Of a stretch of DNA of 42,825 bases, positions 1 to 42,825 are shown in pieces. The notes below the pieces were generated by a model. That model made no database searches. It worked only from the letters and a program-made list of their open reading frames with translations, and was not told the DNA's origin. The position numbers and the translations under genes are program-made. The stretch covers positions 1 through 42,825 of the forward strand of contig JACMNA010000153.1 of assembly GCA_014378765.1 (NCBI GenBank). Direction: 5' to 3'. Within the stretch, counting starts at the first letter, position 1, and each line of letters begins with the position of its first letter. This DNA comes from Bdellovibrio sp. GTDB lineage: Bacteria > Bdellovibrionota > Bdellovibrionia > Bdellovibrionales > Bdellovibrionaceae.

Positions 1-1577
1 GGTAATAGTGAGGCTAGCGCTAAGTCGTAATCATTTTGCTTGTAGGCAATGAAACCTAATTTGTAACGAATTTGGGTAATATGTTCACCGTTTGCATAAT
101 TCGTAACGTACTCAGACGCTAACATTTTTTGACGTTCAACTTCGACCACGTCGTCTTTAACTTCAAGCTGTTTTTCAACTGAATAAAGGGCGCCGTAAAG
201 TGCGTCATGCGCCATGGTCTTATCGATTGCTGCGTGATGCGCAACCTGTTCATAGTTCAAACTTGCGGTAGAAAAGTGGCCCTGTTGAAATTGCAGTTCA
301 GCGAAGGCGTAACGCGATTTAGAATCAGGTTTAGAAATATCTTCGTTCGCAAGTAATATTTCAAACGCCTGTTCCGTCAACTTTGAAAATTCTGGATTTT
401 TTTTATTTTTAAGCCAGATCTCCCACCACTTTTTAGAGATGTCTAAGGCGGCCGTACGAAATTGATCGTGGCAAGTAGGTTGAGGCTGGGTGTGGCAAAA
501 TTCGGCCATTTTCTTTAAGTTTATTAAAACGGCCGCGCGTAATTTCAAGGTTTCATTAACGTCAACCAGTTTTGCATAACACTTTACGGCCTGCAGACTA
601 GATGGGTGTTTTTCAATAAATTCATTTACAAAGATATTGATTTCTTTGTAACGAGAGTGTGATTCATAAAGTGAAGATAACGCCATGATGGCTTCGCCCA
701 ACTCTTCTTCGGTCGTGATTTTTTGGAAAAAGCCAAAAAGTTGTTCCGGTTCCAACGTTTCACCGACAAATAGGGTTAAGTCGCGCAAAGCTTCTTTGCG
801 CAAATTATATTTTTTCGCGTCGGTATCGCCCGCCGGGTTTTGCTTTACCACCAATAATAACTGGTTAACGCCTGACTCGGCTTGCTTTAAATTATAGTGA
901 GCCCAAGCCGACTTATAAAGCCCATAAGGGTAAGCCTTTGATTGTGGATATTTTTCAATGGCTTTAAACTTATCTAATGCCGTTTGAAAATTTTGTTGAA
1001 AATAATAAATTTCGCCGACTTCTAGTAAAGTGTCAGGCACAAGGGGCGACTTTGGAAAAGACGCAATCAGTTGATCGTAAAGATTTTTCGCGCGATCTGT
1101 TTGCTTAGTTTGTAAATGTGCAATAGCGTTGTTAAAGTAAACTGCGTCTAAGCTTTTGTATTTAGGAAAGTTTTTTTCAAGGCGGTTGTAAATGGTAATT
1201 GCATTTTTTAACGCATCTTGGGCCTTTTGGTTTTGTAAGCCAGCAGTTAATAATTGCTTGTCAGTCGTATGGTTCAGGTCGAAAAAGCGACCTGATTTCG
1301 CGCGACGCATGTAAAGTTCAGCAAGGCGAAAAAGTAAATCGGCCTCATCGTCGGAACCTTTTTTCTTTGCGATAATTTTTGTTAAAGCTTCGATGGCTTT
1401 ATTTTCGGTTTTGGTGATTAACACCTCAGATTGAAAAGCCGTTTCTTGGTTTTTATCTTCATTATTTGAATCAAGGCGAACTTCGGGCAACAGTCCTTTG
1501 GTGTTCTCTTGCATCGCAATTGCGGGTAAAGCTAAAAGAACGGTGAGAACTGTTTTGAGTACAAATAATGATTTCAT
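1..1577 (-). CDS. Secreted TPR-repeat protein, 3' end outside window
   Basis: The reverse frame is open from an ATG at 1577 to the left edge, about 525 codons with no stop, so the gene is partial at its C-terminus. The first about 21 residues form a signal peptide (MKSLFVLKTV start, hydrophobic core, AIA end), so the protein is exported. The rest is helical tetratricopeptide-type sequence with typical A/Y/G/F spacing, clearest around residues 150-240. It follows the second TolR-like gene by one base, so it is the last visible gene of the motor operon. TPR proteins accompany TolQ/TolR-type gliding motors (AglT/PglI-type in Myxococcus), where they are thought to work as periplasmic or outer-membrane scaffolds. 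Exact family is not assignable. Confidence 0.8.
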   Translation of the reverse strand, partial: MKSLFVLKTVLTVLLALPAIAMQENTKGLLPEVRLDSNNEDKNQETAFQSEVLITKTENKAIEALTKIIAKKKGSDDEADLLFRLAELYMRRAKSGRFFDLNHTTDKQLLTAGLQNQKAQDALKNAITIYNRLEKNFPKYKSLDAVYFNNAIAHLQTKQTDRAKNLYDQLIASFPKSPLVPDTLLEVGEIYYFQQNFQTALDKFKAIEKYPQSKAYPYGLYKSAWAHYNLKQAESGVNQLLLVVKQNPAGDTDAKKYNLRKEALRDLTLFVGETLEPEQLFGFFQKITTEEELGEAIMALSSLYESHSRYKEINIFVNEFIEKHPSSLQAVKCYAKLVDVNETLKLRAAVLINLKKMAEFCHTQPQPTCHDQFRTAALDISKKWWEIWLKNKKNPEFSKLTEQAFEILLANEDISKPDSKSRYAFAELQFQQGHFSTASLNYEQVAHHAAIDKTMAHDALYGALYSVEKQLEVKDDVVEVERQKMLASEYVTNYANGEHITQIRYKLGFIAYKQNDYDLALASLL

Positions 1578-1578
1578 T

Positions 1579-2082
1579 TTAATTACCGACAACGGTTACA
1601 AGTTTAATATTAGGAAACCCGGCCATTGAAGCCGTGTACATAATTTTGCGAAGGGTCGCGTAGGGAACTTCTTGGTCAGCCTGAAATAGAATCTTACCGA
1701 TTTTAATATCGGGTTTAAGTTTATGGGCTTCATTTAACTTTTGCAGCTCTTCAAATAAGGGCTTAATGAATTCGCCGTCATTTGGATCTATAGCCGCTTG
1801 CTCAATTTTATTATCTGTCACGGATGCCAATTTTAATTGGTCTAGTTTCAGTTCAGTTGGTGAAATTGAAATTTTAATACCATTGACCGGGTTTTTGTCA
1901 GTGTTAGAGGCGGGCAGGCGTACGCCACTGACTGGATCAATCTGCACATCATTCGTAGAATAAGTTTGCAGTAAAAAAACTAACAAGATCGTAAACATAT
2001 CCGTCATTGAGGTAATATTTAGTGCGAAAGTTTGATTACGTTTAATTTCGGGTTTGTATCTATTTCTTTTCATATTATCCAT
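1579..2082 (-). CDS. ExbD/TolR-like proton-channel subunit (second copy, Asp intact)
   Basis: A 167-residue protein with a short basic cytoplasmic N-terminus, one membrane segment (about residues 22-42) and a periplasmic domain, the ExbD/TolR layout. The segment contains Asp28 in SMTDMF, matching the proton-carrying Asp of TolR/ExbD/MotB-type stators. The ATG overlaps the stop of the upstream TolR-like gene by 8 bases, so translation is probably coupled. An in-frame ATG three codons later is an alternative start. With the TolQ-like gene it would form a proton-driven motor in the inner membrane that energises envelope movement, as in AglRQS or ExbBD/TolQR. Which process it drives is not shown by the sequence. 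Confidence 0.85.
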   Translation of the reverse strand: MDNMKRNRYKPEIKRNQTFALNITSMTDMFTILLVFLLQTYSTNDVQIDPVSGVRLPASNTDKNPVNGIKISISPTELKLDQLKLASVTDNKIEQAAIDPNDGEFIKPLFEELQKLNEAHKLKPDIKIGKILFQADQEVPYATLRKIMYTASMAGFPNIKLVTVVGN

Positions 2083-2623
2083 CCATCAGGTTTGCGAAAA
2101 CGATTTCAGGAAACATATACTCAGTCGACGTTTCTTGTCCGGTTTGTTCGTTCTTTACCGGAAATTTGATATCGTTCGATCGCGATTTACGAGCTTCATC
2201 CATAACGCGTACAATTTCTTTGTATGGCACATCGGCATCAGGGCTTAGTTCGATTTTAAAAACTTCGGGGTGACTTTTTTTCACCGCTTGAAATTTAGCG
2301 TGTAAGGCCGGCATGTCGATTTGTTTTTCAGAATTCAGACCAACCAATTCTACTTTGGTTTGACCATTTTCAGTAACGATAATTCGAATGCCATCTTTTT
2401 TATTCATTTCGACGGCCACTTGGGCTGCTTTCGGATTATTTTCTTGCTTTGCAATTGCTTGCTGAACGACTTGGGGTAATTCAGTTTCAATAATCATCAT
2501 TTGCACGAACGCCGATGATACAAGAAGCACCGGCACTAGTTTAACCATAACCGCTAACAACGGAGCTAGATCGAGATCGAACTCCGAGTTATGATTAATT
2601 TTCATTTTAAATCTACGAGCCAT
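2075..2623 (-). CDS. ExbD/TolR-like protein lacking the proton-carrying Asp
   Basis: 182 residues, same layout as its neighbour: short N-terminus, one membrane segment (about 19-43), periplasmic C-terminal domain. The segment reads PLLAVMVKL where TolR has PLLDV, so the conserved Asp is Ala24, and a Lys (Lys28) lies in the membrane stretch. This copy probably cannot relay protons and may act only as a structural half of a heterodimer with the intact copy at 1579-2082. Start ATG has GGAGT 7 bases upstream. It lies 51 bases after the TolQ-like gene in the same leftward operon. Confidence 0.85.
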   Translation of the reverse strand: MARRFKMKINHNSEFDLDLAPLLAVMVKLVPVLLVSSAFVQMMIIETELPQVVQQAIAKQENNPKAAQVAVEMNKKDGIRIIVTENGQTKVELVGLNSEKQIDMPALHAKFQAVKKSHPEVFKIELSPDADVPYKEIVRVMDEARKSRSNDIKFPVKNEQTGQETSTEYMFPEIVFANLMDG

Positions 2624-2674
2624 AAATTACTCCAATCAATTGACCATTCAACTTTACAAAAAAGAAATAACTAA

Positions 2675-3391
2675 TTACGACGCTTTAGTGTTGGCTGCTG
2701 GCGGCGTTGGCTGTTTTGATTTCATGCCACTTGCTTCAGGGTAAACTTCGTTTTTTGCGAAGCCGGGCATTTGGCTGCTAGTTAAAGTTTCTGTTAATTT
2801 CGAGCACTTCTCGGTTAATTGCTCTAACAATTCGTTTTGACGTGAGGTTAAAAATGAAAATGCAACCATCGCCGGAATCGCAACGGCCAGACCTAACGCT
2901 GTCGTATACATTGAAACGGCAATACCGCTTGCTAACAAAGCTTGTTTTTGAGCCGGGTCAGCTTGCGCCACCGCTTGGAACGATAAGATCAAACCATGGA
3001 TGGTACCTAATAAACCAAGTAAAGTAGAAACGTTGGCTAGCATTGATAAGTAATGCAAGCGCTTCGTGTAGAACGGAACCGTTTCCGCCATCGCAATATC
3101 TTGGGCTTGGAAAATAGTTTCATCATCGCGATCTGACTTTTCTAAGATAACTTTAAAGGCGCGCGCTAATGGCTTTGACTCTAACTGCGCACAAGCAATG
3201 ATGGCTTCTTCATTCTTTTTACCTAGAACAAGCGTCTGAATTTTATTTGTAAACTCTTCGACGTTCATTCCATAGGCGAAATAAAGAGTGCGCGCACGTT
3301 CAATGACTAACGCAACTCCGATAATTCCCGTTAAAATGATCGTCCAACCAACAACCCCAGACTGTGAAATGAAACCTAAAAAACCTGACAT
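2675..3391 (-). CDS. MotA/TolQ/ExbB-family proton channel protein
   Basis: 238 residues with three membrane segments (about 12-30, 112-140, 153-185). The MotA_ExbB signature is present: LGLLGTIHG followed by GIAVSMYTTALGLAVAIP, including the conserved Thr/Ser positions that line the TolQ pore. It forms the inner-membrane stator ring that conducts protons together with the two TolR-like proteins encoded next. A strong ribosome site (AGGAGG, 5-6 bases before the ATG) sets the start. One TolQ followed by two TolR genes is the arrangement of Myxococcus aglRQS, the gliding motor. The C-terminal 25 residues are Pro/Ala/Lys-rich and probably disordered. Confidence 0.9.
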   Translation of the reverse strand: MSGFLGFISQSGVVGWTIILTGIIGVALVIERARTLYFAYGMNVEEFTNKIQTLVLGKKNEEAIIACAQLESKPLARAFKVILEKSDRDDETIFQAQDIAMAETVPFYTKRLHYLSMLANVSTLLGLLGTIHGLILSFQAVAQADPAQKQALLASGIAVSMYTTALGLAVAIPAMVAFSFLTSRQNELLEQLTEKCSKLTETLTSSQMPGFAKNEVYPEASGMKSKQPTPPAANTKAS

Positions 3392-3438
3392 AAATCCTCC
3401 TGTTAAAAAAGTTAAAAAAATTAATTAGTTAAAAACAA

Positions 3439-3999
3439 TTAAGCAGCTGAAATCCAGCTTTTTATCTGTGTAATACCGACAGATTGTATATCGTTAAAAC
3501 GAACCGCATAATAGAGACCAGATTTTGAGTTCAGTCGCTGCTTCGAAAAGTTTTTACGGATTACTTCCGCTTCAATGTTAAAGGCCATTTCTTGCTGGCC
3601 TTTCGCCTTGATATGTAATTTTAATAAGTCACCAATTTGTACCAACGGGGTGTTTAGTAAACAAAGTCCGCCCATCTCAGAAACTGATACCAGCTCGCCG
3701 TCAAAAAAGCGTACGGTGTTGTGACCCAATAGCGGAATTTTCACTTCAGTGCGTTCATTTTTACGCTGCATAAAAGTACTTAGGTAGTCTGATTCTTTTT
3801 GTAATAAAAGTTGAAAGCGATCTTTGCTGAACTCTTCAAGCGTGTGAACTTGCGTCCAACTTTCTAAATGATCAGCCCAAACGTAGTTGTAATCCATCAA
3901 CTGATTAGTTTGCATCATGTTAATCATCGTCTTGTAGTCGTAGGGTCCGTACTTTTGTTCTCCAAGTAGAACATACCAGCCATTTTCAGGGTGTAACAT
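3439..3999 (-). CDS. GYF_2-PilZ domain protein
   Basis: 186 residues, no signal or membrane segment, so cytoplasmic. Residues 5-56 look like a GYF_2 domain (GWYVLL...YGPY start, Trp41 and Trp48), a fold that binds Pro-rich peptides or membrane partners. Residues 78-180 look like a PilZ domain. The c-di-GMP signature is partly kept: RxxxR at Arg79-Arg83, and SVSEMGG at 105-111 where D/NxSxxG is usual, so the first Asp/Asn is Ser. It sits between a VWA lipoprotein and the TolQ-like gene, with AAGGA before the ATG. I infer that it couples c-di-GMP to the motor. Whether it still binds the nucleotide is open. Confidence 0.8.
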   Translation of the reverse strand: MLHPENGWYVLLGEQKYGPYDYKTMINMMQTNQLMDYNYVWADHLESWTQVHTLEEFSKDRFQLLLQKESDYLSTFMQRKNERTEVKIPLLGHNTVRFFDGELVSVSEMGGLCLLNTPLVQIGDLLKLHIKAKGQQEMAFNIEAEVIRKNFSKQRLNSKSGLYYAVRFNDIQSVGITQIKSWISAA

Positions 4000-4013
4000 A
4001 ATGCTTCCTTCGT

Positions 4014-5063
4014 TTAGTTGATTTTCGCTGGGTCAAAATTAATTGTAATGCTTGCACCAGCTTGGGGCTGAAAAGTTGATCCGTTGATGTGAATGCTATT
4101 CGCTACGCTATCGTAAGACCAACCGTTGGTTGCGCTTTCTGGAATCAATACGCCATCAATGATGACGCGAATCGAAGTTGGGTCTGGACGACTTTTCAGT
4201 ATAAAGTTCGCTTGAGTTTGTGTGGCGATGGAAGCGCTGATATTATTCAAAACGGTTGTAAACGGTGAGCATAACGAATTTTTGCTTCCGCCTGTCATGT
4301 CCGCAAGCTGCATGTATCGTATTGCGACTTTAGATACACCACCAAGGCTTAAGCGGCAGGCCTCGTCCGTAATAGAAATTGTAGAAACTGAAAAATCTTT
4401 AATGGCTGATGCGTTGGTAAATGATTCTAAAAATGATTTGTAAGAAGAAACTGGGTGCAAAGTAGGTTGCGTGTAGGATTCATTGGCCGTCATGTCATCG
4501 TGCGAGAAGTCTTCTTCGTCAGAAACTATGATAACAGCTAAAAAAGCGTCACTACGGTGAAAATTAACGTTTAAAGAACTTGATAAAGCCGCCTTTAAAC
4601 TTGAGAAAGCCCGTTCATCGCCACTTCCTGTCGTGCCGACCTGTACGTTTGAACCAAATACAGATTCAAGATTTGGCGTGTTGTTATCAACAACGTAAAT
4701 TTTAGGCGTAGTGCCCGAACGGAAGCGAGTTTGTTCGACGGTGCAAAGCGAACAGCCGCTGTTCACGAATTGGTCACCGTAGTAAGCATCTGTAGTTGTG
4801 ATTGCGATTCTAAAATCATAACCTTTAGATTTAAAGTAATTAATGAATGAAGGAAAGTTAGAGGCTAAGTTTGATTGTGAAGTTCGCATCGAACCCGAAT
4901 TATCAACCACAAACAAAACATCTAGTTTTCTTGGAACAAAAGTTGACGCTTGCTGAAATTGATCGGTTCCAGATAAAACAGAGAATGAGCTTCCACCTTT
5001 ATCGCAGCCGGTAAATATCGTTAGGCCCGAGATGCAAATCATTGTAAGTTTTTTTAGAGACAT
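4014..5063 (-). CDS. von Willebrand factor A (VWA) domain lipoprotein
   Basis: 349 residues. The N-terminus is a lipoprotein signal with the acylation site at Cys20 (IFTGC). A VWA domain follows from about residue 45; its metal-binding MIDAS motif is intact (Asp54-x-Ser56-x-Ser58 in DNSGS), with a further SDEED acidic patch downstream. The last about 80 residues resemble a small beta-domain. VWA domains mediate metal-dependent protein contacts. The gene starts the leftward motor operon (15 bases before the GYF-PilZ gene), with a good ribosome site (GGGAGGA) before the ATG. It probably sits in the periplasm or on the outer membrane. Its ligand is unknown. Confidence 0.85.
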   Translation of the reverse strand: MSLKKLTMICISGLTIFTGCDKGGSSFSVLSGTDQFQQASTFVPRKLDVLFVVDNSGSMRTSQSNLASNFPSFINYFKSKGYDFRIAITTTDAYYGDQFVNSGCSLCTVEQTRFRSGTTPKIYVVDNNTPNLESVFGSNVQVGTTGSGDERAFSSLKAALSSSLNVNFHRSDAFLAVIIVSDEEDFSHDDMTANESYTQPTLHPVSSYKSFLESFTNASAIKDFSVSTISITDEACRLSLGGVSKVAIRYMQLADMTGGSKNSLCSPFTTVLNNISASIATQTQANFILKSRPDPTSIRVIIDGVLIPESATNGWSYDSVANSIHINGSTFQPQAGASITINFDPAKIN

Positions 5064-5373
5064 TGAATCCTCCCTGGATTTTCAAAGGCGTCACCACTTA
5101 TCGTCTGAGCCGTGTGTAAGTAGAGAGTCCTGAAGTAAACTTTATGTTCTATAAGGCAAAGGCGCTAGCCCGCGATCAAGTGACCGAATTGACTCGCAAA
5201 TTCTTGTGTTCGGATTATTTTGAGACGTCGTAAGTTATTGAAATGTTTAGAAGCAAGAAAAAAAAGTAAAAAATAAATTATTCTAGTTGATCAACTCGTC
5301 GACACTTCAAAATAAATTGAGCGAGTGAGGTTTTCAGAAAGCGTCGAACAGTTATGCGGCTCTAATTGAATTA
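5064..5373. other. 310-base intergenic region before the VWA operon
   Basis: No gene is visible here. It must hold the promoter for the leftward motor operon and the end of the mazG transcript. On the minus strand a loose sigma70-like pair (TTGCCT, 16 bases, TACTTC, near 5130-5157) is visible but weak. A self-complementary AGTTGATCAACT at 5285-5296, followed on the minus strand by T-rich sequence, might act as a poor terminator for mazG. Neither is secure. Confidence 0.35.
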
Positions 5374-6195
5374 CTATTTGGTAACGCTGGTCGCGCGTTT
5401 GGCTTGCGACCAAAGCAGTTCTTTTTTGGCAGCTTCGAGCGCACTAAATTCAGCACTGGATAATCCCGAGATCGTAAGCATGCTATCAAAGCGCTGACAG
5501 AAGCGGCGATTGGCTTCGCGCAAATTGCTTTCAGGTTCGAGTTGTAAATGCCGGGCTAATTGGGCGGCGCTAAAAAGCACATCGCCCATTTCATGTTGAA
5601 GATGTTCACTTTTTAAAGCCGAATCAGATTCGCACATGGCTTCTTCTAGCTCGGCAATTTCGGCTTTTAGTTGCGTAAGAACTTCGCTTGCGTGCTGCCA
5701 ATCAAATTTTAATTTTTCGGTTTTTTCCCCAATTTTGTGGGCGCGCTGCAAGGCGGGTAGGCTTGGTGGCACATCAATCGCAGATTTTTTGATTTGAGGC
5801 TTGTTTGCATTTTCTATTTTTTTAATTTCATCCCAATTTTTAAAGACGTCTTCAATACCATTTACTTGCGTATCTGCAAAGACGTGCGGATGGCGACGAA
5901 CTATTTTTGAAGTAATTGATTCAATAACGTCTTGAATATTGAACGCACTTCTTTCTTTCGCCAGTTGGGCGTGTAAGACCACCTGAAATAGAACATCGCC
6001 CAGCTCTTCGCAGATGTGAGTGTCATTTTTAGATTCGATCGCTTCAACCATTTCATGGGTTTCTTCAATCGCGTAGGGAGCTAAAGTTTCGTGAGTTTGT
6101 TCGCGATCCCAAGGGCAGCCCTCAGGGCCCCGCAAATCAGCAATGACTTGAATGAGCGATTCAAATTGGTTGAGTGTATTGGGCGGATGAGGCAT
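5374..6195 (-). CDS. mazG: Nucleoside triphosphate pyrophosphohydrolase MazG
   Basis: About 273 residues from the ATG at 6195 (MPHPPNTLNQF), the usual MazG length. The reading frame is open to 6375, but that extension lies antisense to ybeY and resembles no MazG, so I start at 6195. Two MazG domains are visible: the first with CPWDREQT, EETHE and EELGDVLFQVV, the second with ELEEAM and EMGDVLFSAA, the acidic residues that bind magnesium. The enzyme hydrolyses NTPs to NMP and pyrophosphate, clearing aberrant nucleotides and lowering (p)ppGpp-linked stress. It is divergent from ybeY with only 16 bases between the starts. Confidence 0.92.
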   Translation of the reverse strand: MPHPPNTLNQFESLIQVIADLRGPEGCPWDREQTHETLAPYAIEETHEMVEAIESKNDTHICEELGDVLFQVVLHAQLAKERSAFNIQDVIESITSKIVRRHPHVFADTQVNGIEDVFKNWDEIKKIENANKPQIKKSAIDVPPSLPALQRAHKIGEKTEKLKFDWQHASEVLTQLKAEIAELEEAMCESDSALKSEHLQHEMGDVLFSAAQLARHLQLEPESNLREANRRFCQRFDSMLTISGLSSAEFSALEAAKKELLWSQAKRATSVTK

Positions 6196-6211
6196 AAAAT
6201 AAAGACTGAAT

Positions 6212-6670
6212 ATGAACGTGAATATTGTCAACGAAACCAAAACCAAACTAAGCGATCGCCGCATCAAGACGGCGGCCCAAAATGTTATTGATGACTTGTT
6301 GGCCAACAAAATTCGAAATAGGAAACGGCTGCAAACATCTTCAGAGGTGACGCTAGTATTTCTAACAACCGCCAAAATGAAAAAAATTAATCATCAATAT
6401 CGCGGTAAAAATAAAGCAACCGATGTCTTAAGCTTCGGCTCGGAAGATGCTGACTCATTGGGTGAGATGGCGTTTTGTCTAGGCGTGCTGAAAAATCAAG
6501 CGCGAGAACAACGGCATTCCCTTGATCGAGAATTATTGTACATGTTGATTCACGGATTTTTACACTTGCTAGGGTTTGATCATGAACAGTCCGTTCGGGC
6601 CGAAAAAGAAATGTTCAAGCTTCAAGACGCCATTTTTGAGCGGTTGAGCCATATTAAAACAATTTTGTAG
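6212..6670 (+). CDS. ybeY: Endoribonuclease YbeY (16S rRNA maturation)
   Basis: 152 residues. The zinc-binding signature HGFLHLLGFDH (HxxxHxxxxxH) is complete near residues 109-119, preceded by the family motif ATDVLSF. YbeY is a single-strand endoribonuclease needed for 16S rRNA 3'-end processing and ribosome quality control. It starts a long plus-strand run; the next gene, prfB, begins 41 bases after its stop. No strong ribosome site precedes the ATG, and its promoter must overlap the 5' end of the divergent mazG. Confidence 0.92.
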   Translation: MNVNIVNETKTKLSDRRIKTAAQNVIDDLLANKIRNRKRLQTSSEVTLVFLTTAKMKKINHQYRGKNKATDVLSFGSEDADSLGEMAFCLGVLKNQAREQRHSLDRELLYMLIHGFLHLLGFDHEQSVRAEKEMFKLQDAIFERLSHIKTIL

Positions 6671-6711
6671 AAAATATTGACGGCGACGCCCAAGTTTTTA
6701 AAGATGACAGC

Positions 6712-7867
6712 ATGTCTTTAGTCGCTGAATTGCCAGATATAAAAAAAGAAATTGCGGGCCTAGAAAAATTCTCGGCCGAGCTTCGGGGGTATCTTTGACC
6801 TCGATAAAAAGAAAAAGCGCCTTGACGAACTAGCCCTAGCCTCTGAAAATCCGGCTATTTGGGGTAAGCCTCAAGAGATGCAAAAATTAAATAAAGAAAA
6901 ATCAATGTTAGAAAAATCAGTGGCCGAGTGGTCTGGCTTCAACCGTCGCTTAGAAGATGCCAAAGTTTTGCTAGATATGGCTGCCGAAGCCTGCGACGAA
7001 GAAACCTTTAAAGAAGTAAAATCTGAAATTGGCGAAATAAAAAAAACCGGTGAGTCGTTAGAATTAAAACGCGTTCTCAGCGGCGAGCTTGATGGAAACA
7101 GCACTTACATTTCAATTAACTCGGGCGCCGGTGGCACCGAAAGCTGTGACTGGGCCGCCATGCTTTTACGAATGTACACACGCTACGCCGATAAGCATGG
7201 TTACCGGTGCGAAGTCCTAGATATGAATGATGGTGAAGAGGCCGGAATTAAATCGTGTACGCTGCTAATTTCGGGCGAATACGCCTACGGATATTTAAAA
7301 TCCGAAGCGGGCGTTCATCGATTGGTGCGAATTTCACCATTTGATTCAAACGCCAGAAGGCACACTTCGTTTGCTTCTGTTTCAGTATGGGCTGAAGTTG
7401 ATGACGATATAAATATTGAAGTTCGCCCCGATGATATCGAAGTTGAAACCTACCGTTCAAGTGGGGCCGGCGGCCAGCACGTTAATAAAACCGATTCGGC
7501 CGTGCGCATGCGCCATCTGCCTTCGGGAATCGTCGTCTCGTGTCAAACGCAGCGATCGCAAATTCAAAATCGTGAAAAAGCCATGAAGATGTTAAAAGCC
7601 GCACTTTACGAAAAAGAAGTTGAAAAACGTAATAAAGAAAAAGATGAATTGAACGCCCAGAAAAAAGCTAACGAATGGGGATCGCAAATTAGATCTTACG
7701 TTTTACATCCCTACCAAATGGTTAAAGATCACCGCACCGTGTTTCAAACTAATCAAGTTAATGATATTTTAGACGGTGAACTAGATGAATTTATTATGGC
7801 GTACTTGAAGGCGCAATTGTCTGGAACGCTAGGTCTGGTTGAAGCCAGTGGAGATGACTTAACGTGA
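6712..7867 (+). CDS. prfB: Peptide chain release factor 2, with programmed +1 frameshift
   Basis: Coding is in two frames: 6712-6795, then 6797-7867, joined by a +1 shift at the in-frame TGA (6796-6798). The joined protein is about 385 residues. The RF2-specific tripeptide SPF (in RISPFD) recognises UGA/UAA, and GGQ at about residue 253 (SGAGGQHVN) triggers peptide release in the ribosome. The ATG at 6712 gives a 28-codon leader, close to the known length, but has no clear ribosome site. RF2 autoregulates its level: when scarce, the ribosome pauses at UGA and shifts. It ends in a GTGA overlap with lolC/E. Confidence 0.95.
6781..6799 (+). promoter_or_regulatory. RF2 programmed frameshift site
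   Basis: The sequence CTTCGGGGGTATCTTTGAC matches the conserved RF2 recoding site: an internal Shine-Dalgarno-like GGGGG, three bases, the slippery CTT codon, then TGA followed by C (a poor stop context). E. coli has AGGGGG where this has CGGGGG. Downstream the +1 frame continues directly as RF2 (DLDKKKKRL). Confidence 0.95.
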
Positions 7868-9078
7868 AATTTAAATTTTGGATTGCCTACCGACTATTAT
7901 TTTCGCGACAAATTCTTTTTGGTGGTTCTGCGCCGTTAGCCTTTGCTAGCTTAGTTTTAGGCGTCGCGGCCCTGGTGGCTTCAATGGCGGTCATGAGCGG
8001 TTACGTTGAAACTTTAAAAAGTGCCATGACGGATGTAACGGGAGATATTCAGGTCGTTCGGCGCGGCCGACTTGTCGATGATTGGGCGCAGTTTTCTAAA
8101 AAATTAAGAACAACTGAACCACGTATTCAAGCTTTAGCGCGGTTTGGTTATGCTGAATCAATTTTAGCGCATAAGGGTCAAGTCTCGGGCGTGCTTTTTC
8201 AAGGTGTTGAATTGCTAGACTTAAAAAAAGTTCTGAATCTAGAAAAACGAATTAAGTCGGGTGCTTTAACCTTAAACGAAGAGCAGATCGTCATTGGTTT
8301 AGGATTAGCTAAAAAATTTAATATCCAAGTTGGTGAAAAAATATTTATCGTCGTGCCATTGGCCACTCCCTTCGATTCATCGGGCTTTCGAAGGCAATCA
8401 AAGGAGTTCACGGTTACTGGAATTCTTGATTTTGGAAAAAATGAATGGAATGAGCGCCTCATCTTGGGCGATCTAAAATCACTGCAAGGCCTTACGGAAA
8501 TTGGCGATCGTTACACGGGTGCATTTATAAAATTACTTGATCGCAACGATTCAACCGCGGCAGTCACGAATTTGATGGATCAGTTAGGCGCCGGATACTC
8601 AGTCATGGACTGGTACGAAGTAAATCGCAATTTATTCGAAGCGGTATCAATCGAACGGGCCGTTATATTTATCGTCGTCTTACTAATCGTGATTGTTGCG
8701 GCCTTCAATATCTCTAGTACCCTTTACGTTTTTATTCGGCAAAAATATTCCGACATTGCCATTTTGAAAGCGCTAGGACTCAGCCGAAAAAAAATTCGAA
8801 CTATCTTTTTGGGCCAGGGGCTGATCGTTGGTGCGTTGGGCACTGGTTTAGGATTTTTTCTGGGTTATTTGCTTTGCGTTGGATTTATGTACTTACAAAA
8901 TCATTTCGCGCTTATTTCGGGCTCAGTCTATAAAATTGATAAAATTCAAACGCAAATTCGATGGCTTGATTTATCGGTCATTGGTTTCTCAACGATTGTT
9001 ATTTGTTTGATTGCAACTTATTCACCGGCCGTTAAAGGCAGCGAATTAGAAGTTGTTGAAGGGTTAAAAAATGGGTAA
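7864..9078 (+). CDS. lolC: Lipoprotein-releasing ABC transporter permease LolC/LolE
   Basis: 404 residues, the LolC/E length. One membrane segment near residues 20-45 is followed by a large periplasmic MacB-like domain (about 50-265) and three C-terminal segments (about 268-300, 315-350, 365-390) of the FtsX family. With LolD it extracts outer-membrane lipoproteins from the inner membrane and passes them to LolA. GTG start overlaps the prfB stop by 4 bases; its stop overlaps lolD by 8 bases. Only one permease gene is present here, so a homodimer (LolF-type) or a second copy elsewhere is implied. Confidence 0.88.
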   Translation: MKFKFWIAYRLLFSRQILFGGSAPLAFASLVLGVAALVASMAVMSGYVETLKSAMTDVTGDIQVVRRGRLVDDWAQFSKKLRTTEPRIQALARFGYAESILAHKGQVSGVLFQGVELLDLKKVLNLEKRIKSGALTLNEEQIVIGLGLAKKFNIQVGEKIFIVVPLATPFDSSGFRRQSKEFTVTGILDFGKNEWNERLILGDLKSLQGLTEIGDRYTGAFIKLLDRNDSTAAVTNLMDQLGAGYSVMDWYEVNRNLFEAVSIERAVIFIVVLLIVIVAAFNISSTLYVFIRQKYSDIAILKALGLSRKKIRTIFLGQGLIVGALGTGLGFFLGYLLCVGFMYLQNHFALISGSVYKIDKIQTQIRWLDLSVIGFSTIVICLIATYSPAVKGSELEVVEGLKNG

Positions 9079-9763
9079 CGAAATTAACGCTAGTGATTTA
9101 TTAATTGAAGTAAGAGATGTTCATAAAACTTATCAAACGGGCGCTTCAGGTCTTGAAGTTTTAAAGGGTATTACATTTCAAATTAAAAAAGGTGAAGCCG
9201 TGTGTTTGCTAGGATCTTCGGGTGCAGGAAAATCTACGCTCTTGCAAATTCTTGGTACGTTAGATCGGCCTACATCTGGCCAAATATTTTATCAGGGACA
9301 AAACTTATTAGAATTCAATGATGAATCTTTAGCCCAATTTCGCAATCAAAAAATGGGTTTCGTATTTCAGTTTCACCACTTGATTCAAGAAATGTCAGCC
9401 GTAGAAAATGTTATGCTGCCCGCGCTTATAGCAAATGAAAATAGGCAAGAGGCTCGCGATAAGGCGATGAATTGGTTGCAATTTTTAGGTTTGGGCGAAC
9501 GTACCGAACATTACCCCAGTCAACTGAGTGGGGGAGAGCTTCAACGAGTTGCCATTGCGCGCGCCTTAATCAGAAATCCCGAAGTGCTTTTTGCCGATGA
9601 GCCCACCGGAAATTTGGATTCAGCTAATTCGCTTAAAATTCAAGAGCTGTTTTTTGAACTTCGTAGCAAGCTCGGCTTGACGCTGATTGTAGTAACTCAC
9701 GACTTGAATTTTTCTGCGCTATTTCCTCGTGTCTTTAAAGTCAAAGATGGACGGTTCGCGTAA
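9071..9763 (+). CDS. lolD: Lipoprotein-releasing ABC transporter ATPase LolD
   Basis: 230 residues, typical for LolD. ABC ATPase motifs are complete: Walker A GSSGAGKST, the Q-loop region VFQFHHL, signature LSGGELQRVA, Walker B VLFADEP followed by TGNLDS, and switch His in VVTHD. It powers lipoprotein release with the LolC/E-type permease encoded immediately before it (8-base overlap). Confidence 0.93.
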   Translation: MGNEINASDLLIEVRDVHKTYQTGASGLEVLKGITFQIKKGEAVCLLGSSGAGKSTLLQILGTLDRPTSGQIFYQGQNLLEFNDESLAQFRNQKMGFVFQFHHLIQEMSAVENVMLPALIANENRQEARDKAMNWLQFLGLGERTEHYPSQLSGGELQRVAIARALIRNPEVLFADEPTGNLDSANSLKIQELFFELRSKLGLTLIVVTHDLNFSALFPRVFKVKDGRFA

Positions 9764-9803
9764 TCTTTGACAAGCTCAGCCAGTCTGGTAGCCTTCTAAA
9801 GTT

Positions 9804-12269
9804 GTGTATAATAAGTTATTAAAAAAATTAGGCTTTTCATTTTTTGCGTTGATGTTATTGGCTCCTATTGGAGCTGATTCGCAAATGCGTCCATCAACTC
9901 CAAAAGATAATACGCCAGCCCCGTCAAAACCGACGGGCGTTATTCCTAAGCTGCATCCAGAAGAAGATATTAAGCCTCCGGTCGTGGTCAAAGGGCCAAA
10001 GGTTTTATCAATTGAAATTACGGGTCAAAAGAAAATCGAAAAAGAAGCTATTTTAGCGAAGCTTGTTTCCAAAGTGGGCGGCCCTTACTCTGATAAACAA
10101 GTTGTTCTAGATATTGAAGCCCTTTATAAAATGGGTTACTTCGTACAAATTGAAGTTTTAAAAGAAACTGCGAATCAAAACGTACATCTTGAATATCACA
10201 TTATCGAAAAACCAACTGTATCGGAAATTGTGTTTGAAGGTAATAGCGAGGTTAAGGCTGAAGATTTAGAAGCCCAAGCAAGCGTTAAGGCTTATGAAAT
10301 TTTAGACAACGCCAAAGTAAAAGAAACAATTAGTAAGTTAGAAAAGTTTTACGAAGAAAAAGGATTTTATCTCGTTAAGATTGTGCCGGTTATCGAAGAT
10401 ATTCAAAAAGGTGATACCGTTCGTCTGAAATTCATAATCACCGAAAATGAAAAAGTAAAAGTTAAAAAAATTACCTTCTTAGGTAACACGAACTTAAAAG
10501 ATTCGTACTTAAAAGGTCGGCTATTTACGCAAGAAGCCGGATTTTTCTCTGGCATGAGCAACTCGGGATCATTTAAGCAAGAGGCTTTCGAGCGCGACAT
10601 TCAAGTTCTTAAGTACATGTACTGGAACTTAGGTTACGTACAAGTTAAGATCGACCGGCCGTTGATTACGGTTACCCCCGATAAAAAATCAATTTATATC
10701 ACTTACCACATTGAAGAAGGCGAACAGTATTCGGTCGGAGAAGTTGATTTTGCCGGTGACCTTTTATTTTCAAAGTCAGAGTTGATGTCAGAAATTAAAA
10801 TTAAAGATAATGGCATTTTTGCCGTTGATGTGATGCAAAAAGATATTGCGGATCTTCAGGCCAAGTACGGCGACTTGGGTTACGCCTTTGCCAACGTGAT
10901 TCCACGTTATGCGTTTCACGAGCGTGAGAAAAAAGTGGATTTAGTTTTTGAATTCGAAAAAGGTAATAAAGTATATTTTGGCACCATTAACGTGGTCGGA
11001 AACTCTAAGACGCGCGATAAAGTATTGCGGCGCGAATTAAAAATCCGCGAGGGTGAACTTTATCATGAAACCCGTAAGCGTAAGTCGCAAGAAAATATTC
11101 AGCGACTAGGTTTTTTTGATGAAGTTAATTTTAAAACTAGCACGCCACCAGAAAATCCAACGCAACTTAATATTGATGTTGTTGTTAAAGAACGTAACAC
11201 CGGTCAGTTGCAATTGACGGCCGGTTACGGCGCCACGCAAGGCCCAAGTATTGGTGGATCCATTCAGCAGAATAATTTTCGTGGATTGGGTCAAACTTTG
11301 GGTGCGCGTATTGATGCGACCAGAAACCGACAAGACTACTCTTTAGGTTTAACCGAACCTTACTTAAATGATACTTTATGGTCGGCCGGCTTTGACCTTT
11401 TCTACATTGAAAATAAAGAGCGTATTAATTATGACAATCGCAAAACCGGGGCCTCCGTGCGATTCGGACACCCAGTGTTGGGTGATAATTTACGCGCTTA
11501 CTTGCGGTACAAATTAGATAAAACGGCCTTGTTCGAGAACAAATACACCGACCCTTACTTATTCCCCCTTAAAACCGCTCAAGGTATTACAAGTTCGGCT
11601 ACGGTGACCTTAGAATATGATACTCGTAATGATCGGTTTACGCCGTCTAAAGGTGTTTACGCCGATGTTTCCTACGAAAGAACTGGCTTAGGTGGTGATC
11701 TTCGCTACCAAGAATTCTCGACGCATTTACGATTTTTTCATAATATTTTTTGGGATGTCGTTTGGCGAAATAATCTTACATATTTAAATTTACAATCAAT
11801 TGATAATGATTCGGAAGTTCCATTTTCAGAACGTTATCAACTTGGCGGTCCCTATACATTGCGTGGATACGGTTCAGGTATGGTCGGTAAGCGCCTGTAC
11901 TCAGAGGCCAGATATCAAGCCTTAGGAACTAATAACGGAAATCCATTCTACCAAGAAGGTATATCTGAAAAAGAACGCAAACGACGCTCTAATTTAATTT
12001 TCGGCGGTACGAAACAGATCTTATTTCAAACCGAATTGCAATACCCACTTATTAAGGATGCGGGTCTTACTGGCGTATTCTTTTATGACGTTGGACAAGC
12101 CGAAGATGAAATTATTGGTAATCGAATGATGAGCGATTTTGGTATCGGCTTTCGCTGGCAGTCGCCATTAGGTTTGTTACGTTTTGAATGGGGCTGGCCG
12201 ATTGATCACGATGATTTTAATACGGATAGCAGCCCTAATTTTGAATTCTCGATTGGTCCGCCATTTTAA
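9804..12269 (+). CDS. bamA: Outer membrane protein assembly factor BamA
   Basis: 821 residues. A signal peptide (about residues 1-26), a Pro/Lys-rich linker, then a row of POTRA domains (about 65-420) and a C-terminal Omp85 barrel with the family's RGYGSG-type motif (LRGYGSGM) and a terminal Phe (SIGPPF). It inserts beta-barrels into the outer membrane. The start is a GTG; an in-frame TAG 15 bases upstream rules out a longer form, while the ribosome site is weak. It lies 40 bases after lolD and before skp, the usual neighbourhood. Confidence 0.95.
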   Translation: MYNKLLKKLGFSFFALMLLAPIGADSQMRPSTPKDNTPAPSKPTGVIPKLHPEEDIKPPVVVKGPKVLSIEITGQKKIEKEAILAKLVSKVGGPYSDKQVVLDIEALYKMGYFVQIEVLKETANQNVHLEYHIIEKPTVSEIVFEGNSEVKAEDLEAQASVKAYEILDNAKVKETISKLEKFYEEKGFYLVKIVPVIEDIQKGDTVRLKFIITENEKVKVKKITFLGNTNLKDSYLKGRLFTQEAGFFSGMSNSGSFKQEAFERDIQVLKYMYWNLGYVQVKIDRPLITVTPDKKSIYITYHIEEGEQYSVGEVDFAGDLLFSKSELMSEIKIKDNGIFAVDVMQKDIADLQAKYGDLGYAFANVIPRYAFHEREKKVDLVFEFEKGNKVYFGTINVVGNSKTRDKVLRRELKIREGELYHETRKRKSQENIQRLGFFDEVNFKTSTPPENPTQLNIDVVVKERNTGQLQLTAGYGATQGPSIGGSIQQNNFRGLGQTLGARIDATRNRQDYSLGLTEPYLNDTLWSAGFDLFYIENKERINYDNRKTGASVRFGHPVLGDNLRAYLRYKLDKTALFENKYTDPYLFPLKTAQGITSSATVTLEYDTRNDRFTPSKGVYADVSYERTGLGGDLRYQEFSTHLRFFHNIFWDVVWRNNLTYLNLQSIDNDSEVPFSERYQLGGPYTLRGYGSGMVGKRLYSEARYQALGTNNGNPFYQEGISEKERKRRSNLIFGGTKQILFQTELQYPLIKDAGLTGVFFYDVGQAEDEIIGNRMMSDFGIGFRWQSPLGLLRFEWGWPIDHDDFNTDSSPNFEFSIGPPF

Positions 12270-12315
12270 TTTTATTTGATAGTTTTGTTTTAAGAACTTT
12301 ATAAAAGGAGTAGTT

Positions 12316-12825
12316 ATGAAAAGTCTAGTTACATTGATTGCGGTTTTAGCGATGTCTTCAATGGCGTCGGCTGATTTTAAATTAGCTTACGTGGATGTAC
12401 AAAAAGCCATCGAGAAATCAAGCTCGGGTAAAAAAGCCAAAGACGAGATGAAAAAAGAAGCCGAAAAGCGCAATAAAGAATTAGAAAAGAAAAAGGCCGA
12501 TATTGATAAAATGCGTGAAGATATCGAAAAAAAGCGTTCAGTTTTAGCCGAAGAAGCTTTTGCGAAACGGGCGCAAGATCTTCAAGAAGAAATGCAAAAA
12601 TTTAACCAAACGGCAGCCAAGGCTCAAGGCGAGCTTCAGAAAAAAGAAGGCGATTTGCTTGCGCCCATCGTTGAAAAAATGAAAAAGGTAATTGAGCGAA
12701 TTGCAAAAGAAAAAGGTTTGAGCATGGTTATTCAAAGTAATCAAAACGCGCAAATCGTTCTTTACGCCGCGCCGGAAACTGATATTACTGAAGACGTAAT
12801 TAAGTCATTCGATAAAGAAAAATAG
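12316..12825 (+). CDS. skp: Periplasmic chaperone Skp/OmpH
   Basis: 169 residues: signal peptide ending ASA at residue 19, then AYVDVQKAI (the OmpH start motif), a long Lys/Glu-rich coiled coil (about 40-125) and a C-terminal body strand. Skp trimers hold unfolded outer-membrane proteins in the periplasm for BamA. Ribosome site AAGGAG is 7 bases before the ATG. It sits between bamA and lpxA, the conserved order, although lpxD and fabZ, usually next, are absent. Confidence 0.9.
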   Translation: MKSLVTLIAVLAMSSMASADFKLAYVDVQKAIEKSSSGKKAKDEMKKEAEKRNKELEKKKADIDKMREDIEKKRSVLAEEAFAKRAQDLQEEMQKFNQTAAKAQGELQKKEGDLLAPIVEKMKKVIERIAKEKGLSMVIQSNQNAQIVLYAAPETDITEDVIKSFDKEK

Positions 12826-12830
12826 TTTTT

Positions 12831-13643
12831 ATGAAGATTCATCCATCAAGCGTCATTTCATCAGATGTTGTTTTAGATGAAGACGTAGAAATCGGACCTT
12901 ATTGTAATATCCAAGGCCAAGTTAAAATTGGCCAAGGAACTTACGTCGAAGGGCACGTGACCATTGGTTCGCGCTACGGCGTGGTTGAAATCGGAAAAAA
13001 TAATCATATTGCACCAGGGGCTGTCATTGGTGGCCCCCCGCAAGATCTCAGTTACAAAGCTGAACCAACCAAGTTAATTATTGGCGATAACAATGTCATT
13101 CGTGAGTTTGCAACTTTAAATATTGCCACCAGCAAGGGTGACGGCGCGACCATCATTGGAAACAATTGTTATTTTATGGCGTATTCGCATGTGGGCCATG
13201 ATTGTAAAATCGGTAACAACGTCGTAGTGGCCAACAGTACACATTTTGGTGGTCATTGCTTCGTCGAAGATAACGTTGTTATCGGCGGCGTCTGTGCCTT
13301 CAATCAGTTTTCTAAAATTGGTAAGAATTCTTTTGTGGCGGGTTCAAGTATTGTTAACAAAGACGTACTGCCTTTTTCGCGCGCCCAAGGTAATTACGCA
13401 ATTGTGCGGGCAACTAACAAGGTTGGTTTACTGCGCAAAGGTTTCACTAAAGACGAAGTCACAAATATTCATAAGGCCATTCGCATTGTGATTATGGGTT
13501 CGGCGACGTTAGAAGAAGCTTACCGCCGAATTGAAGATGAATGTAAGCCATCAGAAAATATTAATTATTTAGTTAATTTCATTAAAACCTCAAAACGGGG
13601 CATCGCCATTACCAGGGGGGCCACAAGCCCCGCGGATGAGTAA
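12831..13643 (+). CDS. lpxA: UDP-GlcNAc (or GlcNAc3N) acyltransferase LpxA
   Basis: 270 residues. Left-handed beta-helix hexapeptide repeats cover residues 1-190, followed by a helical C-terminal domain. The catalytic His is present in SHVGHDC (AHIAHDC in E. coli). The region that reads TIHRGT in E. coli is TLNIAT here, a change near the sugar-binding site that may fit a 3-amino sugar acceptor. It catalyses the first lipid A acylation in the cytosol. It follows skp by 5 bases and overlaps the GnnA-like gene by 8 bases. Confidence 0.93.
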   Translation: MKIHPSSVISSDVVLDEDVEIGPYCNIQGQVKIGQGTYVEGHVTIGSRYGVVEIGKNNHIAPGAVIGGPPQDLSYKAEPTKLIIGDNNVIREFATLNIATSKGDGATIIGNNCYFMAYSHVGHDCKIGNNVVVANSTHFGGHCFVEDNVVIGGVCAFNQFSKIGKNSFVAGSSIVNKDVLPFSRAQGNYAIVRATNKVGLLRKGFTKDEVTNIHKAIRIVIMGSATLEEAYRRIEDECKPSENINYLVNFIKTSKRGIAITRGATSPADE

Positions 13644-14580
13644 TATGAAACTACGGGGCGCAGTTGTCGGAGTTGGATATCTGGGTCAGTTTCATGCGCA
13701 AAAAATCAATGCCCACAACGACGCGGAATTAGTTGGAGTGTGCGATTATTCCTGGCCCCAGGCCGAACAAGCCGCTGCAACTTTGAAAACCAAAGCTTTT
13801 AAAAAACCCGAAGATTTATTCGGGCAAATTGATTTTGTGAACATCGCCGCCTCGACTCAAGCCCATTATGATTTAGCGGCTTTATTCTTAAAGCAAAAAA
13901 TTGCGGTCTTCGTTGAAAAACCAATTGCCGCTACCGTCGAGCAAGCCAAAAAGCTGTGTGCGTTAGCCGAAGAAAATAAAACAAAGTTAACCGTTGGTCA
14001 TATCGAAAGATTTAATCCGGCTTTTCAATTCTTAAAAGAAAGAAAAGAAGGGGCTAGCTATTTAGAAATCAATCGATTAGCTCCATTCCGCCCCCGCGGC
14101 AGCGACGTCAGCGTGTTGCACGATTTAATGATTCACGATATTGATCTTATTTATTGGTTATTCAATGAAAAAATTATGGATTTTGAAATTGTTGGTCGTA
14201 AACTCATTAAGCCGACTTATGATGACGTATCCGTCAGGCTGACCTTAGCCAATGGCCTGCAAGTAACTATTAATAATTCACGCGTAACCCCGCAGATTAT
14301 TCGTAATTTCCGTTTAATAAAAAAGAACGAAGTAATTTATGTTAACACGGCGACACTTGAAGCTGAAATACTGACGGCGCAAGCAGCAGACCCATTTCAC
14401 CATATTGAAAAAATACAGCTGCCAAAACAAGACGCCTTAGCTTTAGAGGTTGATCATTTCATTCAGTGTTTATTAGGTAAAAAAACTTTAGCCATTACGG
14501 GCGAAGAGGCGACTAGGGCCTTAGAAACGGTGGAAACCTTTATTGAAAGGCTTGATTCCCAAGCGCAGGTTTTGTCGTGA
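13636..14580 (+). CDS. Gfo/Idh/MocA oxidoreductase, GnnA-like (UDP-GlcNAc 3-dehydrogenase)
   Basis: 314 residues. An N-terminal Rossmann fold binds NAD (GVGYLGQFHA, residues 12-21), the EKP motif follows (VEKPIAA), and a GFO/IDH C-terminal alpha/beta domain completes the family layout. It lies between lpxA and lpxB, overlapping both. In Acidithiobacillus, gnnA (same family) lies between lpxA and lpxB and oxidises the 3-OH of UDP-GlcNAc so that GnnB can install an amine, giving lipid A with four amide-linked chains. B. bacteriovorus lipid A is reported to have this diamino sugar. I infer a GnnA role; no gnnB is present in the window. Confidence 0.75.
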   Translation: MSNMKLRGAVVGVGYLGQFHAQKINAHNDAELVGVCDYSWPQAEQAAATLKTKAFKKPEDLFGQIDFVNIAASTQAHYDLAALFLKQKIAVFVEKPIAATVEQAKKLCALAEENKTKLTVGHIERFNPAFQFLKERKEGASYLEINRLAPFRPRGSDVSVLHDLMIHDIDLIYWLFNEKIMDFEIVGRKLIKPTYDDVSVRLTLANGLQVTINNSRVTPQIIRNFRLIKKNEVIYVNTATLEAEILTAQAADPFHHIEKIQLPKQDALALEVDHFIQCLLGKKTLAITGEEATRALETVETFIERLDSQAQVLS

Positions 14581-15719
14581 AACCGCAGATCATGTTTGTG
14601 GCGGCCGAAGCTTCAAGCGCCCACTACGCTTTAAAGTTAATTCAGTACTGGCGCAATCAAGGCAAAGATTACACTTATTTTGGCGTAGGATCTAATGCCA
14701 TGGAAGCTGAAGGCTTTGAGCGCATAGGCAAATCAGAAGAAATGGCGGTGGTTGGGGCCGCTGAAATTTTTGCGCACTTTTCACATTTAAAAAGTGTTTT
14801 TAACCAGTTACTAGAACAGGCCCGAATTCGCAAACCCAACGTAGTGGTCGTAATGGACTATCCCGAATTTAATCTTTATTTAGCGCGTAAACTTCACGCC
14901 ATGGGAATCAAGGTCTACTATTATATTTCGCCGCAAGTGTGGGCGTGGCGCAAAGGTCGAGTTGAAACCATTAAGCGCTTTTGTGAAAAAGCTTTTTTAC
15001 TATTTCCCTTTGAAGTTGAGTTTTATAAATCTAGAAACGCGCCGTACGAATTCGTGGGTCACCCTTTGCTTGACGAATTTGACGCCGATTTATTAGACCC
15101 CATTAAAATTCAATATCAAAAAGAGAAGTACGGAATTAAAAAAACTGAAAAGTTATTAGCCTTGATGCCCGGTTCTCGCCGGGGCGAGCTAGATCAGCAT
15201 CTTGAAATTCAATTAGAAGTTGCGCGACGCCTATTAAAAAAATACGAAGAACTGCGGCTAGCCATTTTTGTGGCCCCCACGATTAAAAAAGAAGAAATGC
15301 TTGCGCGTTTAGAAAATTTTAAATCTCCATATATCTTGTTGCAGGATGATCCTAATAAAATGATAAGCCTTGCAGATTATGTGCTAGTGGCCTCGGGCAC
15401 CGCCACTTTGATGGTAGGTTTATTACAAAAGCCAATGGTTATAATGTATCGGGTAAAGTGGTTAACGGGCTTATTTGGACGCATGCTAGTTAAAGTGAAA
15501 TACTTCGGGTTGGTTAATTTGATTTTAGATAAAGAAGTTGTTCCTGAAAGAAAATTAGCCGAAGCCAATCCAGATGAACTCTTTAAGTTAATGGATCGTT
15601 TCATTGCCGACCCCACCTACACTCGCGAGACAGTTGAGGCTTTAAAAAAGTTACCGCTGTATCTAGGAGAAAAAGGGGCTACAGCACGAGTCGCACAGGC
15701 TTTAGAAAAACATTTATGA
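14577..15719 (+). CDS. lpxB: Lipid-A-disaccharide synthase LpxB
   Basis: 380 residues, the family length. GT19 glycosyltransferase motifs are clear: DYPEFNLYLA, the YYISPQVWAWRKGR block, and the MPGSRRGE start of the nucleotide-binding half. It joins UDP-2,3-diacylglucosamine to lipid X to make the lipid A disaccharide at the inner membrane. GTG start overlaps the preceding stop (GTGA), and its stop overlaps lpxK by 4 bases, so the lipid A genes are translationally coupled. Confidence 0.94.
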   Translation: MKPQIMFVAAEASSAHYALKLIQYWRNQGKDYTYFGVGSNAMEAEGFERIGKSEEMAVVGAAEIFAHFSHLKSVFNQLLEQARIRKPNVVVVMDYPEFNLYLARKLHAMGIKVYYYISPQVWAWRKGRVETIKRFCEKAFLLFPFEVEFYKSRNAPYEFVGHPLLDEFDADLLDPIKIQYQKEKYGIKKTEKLLALMPGSRRGELDQHLEIQLEVARRLLKKYEELRLAIFVAPTIKKEEMLARLENFKSPYILLQDDPNKMISLADYVLVASGTATLMVGLLQKPMVIMYRVKWLTGLFGRMLVKVKYFGLVNLILDKEVVPERKLAEANPDELFKLMDRFIADPTYTRETVEALKKLPLYLGEKGATARVAQALEKHL

Positions 15720-16696
15720 TATCAAAGGTTTTAAAGGCGATCGAGCCCTTTTACCATCTAGCTTCAACGATTAAAAATTATTGTTATGATCATCAGATTT
15801 TACGAACTTACGATTTAACTCCGGCCGTTGTCTCGATTGGAAATTTATCTTTCGGTGGTACCGGAAAAACGCCTTGCATTGAATTTTTAGCACGTGAATT
15901 ATCTAGTGCCTTCAACGTGGCCATTATTTGCCGAAGCTACAAATCACATTTGGCAGATGCCACCGAGGTTGATTTAGAACACCCACAGGCCGCAAGTTAC
16001 TTCGGCGATGAAGCAAGCTTACTAAAAAAAAAATTACCCCAATGTCGCGTCTATGCGGGCCCCACTAAGTACCTGACTGCGCAGTTAGCCAGTGAAAGTC
16101 AGCCCGACGTAATATTGATTGATGATGGCTTTAGTCACCGACAACTCAAGCGCGATTTTGATTTAGTATTAATTGACGCGACGGAACCGCAAGATTACTT
16201 ACGCGAAGGGTTATCAAGCCTAAAGCGCTGTCATGCAATTATATTTACGAAAACTAATTTGACCGTCGCCGAGCAAGTTCAAGAACTAAAGCAAAAAATC
16301 CTGCATTATGCGCCGCAATTGCACTCTTCTATTTTTTATGCACAGTCGAAGACTTCATTAGATTTAGCTAGCTTGGCCCCCCTTTTTATTTTCTGTGGAT
16401 TAGCTAAACCTAAATCTTTTCAAAATTCTTTGACGGAGATTGGATTCAAAGTCGCTCATACCGAATTTTTTGCTGATCACTTTGCCTACGGCCCTGAGGT
16501 TGAAGCCCGTTTGCATAACCAATTTGTATCTTTAAAGAAAAATAAACCTGAATTAGTGCTTGTGACCACCGAAAAAGATCGAATTAAATTAACGCATCCT
16601 GAATTACTTAAAAATTTGCATGTAGCTGAATATAAAATGATTTTAACTGAGTCAGATAAAGTAGGTTTACTTGAAAAAATTAGGTCAAATCTGTAG
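15716..16696 (+). CDS. lpxK: Tetraacyldisaccharide 4'-kinase LpxK
   Basis: 326 residues. A P-loop GGTGKTP at about residues 46-52 follows SIGNLSF, as in LpxK; the family's DDGFSHRQLKRD motif is complete, and VLVTTEKDRIKL lies near the C-terminus. The enzyme phosphorylates the lipid A 4' position. This is worth noting because Bdellovibrio bacteriovorus is reported to have a phosphate-free, mannosylated mature lipid A; the kinase may still be needed for intermediates. It overlaps the lpxL-like gene by 26 bases. Confidence 0.92.
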   Translation: MISKVLKAIEPFYHLASTIKNYCYDHQILRTYDLTPAVVSIGNLSFGGTGKTPCIEFLARELSSAFNVAIICRSYKSHLADATEVDLEHPQAASYFGDEASLLKKKLPQCRVYAGPTKYLTAQLASESQPDVILIDDGFSHRQLKRDFDLVLIDATEPQDYLREGLSSLKRCHAIIFTKTNLTVAEQVQELKQKILHYAPQLHSSIFYAQSKTSLDLASLAPLFIFCGLAKPKSFQNSLTEIGFKVAHTEFFADHFAYGPEVEARLHNQFVSLKKNKPELVLVTTEKDRIKLTHPELLKNLHVAEYKMILTESDKVGLLEKIRSNL

Positions 16697-17555
16697 CTGG
16701 GTAATCGCTATTATCTGGCGATTTCTACCGTGGAAAGTTAATAAACTTTTAGGAAAATCTTTAGCATTTTTATGGATTGATGTGCTGGGTGTTCGACGCC
16801 AAGTTATTAATGATAATCTAGAAATCGCTTTTCCCAACATGCCGCTGGAAAAAAAAACGGAAATTGCGAGGGCCTCAATGGTTTCTTTATGCCGCAGTTT
16901 TTTTGACGTTATGAAAATTCCGTCGCTGACGACCGCTTGGATTGAAAAGAATGTTCAATTTCACGGCCTAGGCGAATTTCAACACTTAAAAAGTAAGCAC
17001 CAAAAAGTTCTATTTTTAACTCTGCATTTGGGCAGCGGCGACTTAAGCGCTGCGGTATTAAGTCAAACGGTTATTCCCTGTTCATTAATTACGAAAAAAT
17101 TTCGAAGTGCATTTTTAGATTCATTTTGGTTTTCGCTGCGATCGCGGTCGCTTACTGAATTTATCGATGCCCATTCAAGCAAAAATGTTTTCGAGATTCT
17201 GGGCGCCCTCAAGCGTAATCGTGGAATTTTTTTCGTGCTAGATCAGTTTATGGGAAAGCCATACGGGGTCGAATCTACGTTTTTTGGGGTAAAAACAGGC
17301 ACGGCCTATGGTCTAGCCCTATTCGCCAAGAAGACAAAGGTGCCGGTAGTGCCCATCTATACGTTTTGGGATGACAAAGATAAACTCCATATTTACATAG
17401 AGCCTGCGATTGATTTGAGCGCCGAATTCAGTGACACTAAGAATGACACGAATGCAGCGATCACGAATAAATTTAATCGCGCCTTAGAAAAAATTATCAG
17501 CAATCATCCGCATCACTGGATGTGGGTGCATAGAAGATGGAAGACATTCGAATGA
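16671..17555 (+). CDS. Lipid A acyltransferase, LpxL/HtrB family
   Basis: 294 residues. An N-terminal hydrophobic anchor (about 8-35) and the acyltransferase HX4D motif (HLGSGD), followed later by the typical C-terminal WVHRRWK. The family adds secondary acyl chains to lipid A at the inner membrane. The start is a TTG at 16671 inside the end of lpxK; no ATG fits the anchor, so TTG is preferred. It ends in an ATGA overlap with the following lipoprotein gene. Confidence 0.88.
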   Translation: MKKLGQICSWVIAIIWRFLPWKVNKLLGKSLAFLWIDVLGVRRQVINDNLEIAFPNMPLEKKTEIARASMVSLCRSFFDVMKIPSLTTAWIEKNVQFHGLGEFQHLKSKHQKVLFLTLHLGSGDLSAAVLSQTVIPCSLITKKFRSAFLDSFWFSLRSRSLTEFIDAHSSKNVFEILGALKRNRGIFFVLDQFMGKPYGVESTFFGVKTGTAYGLALFAKKTKVPVVPIYTFWDDKDKLHIYIEPAIDLSAEFSDTKNDTNAAITNKFNRALEKIISNHPHHWMWVHRRWKTFE

Positions 17556-18616
17556 ACATCTCAAAATGTATTTTTATTTTGGCGTTAATCGGTACAAGTT
17601 GTTCATCAAAATTCTTAAAATACGAAAAAGCTGAACAGCTTGCAAAAAACTCAGAGTTTGAAAATAAGGTAAAAATTATTGAGACACCAGAGGTTGCATC
17701 AACTACGCCATCAAGTGATGTGTCAACTGCCTCAAAATCGACTCAAGCCTCGATACCAATTACGACTACGACCACGACCACAACCACAATTAAAAAAACC
17801 ACTAAGCGAAGCAATACGAAGAAGGCCGCTGCCGCCGAACTAGCCGCCGCGATCCCCACTGAGCGCCAGCCCACCCTTGAAGATAATGAAGGTTTTTCCA
17901 ATGTGCGCCGGCCTTTGGCCGACCCATTCCGCGTTGGTGAAAGGGTAGTGCATTCAGTTAGTTATTTTACCGCGCACGCCGGTACGCTTACATTTTCGGT
18001 TAAACCTTACGTGCAGGTCAACGGGCGTCGATCGTATAATTTTGTAACCGATATTCAGTCAAGCCAGCTATTTTCGAGTTTTTATTCGGCCGAAGACCGA
18101 GTTGAAACTTATGTTGATTATGAAGATTTAGTGCCGCACGTTTTTAAATTGAAAATTAAAGAATCAGGTCAATTAAAAGAAGCGCAATCTTATTTTGATC
18201 AGCAAACGCTGAAGGCCAATTACTGGGAAAATAAATATACCGAAAAAGATGGCCACGAAGAAAAAAAACAGGCCTGGGATTTATTGCCCTATTCGCAAAA
18301 CGCATTCAGCTCGATTTACTACATGCGAATTTTCAAATGGCAAATTGGCAAAGAGTACGCCTTCCGTGTGTCAGACGATGGCAAGAATGTTATTTTCAAG
18401 GGCAAAGCTTTAGAGCGCATCACTTTAGATACGAAGGCTGGCCAATTTAAAGCCATTAAAATCAGGGCTGAAATCGTTTCCCGAGGGGCTTTAAGTCAAA
18501 CGGGTGATTTACTTCTTTGGATTTCAGATGATGAGCATAGATATATTTTAAGAATTGAAGCAAAAATCAAAATCGGTACGCTGGTCTCTGAAGTGACAAG
18601 TATTCATCCGGGGTAA
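17552..18616 (+). CDS. DUF3108-type lipoprotein with poly-Thr linker
   Basis: The chosen ATG at 17552 overlaps the preceding stop and gives a lipoprotein signal with Cys17 (GTSC); an ATG 15 bases earlier would spoil the signal. Residues about 25-115 are low complexity: a run of nine Thr, then Lys- and Ala-rich sequence, probably a disordered linker. Residues about 128-350 match the DUF3108 pattern (DPFRVGERVVHSVSYF start, AGTL, FKAIKIRAEI near the end), a periplasmic domain of unknown function. It follows the lipid A genes and precedes a heptosyltransferase gene, suggesting an envelope role. Confidence 0.82.
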   Translation: MNISKCIFILALIGTSCSSKFLKYEKAEQLAKNSEFENKVKIIETPEVASTTPSSDVSTASKSTQASIPITTTTTTTTTIKKTTKRSNTKKAAAAELAAAIPTERQPTLEDNEGFSNVRRPLADPFRVGERVVHSVSYFTAHAGTLTFSVKPYVQVNGRRSYNFVTDIQSSQLFSSFYSAEDRVETYVDYEDLVPHVFKLKIKESGQLKEAQSYFDQQTLKANYWENKYTEKDGHEEKKQAWDLLPYSQNAFSSIYYMRIFKWQIGKEYAFRVSDDGKNVIFKGKALERITLDTKAGQFKAIKIRAEIVSRGALSQTGDLLLWISDDEHRYILRIEAKIKIGTLVSEVTSIHPG

Positions 18617-18623
18617 TTCGCGC

Positions 18624-19673
18624 ATGAAAACTAAAAAAGCTCACGTTGTTATTCAAACCGCTTTTTTTGGTGATCTCATTTTATCTATTCCGCTATTTCG
18701 TCGAATAAAAAAAATGTGGCCACAGCACGACTTGGTCATCGTTTGCAAAAAAGGCTTAGGCGATTTTTTACTTAAAGAAAAAATTGTAGACCGTTGCCTT
18801 GAAGTCGTAAAGGGCGATCGATTATCTTACCGTCAAGCTTTACGTGAGCTTAACTCGTACCACGTTAAAAACGTTTATTGCGTTCATCGTTCAACGCGAA
18901 GCTTGTTGTTTACGGCTCAGATCAAAGCCGAAAAAAAAATTGGCTACGCTAGCTTTATGGGCTTTTGGGTACTAGATGAATTAATTGAGTTTATTACTGA
19001 GTGGCCCGAAGTGATGCGTCTGATGAAAATATTAGAATCGACTGACCCCGCTACCGAGCGGGCCTTACGAACCGAAGACTGGCAGCAATTAAATCATTCA
19101 AATCCTGCAGGCGAATTACCTTTTTTACCGACAGCATTTGCTTTTGAAAAAAAAGAACAAGTTAACGATCAATTGAAACCTGCCATTGCGCTGTTTCCCG
19201 GAAGCGTTTGGGCCACAAAGAAATGGATGCAAGAAGGCTACGCGGCCGTGGCTAGATATTTCTTAAATAAGGGCTACGCCGTCGATTTAATGGGCGGACC
19301 CGATGAAAAAGTTTTATGCGAATTAATTGCGGGCGAGGCGCGGGGCGCACAAGTGCTTGCGGGCCAACTTTCAATCAGCGAATCAATCAAGCGGGTCGCC
19401 AACTACCAATTAGTTATTTGTAATGACAGCGCTTCAACCCATATGGCTTCTTATCAACACGTGCCCGTGGTCAGTATTTTCGGGCCAACAACTTTAGATC
19501 TTGGCTTTAGACCCTGGACAAATAAAGCGCGTATAATTGAAAATAAAAATTTAGATTGTCGGCCTTGTGGTAAACACGGCCACGATAAATGCCCGCTGGG
19601 GCACCATCACTGCATGAAACATATATCGCCTGATATGGTTATTGCCGCCGCAGAAGCTCTATTAATATTGTGA
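18624..19673 (+). CDS. Glycosyltransferase family 9 (LPS heptosyltransferase-like)
   Basis: 349 residues in two Rossmann-like halves, GT-B fold. The N-terminus reads IQTAFFGDLILSIP, like heptosyltransferases; the nucleotide-sugar half has FPGSVWATKKW, NDSASTHMA and IFGPTT, all GT9 signatures. It probably adds heptose to the LPS inner core in the cytoplasm. A Cys/His-rich stretch (CRPCGKHGHDKCPLGHHHC, 19 residues near position 310) resembles a metal site also seen in some WaaF proteins. It ends the plus-strand run, convergent with the next gene at a distance of 13 bases. Confidence 0.87.
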   Translation: MKTKKAHVVIQTAFFGDLILSIPLFRRIKKMWPQHDLVIVCKKGLGDFLLKEKIVDRCLEVVKGDRLSYRQALRELNSYHVKNVYCVHRSTRSLLFTAQIKAEKKIGYASFMGFWVLDELIEFITEWPEVMRLMKILESTDPATERALRTEDWQQLNHSNPAGELPFLPTAFAFEKKEQVNDQLKPAIALFPGSVWATKKWMQEGYAAVARYFLNKGYAVDLMGGPDEKVLCELIAGEARGAQVLAGQLSISESIKRVANYQLVICNDSASTHMASYQHVPVVSIFGPTTLDLGFRPWTNKARIIENKNLDCRPCGKHGHDKCPLGHHHCMKHISPDMVIAAAEALLIL

Positions 19674-19686
19674 CTTCGTTTTAATG

Positions 19687-21117
19687 CTATTCAGAAAAAT
19701 CTTTTACGTTGATCGAATACTTTCGAATTTTTCGTAAAAGCGTATTCTTCGGAATATTCGCTTGCGCGACCGTTTGATTGATTTTTCCTTTATTTGCTTT
19801 CAGCGCGCTCATAATAAAATCTTTTTCGGCCTGCTCTTTATAAATTTCAAAATCTAACGGGCCTGATAAGTTTTTATTTTGTGGTTGGCCGCCGAGCGTT
19901 CCTGCGGCCGTACTATCAACGGCTTTGCTGACGGGCACGCGGATTTGATCGGGTAAACTTGAGGTTGTCATAATCGAAGTTGATTCAACGATGAAAGCGC
20001 GTTCAATCACATTTTCAAGCTCACGAATATTTCCGGGCCAACGATATTTTTTCATAAGTTCTAAACATTCGGGCTCAAGGCTAAGGATAGTTTTATTATG
20101 CTCTTTAGAAAATTTTTGTAAAAAGGTTGTGGCTAAAACGGGAATATCATCGGGCCGCTCACGTAAAGGTGGAATAAATATTGGCATCACGTTCAGCCGA
20201 TAAAATAAGTCTTCCCGAAAGTCGCCGGTCTCCATCATCTTTTCTAAATTTCGATTGGTGGCGGCGATAATACGCGCATTTGTTTTTACTTCGCGGTTAC
20301 TTCCTACCGGCGTAAACTTTTTCTCTTGCAGGGCGCGCAGTAATTTAACCTGCATCTCGGGTTTTAATTCGCCGATTTCATCTAAGAAAAGAGTGCCATT
20401 ATTAGCAAGTTGAAACTTTCCGATTTTTCGCTCGATGGCGCCCGTGAAGGCCCCTTTTTCGTGGCCAAAAAATTCACTTTCCATTAGGTTTTCGGGGATT
20501 GCGCCGCAGTTGACGGCCACAAATGTACCGCTTTTCCGAGGCGAATTGAAATGGATTGCTTTGGCGACCAGTTCTTTACCTGTTCCATTTTCTCCGCGAA
20601 TAAGAACGGTCGTTTCTACCTTGCACAGTTTGTAAATAAGATTGAAGACTTCCTTCATTTTCGTGTTGTTACCCACGATTTCGCTATCGATGTCATCATC
20701 AAAAATAGGGTTTGAAGCCGTCAAGTTCGAAACCATTTCGTGCGCTTCGATACTTTTTTTAACGATGTCAGTTAGTTTTTCAGGACTAACTGGTTTTTCT
20801 AGGTAGTCGTAAGCCCCTTCTTTAATGGCGGTGACGGCATCATTCAAGTTTGAATGGGCAGTCATGATAACAACGAATGTTCTTGGGTCATGCTCTTTAA
20901 TTTGCGTAAGCGCTTGCAGGCCATCCATTTCGGGCATGCGAACGTCCATTAAAATTAAATCGTAAAATTGGGCTTTCACTTTGTCTAAAGCCTCGCGGCC
21001 GTTACTGGCCTCTTCAATTTCAAAATTGATTTGCATGTTGGTATTTTGTAAAATCGAGACGACCGATTTTCTTAACTCTAACTCGTCATCAACAATCAAA
21101 GTTTTTAATGTCATCAT
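19687..21117 (-). CDS. NtrC-family sigma54-dependent response regulator
   Basis: 476 residues: receiver (1-125, phosphorylated Asp58 in LILMDVRMP), AAA+ domain (about 150-385; Walker A GENGTGKE, complete GAFTGA loop, Walker B LFLDEIG) and C-terminal Fis-type helix-turn-helix (about 430-475). The GAFTGA loop contacts sigma54 and remodels the promoter complex. Ribosome site GGAGA precedes ATG. It lies 16 bases after the CHASE2 kinase gene, so the two probably form one two-component system. It is also a candidate activator for the sigma54 promoters at 32-42 kb, since nothing ties those to one activator. Confidence 0.92.
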   Translation of the reverse strand: MMTLKTLIVDDELELRKSVVSILQNTNMQINFEIEEASNGREALDKVKAQFYDLILMDVRMPEMDGLQALTQIKEHDPRTFVVIMTAHSNLNDAVTAIKEGAYDYLEKPVSPEKLTDIVKKSIEAHEMVSNLTASNPIFDDDIDSEIVGNNTKMKEVFNLIYKLCKVETTVLIRGENGTGKELVAKAIHFNSPRKSGTFVAVNCGAIPENLMESEFFGHEKGAFTGAIERKIGKFQLANNGTLFLDEIGELKPEMQVKLLRALQEKKFTPVGSNREVKTNARIIAATNRNLEKMMETGDFREDLFYRLNVMPIFIPPLRERPDDIPVLATTFLQKFSKEHNKTILSLEPECLELMKKYRWPGNIRELENVIERAFIVESTSIMTTSSLPDQIRVPVSKAVDSTAAGTLGGQPQNKNLSGPLDFEIYKEQAEKDFIMSALKANKGKINQTVAQANIPKNTLLRKIRKYSINVKDFSE

Positions 21118-21133
21118 ATCTTCTCCACGATCA

Positions 21134-22978
21134 TTACAAGACTCCTGCGGCTACTTCGTCAGTTTCTAGCGGAAGTCTTACAAAAAATGTTGTTCCTTTG
21201 CCCAGTTCAGATTGCAACGAAATACGACCCCCGTGCAATTCTATGAAGTATTTCACCAAATAAAGTCCTAGTCCAGTGCCCTTTGTTTTATGATCTTGCG
21301 ACTTGCCTCGTACAAATTTTTTCCAAACTTGATCTTGGTCTTCGGGCTGTATACCTTCGCCGCTGTCGGCAATCTCGACAAATACCTCAGTTTCGGATTC
21401 AAAAGATTTGATTTTAACGAACCCTTCATCGGGCGTGTATTTGATGGCGTTCTCGATGATATTGAGAAATACTTCGGTCATGAGCGTCACATCAAGTTCA
21501 ATCAAAAACATCGGCTCTAATGTCATTTCTAATTGAATTTTTTTAGATGTGGCCAAGGGCTTCAACCGGTCTACAACATTTTCAATAATGCCATTGATAT
21601 CGGCGGTTTCTTTTAAAATTTTGAATTCGCGCGATTCAACTCGTAGTACTTTTAGAATTGATTGAATATAGCGGTTTAGTTCTTCCGAGTAAATTTTAAG
21701 GCTAGAAAGATCACTATGTAGCTCGGGCGCAAGTTGGCTTTGGGTCAGTACCCGGTCAAGCACCGCCTGAATTTTAGCAATTGGAGTTTTAAGATCATGA
21801 CTGATTAAACTTACAAAATTATTTTTAAGTTGTTCCAGTTCCGCAAAGTAACTTTGTTCTTGTTGTAACTTCGAGTGGGCCTGTTCTATTTTTAACGCCT
21901 GATACCCAATAAATAAGACCCAGATCAAAATAAAAAGGCTAATTGAGCTGACGACGGGGACCCAAATCGCGAAGCTGTCAAAAATCCAGGCCGAAAAAGC
22001 CGCAACGGCGGTTGTCATCCAAACGAAGAAAAACAACGCTACCGTTTGCGGGTAGTGGGTAATCACTAAAACGGCCAAGAGGGTTAGTAAAAATAAAAAG
22101 AATGCGTAAACAAACCCCGACAATTTTTTTATAAAACTACGGCTAAGAATATTCTCGGTAATTTGTCCCCAGAACTCATGCCGCGACATTTGGCCCAACG
22201 GCGTTTGCAATTGCGAATTCAAAGATTTTTCTGAACCAATGATTACAATTTTATCCTTAAAAAAATCTTTGTTAAACTGAGGGTTCATCACGTCCGAGAC
22301 GCTGACTTCTTTAAATAAATTTGTGCCCTTGTAATTGATGTTAACCACCGTTGCCGCCGAATTTTTAGCTGGCAATCCGACTAACCGCTGTGCAATATTC
22401 GGCAACGTATCAGGACTTAAAAAAAGTCGGCGCGTTACGCCATCGTCATCTTTCAGGGCATCAACGTGGCCTAAGTTCGATCGATCAGGGCGTGTCGCCA
22501 GTGGTAAAGAAAGTTTTTCGGGCTCGCTTGAGTTTGTGGCCCAAAAGATTCGCTTATCTTTAAAAATAATAATTTCTTCAGAGGTAAGATGCACTTGCCC
22601 GATATTATCGCCCAAGTAAAGGGTTACTCCAATTCGGCGGGGGTTTTGTGCTAAAATCTTTGAAAGCACATCGACCCAAACTTTGCGGTCCCAATAAAAG
22701 CTGTCGCTTAAGTCTGAAAGTTCGTTGGTATTTATTAATGAACTCGTTTTAAGATCATAAATTTTTGTGAAGTCAGAAGTTTTAAGGGTGACTAGTACAA
22801 TCTCTTGCGTGGACTTTTGCGCGCCCCTAAGGCGAAAACGAATGTCATAGGTGCCGTTTTCGTCGAATTTAAGAAAAAAAAGAGCAAAAACCCAACAGAG
22901 CAGGGCTCTTGTCCAAAAACCCCGTTTTGAATAGATCCAGCGGATCCATACTGTCACTCGACTTAATGATCTTTTCAC
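21134..22978 (-). CDS. CHASE2-domain sensor histidine kinase
   Basis: About 614 residues. One N-terminal membrane segment (about 24-40), a CHASE2 periplasmic sensor (about 45-290), three further segments (about 290-365), then a coiled coil, HisKA (His394 in SLISHDLKTP) and HATPase_c (N box ENAIKYTP, G boxes DSGEGI and GTGLGLY). CHASE2 senses unknown envelope or environmental cues. The frame is open to a TTG at 22987; I use the GTG at 22978, though neither has a good ribosome site. It heads the operon with the NtrC-type regulator and is divergent from ribF, with 59 bases between the starts. Confidence 0.88.
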   Translation of the reverse strand: MKRSLSRVTVWIRWIYSKRGFWTRALLCWVFALFFLKFDENGTYDIRFRLRGAQKSTQEIVLVTLKTSDFTKIYDLKTSSLINTNELSDLSDSFYWDRKVWVDVLSKILAQNPRRIGVTLYLGDNIGQVHLTSEEIIIFKDKRIFWATNSSEPEKLSLPLATRPDRSNLGHVDALKDDDGVTRRLFLSPDTLPNIAQRLVGLPAKNSAATVVNINYKGTNLFKEVSVSDVMNPQFNKDFFKDKIVIIGSEKSLNSQLQTPLGQMSRHEFWGQITENILSRSFIKKLSGFVYAFFLFLLTLLAVLVITHYPQTVALFFFVWMTTAVAAFSAWIFDSFAIWVPVVSSISLFILIWVLFIGYQALKIEQAHSKLQQEQSYFAELEQLKNNFVSLISHDLKTPIAKIQAVLDRVLTQSQLAPELHSDLSSLKIYSEELNRYIQSILKVLRVESREFKILKETADINGIIENVVDRLKPLATSKKIQLEMTLEPMFLIELDVTLMTEVFLNIIENAIKYTPDEGFVKIKSFESETEVFVEIADSGEGIQPEDQDQVWKKFVRGKSQDHKTKGTGLGLYLVKYFIELHGGRISLQSELGKGTTFFVRLPLETDEVAAGVL

Positions 22979-23037
22979 GCAATGCAAAATAACGAATTTC
23001 AGTCGTTATTTCAACTGCTTAATAGGTAAAATAAGCC

Positions 23038-23970
23038 ATGGAATGGATTCGCTCACAAGATCAGGCCTTACCGCACTTTAAATCGTCGGTATTGACCATT
23101 GGAAATTTCGACGGTGTTCATCGTGGACACCAAAAGCTAATGAAGGAATTAATTACGCAGGCCCGTACAGACGAAGCGCCAAGTGTTGTGTGCACTTTTA
23201 GACCTCACCCCCGAACGGTGCTAAAACCCAGCGAGCCGTACGCACGCATGTTTGATTATCGCGATCAAGCAGAAGTCATGGCCCCGCTGGGAATTGATTA
23301 TTTAATTGAAGAAAAATTTAGTAAAGATTTTTCGTTGATGTCGGCCACTCAATTTATGGAAGACTATATCGAAAAAATATTTCACCCATTGCACCTTGTG
23401 ATTGGTTACGATTTTAATTTTGGTAAATCACGAGAAGGCAATGCTGATTTTCTTGAAGATTTTTGCAAACGGAAAAAATGGAAACTAACAATTGTTGGCG
23501 CTTACGAACAAGATGGGCAAATCGTATCGTCATCCCTTATTCGCAAGCTTCTTGAACATGGCGATTTAAAGAAAGCGGAAGAGTATTTAGGTCGACCTTT
23601 CTATCTGCGTGGCCCCGTTCGCCTCGGTTACCAGAGGGGTCGAACGCTCGGAGTGCCAACGGCCAACATCAGTCCCGAGATTGATTTTGTGCCTCGGCAG
23701 GGCGTTTATTTTTCTTGGGCTTACCTAAACGAAAAAAAATATCCATCCATTACCAACATCGGATACAACCCAACTTTCGAACAAGCCGACAGTTACCTGA
23801 AAGTGGAGACCCATTTGTTTAATTTTGAAGAAGACATTTACGGCGAGCATCTTAAAGTAGAACTTTGTCAATTTCACCGTGATGAAATTAAGTTTGCTTC
23901 TTTTGATTTACTTAAAACTCAAATCTATAAAGATTTGTCTCTTGGCAAAAGCTATTTTGGTATCGAATGA
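23038..23970 (+). CDS. ribF: Bifunctional riboflavin kinase/FAD synthetase RibF
   Basis: 310 residues. The N-terminal FAD synthetase half has GNFDGVHRGHQ (nucleotide-binding HxGH-type motif); the C-terminal riboflavin kinase half has GRTLGVPTANI and a NIGYNPTF motif. It converts riboflavin to FMN and FAD in the cytoplasm. Its stop overlaps the start of the next gene (ATGA), linking it to an AroE-like protein. Confidence 0.94.
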   Translation: MEWIRSQDQALPHFKSSVLTIGNFDGVHRGHQKLMKELITQARTDEAPSVVCTFRPHPRTVLKPSEPYARMFDYRDQAEVMAPLGIDYLIEEKFSKDFSLMSATQFMEDYIEKIFHPLHLVIGYDFNFGKSREGNADFLEDFCKRKKWKLTIVGAYEQDGQIVSSSLIRKLLEHGDLKKAEEYLGRPFYLRGPVRLGYQRGRTLGVPTANISPEIDFVPRQGVYFSWAYLNEKKYPSITNIGYNPTFEQADSYLKVETHLFNFEEDIYGEHLKVELCQFHRDEIKFASFDLLKTQIYKDLSLGKSYFGIE

Positions 23971-24725
23971 AAAAAACTGTATATGGCTTTTCTAAAATTG
24001 CCGCCGATTTAAGTGTGAAAGACCACCCGCAATTTAATGAAAAATTTGATTTTATTGCCAATGAAGATTTAACCGCAGCAGCAACATTGGCTCGCAATTT
24101 TGATTTTATTTTGCTGGGCGATGGAGATTATGAACAATTTAGACCACTGATTAAGGCTATCGGCTGGAAAATTAATCATTTAAGTGTCGCCGATTTAATT
24201 GTCCGCGAAGCTAATCATTATCGTCCAATGAACCTAGAGGCCGATTGCATTCTGCACGCAATTCAAACCCATATGGTTACGATGAGTACATCAACGACAG
24301 TTTTAGTTATTGGCTATTTTGATTTTGTTTTAAGTGTAGCCGCAAAACTTGCGCTGGCGGGGTTTTCAAAATTTATTATTTCGTTGGCGAATGATTCTCA
24401 ATTTACGATTATTAAAAAGCGGTTAGCTGAATTTATTTTTAATTTAGATATAAAATACGTTAGCTTGAATGAGCTCACGCAAATTCAACAGACCAGTTCA
24501 CTGTTAATCTCAAATCTCAGCGAGAAAGTGAATCAAGAAGCCTATGAGTCATTAACTTACTTTAATTTCCTGTCGGCCGGAGGGGTTTTCGTTGATGCGC
24601 ACTCGCAAAGTAATACGTCGTTAATCGAAGAAGCACGTCGGGCCGAGCTAAATGTCATTGAAGAAAGCGAAATTTTAACCCTAAAATTTAAAACCATGGT
24701 CGATTTATCCAAAAACCCTTCCTAG
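23967..24725 (+). CDS. Divergent shikimate dehydrogenase (AroE)-like protein
   Basis: 252 residues, cytoplasmic. Overall pattern resembles AroE: an N-terminal substrate-type half (start KKTVYGF...DLSVKDHPQF, where AroE has its GxPxxHSxSP loop), then a Rossmann-like half (VLVIGYFDFVLSVAAKLALAGFSKFIISLAND). The key AroE residues seem to be lost: no GAGGA glycine loop (GYFDF instead) and no clear catalytic Lys/Asp pair. The C-terminal half still has the pattern of the AroE end, including the position of the T.LL segment. It is probably not a working shikimate dehydrogenase. Translational coupling to ribF is the only context. Function unknown. Confidence 0.55.
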   Translation: MKKTVYGFSKIAADLSVKDHPQFNEKFDFIANEDLTAAATLARNFDFILLGDGDYEQFRPLIKAIGWKINHLSVADLIVREANHYRPMNLEADCILHAIQTHMVTMSTSTTVLVIGYFDFVLSVAAKLALAGFSKFIISLANDSQFTIIKKRLAEFIFNLDIKYVSLNELTQIQQTSSLLISNLSEKVNQEAYESLTYFNFLSAGGVFVDAHSQSNTSLIEEARRAELNVIEESEILTLKFKTMVDLSKNPS

Positions 24726-24765
24726 GTCTAGTTACAAAAAACGTCACAATCATTAAAATGTCTGT

Positions 24766-26469
24766 ATGTTGCCGAATAAATTGGGAGAAATATTAATCAA
24801 GCAGGGGCTCATCCGTGCGGACCAACTTCAAGCGGCAACGACTGAAGCTGAGCGCACAAAAAATCGGTTAGGGCCTATTTTAGTCAGCTTGGGCTTTTTA
24901 AAAGACTCACAAATTTTACGTGCATTAGAAAAACAATACGGAATGCCCGGAGTCGACGTTGCCCAATTCGAAATTGAACAATCGGTAACTACAATCATCA
25001 ATCGTGATTTTTGTGAAAAGCATTGCATAATGCCACTGTCTAAAGCGGGCGCCACGTTGGTGGTCGCATTTTCTGACCCTAGCAATTTGCAGGTTCGCGA
25101 TGATTTACGATATCTAACTAAATGTAAAATTCAACCGGTTGTTGCAACTGAAAACACAATAATGACCGCCATTGAAAAATATTACTCATTAACCACTGGA
25201 GATTTAGTAACCCAAGGTGAAGAGGCCGAAATTGAAACGCAGACGCTATCTACTAATGCCTCCGCGGTTGAAGTGGGAAACCCTTCTGGCGGTGATGCGC
25301 CGGTTGTTAAATTCGTTAACGGAATTTTAGTCGAGGCCATTCGGCGCCGCGCTTCTGATATTCATTTTGAGCCTTACGAAACTAAATTTAGAGTTAGATT
25401 TCGGGTCGACGGAGGGCTAATTGAAGCGGCCGCGCCGCCGTTGAATTCAGGTCCGGCAATTTGCTCGCGCATTAAAATTATGTCGAAAATGGACATCGCG
25501 GAAAAGCGCCGTCCCCAAGATGGCCGGCTTAAAATTAAATTAAACAAAGAAAATCGCGAGATGGATTTTCGGGTTAACTCGGTCCCCACAATGTGGGGCG
25601 AAAAAATTGTCATGCGCTTGCTAGATAAGAATACATTACAAACAGATATGACAAAGCTTGGATTTGAAGAAGAAGATTTAAAAATTTTTAAAGCCGCGAT
25701 TAGCTTACCGCAAGGTATGATTCTAATTACCGGGCCCACTGGCTCGGGTAAAACTTCGACAATTTATTCAGCGTTAACGACGCTTAATAAAACTGATACA
25801 AATATTAGTACGGCCGAAGATCCAATCGAGTTTAATTTAGAGGGTATTAATCAAGTGCAGATGAACAGTGAAATCGATCTGAACTTTTCGACGGCGTTGC
25901 GGGCATTCTTACGTCAAGATCCCGACGTTATTATGGTGGGCGAAATTCGTGACTTAGAGACCGCCGAGATATCTTTCAAGGCGGCATCGACGGGTCACAT
26001 GGTTGTAAGTACGCTTCATACCAACGATGCACCCGCAACCATTACGCGATTAACCGAAATGGGCATTGCCCCTTACTTAATAACATCGACGTTAAACTTA
26101 GTAGTCGCACAACGTCTTGTGGGACGCATCTGCGAAGCTTGTAAAGAAGCCATTCAGCTGCCGGAAGATACCTTATTAAATTTAGGAATTCCCAAAGTTG
26201 ATATACCGAGATTTCAAATTGCACGTGGCAAGGGTTGCCCCTCGTGCAATGGCACGGGGATCAAGGGCCGTATCGCTATTTTTGAATTAATGCCAATGAC
26301 CGAAAAAATTAAAGAAGCTATTTTAAGAAATGCCAGTAGTAGTGAGCTTCGTAGAATCTGCAGTCAGTCGGGCGTTCGTACTTTACGTCGAAGTGCGCTG
26401 TTAAAATTAGCGCGTGGACAAACAACGGTGGAAGAAGTGATGAACTCTTCGGTCAGGGATGATTTATGA
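24766..26469 (+). CDS. pilB: Type IV pilus assembly ATPase PilB
   Basis: 567 residues, PilB length. N-terminal MshEN/T2SSE_N domain (about 1-150, beginning LGEILIKQGLI), then the secretion ATPase: Walker A GPTGSGKTS at about residue 323, an Asp box with RQDPDVIMVGEIRD, His box GHMVVSTLHT, and the zinc-binding CxxC pairs (ICEAC near 455 and CPSC near 490). It powers pilus extension at the inner membrane. The ATG at 24766 lacks a clear ribosome site. The stop overlaps the next gene by 4 bases. Confidence 0.95.
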   Translation: MLPNKLGEILIKQGLIRADQLQAATTEAERTKNRLGPILVSLGFLKDSQILRALEKQYGMPGVDVAQFEIEQSVTTIINRDFCEKHCIMPLSKAGATLVVAFSDPSNLQVRDDLRYLTKCKIQPVVATENTIMTAIEKYYSLTTGDLVTQGEEAEIETQTLSTNASAVEVGNPSGGDAPVVKFVNGILVEAIRRRASDIHFEPYETKFRVRFRVDGGLIEAAAPPLNSGPAICSRIKIMSKMDIAEKRRPQDGRLKIKLNKENREMDFRVNSVPTMWGEKIVMRLLDKNTLQTDMTKLGFEEEDLKIFKAAISLPQGMILITGPTGSGKTSTIYSALTTLNKTDTNISTAEDPIEFNLEGINQVQMNSEIDLNFSTALRAFLRQDPDVIMVGEIRDLETAEISFKAASTGHMVVSTLHTNDAPATITRLTEMGIAPYLITSTLNLVVAQRLVGRICEACKEAIQLPEDTLLNLGIPKVDIPRFQIARGKGCPSCNGTGIKGRIAIFELMPMTEKIKEAILRNASSSELRRICSQSGVRTLRRSALLKLARGQTTVEEVMNSSVRDDL

Positions 26470-27488
26470 TTGAAACGCTATTGGACCAGTCAGTTCTACG
26501 GCAAGGCCACGAGATTTCTTTTATTCTCGGACATAAGATACTAGCAAAAACCAGCCAAGACTGGTTTGAATTGCAGGGCGAAGCTTTGAACGTTTCTGAT
26601 TGGGAAGATTTAAAAGATTTTTGTCTGCATTCAAATGAAAAAATACAGCTTGAAACCAAAGGGTTTGTGACCGGCCTCTATCAATCCGAAAAATATGCAT
26701 GGCGATTTTCTTTCGTAGAAAAAAAAGATTGTTTTAGGGCCTACTTGTCAGCCTTTAAAACCAGCGATGATCTACAGTCTGGAATTGAGTACCCATTATT
26801 TTGGGATTCAGTTAAAAAAGATAAAGGGTTATTTATTATCGGAGGCGAGCGCCGCCAGGGTAAATCGACCTTGCTGGGTGAAATTATAACCAACGTTCAA
26901 AACAATAAAATGTCGCTAACGGGAATTCATTCGGTTAATCAGCAGCAGAAATGGCCGCAACTAGATTCTATTGTGCATTTAGGGGCTGATTCGGTTGATT
27001 GGGAAAGCCAACATATTCTTTACGAAGGTCTCGAGCGAATTATTGTCGATTTTAATAATGTAAAAAATTGGAAAAAATGGATTGAGTTCGCCGAGCAAGG
27101 ACAATCAGTCTTTATTAGCGTGGGCCTTAATTCAATTACCACCTTATTGTACAAATTAGCTTCTGACTTAGATGAATCGATGATGAGTCGCTTTATTCAA
27201 GTATTTAACGGCGCCATTGTACAAAAGTTAGCATCGGCAAATAAAGTTGCGTTACATGAAATTTTAGTCTGCCGCGAAAAAGAAAAAAAGAACTTGCTTC
27301 GTTACTATGAGCAAAAACAAAATTTTCAATTACTGAACTTAACCGAGATCTCGACGGAAGCGTACCAAACCCTTAATCAGTCAATCTTACAAAGAATGAT
27401 TAGACGCAAATTAGATGTGCAAAGCGCATTTGCGGTTTCGGATGCTCCAGATGACCTTGACGCCCAACTAAAAAAGATGGGGCTTTAG
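26466..27488 (+). CDS. Degenerate PilT-like ATPase paralogue
   Basis: 340 residues, in the place of pilT. Walker A is kept (GERRQGKST, about residues 123-131). The other catalytic boxes are gone: IIVDFNN where PilT has the VGEMRD-type Walker B, and GQSVFISVGLN where the His box (GHLVFATLHT) should be. The C-terminus still ends in a PilT-like AFAVSDAPDDLDAQLKKMGL pattern. It can probably bind ATP but not hydrolyse it normally. Start overlaps pilB (ATGA); pilC follows without a gap. I infer a regulatory or structural subunit of the pilus motor; the true retraction ATPase must be elsewhere. Confidence 0.75.
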   Translation: MIETLLDQSVLRQGHEISFILGHKILAKTSQDWFELQGEALNVSDWEDLKDFCLHSNEKIQLETKGFVTGLYQSEKYAWRFSFVEKKDCFRAYLSAFKTSDDLQSGIEYPLFWDSVKKDKGLFIIGGERRQGKSTLLGEIITNVQNNKMSLTGIHSVNQQQKWPQLDSIVHLGADSVDWESQHILYEGLERIIVDFNNVKNWKKWIEFAEQGQSVFISVGLNSITTLLYKLASDLDESMMSRFIQVFNGAIVQKLASANKVALHEILVCREKEKKNLLRYYEQKQNFQLLNLTEISTEAYQTLNQSILQRMIRRKLDVQSAFAVSDAPDDLDAQLKKMGL

Positions 27489-28715
27489 ATGCCGGTTTTT
27501 AATTATCAGGCGCGATCCGTATCCGGCCGTATCACTCAAGGCAAGCTCGATGCGCGTGACGAAGCCGACGCACGAATCAAATTGCGATCCAAGCAATTGT
27601 TGCCGGTAAAAATCACGATGCAGGCTGCGGCCACCGATGGCAACGATTTAGAAAAATTAATCAAAGGTTTTTTTGAGACGCGAATTAAATCAAAGGATTT
27701 ACAACTTTTTACGCGTCAGTTTGCGACGTTAATTAATGCGGGTATTCAAATCGCAGATGCATTAAGGATATTATATGATGGCGCAACGAACCCACTTTTA
27801 AAGGAATCTTTACTGCAAATTAGATCTTCAATTGATACCGGAAAAAGACTGTCGGATTCAATGATGCAGCATCCGCGGGTTTTCGACCGCCTTTATTGCA
27901 ATATGATTCAGGCCGGAGAAGAGGCCGGCATGATTGATACGATTTTGTTAAGATTAGCGTCTTACATCGAAAAAAATGAAAAAATTAAAAATCAAGTTAA
28001 GGGTGCGCTGGTTATGCCGGCCGTTATTACCGTGGTTGCTTTTTGCGTGATTACCGGAATTATTGTTTTCGTAATCCCCAAGTTTCAGGGTTTTTATTCA
28101 AACTCTGGAAAAGCGCTTCCCTTTTTGACGCAATCCCTAGTTGATTTATCAGATTTACTTCGAAAGCATTGGTTATTATTAATTATTGCAGTAACCGGAT
28201 CGATTACTTCATTCATCTATTATATCAATACACCCGAAGGTAAAAAGCAGATCGATACTTTTATGATTAATGCGCCCTTATTTGGAGATATCATTCAGAA
28301 ATCAAGTGTGGCCCGCATGAGCCGCACCCTTTCGACCTTACTGTCGTCGGGGATTGGATTAATCGAAGCCATTGATATTGCTTCGCGTACGGCTGGCAAT
28401 TATGTCATTGAAAAGGCGTTAGCAAGTTGCCGCGAATCGGTGATGGTAGGTAAGCCTTTTAATGTTCCCTTATCGAAACAAAAAGAAATTCCCCAAATGG
28501 TCTCACAAATGGTTGCCGTCGGTGAGCAGTCTGGTGCGATCGATACAATGTTAGCAAAGGTAGCCGATTTTTATGAAGATGAAGTCGAAAACGCGGTTAA
28601 GGCCTTAACATCATTAATTGAGCCCTTAATGATGGTGATTTTGGGTGGAATTATTGCGGTAGTTTTGATTGCCATGTACTTACCGATTTTTGGGCTTGGC
28701 GATACAATGGGATGA
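27489..28715 (+). CDS. pilC: Type IV pilus inner-membrane platform PilC
   Basis: 408 residues, PilC/GspF family. Two repeated T2SSF domains (about 70-190 and 275-395), each with cytoplasmic helices and membrane segments at about 172-195, 225-245 and 375-400. Motifs FTRQFATLINAGI and the second-copy SRTLSTLLSSGI mark the repeat. It is the platform on which PilB acts. It abuts the PilT-like gene and overlaps pilS by 4 bases. Confidence 0.94.
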   Translation: MPVFNYQARSVSGRITQGKLDARDEADARIKLRSKQLLPVKITMQAAATDGNDLEKLIKGFFETRIKSKDLQLFTRQFATLINAGIQIADALRILYDGATNPLLKESLLQIRSSIDTGKRLSDSMMQHPRVFDRLYCNMIQAGEEAGMIDTILLRLASYIEKNEKIKNQVKGALVMPAVITVVAFCVITGIIVFVIPKFQGFYSNSGKALPFLTQSLVDLSDLLRKHWLLLIIAVTGSITSFIYYINTPEGKKQIDTFMINAPLFGDIIQKSSVARMSRTLSTLLSSGIGLIEAIDIASRTAGNYVIEKALASCRESVMVGKPFNVPLSKQKEIPQMVSQMVAVGEQSGAIDTMLAKVADFYEDEVENAVKALTSLIEPLMMVILGGIIAVVLIAMYLPIFGLGDTMG

Positions 28716-30271
28716 CGATGACACAAACTAAAGGCCTCAACTTTTTATTACAGGCGCAATCAAGAAAAAGTCTTCGTACTTTTATCTTATTTGCGTACTT
28801 TGCAATTTTTCAGATTTTGATTTTACTACAGAAGCCTTTCGTGCAATTAGACTTTGTTATAATTTTTTATGGATCATTTAGTTTGCTTTTCGCTCACCAT
28901 TTTTATTTGCATTACCAAAAAGATTATAAGCCCCAAGCGCTGTTGAATTTCTTTTCTTACTTTTTTGATTTCATCATAATGATTTATTTTATGAAGTCTT
29001 TTCCGCAACTTTCAAGTTTTTTATTAGTGCTGCAACTTTTTATGCTTTTTGTTGCTAGTTTTGAATTAAGCTTTGTTAGTTTGTGTGCCTTGGGCTTCTT
29101 AGCTTCTGTGGGCACTTCAGTTATCAACCTAACAAATTTTCAATCTGGTTCCGTGCAAAATTTACTTTCGCTAACCTTATTTAATCTGTCATATGTGGCC
29201 GTTATAGTAATTGCGGGTCAACTTAAAAACGATATTTATTCTATGCAAATCGATTTGACTCAAACGCGCAAAAAATGGAAATCACAAGCTGAATTTTCTA
29301 AAACCTTAATCGAAAAAATGCCATTGGGGCTCATCGTAGCGCAGGCTAATAGCCACGTGATCATGCAAAATTCATATTTAGATAAAAAAATTAAATTGAA
29401 TTTTGCCCAAATTAAAAATTTAGTTAGCCGCCAGAATAATCGGGGTACGAGCCAGCTTGATTATACCTACATGTCTCCGGGTACCGAGCCTAAAATTTTA
29501 GAAATCGAAAACGCCGAATATTTCGATGAAGATGTTGGCGAAGCCCTGTCGATTTATTTACTTAAAGATGTGACTGAACTGCGGCAACTCGAAAATGATC
29601 TTAAACAAAAAGATAAGTTAGCGACGATCGGCCAATTGGCGGCCGGAATTGCGCACGAAATTCGAAATCCGTTGGCGGGCATTAGCGGAAGTATTCAATT
29701 GTTGTCGCAAGATAATGACCATGTTGATCCAGACCAAAAAAAATTAATGAGTATAGTTTTGAAAGAAATTGATCGCCTTAATGATCTTATCACCGAATTT
29801 TTAGACTACGCTAAGCCAGAAAAAAAGCCCGACCAGCGAATCAATTTAAAAAGCTTAGCGGATGAGGTGATTCAGGTCGTAAAGTCTCATAAAGAGGTAT
29901 CAAGTACTTTACGGTGGGACGTGCATTTGACGCCTCAATTTGTTTTGGGTTACTCAGAAAAATTAAAACAAGCCCTGCTGAATATTATAATTAACGCTAT
30001 TCAAGCGGTTAAAAGTCGGCCCGATCCAGTTATTTTGATTTCACTAACAAATGATGAAAAAAATGTTATTCTTTCAGTTAAAGACAATGGTTCTGGAATT
30101 TCACCAGAAACGCAAAAAAGAATGTTTGATCCATTTCACACGACAAAGCCAAAAGGCACGGGCCTAGGCTTAGCGATTACGCATAAAATTTTAGATGCGC
30201 ACCAGGCGCAGATTATCGTGAACAGTGAAATCGACAAAGGAACTGAATTTAAAATTAAATTCCCGATCTAA
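28712..30271 (+). CDS. pilS: PilS-type membrane histidine kinase
   Basis: 519 residues. Five or six membrane segments in the first about 175 residues, a PAS-like region (about 190-290), then HisKA with GIAHEIRNPL (the phosphorylated His at about residue 313), and HATPase_c with NIIINAIQAV and GTGLGLA. The multi-pass N-terminus plus its place between pilC and pilR support PilS, which in Pseudomonas and Myxococcus senses pilin in the membrane. It overlaps pilC by 4 bases; pilR follows after 41 bases. Confidence 0.88.
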   Translation: MTMTQTKGLNFLLQAQSRKSLRTFILFAYFAIFQILILLQKPFVQLDFVIIFYGSFSLLFAHHFYLHYQKDYKPQALLNFFSYFFDFIIMIYFMKSFPQLSSFLLVLQLFMLFVASFELSFVSLCALGFLASVGTSVINLTNFQSGSVQNLLSLTLFNLSYVAVIVIAGQLKNDIYSMQIDLTQTRKKWKSQAEFSKTLIEKMPLGLIVAQANSHVIMQNSYLDKKIKLNFAQIKNLVSRQNNRGTSQLDYTYMSPGTEPKILEIENAEYFDEDVGEALSIYLLKDVTELRQLENDLKQKDKLATIGQLAAGIAHEIRNPLAGISGSIQLLSQDNDHVDPDQKKLMSIVLKEIDRLNDLITEFLDYAKPEKKPDQRINLKSLADEVIQVVKSHKEVSSTLRWDVHLTPQFVLGYSEKLKQALLNIIINAIQAVKSRPDPVILISLTNDEKNVILSVKDNGSGISPETQKRMFDPFHTTKPKGTGLGLAITHKILDAHQAQIIVNSEIDKGTEFKIKFPI

Positions 30272-30312
30272 AGCTAAAACTTAAGAACGGATATTAAAAG
30301 AGGAGTGTTAGA

Positions 30313-31719
30313 ATGAAATCGCGAATACTAGTTGTTGATGACGAAGAATCAATACGCGAATTTTTAGAAATCATGTTGAAAAAAGAAGGTTACGAAGTGA
30401 CAACGGCCGAAGATGGCCTGCGCGCGAAAGACATTCTATCGAAAAAATCATTTGATATGGTTATCTCAGATATGCAAATGCCCAATATGACGGGGATTGA
30501 ATTACTGAAATACGTAAAAGAAAGCTATCCAGAATTGGTTTTTATGATGATCACGGCTTTTGGAACAACCGAGACCGCCGTTGATGCCATGAAAATGGGG
30601 GCTTATGATTACGTAACCAAGCCATTTAAGATTGACGAAGTTCGCCTTAATATTGCCAATGCCCTGCGATCTAAAAATTTAGAAACCGAAGTGCGCGTTC
30701 TGAAAAAAGAATTAGTTAAAGAATATTCATTTCAGAATATGATTGGTAATTCGGCTGCCATGCATACGATTTTTGACTTAGTGAAGCGCGTATCGCAGGC
30801 GCCAACAAATGTCTTAATCACGGGAGAATCAGGTACCGGTAAAGAAGTGGTCGCTAAGGCCATTCATTATAATGGTCCCCTTAAAGATCGTCCGTTTGTA
30901 ACTATCAATTGCGGCGCTATTCCTGAAAATTTAATGGAATCAGAAATGTTCGGCCACAAAAAAGGCTCCTTCACGGGGGCTATTGCCGACAAATCTGGTT
31001 TATTTGAGGTTGCAGATGGCGGAACATTATTTTTAGATGAAGTGGGCGAGTTACCCGTTTCAATTCAGGTTAAATTATTACGTGCCATCCAAGAACGCGT
31101 AATCCGTCGCGTGGGAGCCACGGACGACATGAAAGTAGAAGTTCGTATTATTGCCGCCACAAACCGTAATTTAGAAGATATGGTTTCGAAGGGCACGTTC
31201 CGACAAGATTTATTTTATCGCCTTAACGTCATTGGCATTCGAACGCCGTCGCTGCGTGAGCGCAGTGATGACATTCCGTTGTTAGCTAATTTTTTCTTGC
31301 GCAAGTATAATGAAAAATTGAATAAGGCTATTGCGATGATATCAAATGAGGCGATGGAAATATTAAAAAAGTATAATTACCCCGGAAACGTTCGTGAATT
31401 AGAAAATATGATCGAGCGAACTGTGGCCCTAGAAGCCGGCTCAACGATCTTGCCAGAGTCTTTGCCACCAATGGTTAATACGACATCCGGTCGAAAAATG
31501 GCTTCTAGTAATGAAATTGAAATTGGCGATGAAGGCTTAGACCTTGATAAAGTAATGGGTCAAATTGAAAAAGAGCTATTGGTGAAAGCTATACACTCGG
31601 CGGGTGGTATTAAGAAAAAAGCCGCTAAGCTTTTGCATATCTCATTTCGATCAATGCGCTACCGAATTGAAAAGTACAATTTGGGGGTTGTTGGTGAAGA
31701 TGAACTTGATGATGAATAG
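30313..31719 (+). CDS. pilR: PilR-type sigma54-dependent response regulator
   Basis: 468 residues: receiver (Asp53 in MVISDMQMP), AAA+ domain (about 140-380; Walker A GESGTGKE, Walker B LFLDEVG) and C-terminal Fis-type HTH. The sigma54 loop reads GSFTGA, a variant also found in PilR, and FGHKKGSFTGAIADKSG matches PilR closely. Partner of PilS; its target would normally be pilA, which is not next to it here. Ribosome site GAGGAG lies before the ATG. A hairpin without a U tract covers its stop (31702-31730). Confidence 0.9.
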   Translation: MKSRILVVDDEESIREFLEIMLKKEGYEVTTAEDGLRAKDILSKKSFDMVISDMQMPNMTGIELLKYVKESYPELVFMMITAFGTTETAVDAMKMGAYDYVTKPFKIDEVRLNIANALRSKNLETEVRVLKKELVKEYSFQNMIGNSAAMHTIFDLVKRVSQAPTNVLITGESGTGKEVVAKAIHYNGPLKDRPFVTINCGAIPENLMESEMFGHKKGSFTGAIADKSGLFEVADGGTLFLDEVGELPVSIQVKLLRAIQERVIRRVGATDDMKVEVRIIAATNRNLEDMVSKGTFRQDLFYRLNVIGIRTPSLRERSDDIPLLANFFLRKYNEKLNKAIAMISNEAMEILKKYNYPGNVRELENMIERTVALEAGSTILPESLPPMVNTTSGRKMASSNEIEIGDEGLDLDKVMGQIEKELLVKAIHSAGGIKKKAAKLLHISFRSMRYRIEKYNLGVVGEDELDDE

Positions 31720-31730
31720 TCATCAAGTTC
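31702..31730. other. Hairpin at the pilR stop
   Basis: An 11-base perfect inverted repeat (GAACTTGATGA / TCATCAAGTTC) with a 7-base loop spans the pilR stop codon. No U run follows, so it is not a classic intrinsic terminator. It may slow RNA decay or be chance. Confidence 0.4.
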
Positions 31731-31748
31731 GCAATGTTAAATAATTTA

Positions 31749-32117
31749 CTAGTTATGAAGTTGTGACTCTTCAAGGCTGTCATCATCAAGAGAACTTACG
31801 TAATTTACCTGAACATTTTTAAGATATTCAGGTAGACTCTTTAAAATTATCTCTAATTTTTCCGTATCACTTTTCGCAGCCAAATTTTCGAACTGCTTTC
31901 CAACTTCACCTAGGTAATCAAACCCGTAACTAGAGCAAGCGCCCTTCCAGTTGTGGCCAATTTTCTTAATTTTATCAAAATCTTTTTCGCTAAGCGCTTG
32001 GTTTAAAATCACTAGATCAGTTGCTTTATTTTTTAAAAAGCCTGGTATTAAATCCGCAAGCATATCTTCAACCGAAACCTGATCAGAATATTTTTCTGTA
32101 AAATTTTGATTCAACAT
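31749..32117 (-). CDS. Stand-alone Hpt phosphotransfer protein (first copy)
   Basis: 122 residues from the ATG at 32117, chosen because AGGAGG lies 5 bases upstream; the longer form (to 32156) has none. The Hpt motif HNWKGACSSYG gives the phosphorylated His55, within a helical bundle of Hpt size. Hpt proteins shuttle phosphate between receivers in the cytoplasm. It is convergent with pilR and divergent from the receiver at 32418, and a sigma54 promoter lies 99-113 bases upstream. No partner is proven; the neighbouring receiver is the natural candidate. Confidence 0.85.
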   Translation of the reverse strand: MLNQNFTEKYSDQVSVEDMLADLIPGFLKNKATDLVILNQALSEKDFDKIKKIGHNWKGACSSYGFDYLGEVGKQFENLAAKSDTEKLEIILKSLPEYLKNVQVNYVSSLDDDSLEESQLHN

Positions 32118-32215
32118 AAAACCTCCTAAGTTCGTGCCTAGACTTAAGTTGGGCACTTAAATCACGCAGTCATTAATTAAGCGAACGATAAATTAAATCC
32201 AATTCTAGTAACAAA

Positions 32216-32230
32216 GCAAGCAACATGCCC
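32216..32230 (-). promoter_or_regulatory. Sigma54 promoter for the first Hpt gene
   Basis: On the minus strand: GGGCAT-GTTGC-TTGC, GG and GC separated by 10 bases (consensus TGGCAC-N5-TTGC). About 100 bases before the Hpt start at 32117, in a 300-base divergent intergenic region that holds a second such site at 32366. Confidence 0.7.
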
Positions 32231-32283
32231 GCAAATACATATGCTGCTAACATTCCTGAAGCATTATAACTGTAGATATTAGT

Positions 32284-32305
32284 CCCCGCATTTCTAAATT
32301 GCCCC
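32284..32305. promoter_or_regulatory. Possible activator-binding repeat (paired CCCC tracts)
   Basis: Two CCCC tracts, at 32284-32287 and 32302-32305 (TCCCCG and GCCCCT), lie 18 bases apart between the two divergent sigma54 promoters, where an activator would bind. Similar G4/C4 pairs lie near the other sigma54 promoters of this block. Very tentative. Confidence 0.25.
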
Positions 32306-32365
32306 TGTTGCTAGACCTTTAAGCTTGCTTAAAAAGCGCGTATTCGTTTTCAACTGGTTCCATTA

Positions 32366-32380
32366 TGGTCCCACTTTTGC
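32366..32380 (+). promoter_or_regulatory. Sigma54 promoter for the receiver gene at 32418
   Basis: TGGTCC-CACTT-TTGC, with GG-N10-GC spacing intact and TTGC at -12. The predicted start of transcription is near 32392, about 26 bases before the ATG at 32418. Divergent from the site at 32216-32230. Confidence 0.75.
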
Positions 32381-32417
32381 CTTACTAGTTAATGTAGACT
32401 ATTTCAAAAGGAGGGGT

Positions 32418-32879
32418 ATGGATGCGCAGTCTTTTATACAAAATGCTTCTTTAGACTCAAGCAAGCAAGCTGAGCCAAGAGCACTACCAAAGAAAATTCT
32501 AGTCGTCGAAGACGATACCAGTATGACGGTTCTGGTCGGTAAAGCTATTTTAGACGCTTTTTCAGACGCGGAAATTCAGTGGGCTTCAAGTCTCGAACAA
32601 GCGGTGACCCAATTAATTCAAAACACCGATATCGGCGAGAAAGCCCCGTATGATTTAATTATCGCGGATATATTCTTAGAAGGAAACGGTACCGGCCTTG
32701 ATTTATGGAAAGTTCTCAGTGGAACTTATCCGACAATTCCATTTTTAGTTATATCTTCTTTGGCGGAAGAACAAGTCATCTCTGCACTCAATGACGAGCA
32801 AAAAAAGGGTCTGGTTTACTTAAAGAAACCATTTCAATTCGCACAATGTCGACAAAGTATAAAAAACATTTTGTCGTAG
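32418..32879 (+). CDS. Single-domain response regulator (first copy)
   Basis: 153 residues from the ATG at 32418, set by AAAAGGAGG just upstream; the frame is open further up but that stretch holds the promoter. After a 24-residue tail comes one receiver: acidic pocket Glu31-Asp32-Asp33, phosphorylated Asp84 (LIIADIF), conserved Ser in VISS and Lys in YLKKPF. No output domain, so it passes signals through phosphate or protein contact. It is divergent from an Hpt gene and followed after 9 bases by a small gene of unknown function. Confidence 0.87.
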   Translation: MDAQSFIQNASLDSSKQAEPRALPKKILVVEDDTSMTVLVGKAILDAFSDAEIQWASSLEQAVTQLIQNTDIGEKAPYDLIIADIFLEGNGTGLDLWKVLSGTYPTIPFLVISSLAEEQVISALNDEQKKGLVYLKKPFQFAQCRQSIKNILS

Positions 32880-32888
32880 AAAGGATTT

Positions 32889-33233
32889 ATGTCAACGCTA
32901 GATGAGAACACACTATTAGATTCGCATGAAAAGCACCAACAAATGGCGCGCTTGATTATACTTCGCTTAGCCGCCTCTTGGCTTGAAAAACAGAATTGGG
33001 TCGACTCACCGTATGGAGGTCAAAACCCGGTTCAAGATTTATTATTTCAAGCGCAACTTGCGGCAAATCAAGTATGGGAAGATTTTTTTGCTAAAAACAA
33101 AAATAGTTTTAACTATGATGTTTCTAGAATTAAAAATCAAATTTTGCAGATGAGTGAGTTAAGCCCCGAGCTGAAAGAATTCTTTCAGCGTCGGTTGCTT
33201 GATGAGGAACATTTGTTATCGGGCACGGCTTAA
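32889..33233 (+). CDS. Small hypothetical protein after the receiver
   Basis: 114 residues, not recognised. Soluble, mostly helical by composition, with Trp31 and a hydrophobic middle, no signal or membrane segment. Ribosome site GAAAGGA precedes the ATG, and the gene begins 9 bases after the receiver gene under the same sigma54 promoter. It may be the receiver's partner, but nothing in its sequence says so. Confidence 0.75.
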   Translation: MSTLDENTLLDSHEKHQQMARLIILRLAASWLEKQNWVDSPYGGQNPVQDLLFQAQLAANQVWEDFFAKNKNSFNYDVSRIKNQILQMSELSPELKEFFQRRLLDEEHLLSGTA

Positions 33234-33275
33234 ATAAAAAAATTTAAGCACTAAATCAGCTTTTGAATAAGCTGA

Positions 33276-33911
33276 TTAGTTGGCAGTACCCGTATTAAAA
33301 TGCGTATAAGTGTTAGTTTTATTCAACCGAGAACCAACGGCCGAATGGTCGGCCATTGACCGCTCTTCGTACCGCTTCATATCAGCTTCATTAGAGGCTT
33401 TACCAGACGCTTTTTTCGCTGGCGCTTGAGTATCGCTGTGATCAGCCTCAGACTTCTTTTCTGATTTACCTTTAATATATTGCAAAGCTTCCATTACCAC
33501 CACGGCTAAAATTTCTTCTAACGGCGAGGCTGGAGCTTGCGGTGGAGGTTCCGCAGCAGGGCGAGACTGGTGATCATGACTATGCCCTGATGCCATTTTC
33601 GCTAACGATTTTGATCGCGGCCACAACACTAAAGCCAATGCACACAAGGGCACTATAACAAGCGCTAGACCACTACCAAGCATTGCCGTCATCACTACGC
33701 TGCCTCTGGTATCAAATTGGCGAGCGGCATCTATAATCGAGATTAAAACGCCAGCAATCATAAAAACACCAAATGCCAAAGTCGCAACACCCATTAATAA
33801 AGCTTTTTTACTTTTATTTATTAACTCTTGAGCCACTGTCATCATCGAGGCGCTAATTAGGCCTTCAAAACGTTGCGTAAGCATATTAAATAAAAAATTG
33901 ATAATTTTCAT
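33276..33911 (-). CDS. Two-span membrane protein with His- and Pro-rich tail
   Basis: 211 residues. Two membrane segments (about 38-60 and 74-96) resemble the phage holin/YqjE-type small membrane fold. A disordered tail follows (HSHDHQSRPAAEPPPQAP, then Lys/Ser/Ala-rich). Ribosome site AAGGA lies before the ATG. A terminator at 33937-33969 separates it from the DUF883-like gene upstream, so it probably has its own promoter, which I could not find. It lies among stress-type genes. Function unknown. Confidence 0.72.
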   Translation of the reverse strand: MKIINFLFNMLTQRFEGLISASMMTVAQELINKSKKALLMGVATLAFGVFMIAGVLISIIDAARQFDTRGSVVMTAMLGSGLALVIVPLCALALVLWPRSKSLAKMASGHSHDHQSRPAAEPPPQAPASPLEEILAVVVMEALQYIKGKSEKKSEADHSDTQAPAKKASGKASNEADMKRYEERSMADHSAVGSRLNKTNTYTHFNTGTAN

Positions 33912-33936
33912 CGGTTTTCCTTGTAAGTAATCTATT

Positions 33937-33969
33937 TAAAAAAATGGCTCTTAAAATTAAGAGCCATTT
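33937..33969 (-). terminator. Intrinsic terminator after the DUF883-like gene
   Basis: Minus strand: AAATGGCTCTTA and its reverse complement, 12 bases each with a 4-base loop, followed by a run of seven T. It lies 22 bases after the stop of the DUF883-like gene. Confidence 0.8.
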
Positions 33970-33990
33970 CAATTCCTATCAGAATCTAAA

Positions 33991-34290
33991 TTAACTGCGG
34001 CGTGAGCGTCTAATTAGAGAAGTTGCAAGTACGCCGACTGCAGCCGCGCCTAAAAACGAATACAATGGATACTTTTTCACAATTGACAAAGTTTGCTCAT
34101 AGCCATCAATTGCGCGTTCACGGATATCATCGAAGTTAGCAGAAAATCCGCCCGACAGGCTTGAATCTGCTTGCTCGATTTTTTTATTTACGGCTTTGCC
34201 GCCTTCTTTAAATTTTTCGACCAAAACATCTGCTGCTTGGCTAACATTCTTTTCTGTTGTTTTTACTGCTTTATTTACGTTGGCTTCCAT
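33991..34290 (-). CDS. DUF883/ElaB/YqjD-like membrane-anchored protein
   Basis: 99 residues. The first 65 form an amphipathic, charged coil; the C-terminal about 30 have one membrane segment ending in RRSRRS, the layout of ElaB/YqjD (DUF883), which anchor ribosomes to the membrane in stationary-phase E. coli. A good ribosome site precedes the ATG (AAGGAG). It follows the Pro-rich small gene by 37 bases and is closed by a terminator, so the two form one unit behind the sigma54 promoter at 34615-34629. Confidence 0.75.
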   Translation of the reverse strand: MEANVNKAVKTTEKNVSQAADVLVEKFKEGGKAVNKKIEQADSSLSGGFSANFDDIRERAIDGYEQTLSIVKKYPLYSFLGAAAVGVLATSLIRRSRRS

Positions 34291-34327
34291 GTGAACTCCT
34301 TGTTTTTAGTTATTTCTTTTTACGTTA

Positions 34328-34510
34328 TTAAGTCAATTCATTTTCGGGTGGCAGTTGCTCTTCATAAAGTTTGTTTGGCTGTTCTGGTTCGTCGGGGCGA
34401 GAAGGGTTGAAATTAGGATCTTCTTGCGGACGTGGCGGCATCGCCGGCTGTGTAGTTTTTTTATTTGGATTTTGTTCAGGACTCTTTTGTGGAGTTTCGT
34501 TTGGAATCAT
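34328..34510 (-). CDS. Small Pro-rich hydrophilic protein
   Basis: 60 residues, rich in Pro, Gln, Glu and Asn, no membrane segment, predicted disordered. It is supported as a gene by an AGAAGGG site before the ATG and by its place between a perfect sigma54 promoter and the DUF883-like gene. Function unknown. Confidence 0.6.
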   Translation of the reverse strand: MIPNETPQKSPEQNPNKKTTQPAMPPRPQEDPNFNPSRPDEPEQPNKLYEEQLPPENELT

Positions 34511-34614
34511 AATGCCCTTCTTTCTTTAGTTTGGATCTAGCTAAGTTATTTCAATTTCGTGCTTAGCTGGTTGTTTTGAAGGCACACAGTTAGCCCTCCA
34601 AATCTCCATTAAAA

Positions 34615-34629
34615 GCAACTCAAGTGCCA
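34615..34629 (-). promoter_or_regulatory. Sigma54 promoter for the Pro-rich and DUF883-like genes
   Basis: On the minus strand: TGGCAC-TTGAG-TTGC, a perfect consensus with N5 spacing. It lies 105-119 bases before the ATG at 34510. A second consensus site faces the other way at 34786, so this 349-base region (34511-34859) is a divergent sigma54 control region with no gene in it. Confidence 0.85.
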
Positions 34630-34700
34630 TTACTAAATCGAATAAAATTTAGAAACTAAATCGAACAGAATTTCGAATGGCAGTGTAATAATAAGCGAGC

Positions 34701-34727
34701 GGGGCTATTTGACCCAAGGCAATGGGG
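34701..34727. promoter_or_regulatory. Possible shared activator site (paired GGGG tracts)
   Basis: GGGG tracts at 34701-34704 and 34724-34727 are separated by about two helical turns and lie midway between the two divergent sigma54 promoters. Similar pairs occur at 32284/32302 and, upstream of the activator gene, at 36029/36053. No consensus longer than the tract is secure. Confidence 0.25.
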
Positions 34728-34785
34728 TAAATTCCATAGGCAGAGCGCCCTTTCTACCTCATGGACTTTAAACAAATATTAATGA

Positions 34786-34800
34786 TGGCACTTTTGTTGC
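34786..34800 (+). promoter_or_regulatory. Sigma54 promoter for the hemerythrin operon
   Basis: TGGCAC-TTTTG-TTGC, a perfect consensus, followed by T. Predicted transcription start near 34812, about 48 bases before the ATG at 34860. Confidence 0.88.
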
Positions 34801-34859
34801 TTTGTAGAAGGGATTAACACTAGATGATTGTCAACTCGGGTATGCAACAAGGAGGATCT

Positions 34860-35354
34860 ATGGAACTTATCAGTTACCTTAAAGCTGATCATAAAAATAT
34901 CCGGAGAATTATTAAAGACCTTGATCAAGCAGAGGATCGCGAGCAAAAGTTGCAAGCTTTTTTTGAACTCGATCAGTTAGTTGATGCTCATTTTAAAGCA
35001 GAAGAGTCGGCCGTGTATGCGGCTAGCCTTAAGAAAAATAATCAGGCATTGAACGAGATGGCCGTGAGGGGGTTCGAAGAACATAACTTGTTCGATGATT
35101 TAGCTTACAAAATTAAATTTACAAATAATTTTGATCTCTGGCCATCGCAAGTAAAAGTTTTTTGTCAAATTTTGGATATGCATTTGACTGAGGAAGAAAA
35201 TGAATTCTTTCCGGTTTTAAATCAACATTTTAATTCTGTTGAACTTGATCGGGCGGCAGTTCTGTATTTAAAAATAAAAAAGTCTGAACAAAGTAAAATA
35301 CTGTTAACTAAAAAACGTAAGCGAGATGAAAAAATTCATACGCCCCACCATTAA
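34860..35354 (+). CDS. Hemerythrin-like HHE domain protein (first copy)
   Basis: 164 residues from the ATG at 34860, set by a strong AAGGAGG; a longer in-frame ATG at 34824 lacks one. The HHE metal ligands are visible: DHKN near residue 9, VDAHFKAEES, FEEHNLF and MHLTEEENEFFP. Such proteins bind a di-iron centre and sense or scavenge oxygen, nitric oxide or iron. Cytoplasmic, first gene of an operon with the OmpA-like lipoprotein 40 bases on, controlled by a sigma54 promoter. Confidence 0.88.
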   Translation: MELISYLKADHKNIRRIIKDLDQAEDREQKLQAFFELDQLVDAHFKAEESAVYAASLKKNNQALNEMAVRGFEEHNLFDDLAYKIKFTNNFDLWPSQVKVFCQILDMHLTEEENEFFPVLNQHFNSVELDRAAVLYLKIKKSEQSKILLTKKRKRDEKIHTPHH

Positions 35355-35394
35355 ATTATTAGTTTCTGAAATAACATTGACGAAGGAGAAAACA

Positions 35395-35955
35395 ATGACG
35401 GTAAAAGTATTAGCTTTAGCATTAGGAATAGCAGCTTTAGGCAGCGGCTTAGCGGGTTGTGCGAGCCATACCCACTCACAGAAACATGCCGACGAAGTGC
35501 GTGTGACAAAAGAAGTTCACGCCGCCGAAGAATTAAATCGCAGCATCGTATCATCGGTGTCATTTGCTAAGGGTCAAAAAGGCTTAACGCCCGAAGCGAC
35601 ATCGGAGATTCAAAAAGCCTTAGCGGATGCCCGGCGACTGGGTAAAATAAAAACCGTTGAAGTAGCCGTCTGGTCTGACATGGAATATCCTAAAAAAGGA
35701 AAATCCCTACCAAGTAAACAAATAAAATTAGCTAATGAGCGAGCTAAAAATGTTGAGAAACTCATAGATCAGGTTGAGCCTAAGTCGACCATTAAAACAT
35801 TCAATATGGCTAAGCAGCCAAACGCGTTTCAAAAATGGGTCGACACCCGGGATGCCCATATCAAACAAAAGTTAGCATCAACCGGAATTACCGCAGCCGA
35901 AGGAGTCGCAACTGATCGTGCTTCATCCGCACTTGTATTTATTGAAGTCGAGTAA
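35395..35955 (+). CDS. OmpA-like lipoprotein
   Basis: 186 residues from the ATG at 35395, set by GAAGGAG; this gives a lipoprotein signal with Cys22 (LAGC). The C-terminal half loosely resembles the peptidoglycan-binding OmpA domain (SVSFAKGQKGLTPEA start, LANERAKNVEKL), but the motif is divergent. It probably sits on the outer membrane. It lies 40 bases after the hemerythrin gene, in the same sigma54 unit. Confidence 0.72.
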   Translation: MTVKVLALALGIAALGSGLAGCASHTHSQKHADEVRVTKEVHAAEELNRSIVSSVSFAKGQKGLTPEATSEIQKALADARRLGKIKTVEVAVWSDMEYPKKGKSLPSKQIKLANERAKNVEKLIDQVEPKSTIKTFNMAKQPNAFQKWVDTRDAHIKQKLASTGITAAEGVATDRASSALVFIEVE

Positions 35956-36028
35956 GGCTTTGCAAATTGGGATAATTTATATAATCCCTTGCATTAAGGC
36001 ATGATGTCGGGTTAAAAATAGGGAACAT

Positions 36029-36056
36029 GGGGAAATAAGCACCAGTAATTTCGGGG
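36029..36056. promoter_or_regulatory. Possible activator site upstream of the third NtrC-type gene
   Basis: GGGG tracts at 36029-36032 and 36053-36056, 24 bases apart, lie 31-58 bases before the ATG at 36087, without a sigma54 site there. They would fit autoregulation. Tentative. Confidence 0.2.
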
Positions 36057-36086
36057 AAAAGTTCTACAGAAGTCAAAAGGGGAGTT

Positions 36087-37523
36087 ATGTTAAAAAAAGC
36101 AAAAATACTAATTATTGACGATGATCGCGACGTACAAGAGCTTATTACAAGCTTTTTTAAGGTAAGAAATTACGAAGTGTTACCTTATGATGATGCGCAA
36201 AAAGCCCTCGAGGATTTAAGCCAACACAAAATCAGTTGTGATGTGATAATTACCGATTTGATGTTACCAGGCATCTCGGGAATTGAATTCACTCAGCGCA
36301 TGAAAGCATTAGGTAACGGCACGCCAATTATTTTAATCACGGCCAATAAAAAAGTTGAAGTGGCCGTCGAGGCCATTGGCTCGGGTGCTTACGACTTCGT
36401 GGTAAAGCCGCTGCACTTTCCGCAATTGCTTGTATCAGTCGAACGCGCTTTGTATTTAACGCGTGTACAGGAAGAAAACTCGACTTTAAAAACGGTTGTT
36501 CAGCTGCAAGAGGGGCCCACTAGCCTTGAAGGTATCGTTGGAAAAAGTCAGGGCATTAAAAACGCGCTCGATTTGGCGCGCCGAGTTTCGAAATCTACGG
36601 CCAATATTTTAATTACGGGCGAAAGCGGAACAGGTAAAGAAGTCATTGCGAAGGCAATTCATGCTATGGGCGCAAGGAAGAAAGCTCCATTTATTGCCAT
36701 TAACTGCTCGGCTATTCCAGAAAACTTACTGGAGTCAGAATTATTTGGTCACGCCAAGGGTTCATTTACGGGTGCTTCCGATAAAAAAGTTGGTTTGTTT
36801 GAAGAGGCTGAAGGCGGAACTTTATTTTTAGATGAAATTGGTGATCTGAATTTACCGCTGCAGGCAAAGTTATTGCGAGTATTACAAGAACGTAAAATTA
36901 AACGGATTGGTGAAAACCAATACCGTCCGGTGAACGCGCGAATCTTATCGGCTACTCACAAGAACTTACGTCATGAAATTGTCGCCAAAAAATTTCGTGA
37001 GGATTTATTTTTTAGATTGAACGTTATTCCCATTTGGATTCCGCCTTTACGTGAGCGCAAGGAAGATATTTTGCCATTGGCTGAATTCTTCTTACGTAAG
37101 TTTTCGGCGTTGAATAACACGCGTCTTAAGCAATTTTCAAAAGATGCTTTAGAATATTTGATGAACAATTCATGGCCGGGCAATGTGCGTGAGCTAGAAA
37201 ACACAATTGAGCGCGCCGTGGTGTTATCAAGTTCAGATTTGATTCGCCTGGATGATGTCGTATCGATTGGTCACGAAGAAATGAGTGAAAAGTCTGACTC
37301 AGCCTTTAATTTTACCGGCAGTTCGCAATCTAAAATTCTAACGGTTGAAGAATTGGTAAATAAATACGTTCAGCACGTGTTGCAGCTTAACCATGGCGTA
37401 AAAGAAAAGACGGCCAGAGATTTACAAATTGATCGTAAAACGTTGTATCGTCGTCTGCGGGAAATTGAACATGATGAAAGTCACGCGGGAAACGGTAATG
37501 GCGTAGCTTCAGCGCTAAATTAA
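36087..37523 (+). CDS. Third NtrC-type sigma54 activator
   Basis: 478 residues: receiver (Asp57 in IITDLMLPG), AAA+ domain (about 145-385; Walker A GESGTGKE, GSFTGA loop, Walker B LFLDEIG, RxDLF-type sensor region) and Fis-type HTH (about 420-460, with ARDLQIDRKTLYRRLR). It can bind DNA and drive sigma54 open-complex formation. Ribosome site AAGGGGAG precedes the ATG. It is in the middle of the sigma54 block and has no histidine kinase beside it, so it is the first candidate to activate the local promoters, possibly fed by the Hpt/receiver genes. A two-way terminator follows. Confidence 0.92.
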   Translation: MLKKAKILIIDDDRDVQELITSFFKVRNYEVLPYDDAQKALEDLSQHKISCDVIITDLMLPGISGIEFTQRMKALGNGTPIILITANKKVEVAVEAIGSGAYDFVVKPLHFPQLLVSVERALYLTRVQEENSTLKTVVQLQEGPTSLEGIVGKSQGIKNALDLARRVSKSTANILITGESGTGKEVIAKAIHAMGARKKAPFIAINCSAIPENLLESELFGHAKGSFTGASDKKVGLFEEAEGGTLFLDEIGDLNLPLQAKLLRVLQERKIKRIGENQYRPVNARILSATHKNLRHEIVAKKFREDLFFRLNVIPIWIPPLRERKEDILPLAEFFLRKFSALNNTRLKQFSKDALEYLMNNSWPGNVRELENTIERAVVLSSSDLIRLDDVVSIGHEEMSEKSDSAFNFTGSSQSKILTVEELVNKYVQHVLQLNHGVKEKTARDLQIDRKTLYRRLREIEHDESHAGNGNGVASALN

Positions 37524-37540
37524 CTGACAGCAAATAGGGT

Positions 37541-37589
37541 CCCTAAAAAAAAGCCCTCTAATCAATGATTAGAGGGCTTTTTTTTAGGG
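37541..37589. terminator. Two-way intrinsic terminator
   Basis: A 22-base perfect inverted repeat with a 5-base loop. Its GC core (GCCCTCTAAT) is flanked by eight A on one side and eight T on the other, so it can end transcription both from the activator gene (plus) and from the HPF-like gene (minus). Confidence 0.9.
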
Positions 37590-37638
37590 AAGGCTGCGTT
37601 TTATTATTTAAAATTTACATCAAATGCGGGCTAGCAGA

Positions 37639-37932
37639 CTAAGTAGTCTTGAAACGTAAAGATTTCCAATCTGAAATTTTACCAAGAATTGATTTCTTAG
37701 CGATTTGAATTGATTTTAGCGAAGCAATGTCTTGTGCCTCTGAATAGAACTTTCCACAAAATGCTTTAATATCGATAATCGTATGAAATGTGCCATCAGC
37801 CATTTTTTTTACGATCATTTGAATTGTCGAATCAGCCGGCGCTAAATCTTCGATCATGCTGAAGTGGTTTGTGCAAAGCTGTTGATCGGCGTAGCTAGGT
37901 TTAAAATGTTCAAACATTAATTGATTTTTCAT
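37639..37932 (-). CDS. HPF/S30AE-like protein
   Basis: 97 residues. The middle and end (FHTIIDIKA, SLKSIQIAKKSILGKISDWKSLRF pattern, about residues 47-95) resemble the ribosome hibernation factor fold: a beta sheet followed by a long helix that ends in a basic stretch. The first strand is weak, so the match is tentative. HPF proteins inactivate ribosomes during starvation. Ribosome site AGGAG precedes the ATG. It is convergent with the activator gene and shares its terminator. Confidence 0.55.
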   Translation of the reverse strand: MKNQLMFEHFKPSYADQQLCTNHFSMIEDLAPADSTIQMIVKKMADGTFHTIIDIKAFCGKFYSEAQDIASLKSIQIAKKSILGKISDWKSLRFKTT

Positions 37933-37994
37933 GAGCTTCTCCTGTTAAATTGGTGCTTATGTGATTTTCAGAATTGTGATATTTTGCGATGAAA

Positions 37995-38043
37995 CAAAAA
38001 AAGAAAGAGACCCGAGTGCTATGGGGTTTAGCCCAGGCCTCTC
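37995..38043 (-). terminator. Terminator after the second receiver gene
   Basis: Minus strand: a stem of AGAGGCC with GGTCTCT (one G-U pair), an inner TGGG/CCCA stem, and then TTTCTTTTTTT. It lies about 27 bases after the receiver stop at 38070. Confidence 0.65.
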
Positions 38044-38069
38044 AATAATAAATTTATTTTGAGATTAAT

Positions 38070-38597
38070 CTAAGCAGTGCCATAACGGTAAGTAGTTTCG
38101 TCTTCCATGTAGTGACCGAAAGAATCTAAAATCGCATTTAAAGGCTGTGATTTAGAAACAAAGCCAACATAATTGAAATGTTTAGTGCGGCGTGGTGGAC
38201 ATTCATTTTTCTTAGAAGAACTGAAAATAACCACTGGAACACGTTGACGATCCCATTGGATGGGTAATGACGGCTCTAAGCGAAGGCCCTTCTCGGCTTG
38301 CACTAGAGTCTCAGCGCCATTCAGAGCTGGAAGCTGCCAATCTAAGATAATCAAATCGTAGAAATTTTCGGTCATAAAATTCATGGCTTCAAATGGGTCT
38401 TGCGCAATATCGATGATGCAAGAATACTTTTGCTTAAGCGATTTACTGATGACAGCTGCCATATCAGGGTCATCTTCAATCATTAGAATTTTTTTAGATT
38501 TTTTAAAACTTTTAAAGTTAGCCTTTAAAGAATTCAAAGTTGGATTGTTAAATCGACTCATCGGTAAAATCGTAATATTTTCTGTGACAGCATTCAT
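38070..38597 (-). CDS. Single-domain response regulator (second copy)
   Basis: About 175 residues from the ATG at 38597 (GGGGG precedes it; an ATG four codons upstream is possible). A 33-residue tail, then a receiver: acidic pocket Glu41-Asp42-Asp43, phosphorylated Asp86 (IILDWQLP), Ser in VIFSSS and Lys in VSKSQ. The segment between strand 3 and strand 4 is about 15 residues longer than usual. No output domain. A sigma54 promoter lies about 50 bases upstream. Confidence 0.85.
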   Translation of the reverse strand: MNAVTENITILPMSRFNNPTLNSLKANFKSFKKSKKILMIEDDPDMAAVISKSLKQKYSCIIDIAQDPFEAMNFMTENFYDLIILDWQLPALNGAETLVQAEKGLRLEPSLPIQWDRQRVPVVIFSSSKKNECPPRRTKHFNYVGFVSKSQPLNAILDSFGHYMEDETTYRYGTA

Positions 38598-38647
38598 TGC
38601 GTCCCCCATGTTGAAATAGATTATTTATTAATCTTTCTTAAGGTATT

Positions 38648-38662
38648 GCAACTGCGATGCCA
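38648..38662 (-). promoter_or_regulatory. Sigma54 promoter for the second receiver gene
   Basis: On the minus strand: TGGCAT-CGCAG-TTGC, GG-N10-GC spacing intact. It lies 51-65 bases before the ATG at 38597; predicted transcription start near 38637. The rest of the region up to 38849 holds no gene. Confidence 0.8.
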
Positions 38663-38849
38663 ACTTAAATTCATTCTCTTTTTATTTGCTAACTTGTTTG
38701 GGGCAAAAAAGGATATCGCTTAGAAAAAGAGCCTCGATGATTGCTGACATGTTAGACTTTGGTAGGGGTGGCGCAAAGAAATTTATTATGTAATGTTCAT
38801 ATCAATCTTGTAGTTTGCTAGACTTCATATTTATTTAAGTGTGGTTTAA

Positions 38850-39125
38850 TTACTTAAGTCTAGCTAAGTAAGTTTCAAACTTCTTCAAGGTAGTCTTTAA
38901 TTTTTCGACATCTTTTTTGAGTGCCTGATTTTCCATTTCAATCGCAATCGTTGATAACTCATCGAAACCAAATGTCGTGGCATTTCCCTTAATTTGATGA
39001 CCGACTCTTTCTAAACATTTGAAATCAAGTTTGGAAATAGCTGTTCGACAATCCGCTAAATCTTGCTTTCGACGTTCTACATACTTTAATCGCGCATCAA
39101 GAGGGATATCAATTTTTTCAGACAT
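38850..39125 (-). CDS. Stand-alone Hpt phosphotransfer protein (second copy)
   Basis: 91 residues, almost only an Hpt domain. The motif HQIKGNATTFG gives His43. Ribosome site AAGGA precedes the ATG. It is just upstream of the second receiver gene on the same strand but separated from it by 252 bases with a sigma54 promoter in between. I found no sigma54 site upstream of this gene itself. It could relay phosphate to the receiver at 38070. Confidence 0.85.
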   Translation of the reverse strand: MSEKIDIPLDARLKYVERRKQDLADCRTAISKLDFKCLERVGHQIKGNATTFGFDELSTIAIEMENQALKKDVEKLKTTLKKFETYLARLK

Positions 39126-39332
39126 ATTTATTTTCCTTCATTGTTTTCAAAGTGAGGCTTGATAATTAAATCAACACTTTGGCGAAGCAAGCAATTGTTT
39201 TTTTATTGAGACTAGTTAGTAACCAGACTGCTATGCTATTAAGCGTAAAGATAAATGCCCCAGCTTGTTCCGTTTTTCCTAAATGGTATTGTATTCTCCC
39301 GCTGAGCACGACTTAAATTGTGATAGTTAAGT

Positions 39333-39347
39333 TGGTAGGCTTTTTGC
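39333..39347 (+). promoter_or_regulatory. Sigma54 promoter for the BON-protein operon
   Basis: TGGTAG-GCTTT-TTGC, GG-N10-GC spacing intact. Predicted transcription start near 39359, about 29 bases before the small ORF at 39388. A TGCCCCA tract lies about 75 bases upstream (39256). No gene is visible in 39126-39387. Confidence 0.75.
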
Positions 39348-39387
39348 TTTGTTAGGAACCGAGTGTGGCAACGCACGGAGGAATCTC

Positions 39388-39540
39388 ATGATTATTGATG
39401 CAACAAAGATAGATTATTTTTCAACTGATAGTGCGAAAAAAAAAATTACAAGAAATAGTAAATTAGATAAAAAATCCGCAATTAAAGCTGACGGCCCAGG
39501 CCCAGAAGAAAATAGCAAATTACTTTTCAAAAAAAAATAA
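39388..39540 (+). CDS. Small basic hydrophilic protein
   Basis: 50 residues from an ATG at 39388 with a strong CGGAGG site; an earlier start lacks one. Lys- and Asp-rich, disordered, ending in LLFKKK. First gene behind a sigma54 promoter and 23 bases before the BON gene. Not recognised. Confidence 0.65.
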   Translation: MIIDATKIDYFSTDSAKKKITRNSKLDKKSAIKADGPGPEENSKLLFKKK

Positions 39541-39563
39541 TTAAGGAACGAAAGCGAGCTCTT

Positions 39564-40007
39564 ATGAATTTGAAGTCAGTCTCATTCTTTGCTGGAGCTC
39601 TACTAGCTGCTCAATTATTATTATTTTCGGTAGAAGTGCAAGCGGCCCGAACTCATACGTTTTCGGTACAACCGCAAAATCAATTAGTAAGGCCAGAAAA
39701 ACCGGCGCCGCGCGGTGATAATTCAGCGATTAATGACCGTGATAAATATCTTTCGGAATATACCGCTGACCAGCAAGGCAAAACAAAAGAAGATACCGAA
39801 CTTACCCGACGCATACGTCGCGAAATTATGCGAGATAAAAGTCTTTCAATTTATGCCCACAACATTAAAATTATAACGATGCACGGACAAGTAACTTTAA
39901 AAGGGCCAGTTCGCTCGGCGGAAGAGGCAAAAAATATAATTAAAAAAGCGCAGGAAATTGCAGGCGCTTCAAGTGTACTTAACCAAATTGACATTGCAGC
40001 AAAATAA
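39564..40007 (+). CDS. Periplasmic BON-domain protein
   Basis: 147 residues. A signal peptide (ending VQA near residue 27), a polar linker, and a C-terminal BON domain (about 75-145: TRRIRREIMRDKSL start, then VTLKGPVRSAEEA and a final INQIDI-like strand). BON proteins such as OsmY bind membranes and help the envelope withstand osmotic stress. Second gene of the sigma54 operon; the next gene begins 14 bases on. Confidence 0.85.
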   Translation: MNLKSVSFFAGALLAAQLLLFSVEVQAARTHTFSVQPQNQLVRPEKPAPRGDNSAINDRDKYLSEYTADQQGKTKEDTELTRRIRREIMRDKSLSIYAHNIKIITMHGQVTLKGPVRSAEEAKNIIKKAQEIAGASSVLNQIDIAAK

Positions 40008-40021
40008 TTAAAGGAGCTTTC

Positions 40022-40606
40022 ATGGAAAAAAACAATAAAGCCGTTTTCGGCATTTTTAAAACTAGAGGCGAAGTTGAAAGCGCGGTTACAATGTTAAAAT
40101 CGAATGGCTTTCGCACCAGTGACGTATCATGCTTGCTGCCTGAAGAAGGTTATGCACAAGACCTTGTGACTACGAAATCTACCAAAGCGCCAGAGGGTGC
40201 CGCGACTGGAGCCGGCACAGGCGTCGTCATTGGTGGAGCGCTTGGTTTATTAGTCGGTATTGGCGCGATTGCCATACCAGGCATTGGGCCATTTATTGCG
40301 GCTGGCCCGATCATGGCGGCGCTTGCAGGTATGGGAGTGGGCGGTACCGTTGGCGTTGTGAGTGGGGCTTTGATTGGTTACGGAATTCCAGAATACGAAG
40401 CCAAACGCTACGAAGGTTTTGTAAAAGACGGCGGTATCTTGTTATCAGTTCACGTTGATGATTCAGCCTGGGCCGCAAAAGCAAAAAACATTTTAGAAAC
40501 AACTGGCGCAAAAGATATTGCTACTTCAAACGAATTAGAAAGTGATTGGGAGGCTTTTACTCCTCGGTATAAAGCGATTGATGACGGCCGCGACCGAACG
40601 TTTTAA
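40022..40606 (+). CDS. YflT-like general stress protein with Gly-zipper
   Basis: 194 residues. The first 45 form a ferredoxin-like strand-helix unit (AVFGIFKTRGEVESAVTML) typical of the YflT/low-temperature general stress family. Residues about 60-125 are a Gly/Ala-rich hydrophobic zipper (GVVIGGALGLLVGIGAIAIPG and a second half), which can form a membrane hairpin. The C-terminus repeats a strand-helix unit (VKDGGILLSVHVDD). Ribosome site AAAGGAG precedes the ATG. Third gene of the sigma54 operon. Exact role unknown. Confidence 0.78.
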   Translation: MEKNNKAVFGIFKTRGEVESAVTMLKSNGFRTSDVSCLLPEEGYAQDLVTTKSTKAPEGAATGAGTGVVIGGALGLLVGIGAIAIPGIGPFIAAGPIMAALAGMGVGGTVGVVSGALIGYGIPEYEAKRYEGFVKDGGILLSVHVDDSAWAAKAKNILETTGAKDIATSNELESDWEAFTPRYKAIDDGRDRTF

Positions 40607-40686
40607 AGATTTAAAGAGAAGAAGATTTAAATAGCAGGAATTAAAGAATACGAAGTAAGAAAAACAAATAAAGAAAGAAGGACACG

Positions 40687-41532
40687 ATGAAAGCAAGAAA
40701 TTTACTGATACTGAGCGGACTTATTTTAAGTTTAGCAAATCCAGCGATGGCGCAAGCTAAAAAGAAAACTACGACGACGCGTTCTGGGCAAACTACCCAA
40801 CAGTCAACGCAAACGCAACCAGTAACCACAACTGATTCTATGGGTAACACAACCACGACCGGTTCGAATATGGATACAACGGGCACGACGGCGGGTGCAG
40901 CAGCCGGCCCTCAAGATTCAATCGCTACAACAGATGCTTCAACAACCTCACAGTATACTGAAACTGAAGAGCACCGCTCGTTATCACGCGGTGGACTTTA
41001 TCTTGAGCCCATGATCTCGGCTATTCGTGAAGATTCATCAATTAACTCAGCGGCATTTGGAACAGCAAATTCAACGGGTACGACTGAAGGTTACGGATTG
41101 GGTTTACGTTTAGGTGGGCACGTTTCTGAAATTTTATTTTTAGGAATTGATGGCCGTTATGCAAAAATGTCACAGACAGATGCTTTCTTTAACAAAGAAT
41201 CATCGGATGTTTACAATTTTGCGCCAATGATCGGGGTTCAAACACCAATCTGGGGTATCCGTGTTTTAGCGGGTTACGTTCTATTGGGTGAGAATAATCC
41301 GGGAGCAAATGCGCAAGGGGTTAACCTTAAGTTTACTGAGCCACGTGGCTGGCGCTTAGGGGCTGGTCTACATGCAGGACCAGTAGGTATCAGTTTAGAA
41401 TATCAAAATTTGATGTACAACAAAACTGAAATTCAATCTGTCGGTAACGTAGCTTCAGGCGCAACGGTCAATAATGTTGATGAAACAACTAAAGGTTACG
41501 CTTTAAGTTTAAGTTTCCCAGTGGAGTTATAG
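40687..41532 (+). CDS. Outer-membrane beta-barrel protein with Thr-rich linker
   Basis: 281 residues. A signal peptide (ending AMAQA near residue 23), a Thr/Ser/Gln-rich low-complexity linker (about 25-95), then a beta-rich region of alternating polar and hydrophobic strands (about 100-281) ending in LSLSFPVEL, the aromatic/hydrophobic end of a BAM substrate. It should form a small outer-membrane barrel. Ribosome site AAGGA precedes the ATG. Last gene of the sigma54 operon, followed by a terminator. Confidence 0.8.
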   Translation: MKARNLLILSGLILSLANPAMAQAKKKTTTTRSGQTTQQSTQTQPVTTTDSMGNTTTTGSNMDTTGTTAGAAAGPQDSIATTDASTTSQYTETEEHRSLSRGGLYLEPMISAIREDSSINSAAFGTANSTGTTEGYGLGLRLGGHVSEILFLGIDGRYAKMSQTDAFFNKESSDVYNFAPMIGVQTPIWGIRVLAGYVLLGENNPGANAQGVNLKFTEPRGWRLGAGLHAGPVGISLEYQNLMYNKTEIQSVGNVASGATVNNVDETTKGYALSLSFPVEL

Positions 41533-41568
41533 CTGTCAGATTAGTTCCTAAAGGTGAATTAGTTATTT

Positions 41569-41597
41569 AAAAGGCCTGCTTACGCAGGCCTTTTTTT
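41569..41597 (+). terminator. Intrinsic terminator of the BON operon
   Basis: Stem AAAGGCCTGC / GCAGGCCTTT, 10 bases with loop TTAC, followed by seven T. It lies 37 bases after the barrel stop. Confidence 0.9.
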
Positions 41598-41685
41598 GGG
41601 AGCAAATAGCTTTAGTAGCATTGCCACTTTAACGTAGAACATTGCCTCACGAATGCGATGAGATCTAAAGCCGAAGCGTTCATTA

Positions 41686-41700
41686 CGGCATTCAGTTTGC
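41686..41700 (+). promoter_or_regulatory. Sigma54 promoter for the second hemerythrin operon
   Basis: CGGCAT-TCAGT-TTGC: GG-N10-GC spacing intact and TTGC at -12, but C instead of T before the GG. Predicted transcription start near 41712, about 39 bases before the ATG at 41751. The rest of 41598-41750 shows no gene. Confidence 0.65.
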
Positions 41701-41750
41701 TTACTGCTAATTGGTACCCAATCAGTACCTAAACACTAGAGGAGGGGACC

Positions 41751-41996
41751 ATGAAAAATAATAAGTCTATTCAAGTAGATCCGCGAGGTTCGGACCCCAT
41801 TGCAAATGAAGAACTAATCAAAAGCACGCCTAACGATCTGGCTAAGGCCCATCAGCATGCCAATACATCGCTTGATTTTGATTATCAAGACCGCGATTCA
41901 TACGAACAGCCCATTCGAAATTCACAGCGCGGCTACGCGCCCATTGATGCGCCGAAACCAGAATTAGAGCAAGATCAGGTTTCACCATCTAAGTAA
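41751..41996 (+). CDS. Small acidic hydrophilic protein
   Basis: 81 residues, polar and Pro/Asp/Gln-rich, no signal or membrane segment, predicted disordered. Strong ribosome site (GAGGAGGGG) before the ATG. It lies 9 bases before the second hemerythrin gene and behind a sigma54 promoter. Like the small proteins at 34328 and 39388, it opens such an operon. Not recognised. Confidence 0.7.
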   Translation: MKNNKSIQVDPRGSDPIANEELIKSTPNDLAKAHQHANTSLDFDYQDRDSYEQPIRNSQRGYAPIDAPKPELEQDQVSPSK

Positions 41997-42005
41997 GGAG
42001 ACTTT

Positions 42006-42536
42006 ATGCTGACCGAAGAATTGATGGCAAAACCCTCGTCGGATATCTTGCAACTCTTAAGGAAGCATCACCAAATATTAAATAATTCAATAAAGACTCT
42101 GCAAAATAAGGCGGCCGTGGCCGTTGAAAAACAAAATCAGTTGGCGCACTTTATTCAGCTTTTAGAAGGCCATTCAGCCGCCGAAGAAGCGACTTTGTAC
42201 GCAGTACTAAAAGACATTGAAGAATCTCAATTGCAAACTTTTGAAGGCCAAGAAGAGCATGCCGTATGTAAAATATTAATTGACGAGCTTGGGGATCTGA
42301 ATTTTAAAACTAATTGGACAACAGAGATTGAAGCGAAAGCCATCGTCTTATCGGAAATTGTTGCCCATCACATCGCGGAGGAAGAAGATAAAATTTTCAA
42401 GCAGGCCGAGGCCTTACTTACTAAGGAAGAGTTAATTATCATCGGCGAAGAATTTCAGATACAATTTCAGCAACATTCAAATCGCAAGAAACTGGCAAGC
42501 CGCTTCCATCAACCCCATCGCGACTTACAGCTATAA
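42006..42536 (+). CDS. Hemerythrin-like HHE domain protein (second copy)
   Basis: 176 residues, related in layout to the copy at 34860. HHE ligands: KHHQ near residue 20, EGHSAAEEATLYA, EEHAV and AHHIAEEEDKIF. It should bind a di-iron centre in the cytoplasm. Ribosome site AAGGAG precedes the ATG. Second gene of the sigma54 unit starting at 41751. Confidence 0.87.
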   Translation: MLTEELMAKPSSDILQLLRKHHQILNNSIKTLQNKAAVAVEKQNQLAHFIQLLEGHSAAEEATLYAVLKDIEESQLQTFEGQEEHAVCKILIDELGDLNFKTNWTTEIEAKAIVLSEIVAHHIAEEEDKIFKQAEALLTKEELIIIGEEFQIQFQQHSNRKKLASRFHQPHRDLQL

Positions 42537-42553
42537 TTTTAATATTAAAATAT

Positions 42554-42811
42554 TCAATTAATTTTTTTACGGTAATGTTTGACCGAACTTATTTGTTCGC
42601 TATTTTTGACTGCCGATATCTCATCTAGAGAATTTTCACTTTGCAAGAAACCAGTTGCATCCGAAACCTTATAAAGGTTGTGATTTAATTTAACCTGAAA
42701 AATAATCACAAGCGCAACTATAAATATCAATGATAAAACTTCTCGTATTCCAAATCGGGTGTCTGCCGTTTTGCGGTTAGGCATTTTGTAATCAAGTTTT
42801 ACACTATTCAT
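42554..42811 (-). CDS. Small single-span membrane protein
   Basis: 85 residues with one membrane segment (about 24-42, LSLIFIVALVIIFQV) flanked by basic N-terminal residues and a polar tail. No clear ribosome site; only 14 bases precede it in the window, so the start may be wrong or an upstream gene may be translated into it. Convergent with the second hemerythrin gene. Not recognised. Confidence 0.5.
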   Translation of the reverse strand: MNSVKLDYKMPNRKTADTRFGIREVLSLIFIVALVIIFQVKLNHNLYKVSDATGFLQSENSLDEISAVKNSEQISSVKHYRKKIN

Positions 42812-42825
42812 TTTAAGTTGCCGAC

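Follow-up and report, generated by a model that had tools for sequence, protein, structure and literature searches.

A GYF_2-PilZ protein in a gliding-type TolQ/TolR operon of Bdellovibrio and a candidate docking tail on its channel protein

The GYF_2-PilZ gene and its motor operon

The window analyzed here, a 42,825-nucleotide stretch of Bdellovibrio sp. DNA from a genome of 2.87 Mb that is 92% complete (G000), carries on its minus strand a gene for a 186-residue GYF_2-PilZ protein (3439..3999), identified by its open reading frame, its Pfam domains, and its gene order relative to Bd1482 of Bdellovibrio bacteriovorus. The gene runs from an ATG at 3999 to a stop at 3439, exactly the interval marked in a first-pass annotation of this DNA, and the plus strand of the same interval is crowded with stops. 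That annotation had placed a GYF_2 and a PilZ domain in one protein and suggested a Pfam search as a check, and the search finds both above their cut-offs: GYF_2 over residues 8-57 (3829..3978, minus strand; E 6.5e-9, 35.9 bits against a cut-off of 25.8) and PilZ over residues 78-183 (3451..3768, minus strand; E 6.1e-8, 33.4 bits against a cut-off of 22.5). The first assignment agrees with family residue counts and with a profile match to PDB entry 7z3c, and the second agrees with structural alignment by VIA-align. Translation and family residue counts locate, on the same strand, the RxxxR motif of the PilZ domain (R79-R83, RKNER; 3751..3765) and its second motif (105-SVSEMG-110; 3670..3687). 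A chance reading frame was ruled out by the Pfam domains, by the kept gene order, and by relatives at E<=0.01 in 56 of the 59 genomes, a figure that includes a longer paralogue.

The gene lies inside an operon whose members are all read from the minus strand. The first of these encodes a vWA lipoprotein of the MIDAS type (4014..5063), which is the counterpart of Bd1483, matches VWA_2 below the cut-off (E 0.035), and stands 14 nt from the GYF_2-PilZ gene. On the other side follow a TolQ/ExbB/MotA-type, AglR-like channel protein of 238 residues (2675..3391; Pfam MotA_ExbB, 7.5e-25), a first ExbD/TolR protein with its transmembrane Asp replaced (2075..2623; LLAVM), and a second one with that Asp kept (1579..2082; MTDMF), the two ExbD proteins having Pfam E values of 4.8e-20 and 1.7e-15. 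Last comes the 5' part of a gene for a long TPR protein (3..1577), which ends at the contig end; the protein has about 1,210 residues in relatives, and the TPR matches were found in one of these (L031). Family members share the order vWA-PilZ-TolQ-TolR-TolR-TPR, and a TolQ orthologue was found in 63 of the 66 family genomes searched (E<=1e-38), the other three being two incomplete assemblies without usable TolQ data (G006 and G073) and one complete genome from which the motor is absent (G002). The linkage to a TolQ/TolR motor made in the first-pass annotation is confirmed by these neighbors, but its phrase "directly upstream" of the motor understated the position: the gene does adjoin TolQ, and it does so from within the operon, between the vWA and TolQ genes. 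The upstream vWA gene and the downstream TPR gene had been left out of that description.

In two relatives for which longer stretches are available (L031 and L083), the TPR gene is followed by a GltG-like gene and an outer-membrane barrel gene, and the operon is therefore taken to encode a motor of the Agl/Glt gliding type. GltG models match both stretches (NF033760, 3.8e-41; myxo_SS_tail, 110.8 bits against a cut-off of 40), the GltG-like protein scoring 141.4 where the full-length cut-off is 650, and OMP_myx_plus matches the barrel of L031 (77.3 against a cut-off of 60). A TolQ, two TolR proteins, and a linked GltG-type gene are thus found together, the last of them in L031 and L083, as the window ends before it. 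Within the motor, Ala or Ser replaces the transmembrane Asp of the first TolR in all 62 family rows, and all 60 rows of the second TolR retain it; among order-level relatives, 10 of 15 have Asp in the first TolR. Judged from these residues, the family's motor may use one protonatable Asp per TolR pair.

Elsewhere in the window, the plus-strand region 6703-7867 was recognized by eye as prfB, encoding release factor 2, with an apparent programmed frameshift site, GGGGGTATCTTTGAC, near 6785-6800, so that translation probably does not begin at 6878, where the listed ORF starts.

The same arrangement occurs in G059, where the order vWA-GYF-PilZ-TolQ-TolR-TolR-TPR fits the published numbering Bd1483-Bd1480 and the orthologue carries both domains (GYF_2, 9.7e-9; PilZ, 1.8e-12). 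Bd1482 of B. bacteriovorus occupies the same operon position and is, by gene order, the orthologue of the window's GYF-PilZ protein. Passages of the published work place Bd1482, a PilZ gene, at the head of a gliding operon, and Hobley et al. (2012) named it as a candidate target of DgcA in gliding (PMC3271064). In passages of other papers, Bd1483 is described as a lipobox MIDAS protein whose deletion leaves predation normal (PMC11003981), Bd1481 as aglR, with insertions in it and in Bd1483 impairing biofilm predation (PMC2277423), and Bd1480 as aglQ (PMC9140294). The account of Bd1482 in the available text of PMC3271064 mentions neither a GYF domain nor a TolQ tail, the term "GYF" having 0 occurrences there. 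No description of a GYF-PilZ protein or a TolQ tail at Bd1483-Bd1480 was found in the open-access literature searched, and one may exist elsewhere.

A candidate GYF ligand at the TolQ C terminus

GYF domains bind proline-rich peptides, and residues W8, G18, P19, W41, and W48 of the GYF_2 domain are present in all 62 family sequences. A 16-sequence profile (A2) matches a single GYF structure in the PDB, that of Adventurous gliding motility protein X (7z3c; E 1.1e-5), and the parallel that the first-pass annotation had drawn with Myxococcus GltJ is borne out by this best solved relative, agmX being listed as gltJ in a table of PMC3169522; that paper reports no GltJ homologue in Bdellovibrio. A PDB search with a single GYF-PilZ sequence (phmmer) returned neurexin noise only, and 7z3c is absent among the Foldseek/VIA matches listed, which excludes nothing. 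The full-length GltJ model NF033761 gave no match, and NCBIfam as a whole gives none for the GYF-PilZ protein at E<=0.1.

Other GYF proteins are present in these genomes. G000 encodes two more, one (L103) hit by the GYF portion of the GltJ model (5.1e-5) and the other (L105) being a further GYF-PilZ protein, whose locus on contig C104 (L105:895-1671) lies directly 3' of a gene that by eye resembles those for patatin-like phospholipases. A second GYF-PilZ paralogue (L084:7409-9249, where it has two GYF matches, with equivalents in L076, L077, and L099-L102) stands beside another vWA gene without a TolQ; we take this pair to be, probably, Bd3100/Bd3099. Across the phylum, 145 of the 191 genomes have GYF-PilZ matches to profile A2 (E<=1e-10), some of the matches spanning one domain only, so the architecture is a recurring one and not peculiar to this motor.

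The TolQ protein of the operon ends in a 32-residue C-terminal tail (residues 207-238; 2678..2773, minus strand) that is predicted to be disordered (AlphaFold2 pLDDT about 35) and that we presume, from TolQ/ExbB homology, to lie on the cytoplasmic side. The tail closes with PP-x(2-5)-K-[A/V]-S, which in the window reads PPAANTKAS followed by the stop (2675..2704, minus strand), and this we propose as the ligand of the GYF domain. Among 61 full family tails, 60 have PP 5-8 residues from the end (7 residues after PP in 45, 6 in 9, 5 in 5, and 8 in 1; PP is absent in 1). When the last 24 residues were shuffled, PP occurred anywhere in 33.9 of 61 tails and at 4-9 residues from the end in 10.2 on average, with a maximum of 22, against the 60 observed; proline richness alone accordingly accounts for some of the PP pairs and not for their fixed position. 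That the tail might be a general feature of MotA/ExbB proteins was rejected, as PP was found in 0 of 31 paralogous channel proteins from 14 genomes, most of which end soon past the helix end; this count leaves out the MotA-type loci L109, L112, and L113 of G000, which gave no BLAST match. Searched as DNA, the pattern PP-x4-K-[AV]-S-stop matched this TolQ in all 12 tailed genomes chosen, with no match in G002 or G019. Over the 14 genomes it gave 4 non-TolQ matches, of which one has an internal stop and the one in G008 ends no listed ORF in frame, whereas a reversed control pattern gave 14 matches forward and 4 reverse. We therefore claim no additional proteins as clients through such a motif.

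Of the 63 family genomes with a TolQ orthologue, 59 have both PP and a same-strand GYF-PilZ gene, and G081 has both in an inverted arrangement on a short contig. There, unlike in the rest of the family, TolQ and GYF-PilZ stand tail to tail at the contig start (L184:1-1200), likely through an assembly error in a genome that is 54% complete. G030 keeps GYF-PilZ and has no PP in its TolQ tail. The p value of 0.0016 that a Fisher test gives for the family table takes no account of relatedness and is hence given no weight.

Two genomes, G019 and G021, have neither the GYF-PilZ gene nor any part of the TolQ tail, and both retain the motor. In G019, the genes for vWA, TolQ, TolR, TolR, and TPR retain their order, and fewer than 50 bases separate the vWA stop from the likely TolQ start, where GYF-PilZ would be expected; its TolQ ends in LTSHH, at the point where the modeled TolQ of the window ceases to be ordered, and no tail-like reading follows the stop. 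The TolQ of G021 ends in LTSGH, and no GYF-PilZ or vWA match was found in the roughly 1.2 kb upstream that its contig offers. In a maximum-likelihood tree of TolQ with 82 rows, the two genomes group together (100/99) beside G024, in a clade nested among tailed, GYF-PilZ-bearing relatives, and this placement indicates that a single branch lost both the protein and the tail and kept the motor. The joint loss is a single event, seen in two genomes.

Beyond the family, the link between GYF-PilZ and the PP tail is weaker. The order-level sample comprised 15 of 22 relatives, those with a TolQ orthologue that was used, and stops short of G041, G047, G056, G038, and G053 (no TolQ match above 37% identity), G049 (a 3.2-kb contig), and G055. 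In seven of the 15, the TolQ close to GYF-PilZ lacks PP; isolated prolines occur in most of these seven tails, and the tails of G057 and G039 have few or none near the end. The other eight have PP, four of them without a same-strand GYF-PilZ neighbor. These four include G054, where an apparent adjacency was rejected as a spurious low-complexity match; in G048 the GYF-PilZ neighbor is on the opposite strand. Within the genus, the complete genome G002 (2,657,893 bp) has lost vWA, TolQ, TolR, and TPR at this place and kept GYF-PilZ, which adjoins mazG with its motifs intact (L045:7897-8454; G002:C1:892899-893441). No other TolQ orthologue was found in G002, the best match reaching 36%, so that the protein must have a second role there.

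These cases bear on the alternative that GYF-PilZ does regulate gliding, with its GYF domain bound to a factor of the cell pole or cytoskeleton that is GltJ-, AglZ-, or MglA-like, the tail of TolQ serving otherwise. Such a partner would suit G002, which retains the protein without this TolQ, as well as G030 and the seven order-level genomes that have GYF-PilZ without the PP tail, and the closest solved GYF relative belongs to GltJ and not to a stator subunit. It fits poorly with a tail that is specific to this TolQ among the channel paralogues, with the fixed spacing of PP from the end, and with the loss of the tail together with GYF-PilZ in G019 and G021, and we regard it as rather unlikely.

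The putative nucleotide site of the PilZ domain

As read in the first-pass annotation, RxxxR is kept and Ser replaces Asp/Asn in the second motif. R79 and R83 are present in 61 of 62 family sequences, with one gap, and of the (D/N)xSxxG motif the SxxG part is present (S107 and G110 in 62 of 62), its first residue being Ser105 in SVSEMG. Position 105 is Ser in 55 family sequences, the others having Asn (6) or Thr (1). The 13 order-level rows, of which that of G054 is a spurious match, have R79 in 13, R83 in 12, S107 in 10, and Glu at position 105 in 8. Across 16 diverse sequences, down to 24% identity, W8, G18, P19, W41, W48, R79, R83, and G110 are invariant.

A structure model of the GYF-PilZ protein was made from an 8-sequence alignment. 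The top structural match of its PilZ part is MotI/DgrA (5vx6; Z 12.1, rmsd 2.4, 98 aligned residues in VIA-align), and further PilZ folds matched are those of MapZ, BcsA, and VCA0042 with c-di-GMP (Z 10.6). At a mean pLDDT of 65.9 the model is weak, and these matches therefore say little past membership in the PilZ fold. From the site residues and this model, nucleotide binding by the PilZ domain is plausible.

The variation at position 105, mostly Ser in the family with some Asn and Thr and mostly Glu in the order, might instead reflect a different ligand, the docking being the same and the nucleotide being 3',3'-cGAMP, or both nucleotides being bound. To our knowledge, no PilZ domain prefers cGAMP, which counts against this reading, as does the classical Asn at position 105 in six family members. 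In passages of PMC9140294, both gliding exit and the expression of bd1480 are tied to cGAMP made by Bd0367, and the published effect lends cGAMP some weight, but it includes transcript levels, for which a protein receptor is not needed; altogether we think cGAMP an improbable ligand. Equally improbable in our view is a PilZ domain that has lost nucleotide binding and serves in a constitutive adaptor or assembly factor, which the Ser at the Asp/Asn position and the low-confidence model would allow, since essentially none of the 62 family sequences departs from R79, R83, S107, and G110, and the invariance of R79, R83, and G110 in the 16 diverse ones would be odd for an unused site.

Proposed role and relation to known systems

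We propose, and consider the chances evenly balanced, that the GYF-PilZ protein acts as a receptor for a second messenger, held by the TolQ tail on the stator of an Agl/Glt motor, where nucleotide bound to its PilZ domain alters the stator. Each AglR-like TolQ subunit would present PP-x(2-5)-K-[A/V]-S at its cytoplasmic end for the GYF domain to grip, and several copies of the protein could ring the cytoplasmic face of the channel. With R79/R83 and the SxSxxG loop, the PilZ domain would bind a cyclic dinucleotide, c-di-GMP being the likeliest, and the nucleotide-bound form may change stator engagement or proton flow, acting either as a brake or as an activator. The conserved tail on the operon's own TolQ, together with the joint loss, gives new support to the link with the motor, and the first-pass interpretation is, as a whole, partly supported: its domain pair, motor linkage, conserved RxxxR, and GltJ parallel stand, and the direct route from c-di-GMP to motor activity is a putative one. 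More tentatively, we can picture the protein as a removable, signal-dependent clutch that plugs into a linear motif on each channel subunit of a proton-driven stator and that would, in Bdellovibrionota, replace the GYF module of Myxococcus GltJ, the receptor and the tail being a single unit in evolution and lost as such.

The locus is not new, as Bd1482 has already been published as the PilZ gene of a gliding operon, and the novelty likely lies in the candidate docking site, that is, in the pairing of receptor and tail as a testable proposal. The control of Bdellovibrio gliding by DgcA/Bd0367, a GGDEF enzyme, has been in print since 2012, with the receptor and its target in the machine merely guessed; a named candidate receptor, a putative nine-residue docking peptide on the stator, and a natural lineage without both make this gap directly testable. 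If true, the proposal would provide a defined ligand class for the GYF domains of bacterial gliding machines and another route, beside YcgR and MotI, from a PilZ protein to a MotA/TolQ-type channel.

YcgR and MotI act on flagellar stators. Like YcgR and MotI (DgrA), the GYF-PilZ protein would be a PilZ receptor on a channel of the MotA/TolQ superfamily. It is without the N-terminal domain of YcgR, Pfam finding GYF_2 in that place, and is therefore not a YcgR, the likeness lying in the mode of action alone; the docking proposed is through a GYF domain bound to a linear tail, and the motor is of the Agl/Glt and not the flagellar kind. GltJ (AgmX) of Myxococcus xanthus also brings a cytosolic GYF domain to a gliding machine and, as far as we know, has no PilZ domain. 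At 674 residues in a table of PMC3169522, GltJ stands in contrast to the small soluble GYF-PilZ protein described here. With the AglRQS/Glt motor of Myxococcus the operon shares a TolQ and two TolR genes, with GltG-like and OMP_myx_plus genes next in relatives; a different Bdellovibrio cluster, Bd0828-0838, is favored as the closest to aglRQS in a passage of PMC3169522. The operon described here differs from the AglRQS/Glt motor in having the vWA and GYF-PilZ genes inside it.

Follow-up and report, generated by a model that had tools for sequence, protein, structure and literature searches.

A PilT-like gene in the pilB–pilC slot of the Bdellovibrio family has lost its catalytic boxes and retains a conserved C-terminal tail

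In the window, the whole 42,825-nucleotide stretch of Bdellovibrio sp. DNA that we analysed, the gene between pilB and pilC (26466..27488, + strand) encodes a motor-dead PilT of 340 residues, here called X, the orthologue of Bdellovibrio PilT1. Across this family of predatory bacteria X is under strong purifying selection, which is most marked in the final 40 amino acids, and it probably serves the pilus machine by docking or braking and not as a motor. The gene itself is known, since PilT1 of Bdellovibrio bacteriovorus (Bd1510) was already published as a non-canonical PilT (PMC4237445). What appears to be new, from comparison of sequences, is the history of the gene across the order, the recurrent decay in which the tail is retained, and a caveat on the published deletion, none of which was found in the literature searched. 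That search, made outside subscription journals, also returned no paper with both 'PilT' and 'pseudo-ATPase'.

Locus, predicted fold and motif boxes of X

The ORF of X begins with ATG and is a genuine gene of a pilB-X-pilC-pilS-pilR operon: it overlaps the pilB stop by four bases, and the pilC start at 27489 abuts its end. The upstream neighbor, the extension ATPase PilB (MshEN and T2SSE domains; 24766..26469, +), scores 772 bits against TIGR02538 (cutoff 675.65 bits), and the inner-membrane platform protein PilC (27489..28715, +) matches T2SSF with E 6e-65. Next come a pilS-like sensor histidine kinase (28712..30271, +) and a pilR-like sigma-54 response regulator (30313..31719, +), ORFs in the same order as in relatives and named from position and sequence alone, without a profile. 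Directly upstream of pilB lies a 252-aa ORF (23967-24725) with a weak Rossmann-like stretch by eye and no match in Pfam or NCBIfam. Two further sigma-54 response regulators are found close to the operon (19687-21117, −; 36087-37523, +), the first of them adjoining a histidine kinase (21134-22987, −) in an arrangement that recurs in several related loci.

By predicted fold and by place, X is a PilT, given a confident model (AF2, pLDDT 90.6), PilT4 and PilU as the nearest solved structures in Foldseek (E 8.9e-22 and 9.7e-20), and the operon slot. As in the PilT/PilU family, the predicted fold combines a PAS-like N-domain, placed by the model's secondary structure at about residues 1-105 (26466..26780, +), with a RecA-like domain. 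Geobacter PilT4 (PDB 6ojx, 6ojy, 5zfq), the best structural match, also aligns with X in the tail (MNQSL...DPDEL), but it is an active motor with 16-18% identity to X, and the sequence match is weak (E 4e-4). X had no significant match in Pfam and reached 27 bits against TIGR01420 (PilT/PilU family), below the curated cutoff of 319.1, compared with 465.7 bits for an intact slot PilT (locus L113).

Alignment against intact PilTs located the boxes. Walker A is present as GERRQGKST (residues 127-135; 26844..26870, +), of which GERRQGKS fits the family pattern GxxxxGK[ST]. SVNQQ replaces EDPIE at the position of the Asp box (26931..26945, +), QSVFISVGL replaces HLVFATLHT at that of the His box (27102..27128, +), and KEKKNLLRY stands in the AIRNLIREG column, where the AIRNLIRE motif is gone. 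In the Walker B column, RxDPDxxxxGELRD of intact PilTs has become YEGLERIIVDF-NN; a Walker-B-like strand, RIIVDFN (27036..27056, +), survives with its hydrophobic IIVD195 and acidic end D195, and only the catalytic GE is missing. These comparisons bear out the loss of the Walker B/Asp box and His box reported in an earlier note on this DNA, and an alignment of orthologues, which the note had proposed, showed the Asp box, His box and catalytic Glu of Walker B to be lost across the family. The note's description 'only Walker A kept' is correct in that Walker A is present and the boxes are gone, but is a slight overstatement in view of the strand ending in D195.

PilU (PDB 9n32), an accessory PilT paralogue with the fold seen in X, differs in that it keeps Walker A and B, is an ATPase, and has some 30 additional residues at its C-terminus (PMC12607626, PMC6762196), a disordered extension (PMC12607626). 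X has neither an intact Walker B nor this extension and ends with its tail at residue 340. It resembles Bdellovibrio PilT1, likewise non-canonical, in occupying the same pilB-pilC slot followed by pilS and pilR, in having the tail and no catalytic boxes, and in the presence of a canonical PilT2 elsewhere (PMC4237445). PilT1 has, however, lost Walker A (GPGEAGQVW), which is retained in the window's genus. There, G132 and K133 are invariant and residue 134 is S or T in all 13 members, whose proteins are 38-76% identical to that of the window; at this divergence the motif pattern is not due to chance. Because G132, K133 and D195 are all among the 61 of 340 columns of X that are invariant in the 13 genus genomes, nucleotide binding without hydrolysis is plausible in this genus.

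Ancestry, distribution and paralogues

Matches to X were found in 57 of 61 sampled genomes of the family, which is a single clade with 100% support in a tree of PilB and PilC, and gene order around X was identical wherever the operon was assembled. All sampled genera are without the catalytic boxes, and neither the Asp box nor the His box is kept by any family member examined. In contrast, where the slot was compared in further families of the order, and in one more from the class (L099-L117), its gene encodes a PilT of 353-356 aa with the same tail and predicted fold but with every box intact in 17 aligned rows. The sequences thus give good support to descent of X from the slot retraction motor PilT found across the rest of the order. 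That outgroup families share the gene order seen in the family supports the note's placing of X in the ancestral pilT slot. Origin from PilT2 was considered and rejected, as the tail of X is common to slot PilTs and does not match PilT2.

On the PilB + PilC tree, box decay requires three changes: in the family, in G090, and in a group made up of G121, G122, G092 and G120. We infer that the motor decayed three times independently, a count that is an estimate from a quick tree with some long branches. The decay in the family is not recent, as intact boxes in near relatives would have implied, and a recent pseudogene is ruled out by dN/dS together with the family-wide absence of the boxes.

Within the family, losses go further in some lineages. 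GK[ST] is retained in 11 of 20 genera and lost in 9; one genus outside the 11 keeps the Lys and not the preceding Gly, and genus g6, taken to be Bdellovibrio itself, is among those that lost the motif. In genera g5, g10 and g2, X is 208-249 aa long and has no N-domain. The PilT fold is predicted even for such forms: a 248-aa example gave a pLDDT of 92.2 and matched the C-terminal domain of Aquifex PilT. In genus g4, pilC comes straight after pilB, and X was not found elsewhere; since this genus lives without X, the role of X is dispensable. When PilB and PilC of g4 were searched for a hint of the partner of X, 4 and 5 columns had changed, vs. 0-4 and 0-7 in control clades, and the PilC changes did not stand out. 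In genus g5 (L042 and L043, and G005 in the search), pilB and X share a reading frame, with a single TAG between them (PilB ...VKDT-stop-N-VKDF...). The 820-aa open frames found by the search had suggested a PilB-X fusion, which this in-frame TAG excludes.

The note had also predicted a true PilT elsewhere in the genome, and one was found in the same genome (G000:C71:2647-3720), scoring 480.9 bits against TIGR01420. A canonical PilT2 lies away from the slot in all 17 family genomes tested and elsewhere in the other decayed lineages as well. Ten genomes of four genera of family f9 (g42, g46, g57, g58) gave no match of PilT2 grade; their best match scores like an intact slot PilT, with boxes checked in L116 only. 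Many other families, including outgroups such as G061, G067 and G141, carry a third PilT paralogue besides PilT2 and the slot PilT, vs. one canonical PilT per family member searched with PilT2.

Selection on X and its C-terminal tail

In the closest pairs, dN/dS of X is 0.009-0.035, like that of PilC, and X is therefore no pseudogene; in several wider pairs synonymous sites are saturated. Compared with intact slot PilTs, X is most conserved in its C-terminal tail, residues 301-340 (QTLNQSILQRMIRRKLDVQSAFAVSDAPDDLDAQLKKMGL; 27366..27485, +). In 35-column windows, we compared the identity of X to intact slot PilTs with the identity among the slot PilTs themselves. The last window gave 0.53 vs. 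0.60 (ratio 0.89), while the median ratio over all windows of X was 0.27 and the best window outside the tail reached 0.45. Independently decayed genes of family f9 showed the same trend (tail 0.78 vs. median 0.22), and PilT2 showed the reverse (tail 0.35 vs. 0.74). After each decay, then, conservation of the last 35-40 or so residues remains close to that in working PilTs, including in forms that have no N-domain. Since the tail is not unusually conserved among working PilTs, the fact that it survives in X points to a function of its own.

The tail is present in all 20 genera, including the 9 without GK[ST]. The note's view that nucleotide binding still matters seems to hold in the window's genus, but selection does not act most strongly on Walker A. 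The dead PilTs found in nature, graded from full length down to 208 aa, make the tail a candidate contact with the pilus machine and bear on the coordination of opposing pilus motors at PilC, for which a 2019 structural study had no PilT-PilC co-structure (PMC6858323).

Published pilT1 genetics and possible roles

Deletion of pilT1 in B. bacteriovorus is mild and partly rescues deletion of pilT2 (PMC4237445). The biofilm left was 92.5% for the pilT2 deletion vs. 50.2% for the double mutant, with 35.4% for wild type and 27.9% for the pilT1 mutant. Visible pili of the pilT1 mutant were 8.2% vs. 22.3% by EM, yet 33.4% vs. 27.0% by immunofluorescence, and PilA levels were alike in the mutants (PMC4237445). 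In host-independent strains, bd1509-1512 and the bd3852 pilT drop together (PMC3818213).

The published deletion primers match exactly in X of one g6 genome (G037, L030 1486-2529), at 1607-1624 (−) and 2434-2450 (+), which is why we take g6 to be Bdellovibrio. Judging from these primer positions, the deletion appears to span about residue 47 to 316 of 347, leaving the first ~46 and the last 31 residues, and the latter make up most of the conserved tail. This suggests that the deletion was not clean, and the mild phenotype is worth rechecking.

The best reading, we infer, is a regulatory or structural role. According to the reading we favor, to which we give roughly even confidence, X is a former PilT turned pseudo-ATPase subunit, docked by its tail on PilC or the PilT2 ring as a clutch or brake on the pilus motor. 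The distribution shows that X lost catalysis in the family ancestor while a canonical PilT2 remained elsewhere, and purifying selection has maintained it, presumably as a pseudo-ATPase subunit of the type IV pilus machine. Its working part is most likely the C-terminal helical tail, for which PilC and the PilT2 ring are the candidate docking sites, and the P-loop in the window's genus probably binds nucleotide without hydrolyzing it. X would sit at the motor site without driving it and so restrain pilus movement until PilT2 acts. A brake or clutch is favored because the published genetics fit an element that opposes PilT2, although the rescue in the double mutant weighs less, given that it comes from a single study, that its authors offer a protease effect as an alternative (PMC4237445), and that the tail was seemingly left in place. 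More tentatively, an ex-motor may repeatedly have been made into a motor-less docking part, shedding catalysis, nucleotide binding and the N-domain lineage by lineage and keeping the slot-specific tail, with the P-loop serving as a nucleotide-sensing clutch on PilC in the window's genus.

X might instead be an obligate adaptor, a dead PilT ring that couples active PilT2 to PilC, for which there is a strong precedent in Vibrio cholerae, where an ATP-dead PilT allows PilU to drive retraction: PilT altered in Walker A/B remains compatible with PilU-dependent function, and PilU does not work if PilT is missing (PMC6762196). The retained tail and the slot next to pilC agree with such coupling, but under this reading pilT1 deletion should resemble pilT2 deletion, which it did not, and genus g4 has PilT2 and no X. 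Both objections lose weight if the active part is the tail that the published deletion seems to have left in place; even so, an adaptor seems unlikely. We regard as distinctly unlikely a role in extension or signalling, in which X would join PilB or the PilS/PilR branch and tune assembly or expression rather than retraction. Genomes with X do have it together with pilB, pilS and pilR, and the pilT1 mutant does differ in its visible pili, but the mutants had comparable PilA levels, and the fold and tail of X are those of a retraction ATPase.

Could X still be a slow ATPase, using the P-loop, D195 and substituted catalytic residues? Neither Walker A nor the strand ending in Asp varies within the genus, but the family-wide absence of the Asp box, catalytic Glu and His box, with GK[ST] lost in nearly half of the genera, makes hydrolysis improbable. 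Least credible, and highly improbable, is a functionless gene in decay, even though losses are graded from the boxes to Walker A, to the N-domain and, in g4, to the whole gene. It is already contradicted by purifying selection (dN/dS about 0.01-0.035 in the closest pairs), and, in addition, no disrupted copy of X was seen in the family, the fold is predicted with confidence and the tail is near-invariant.
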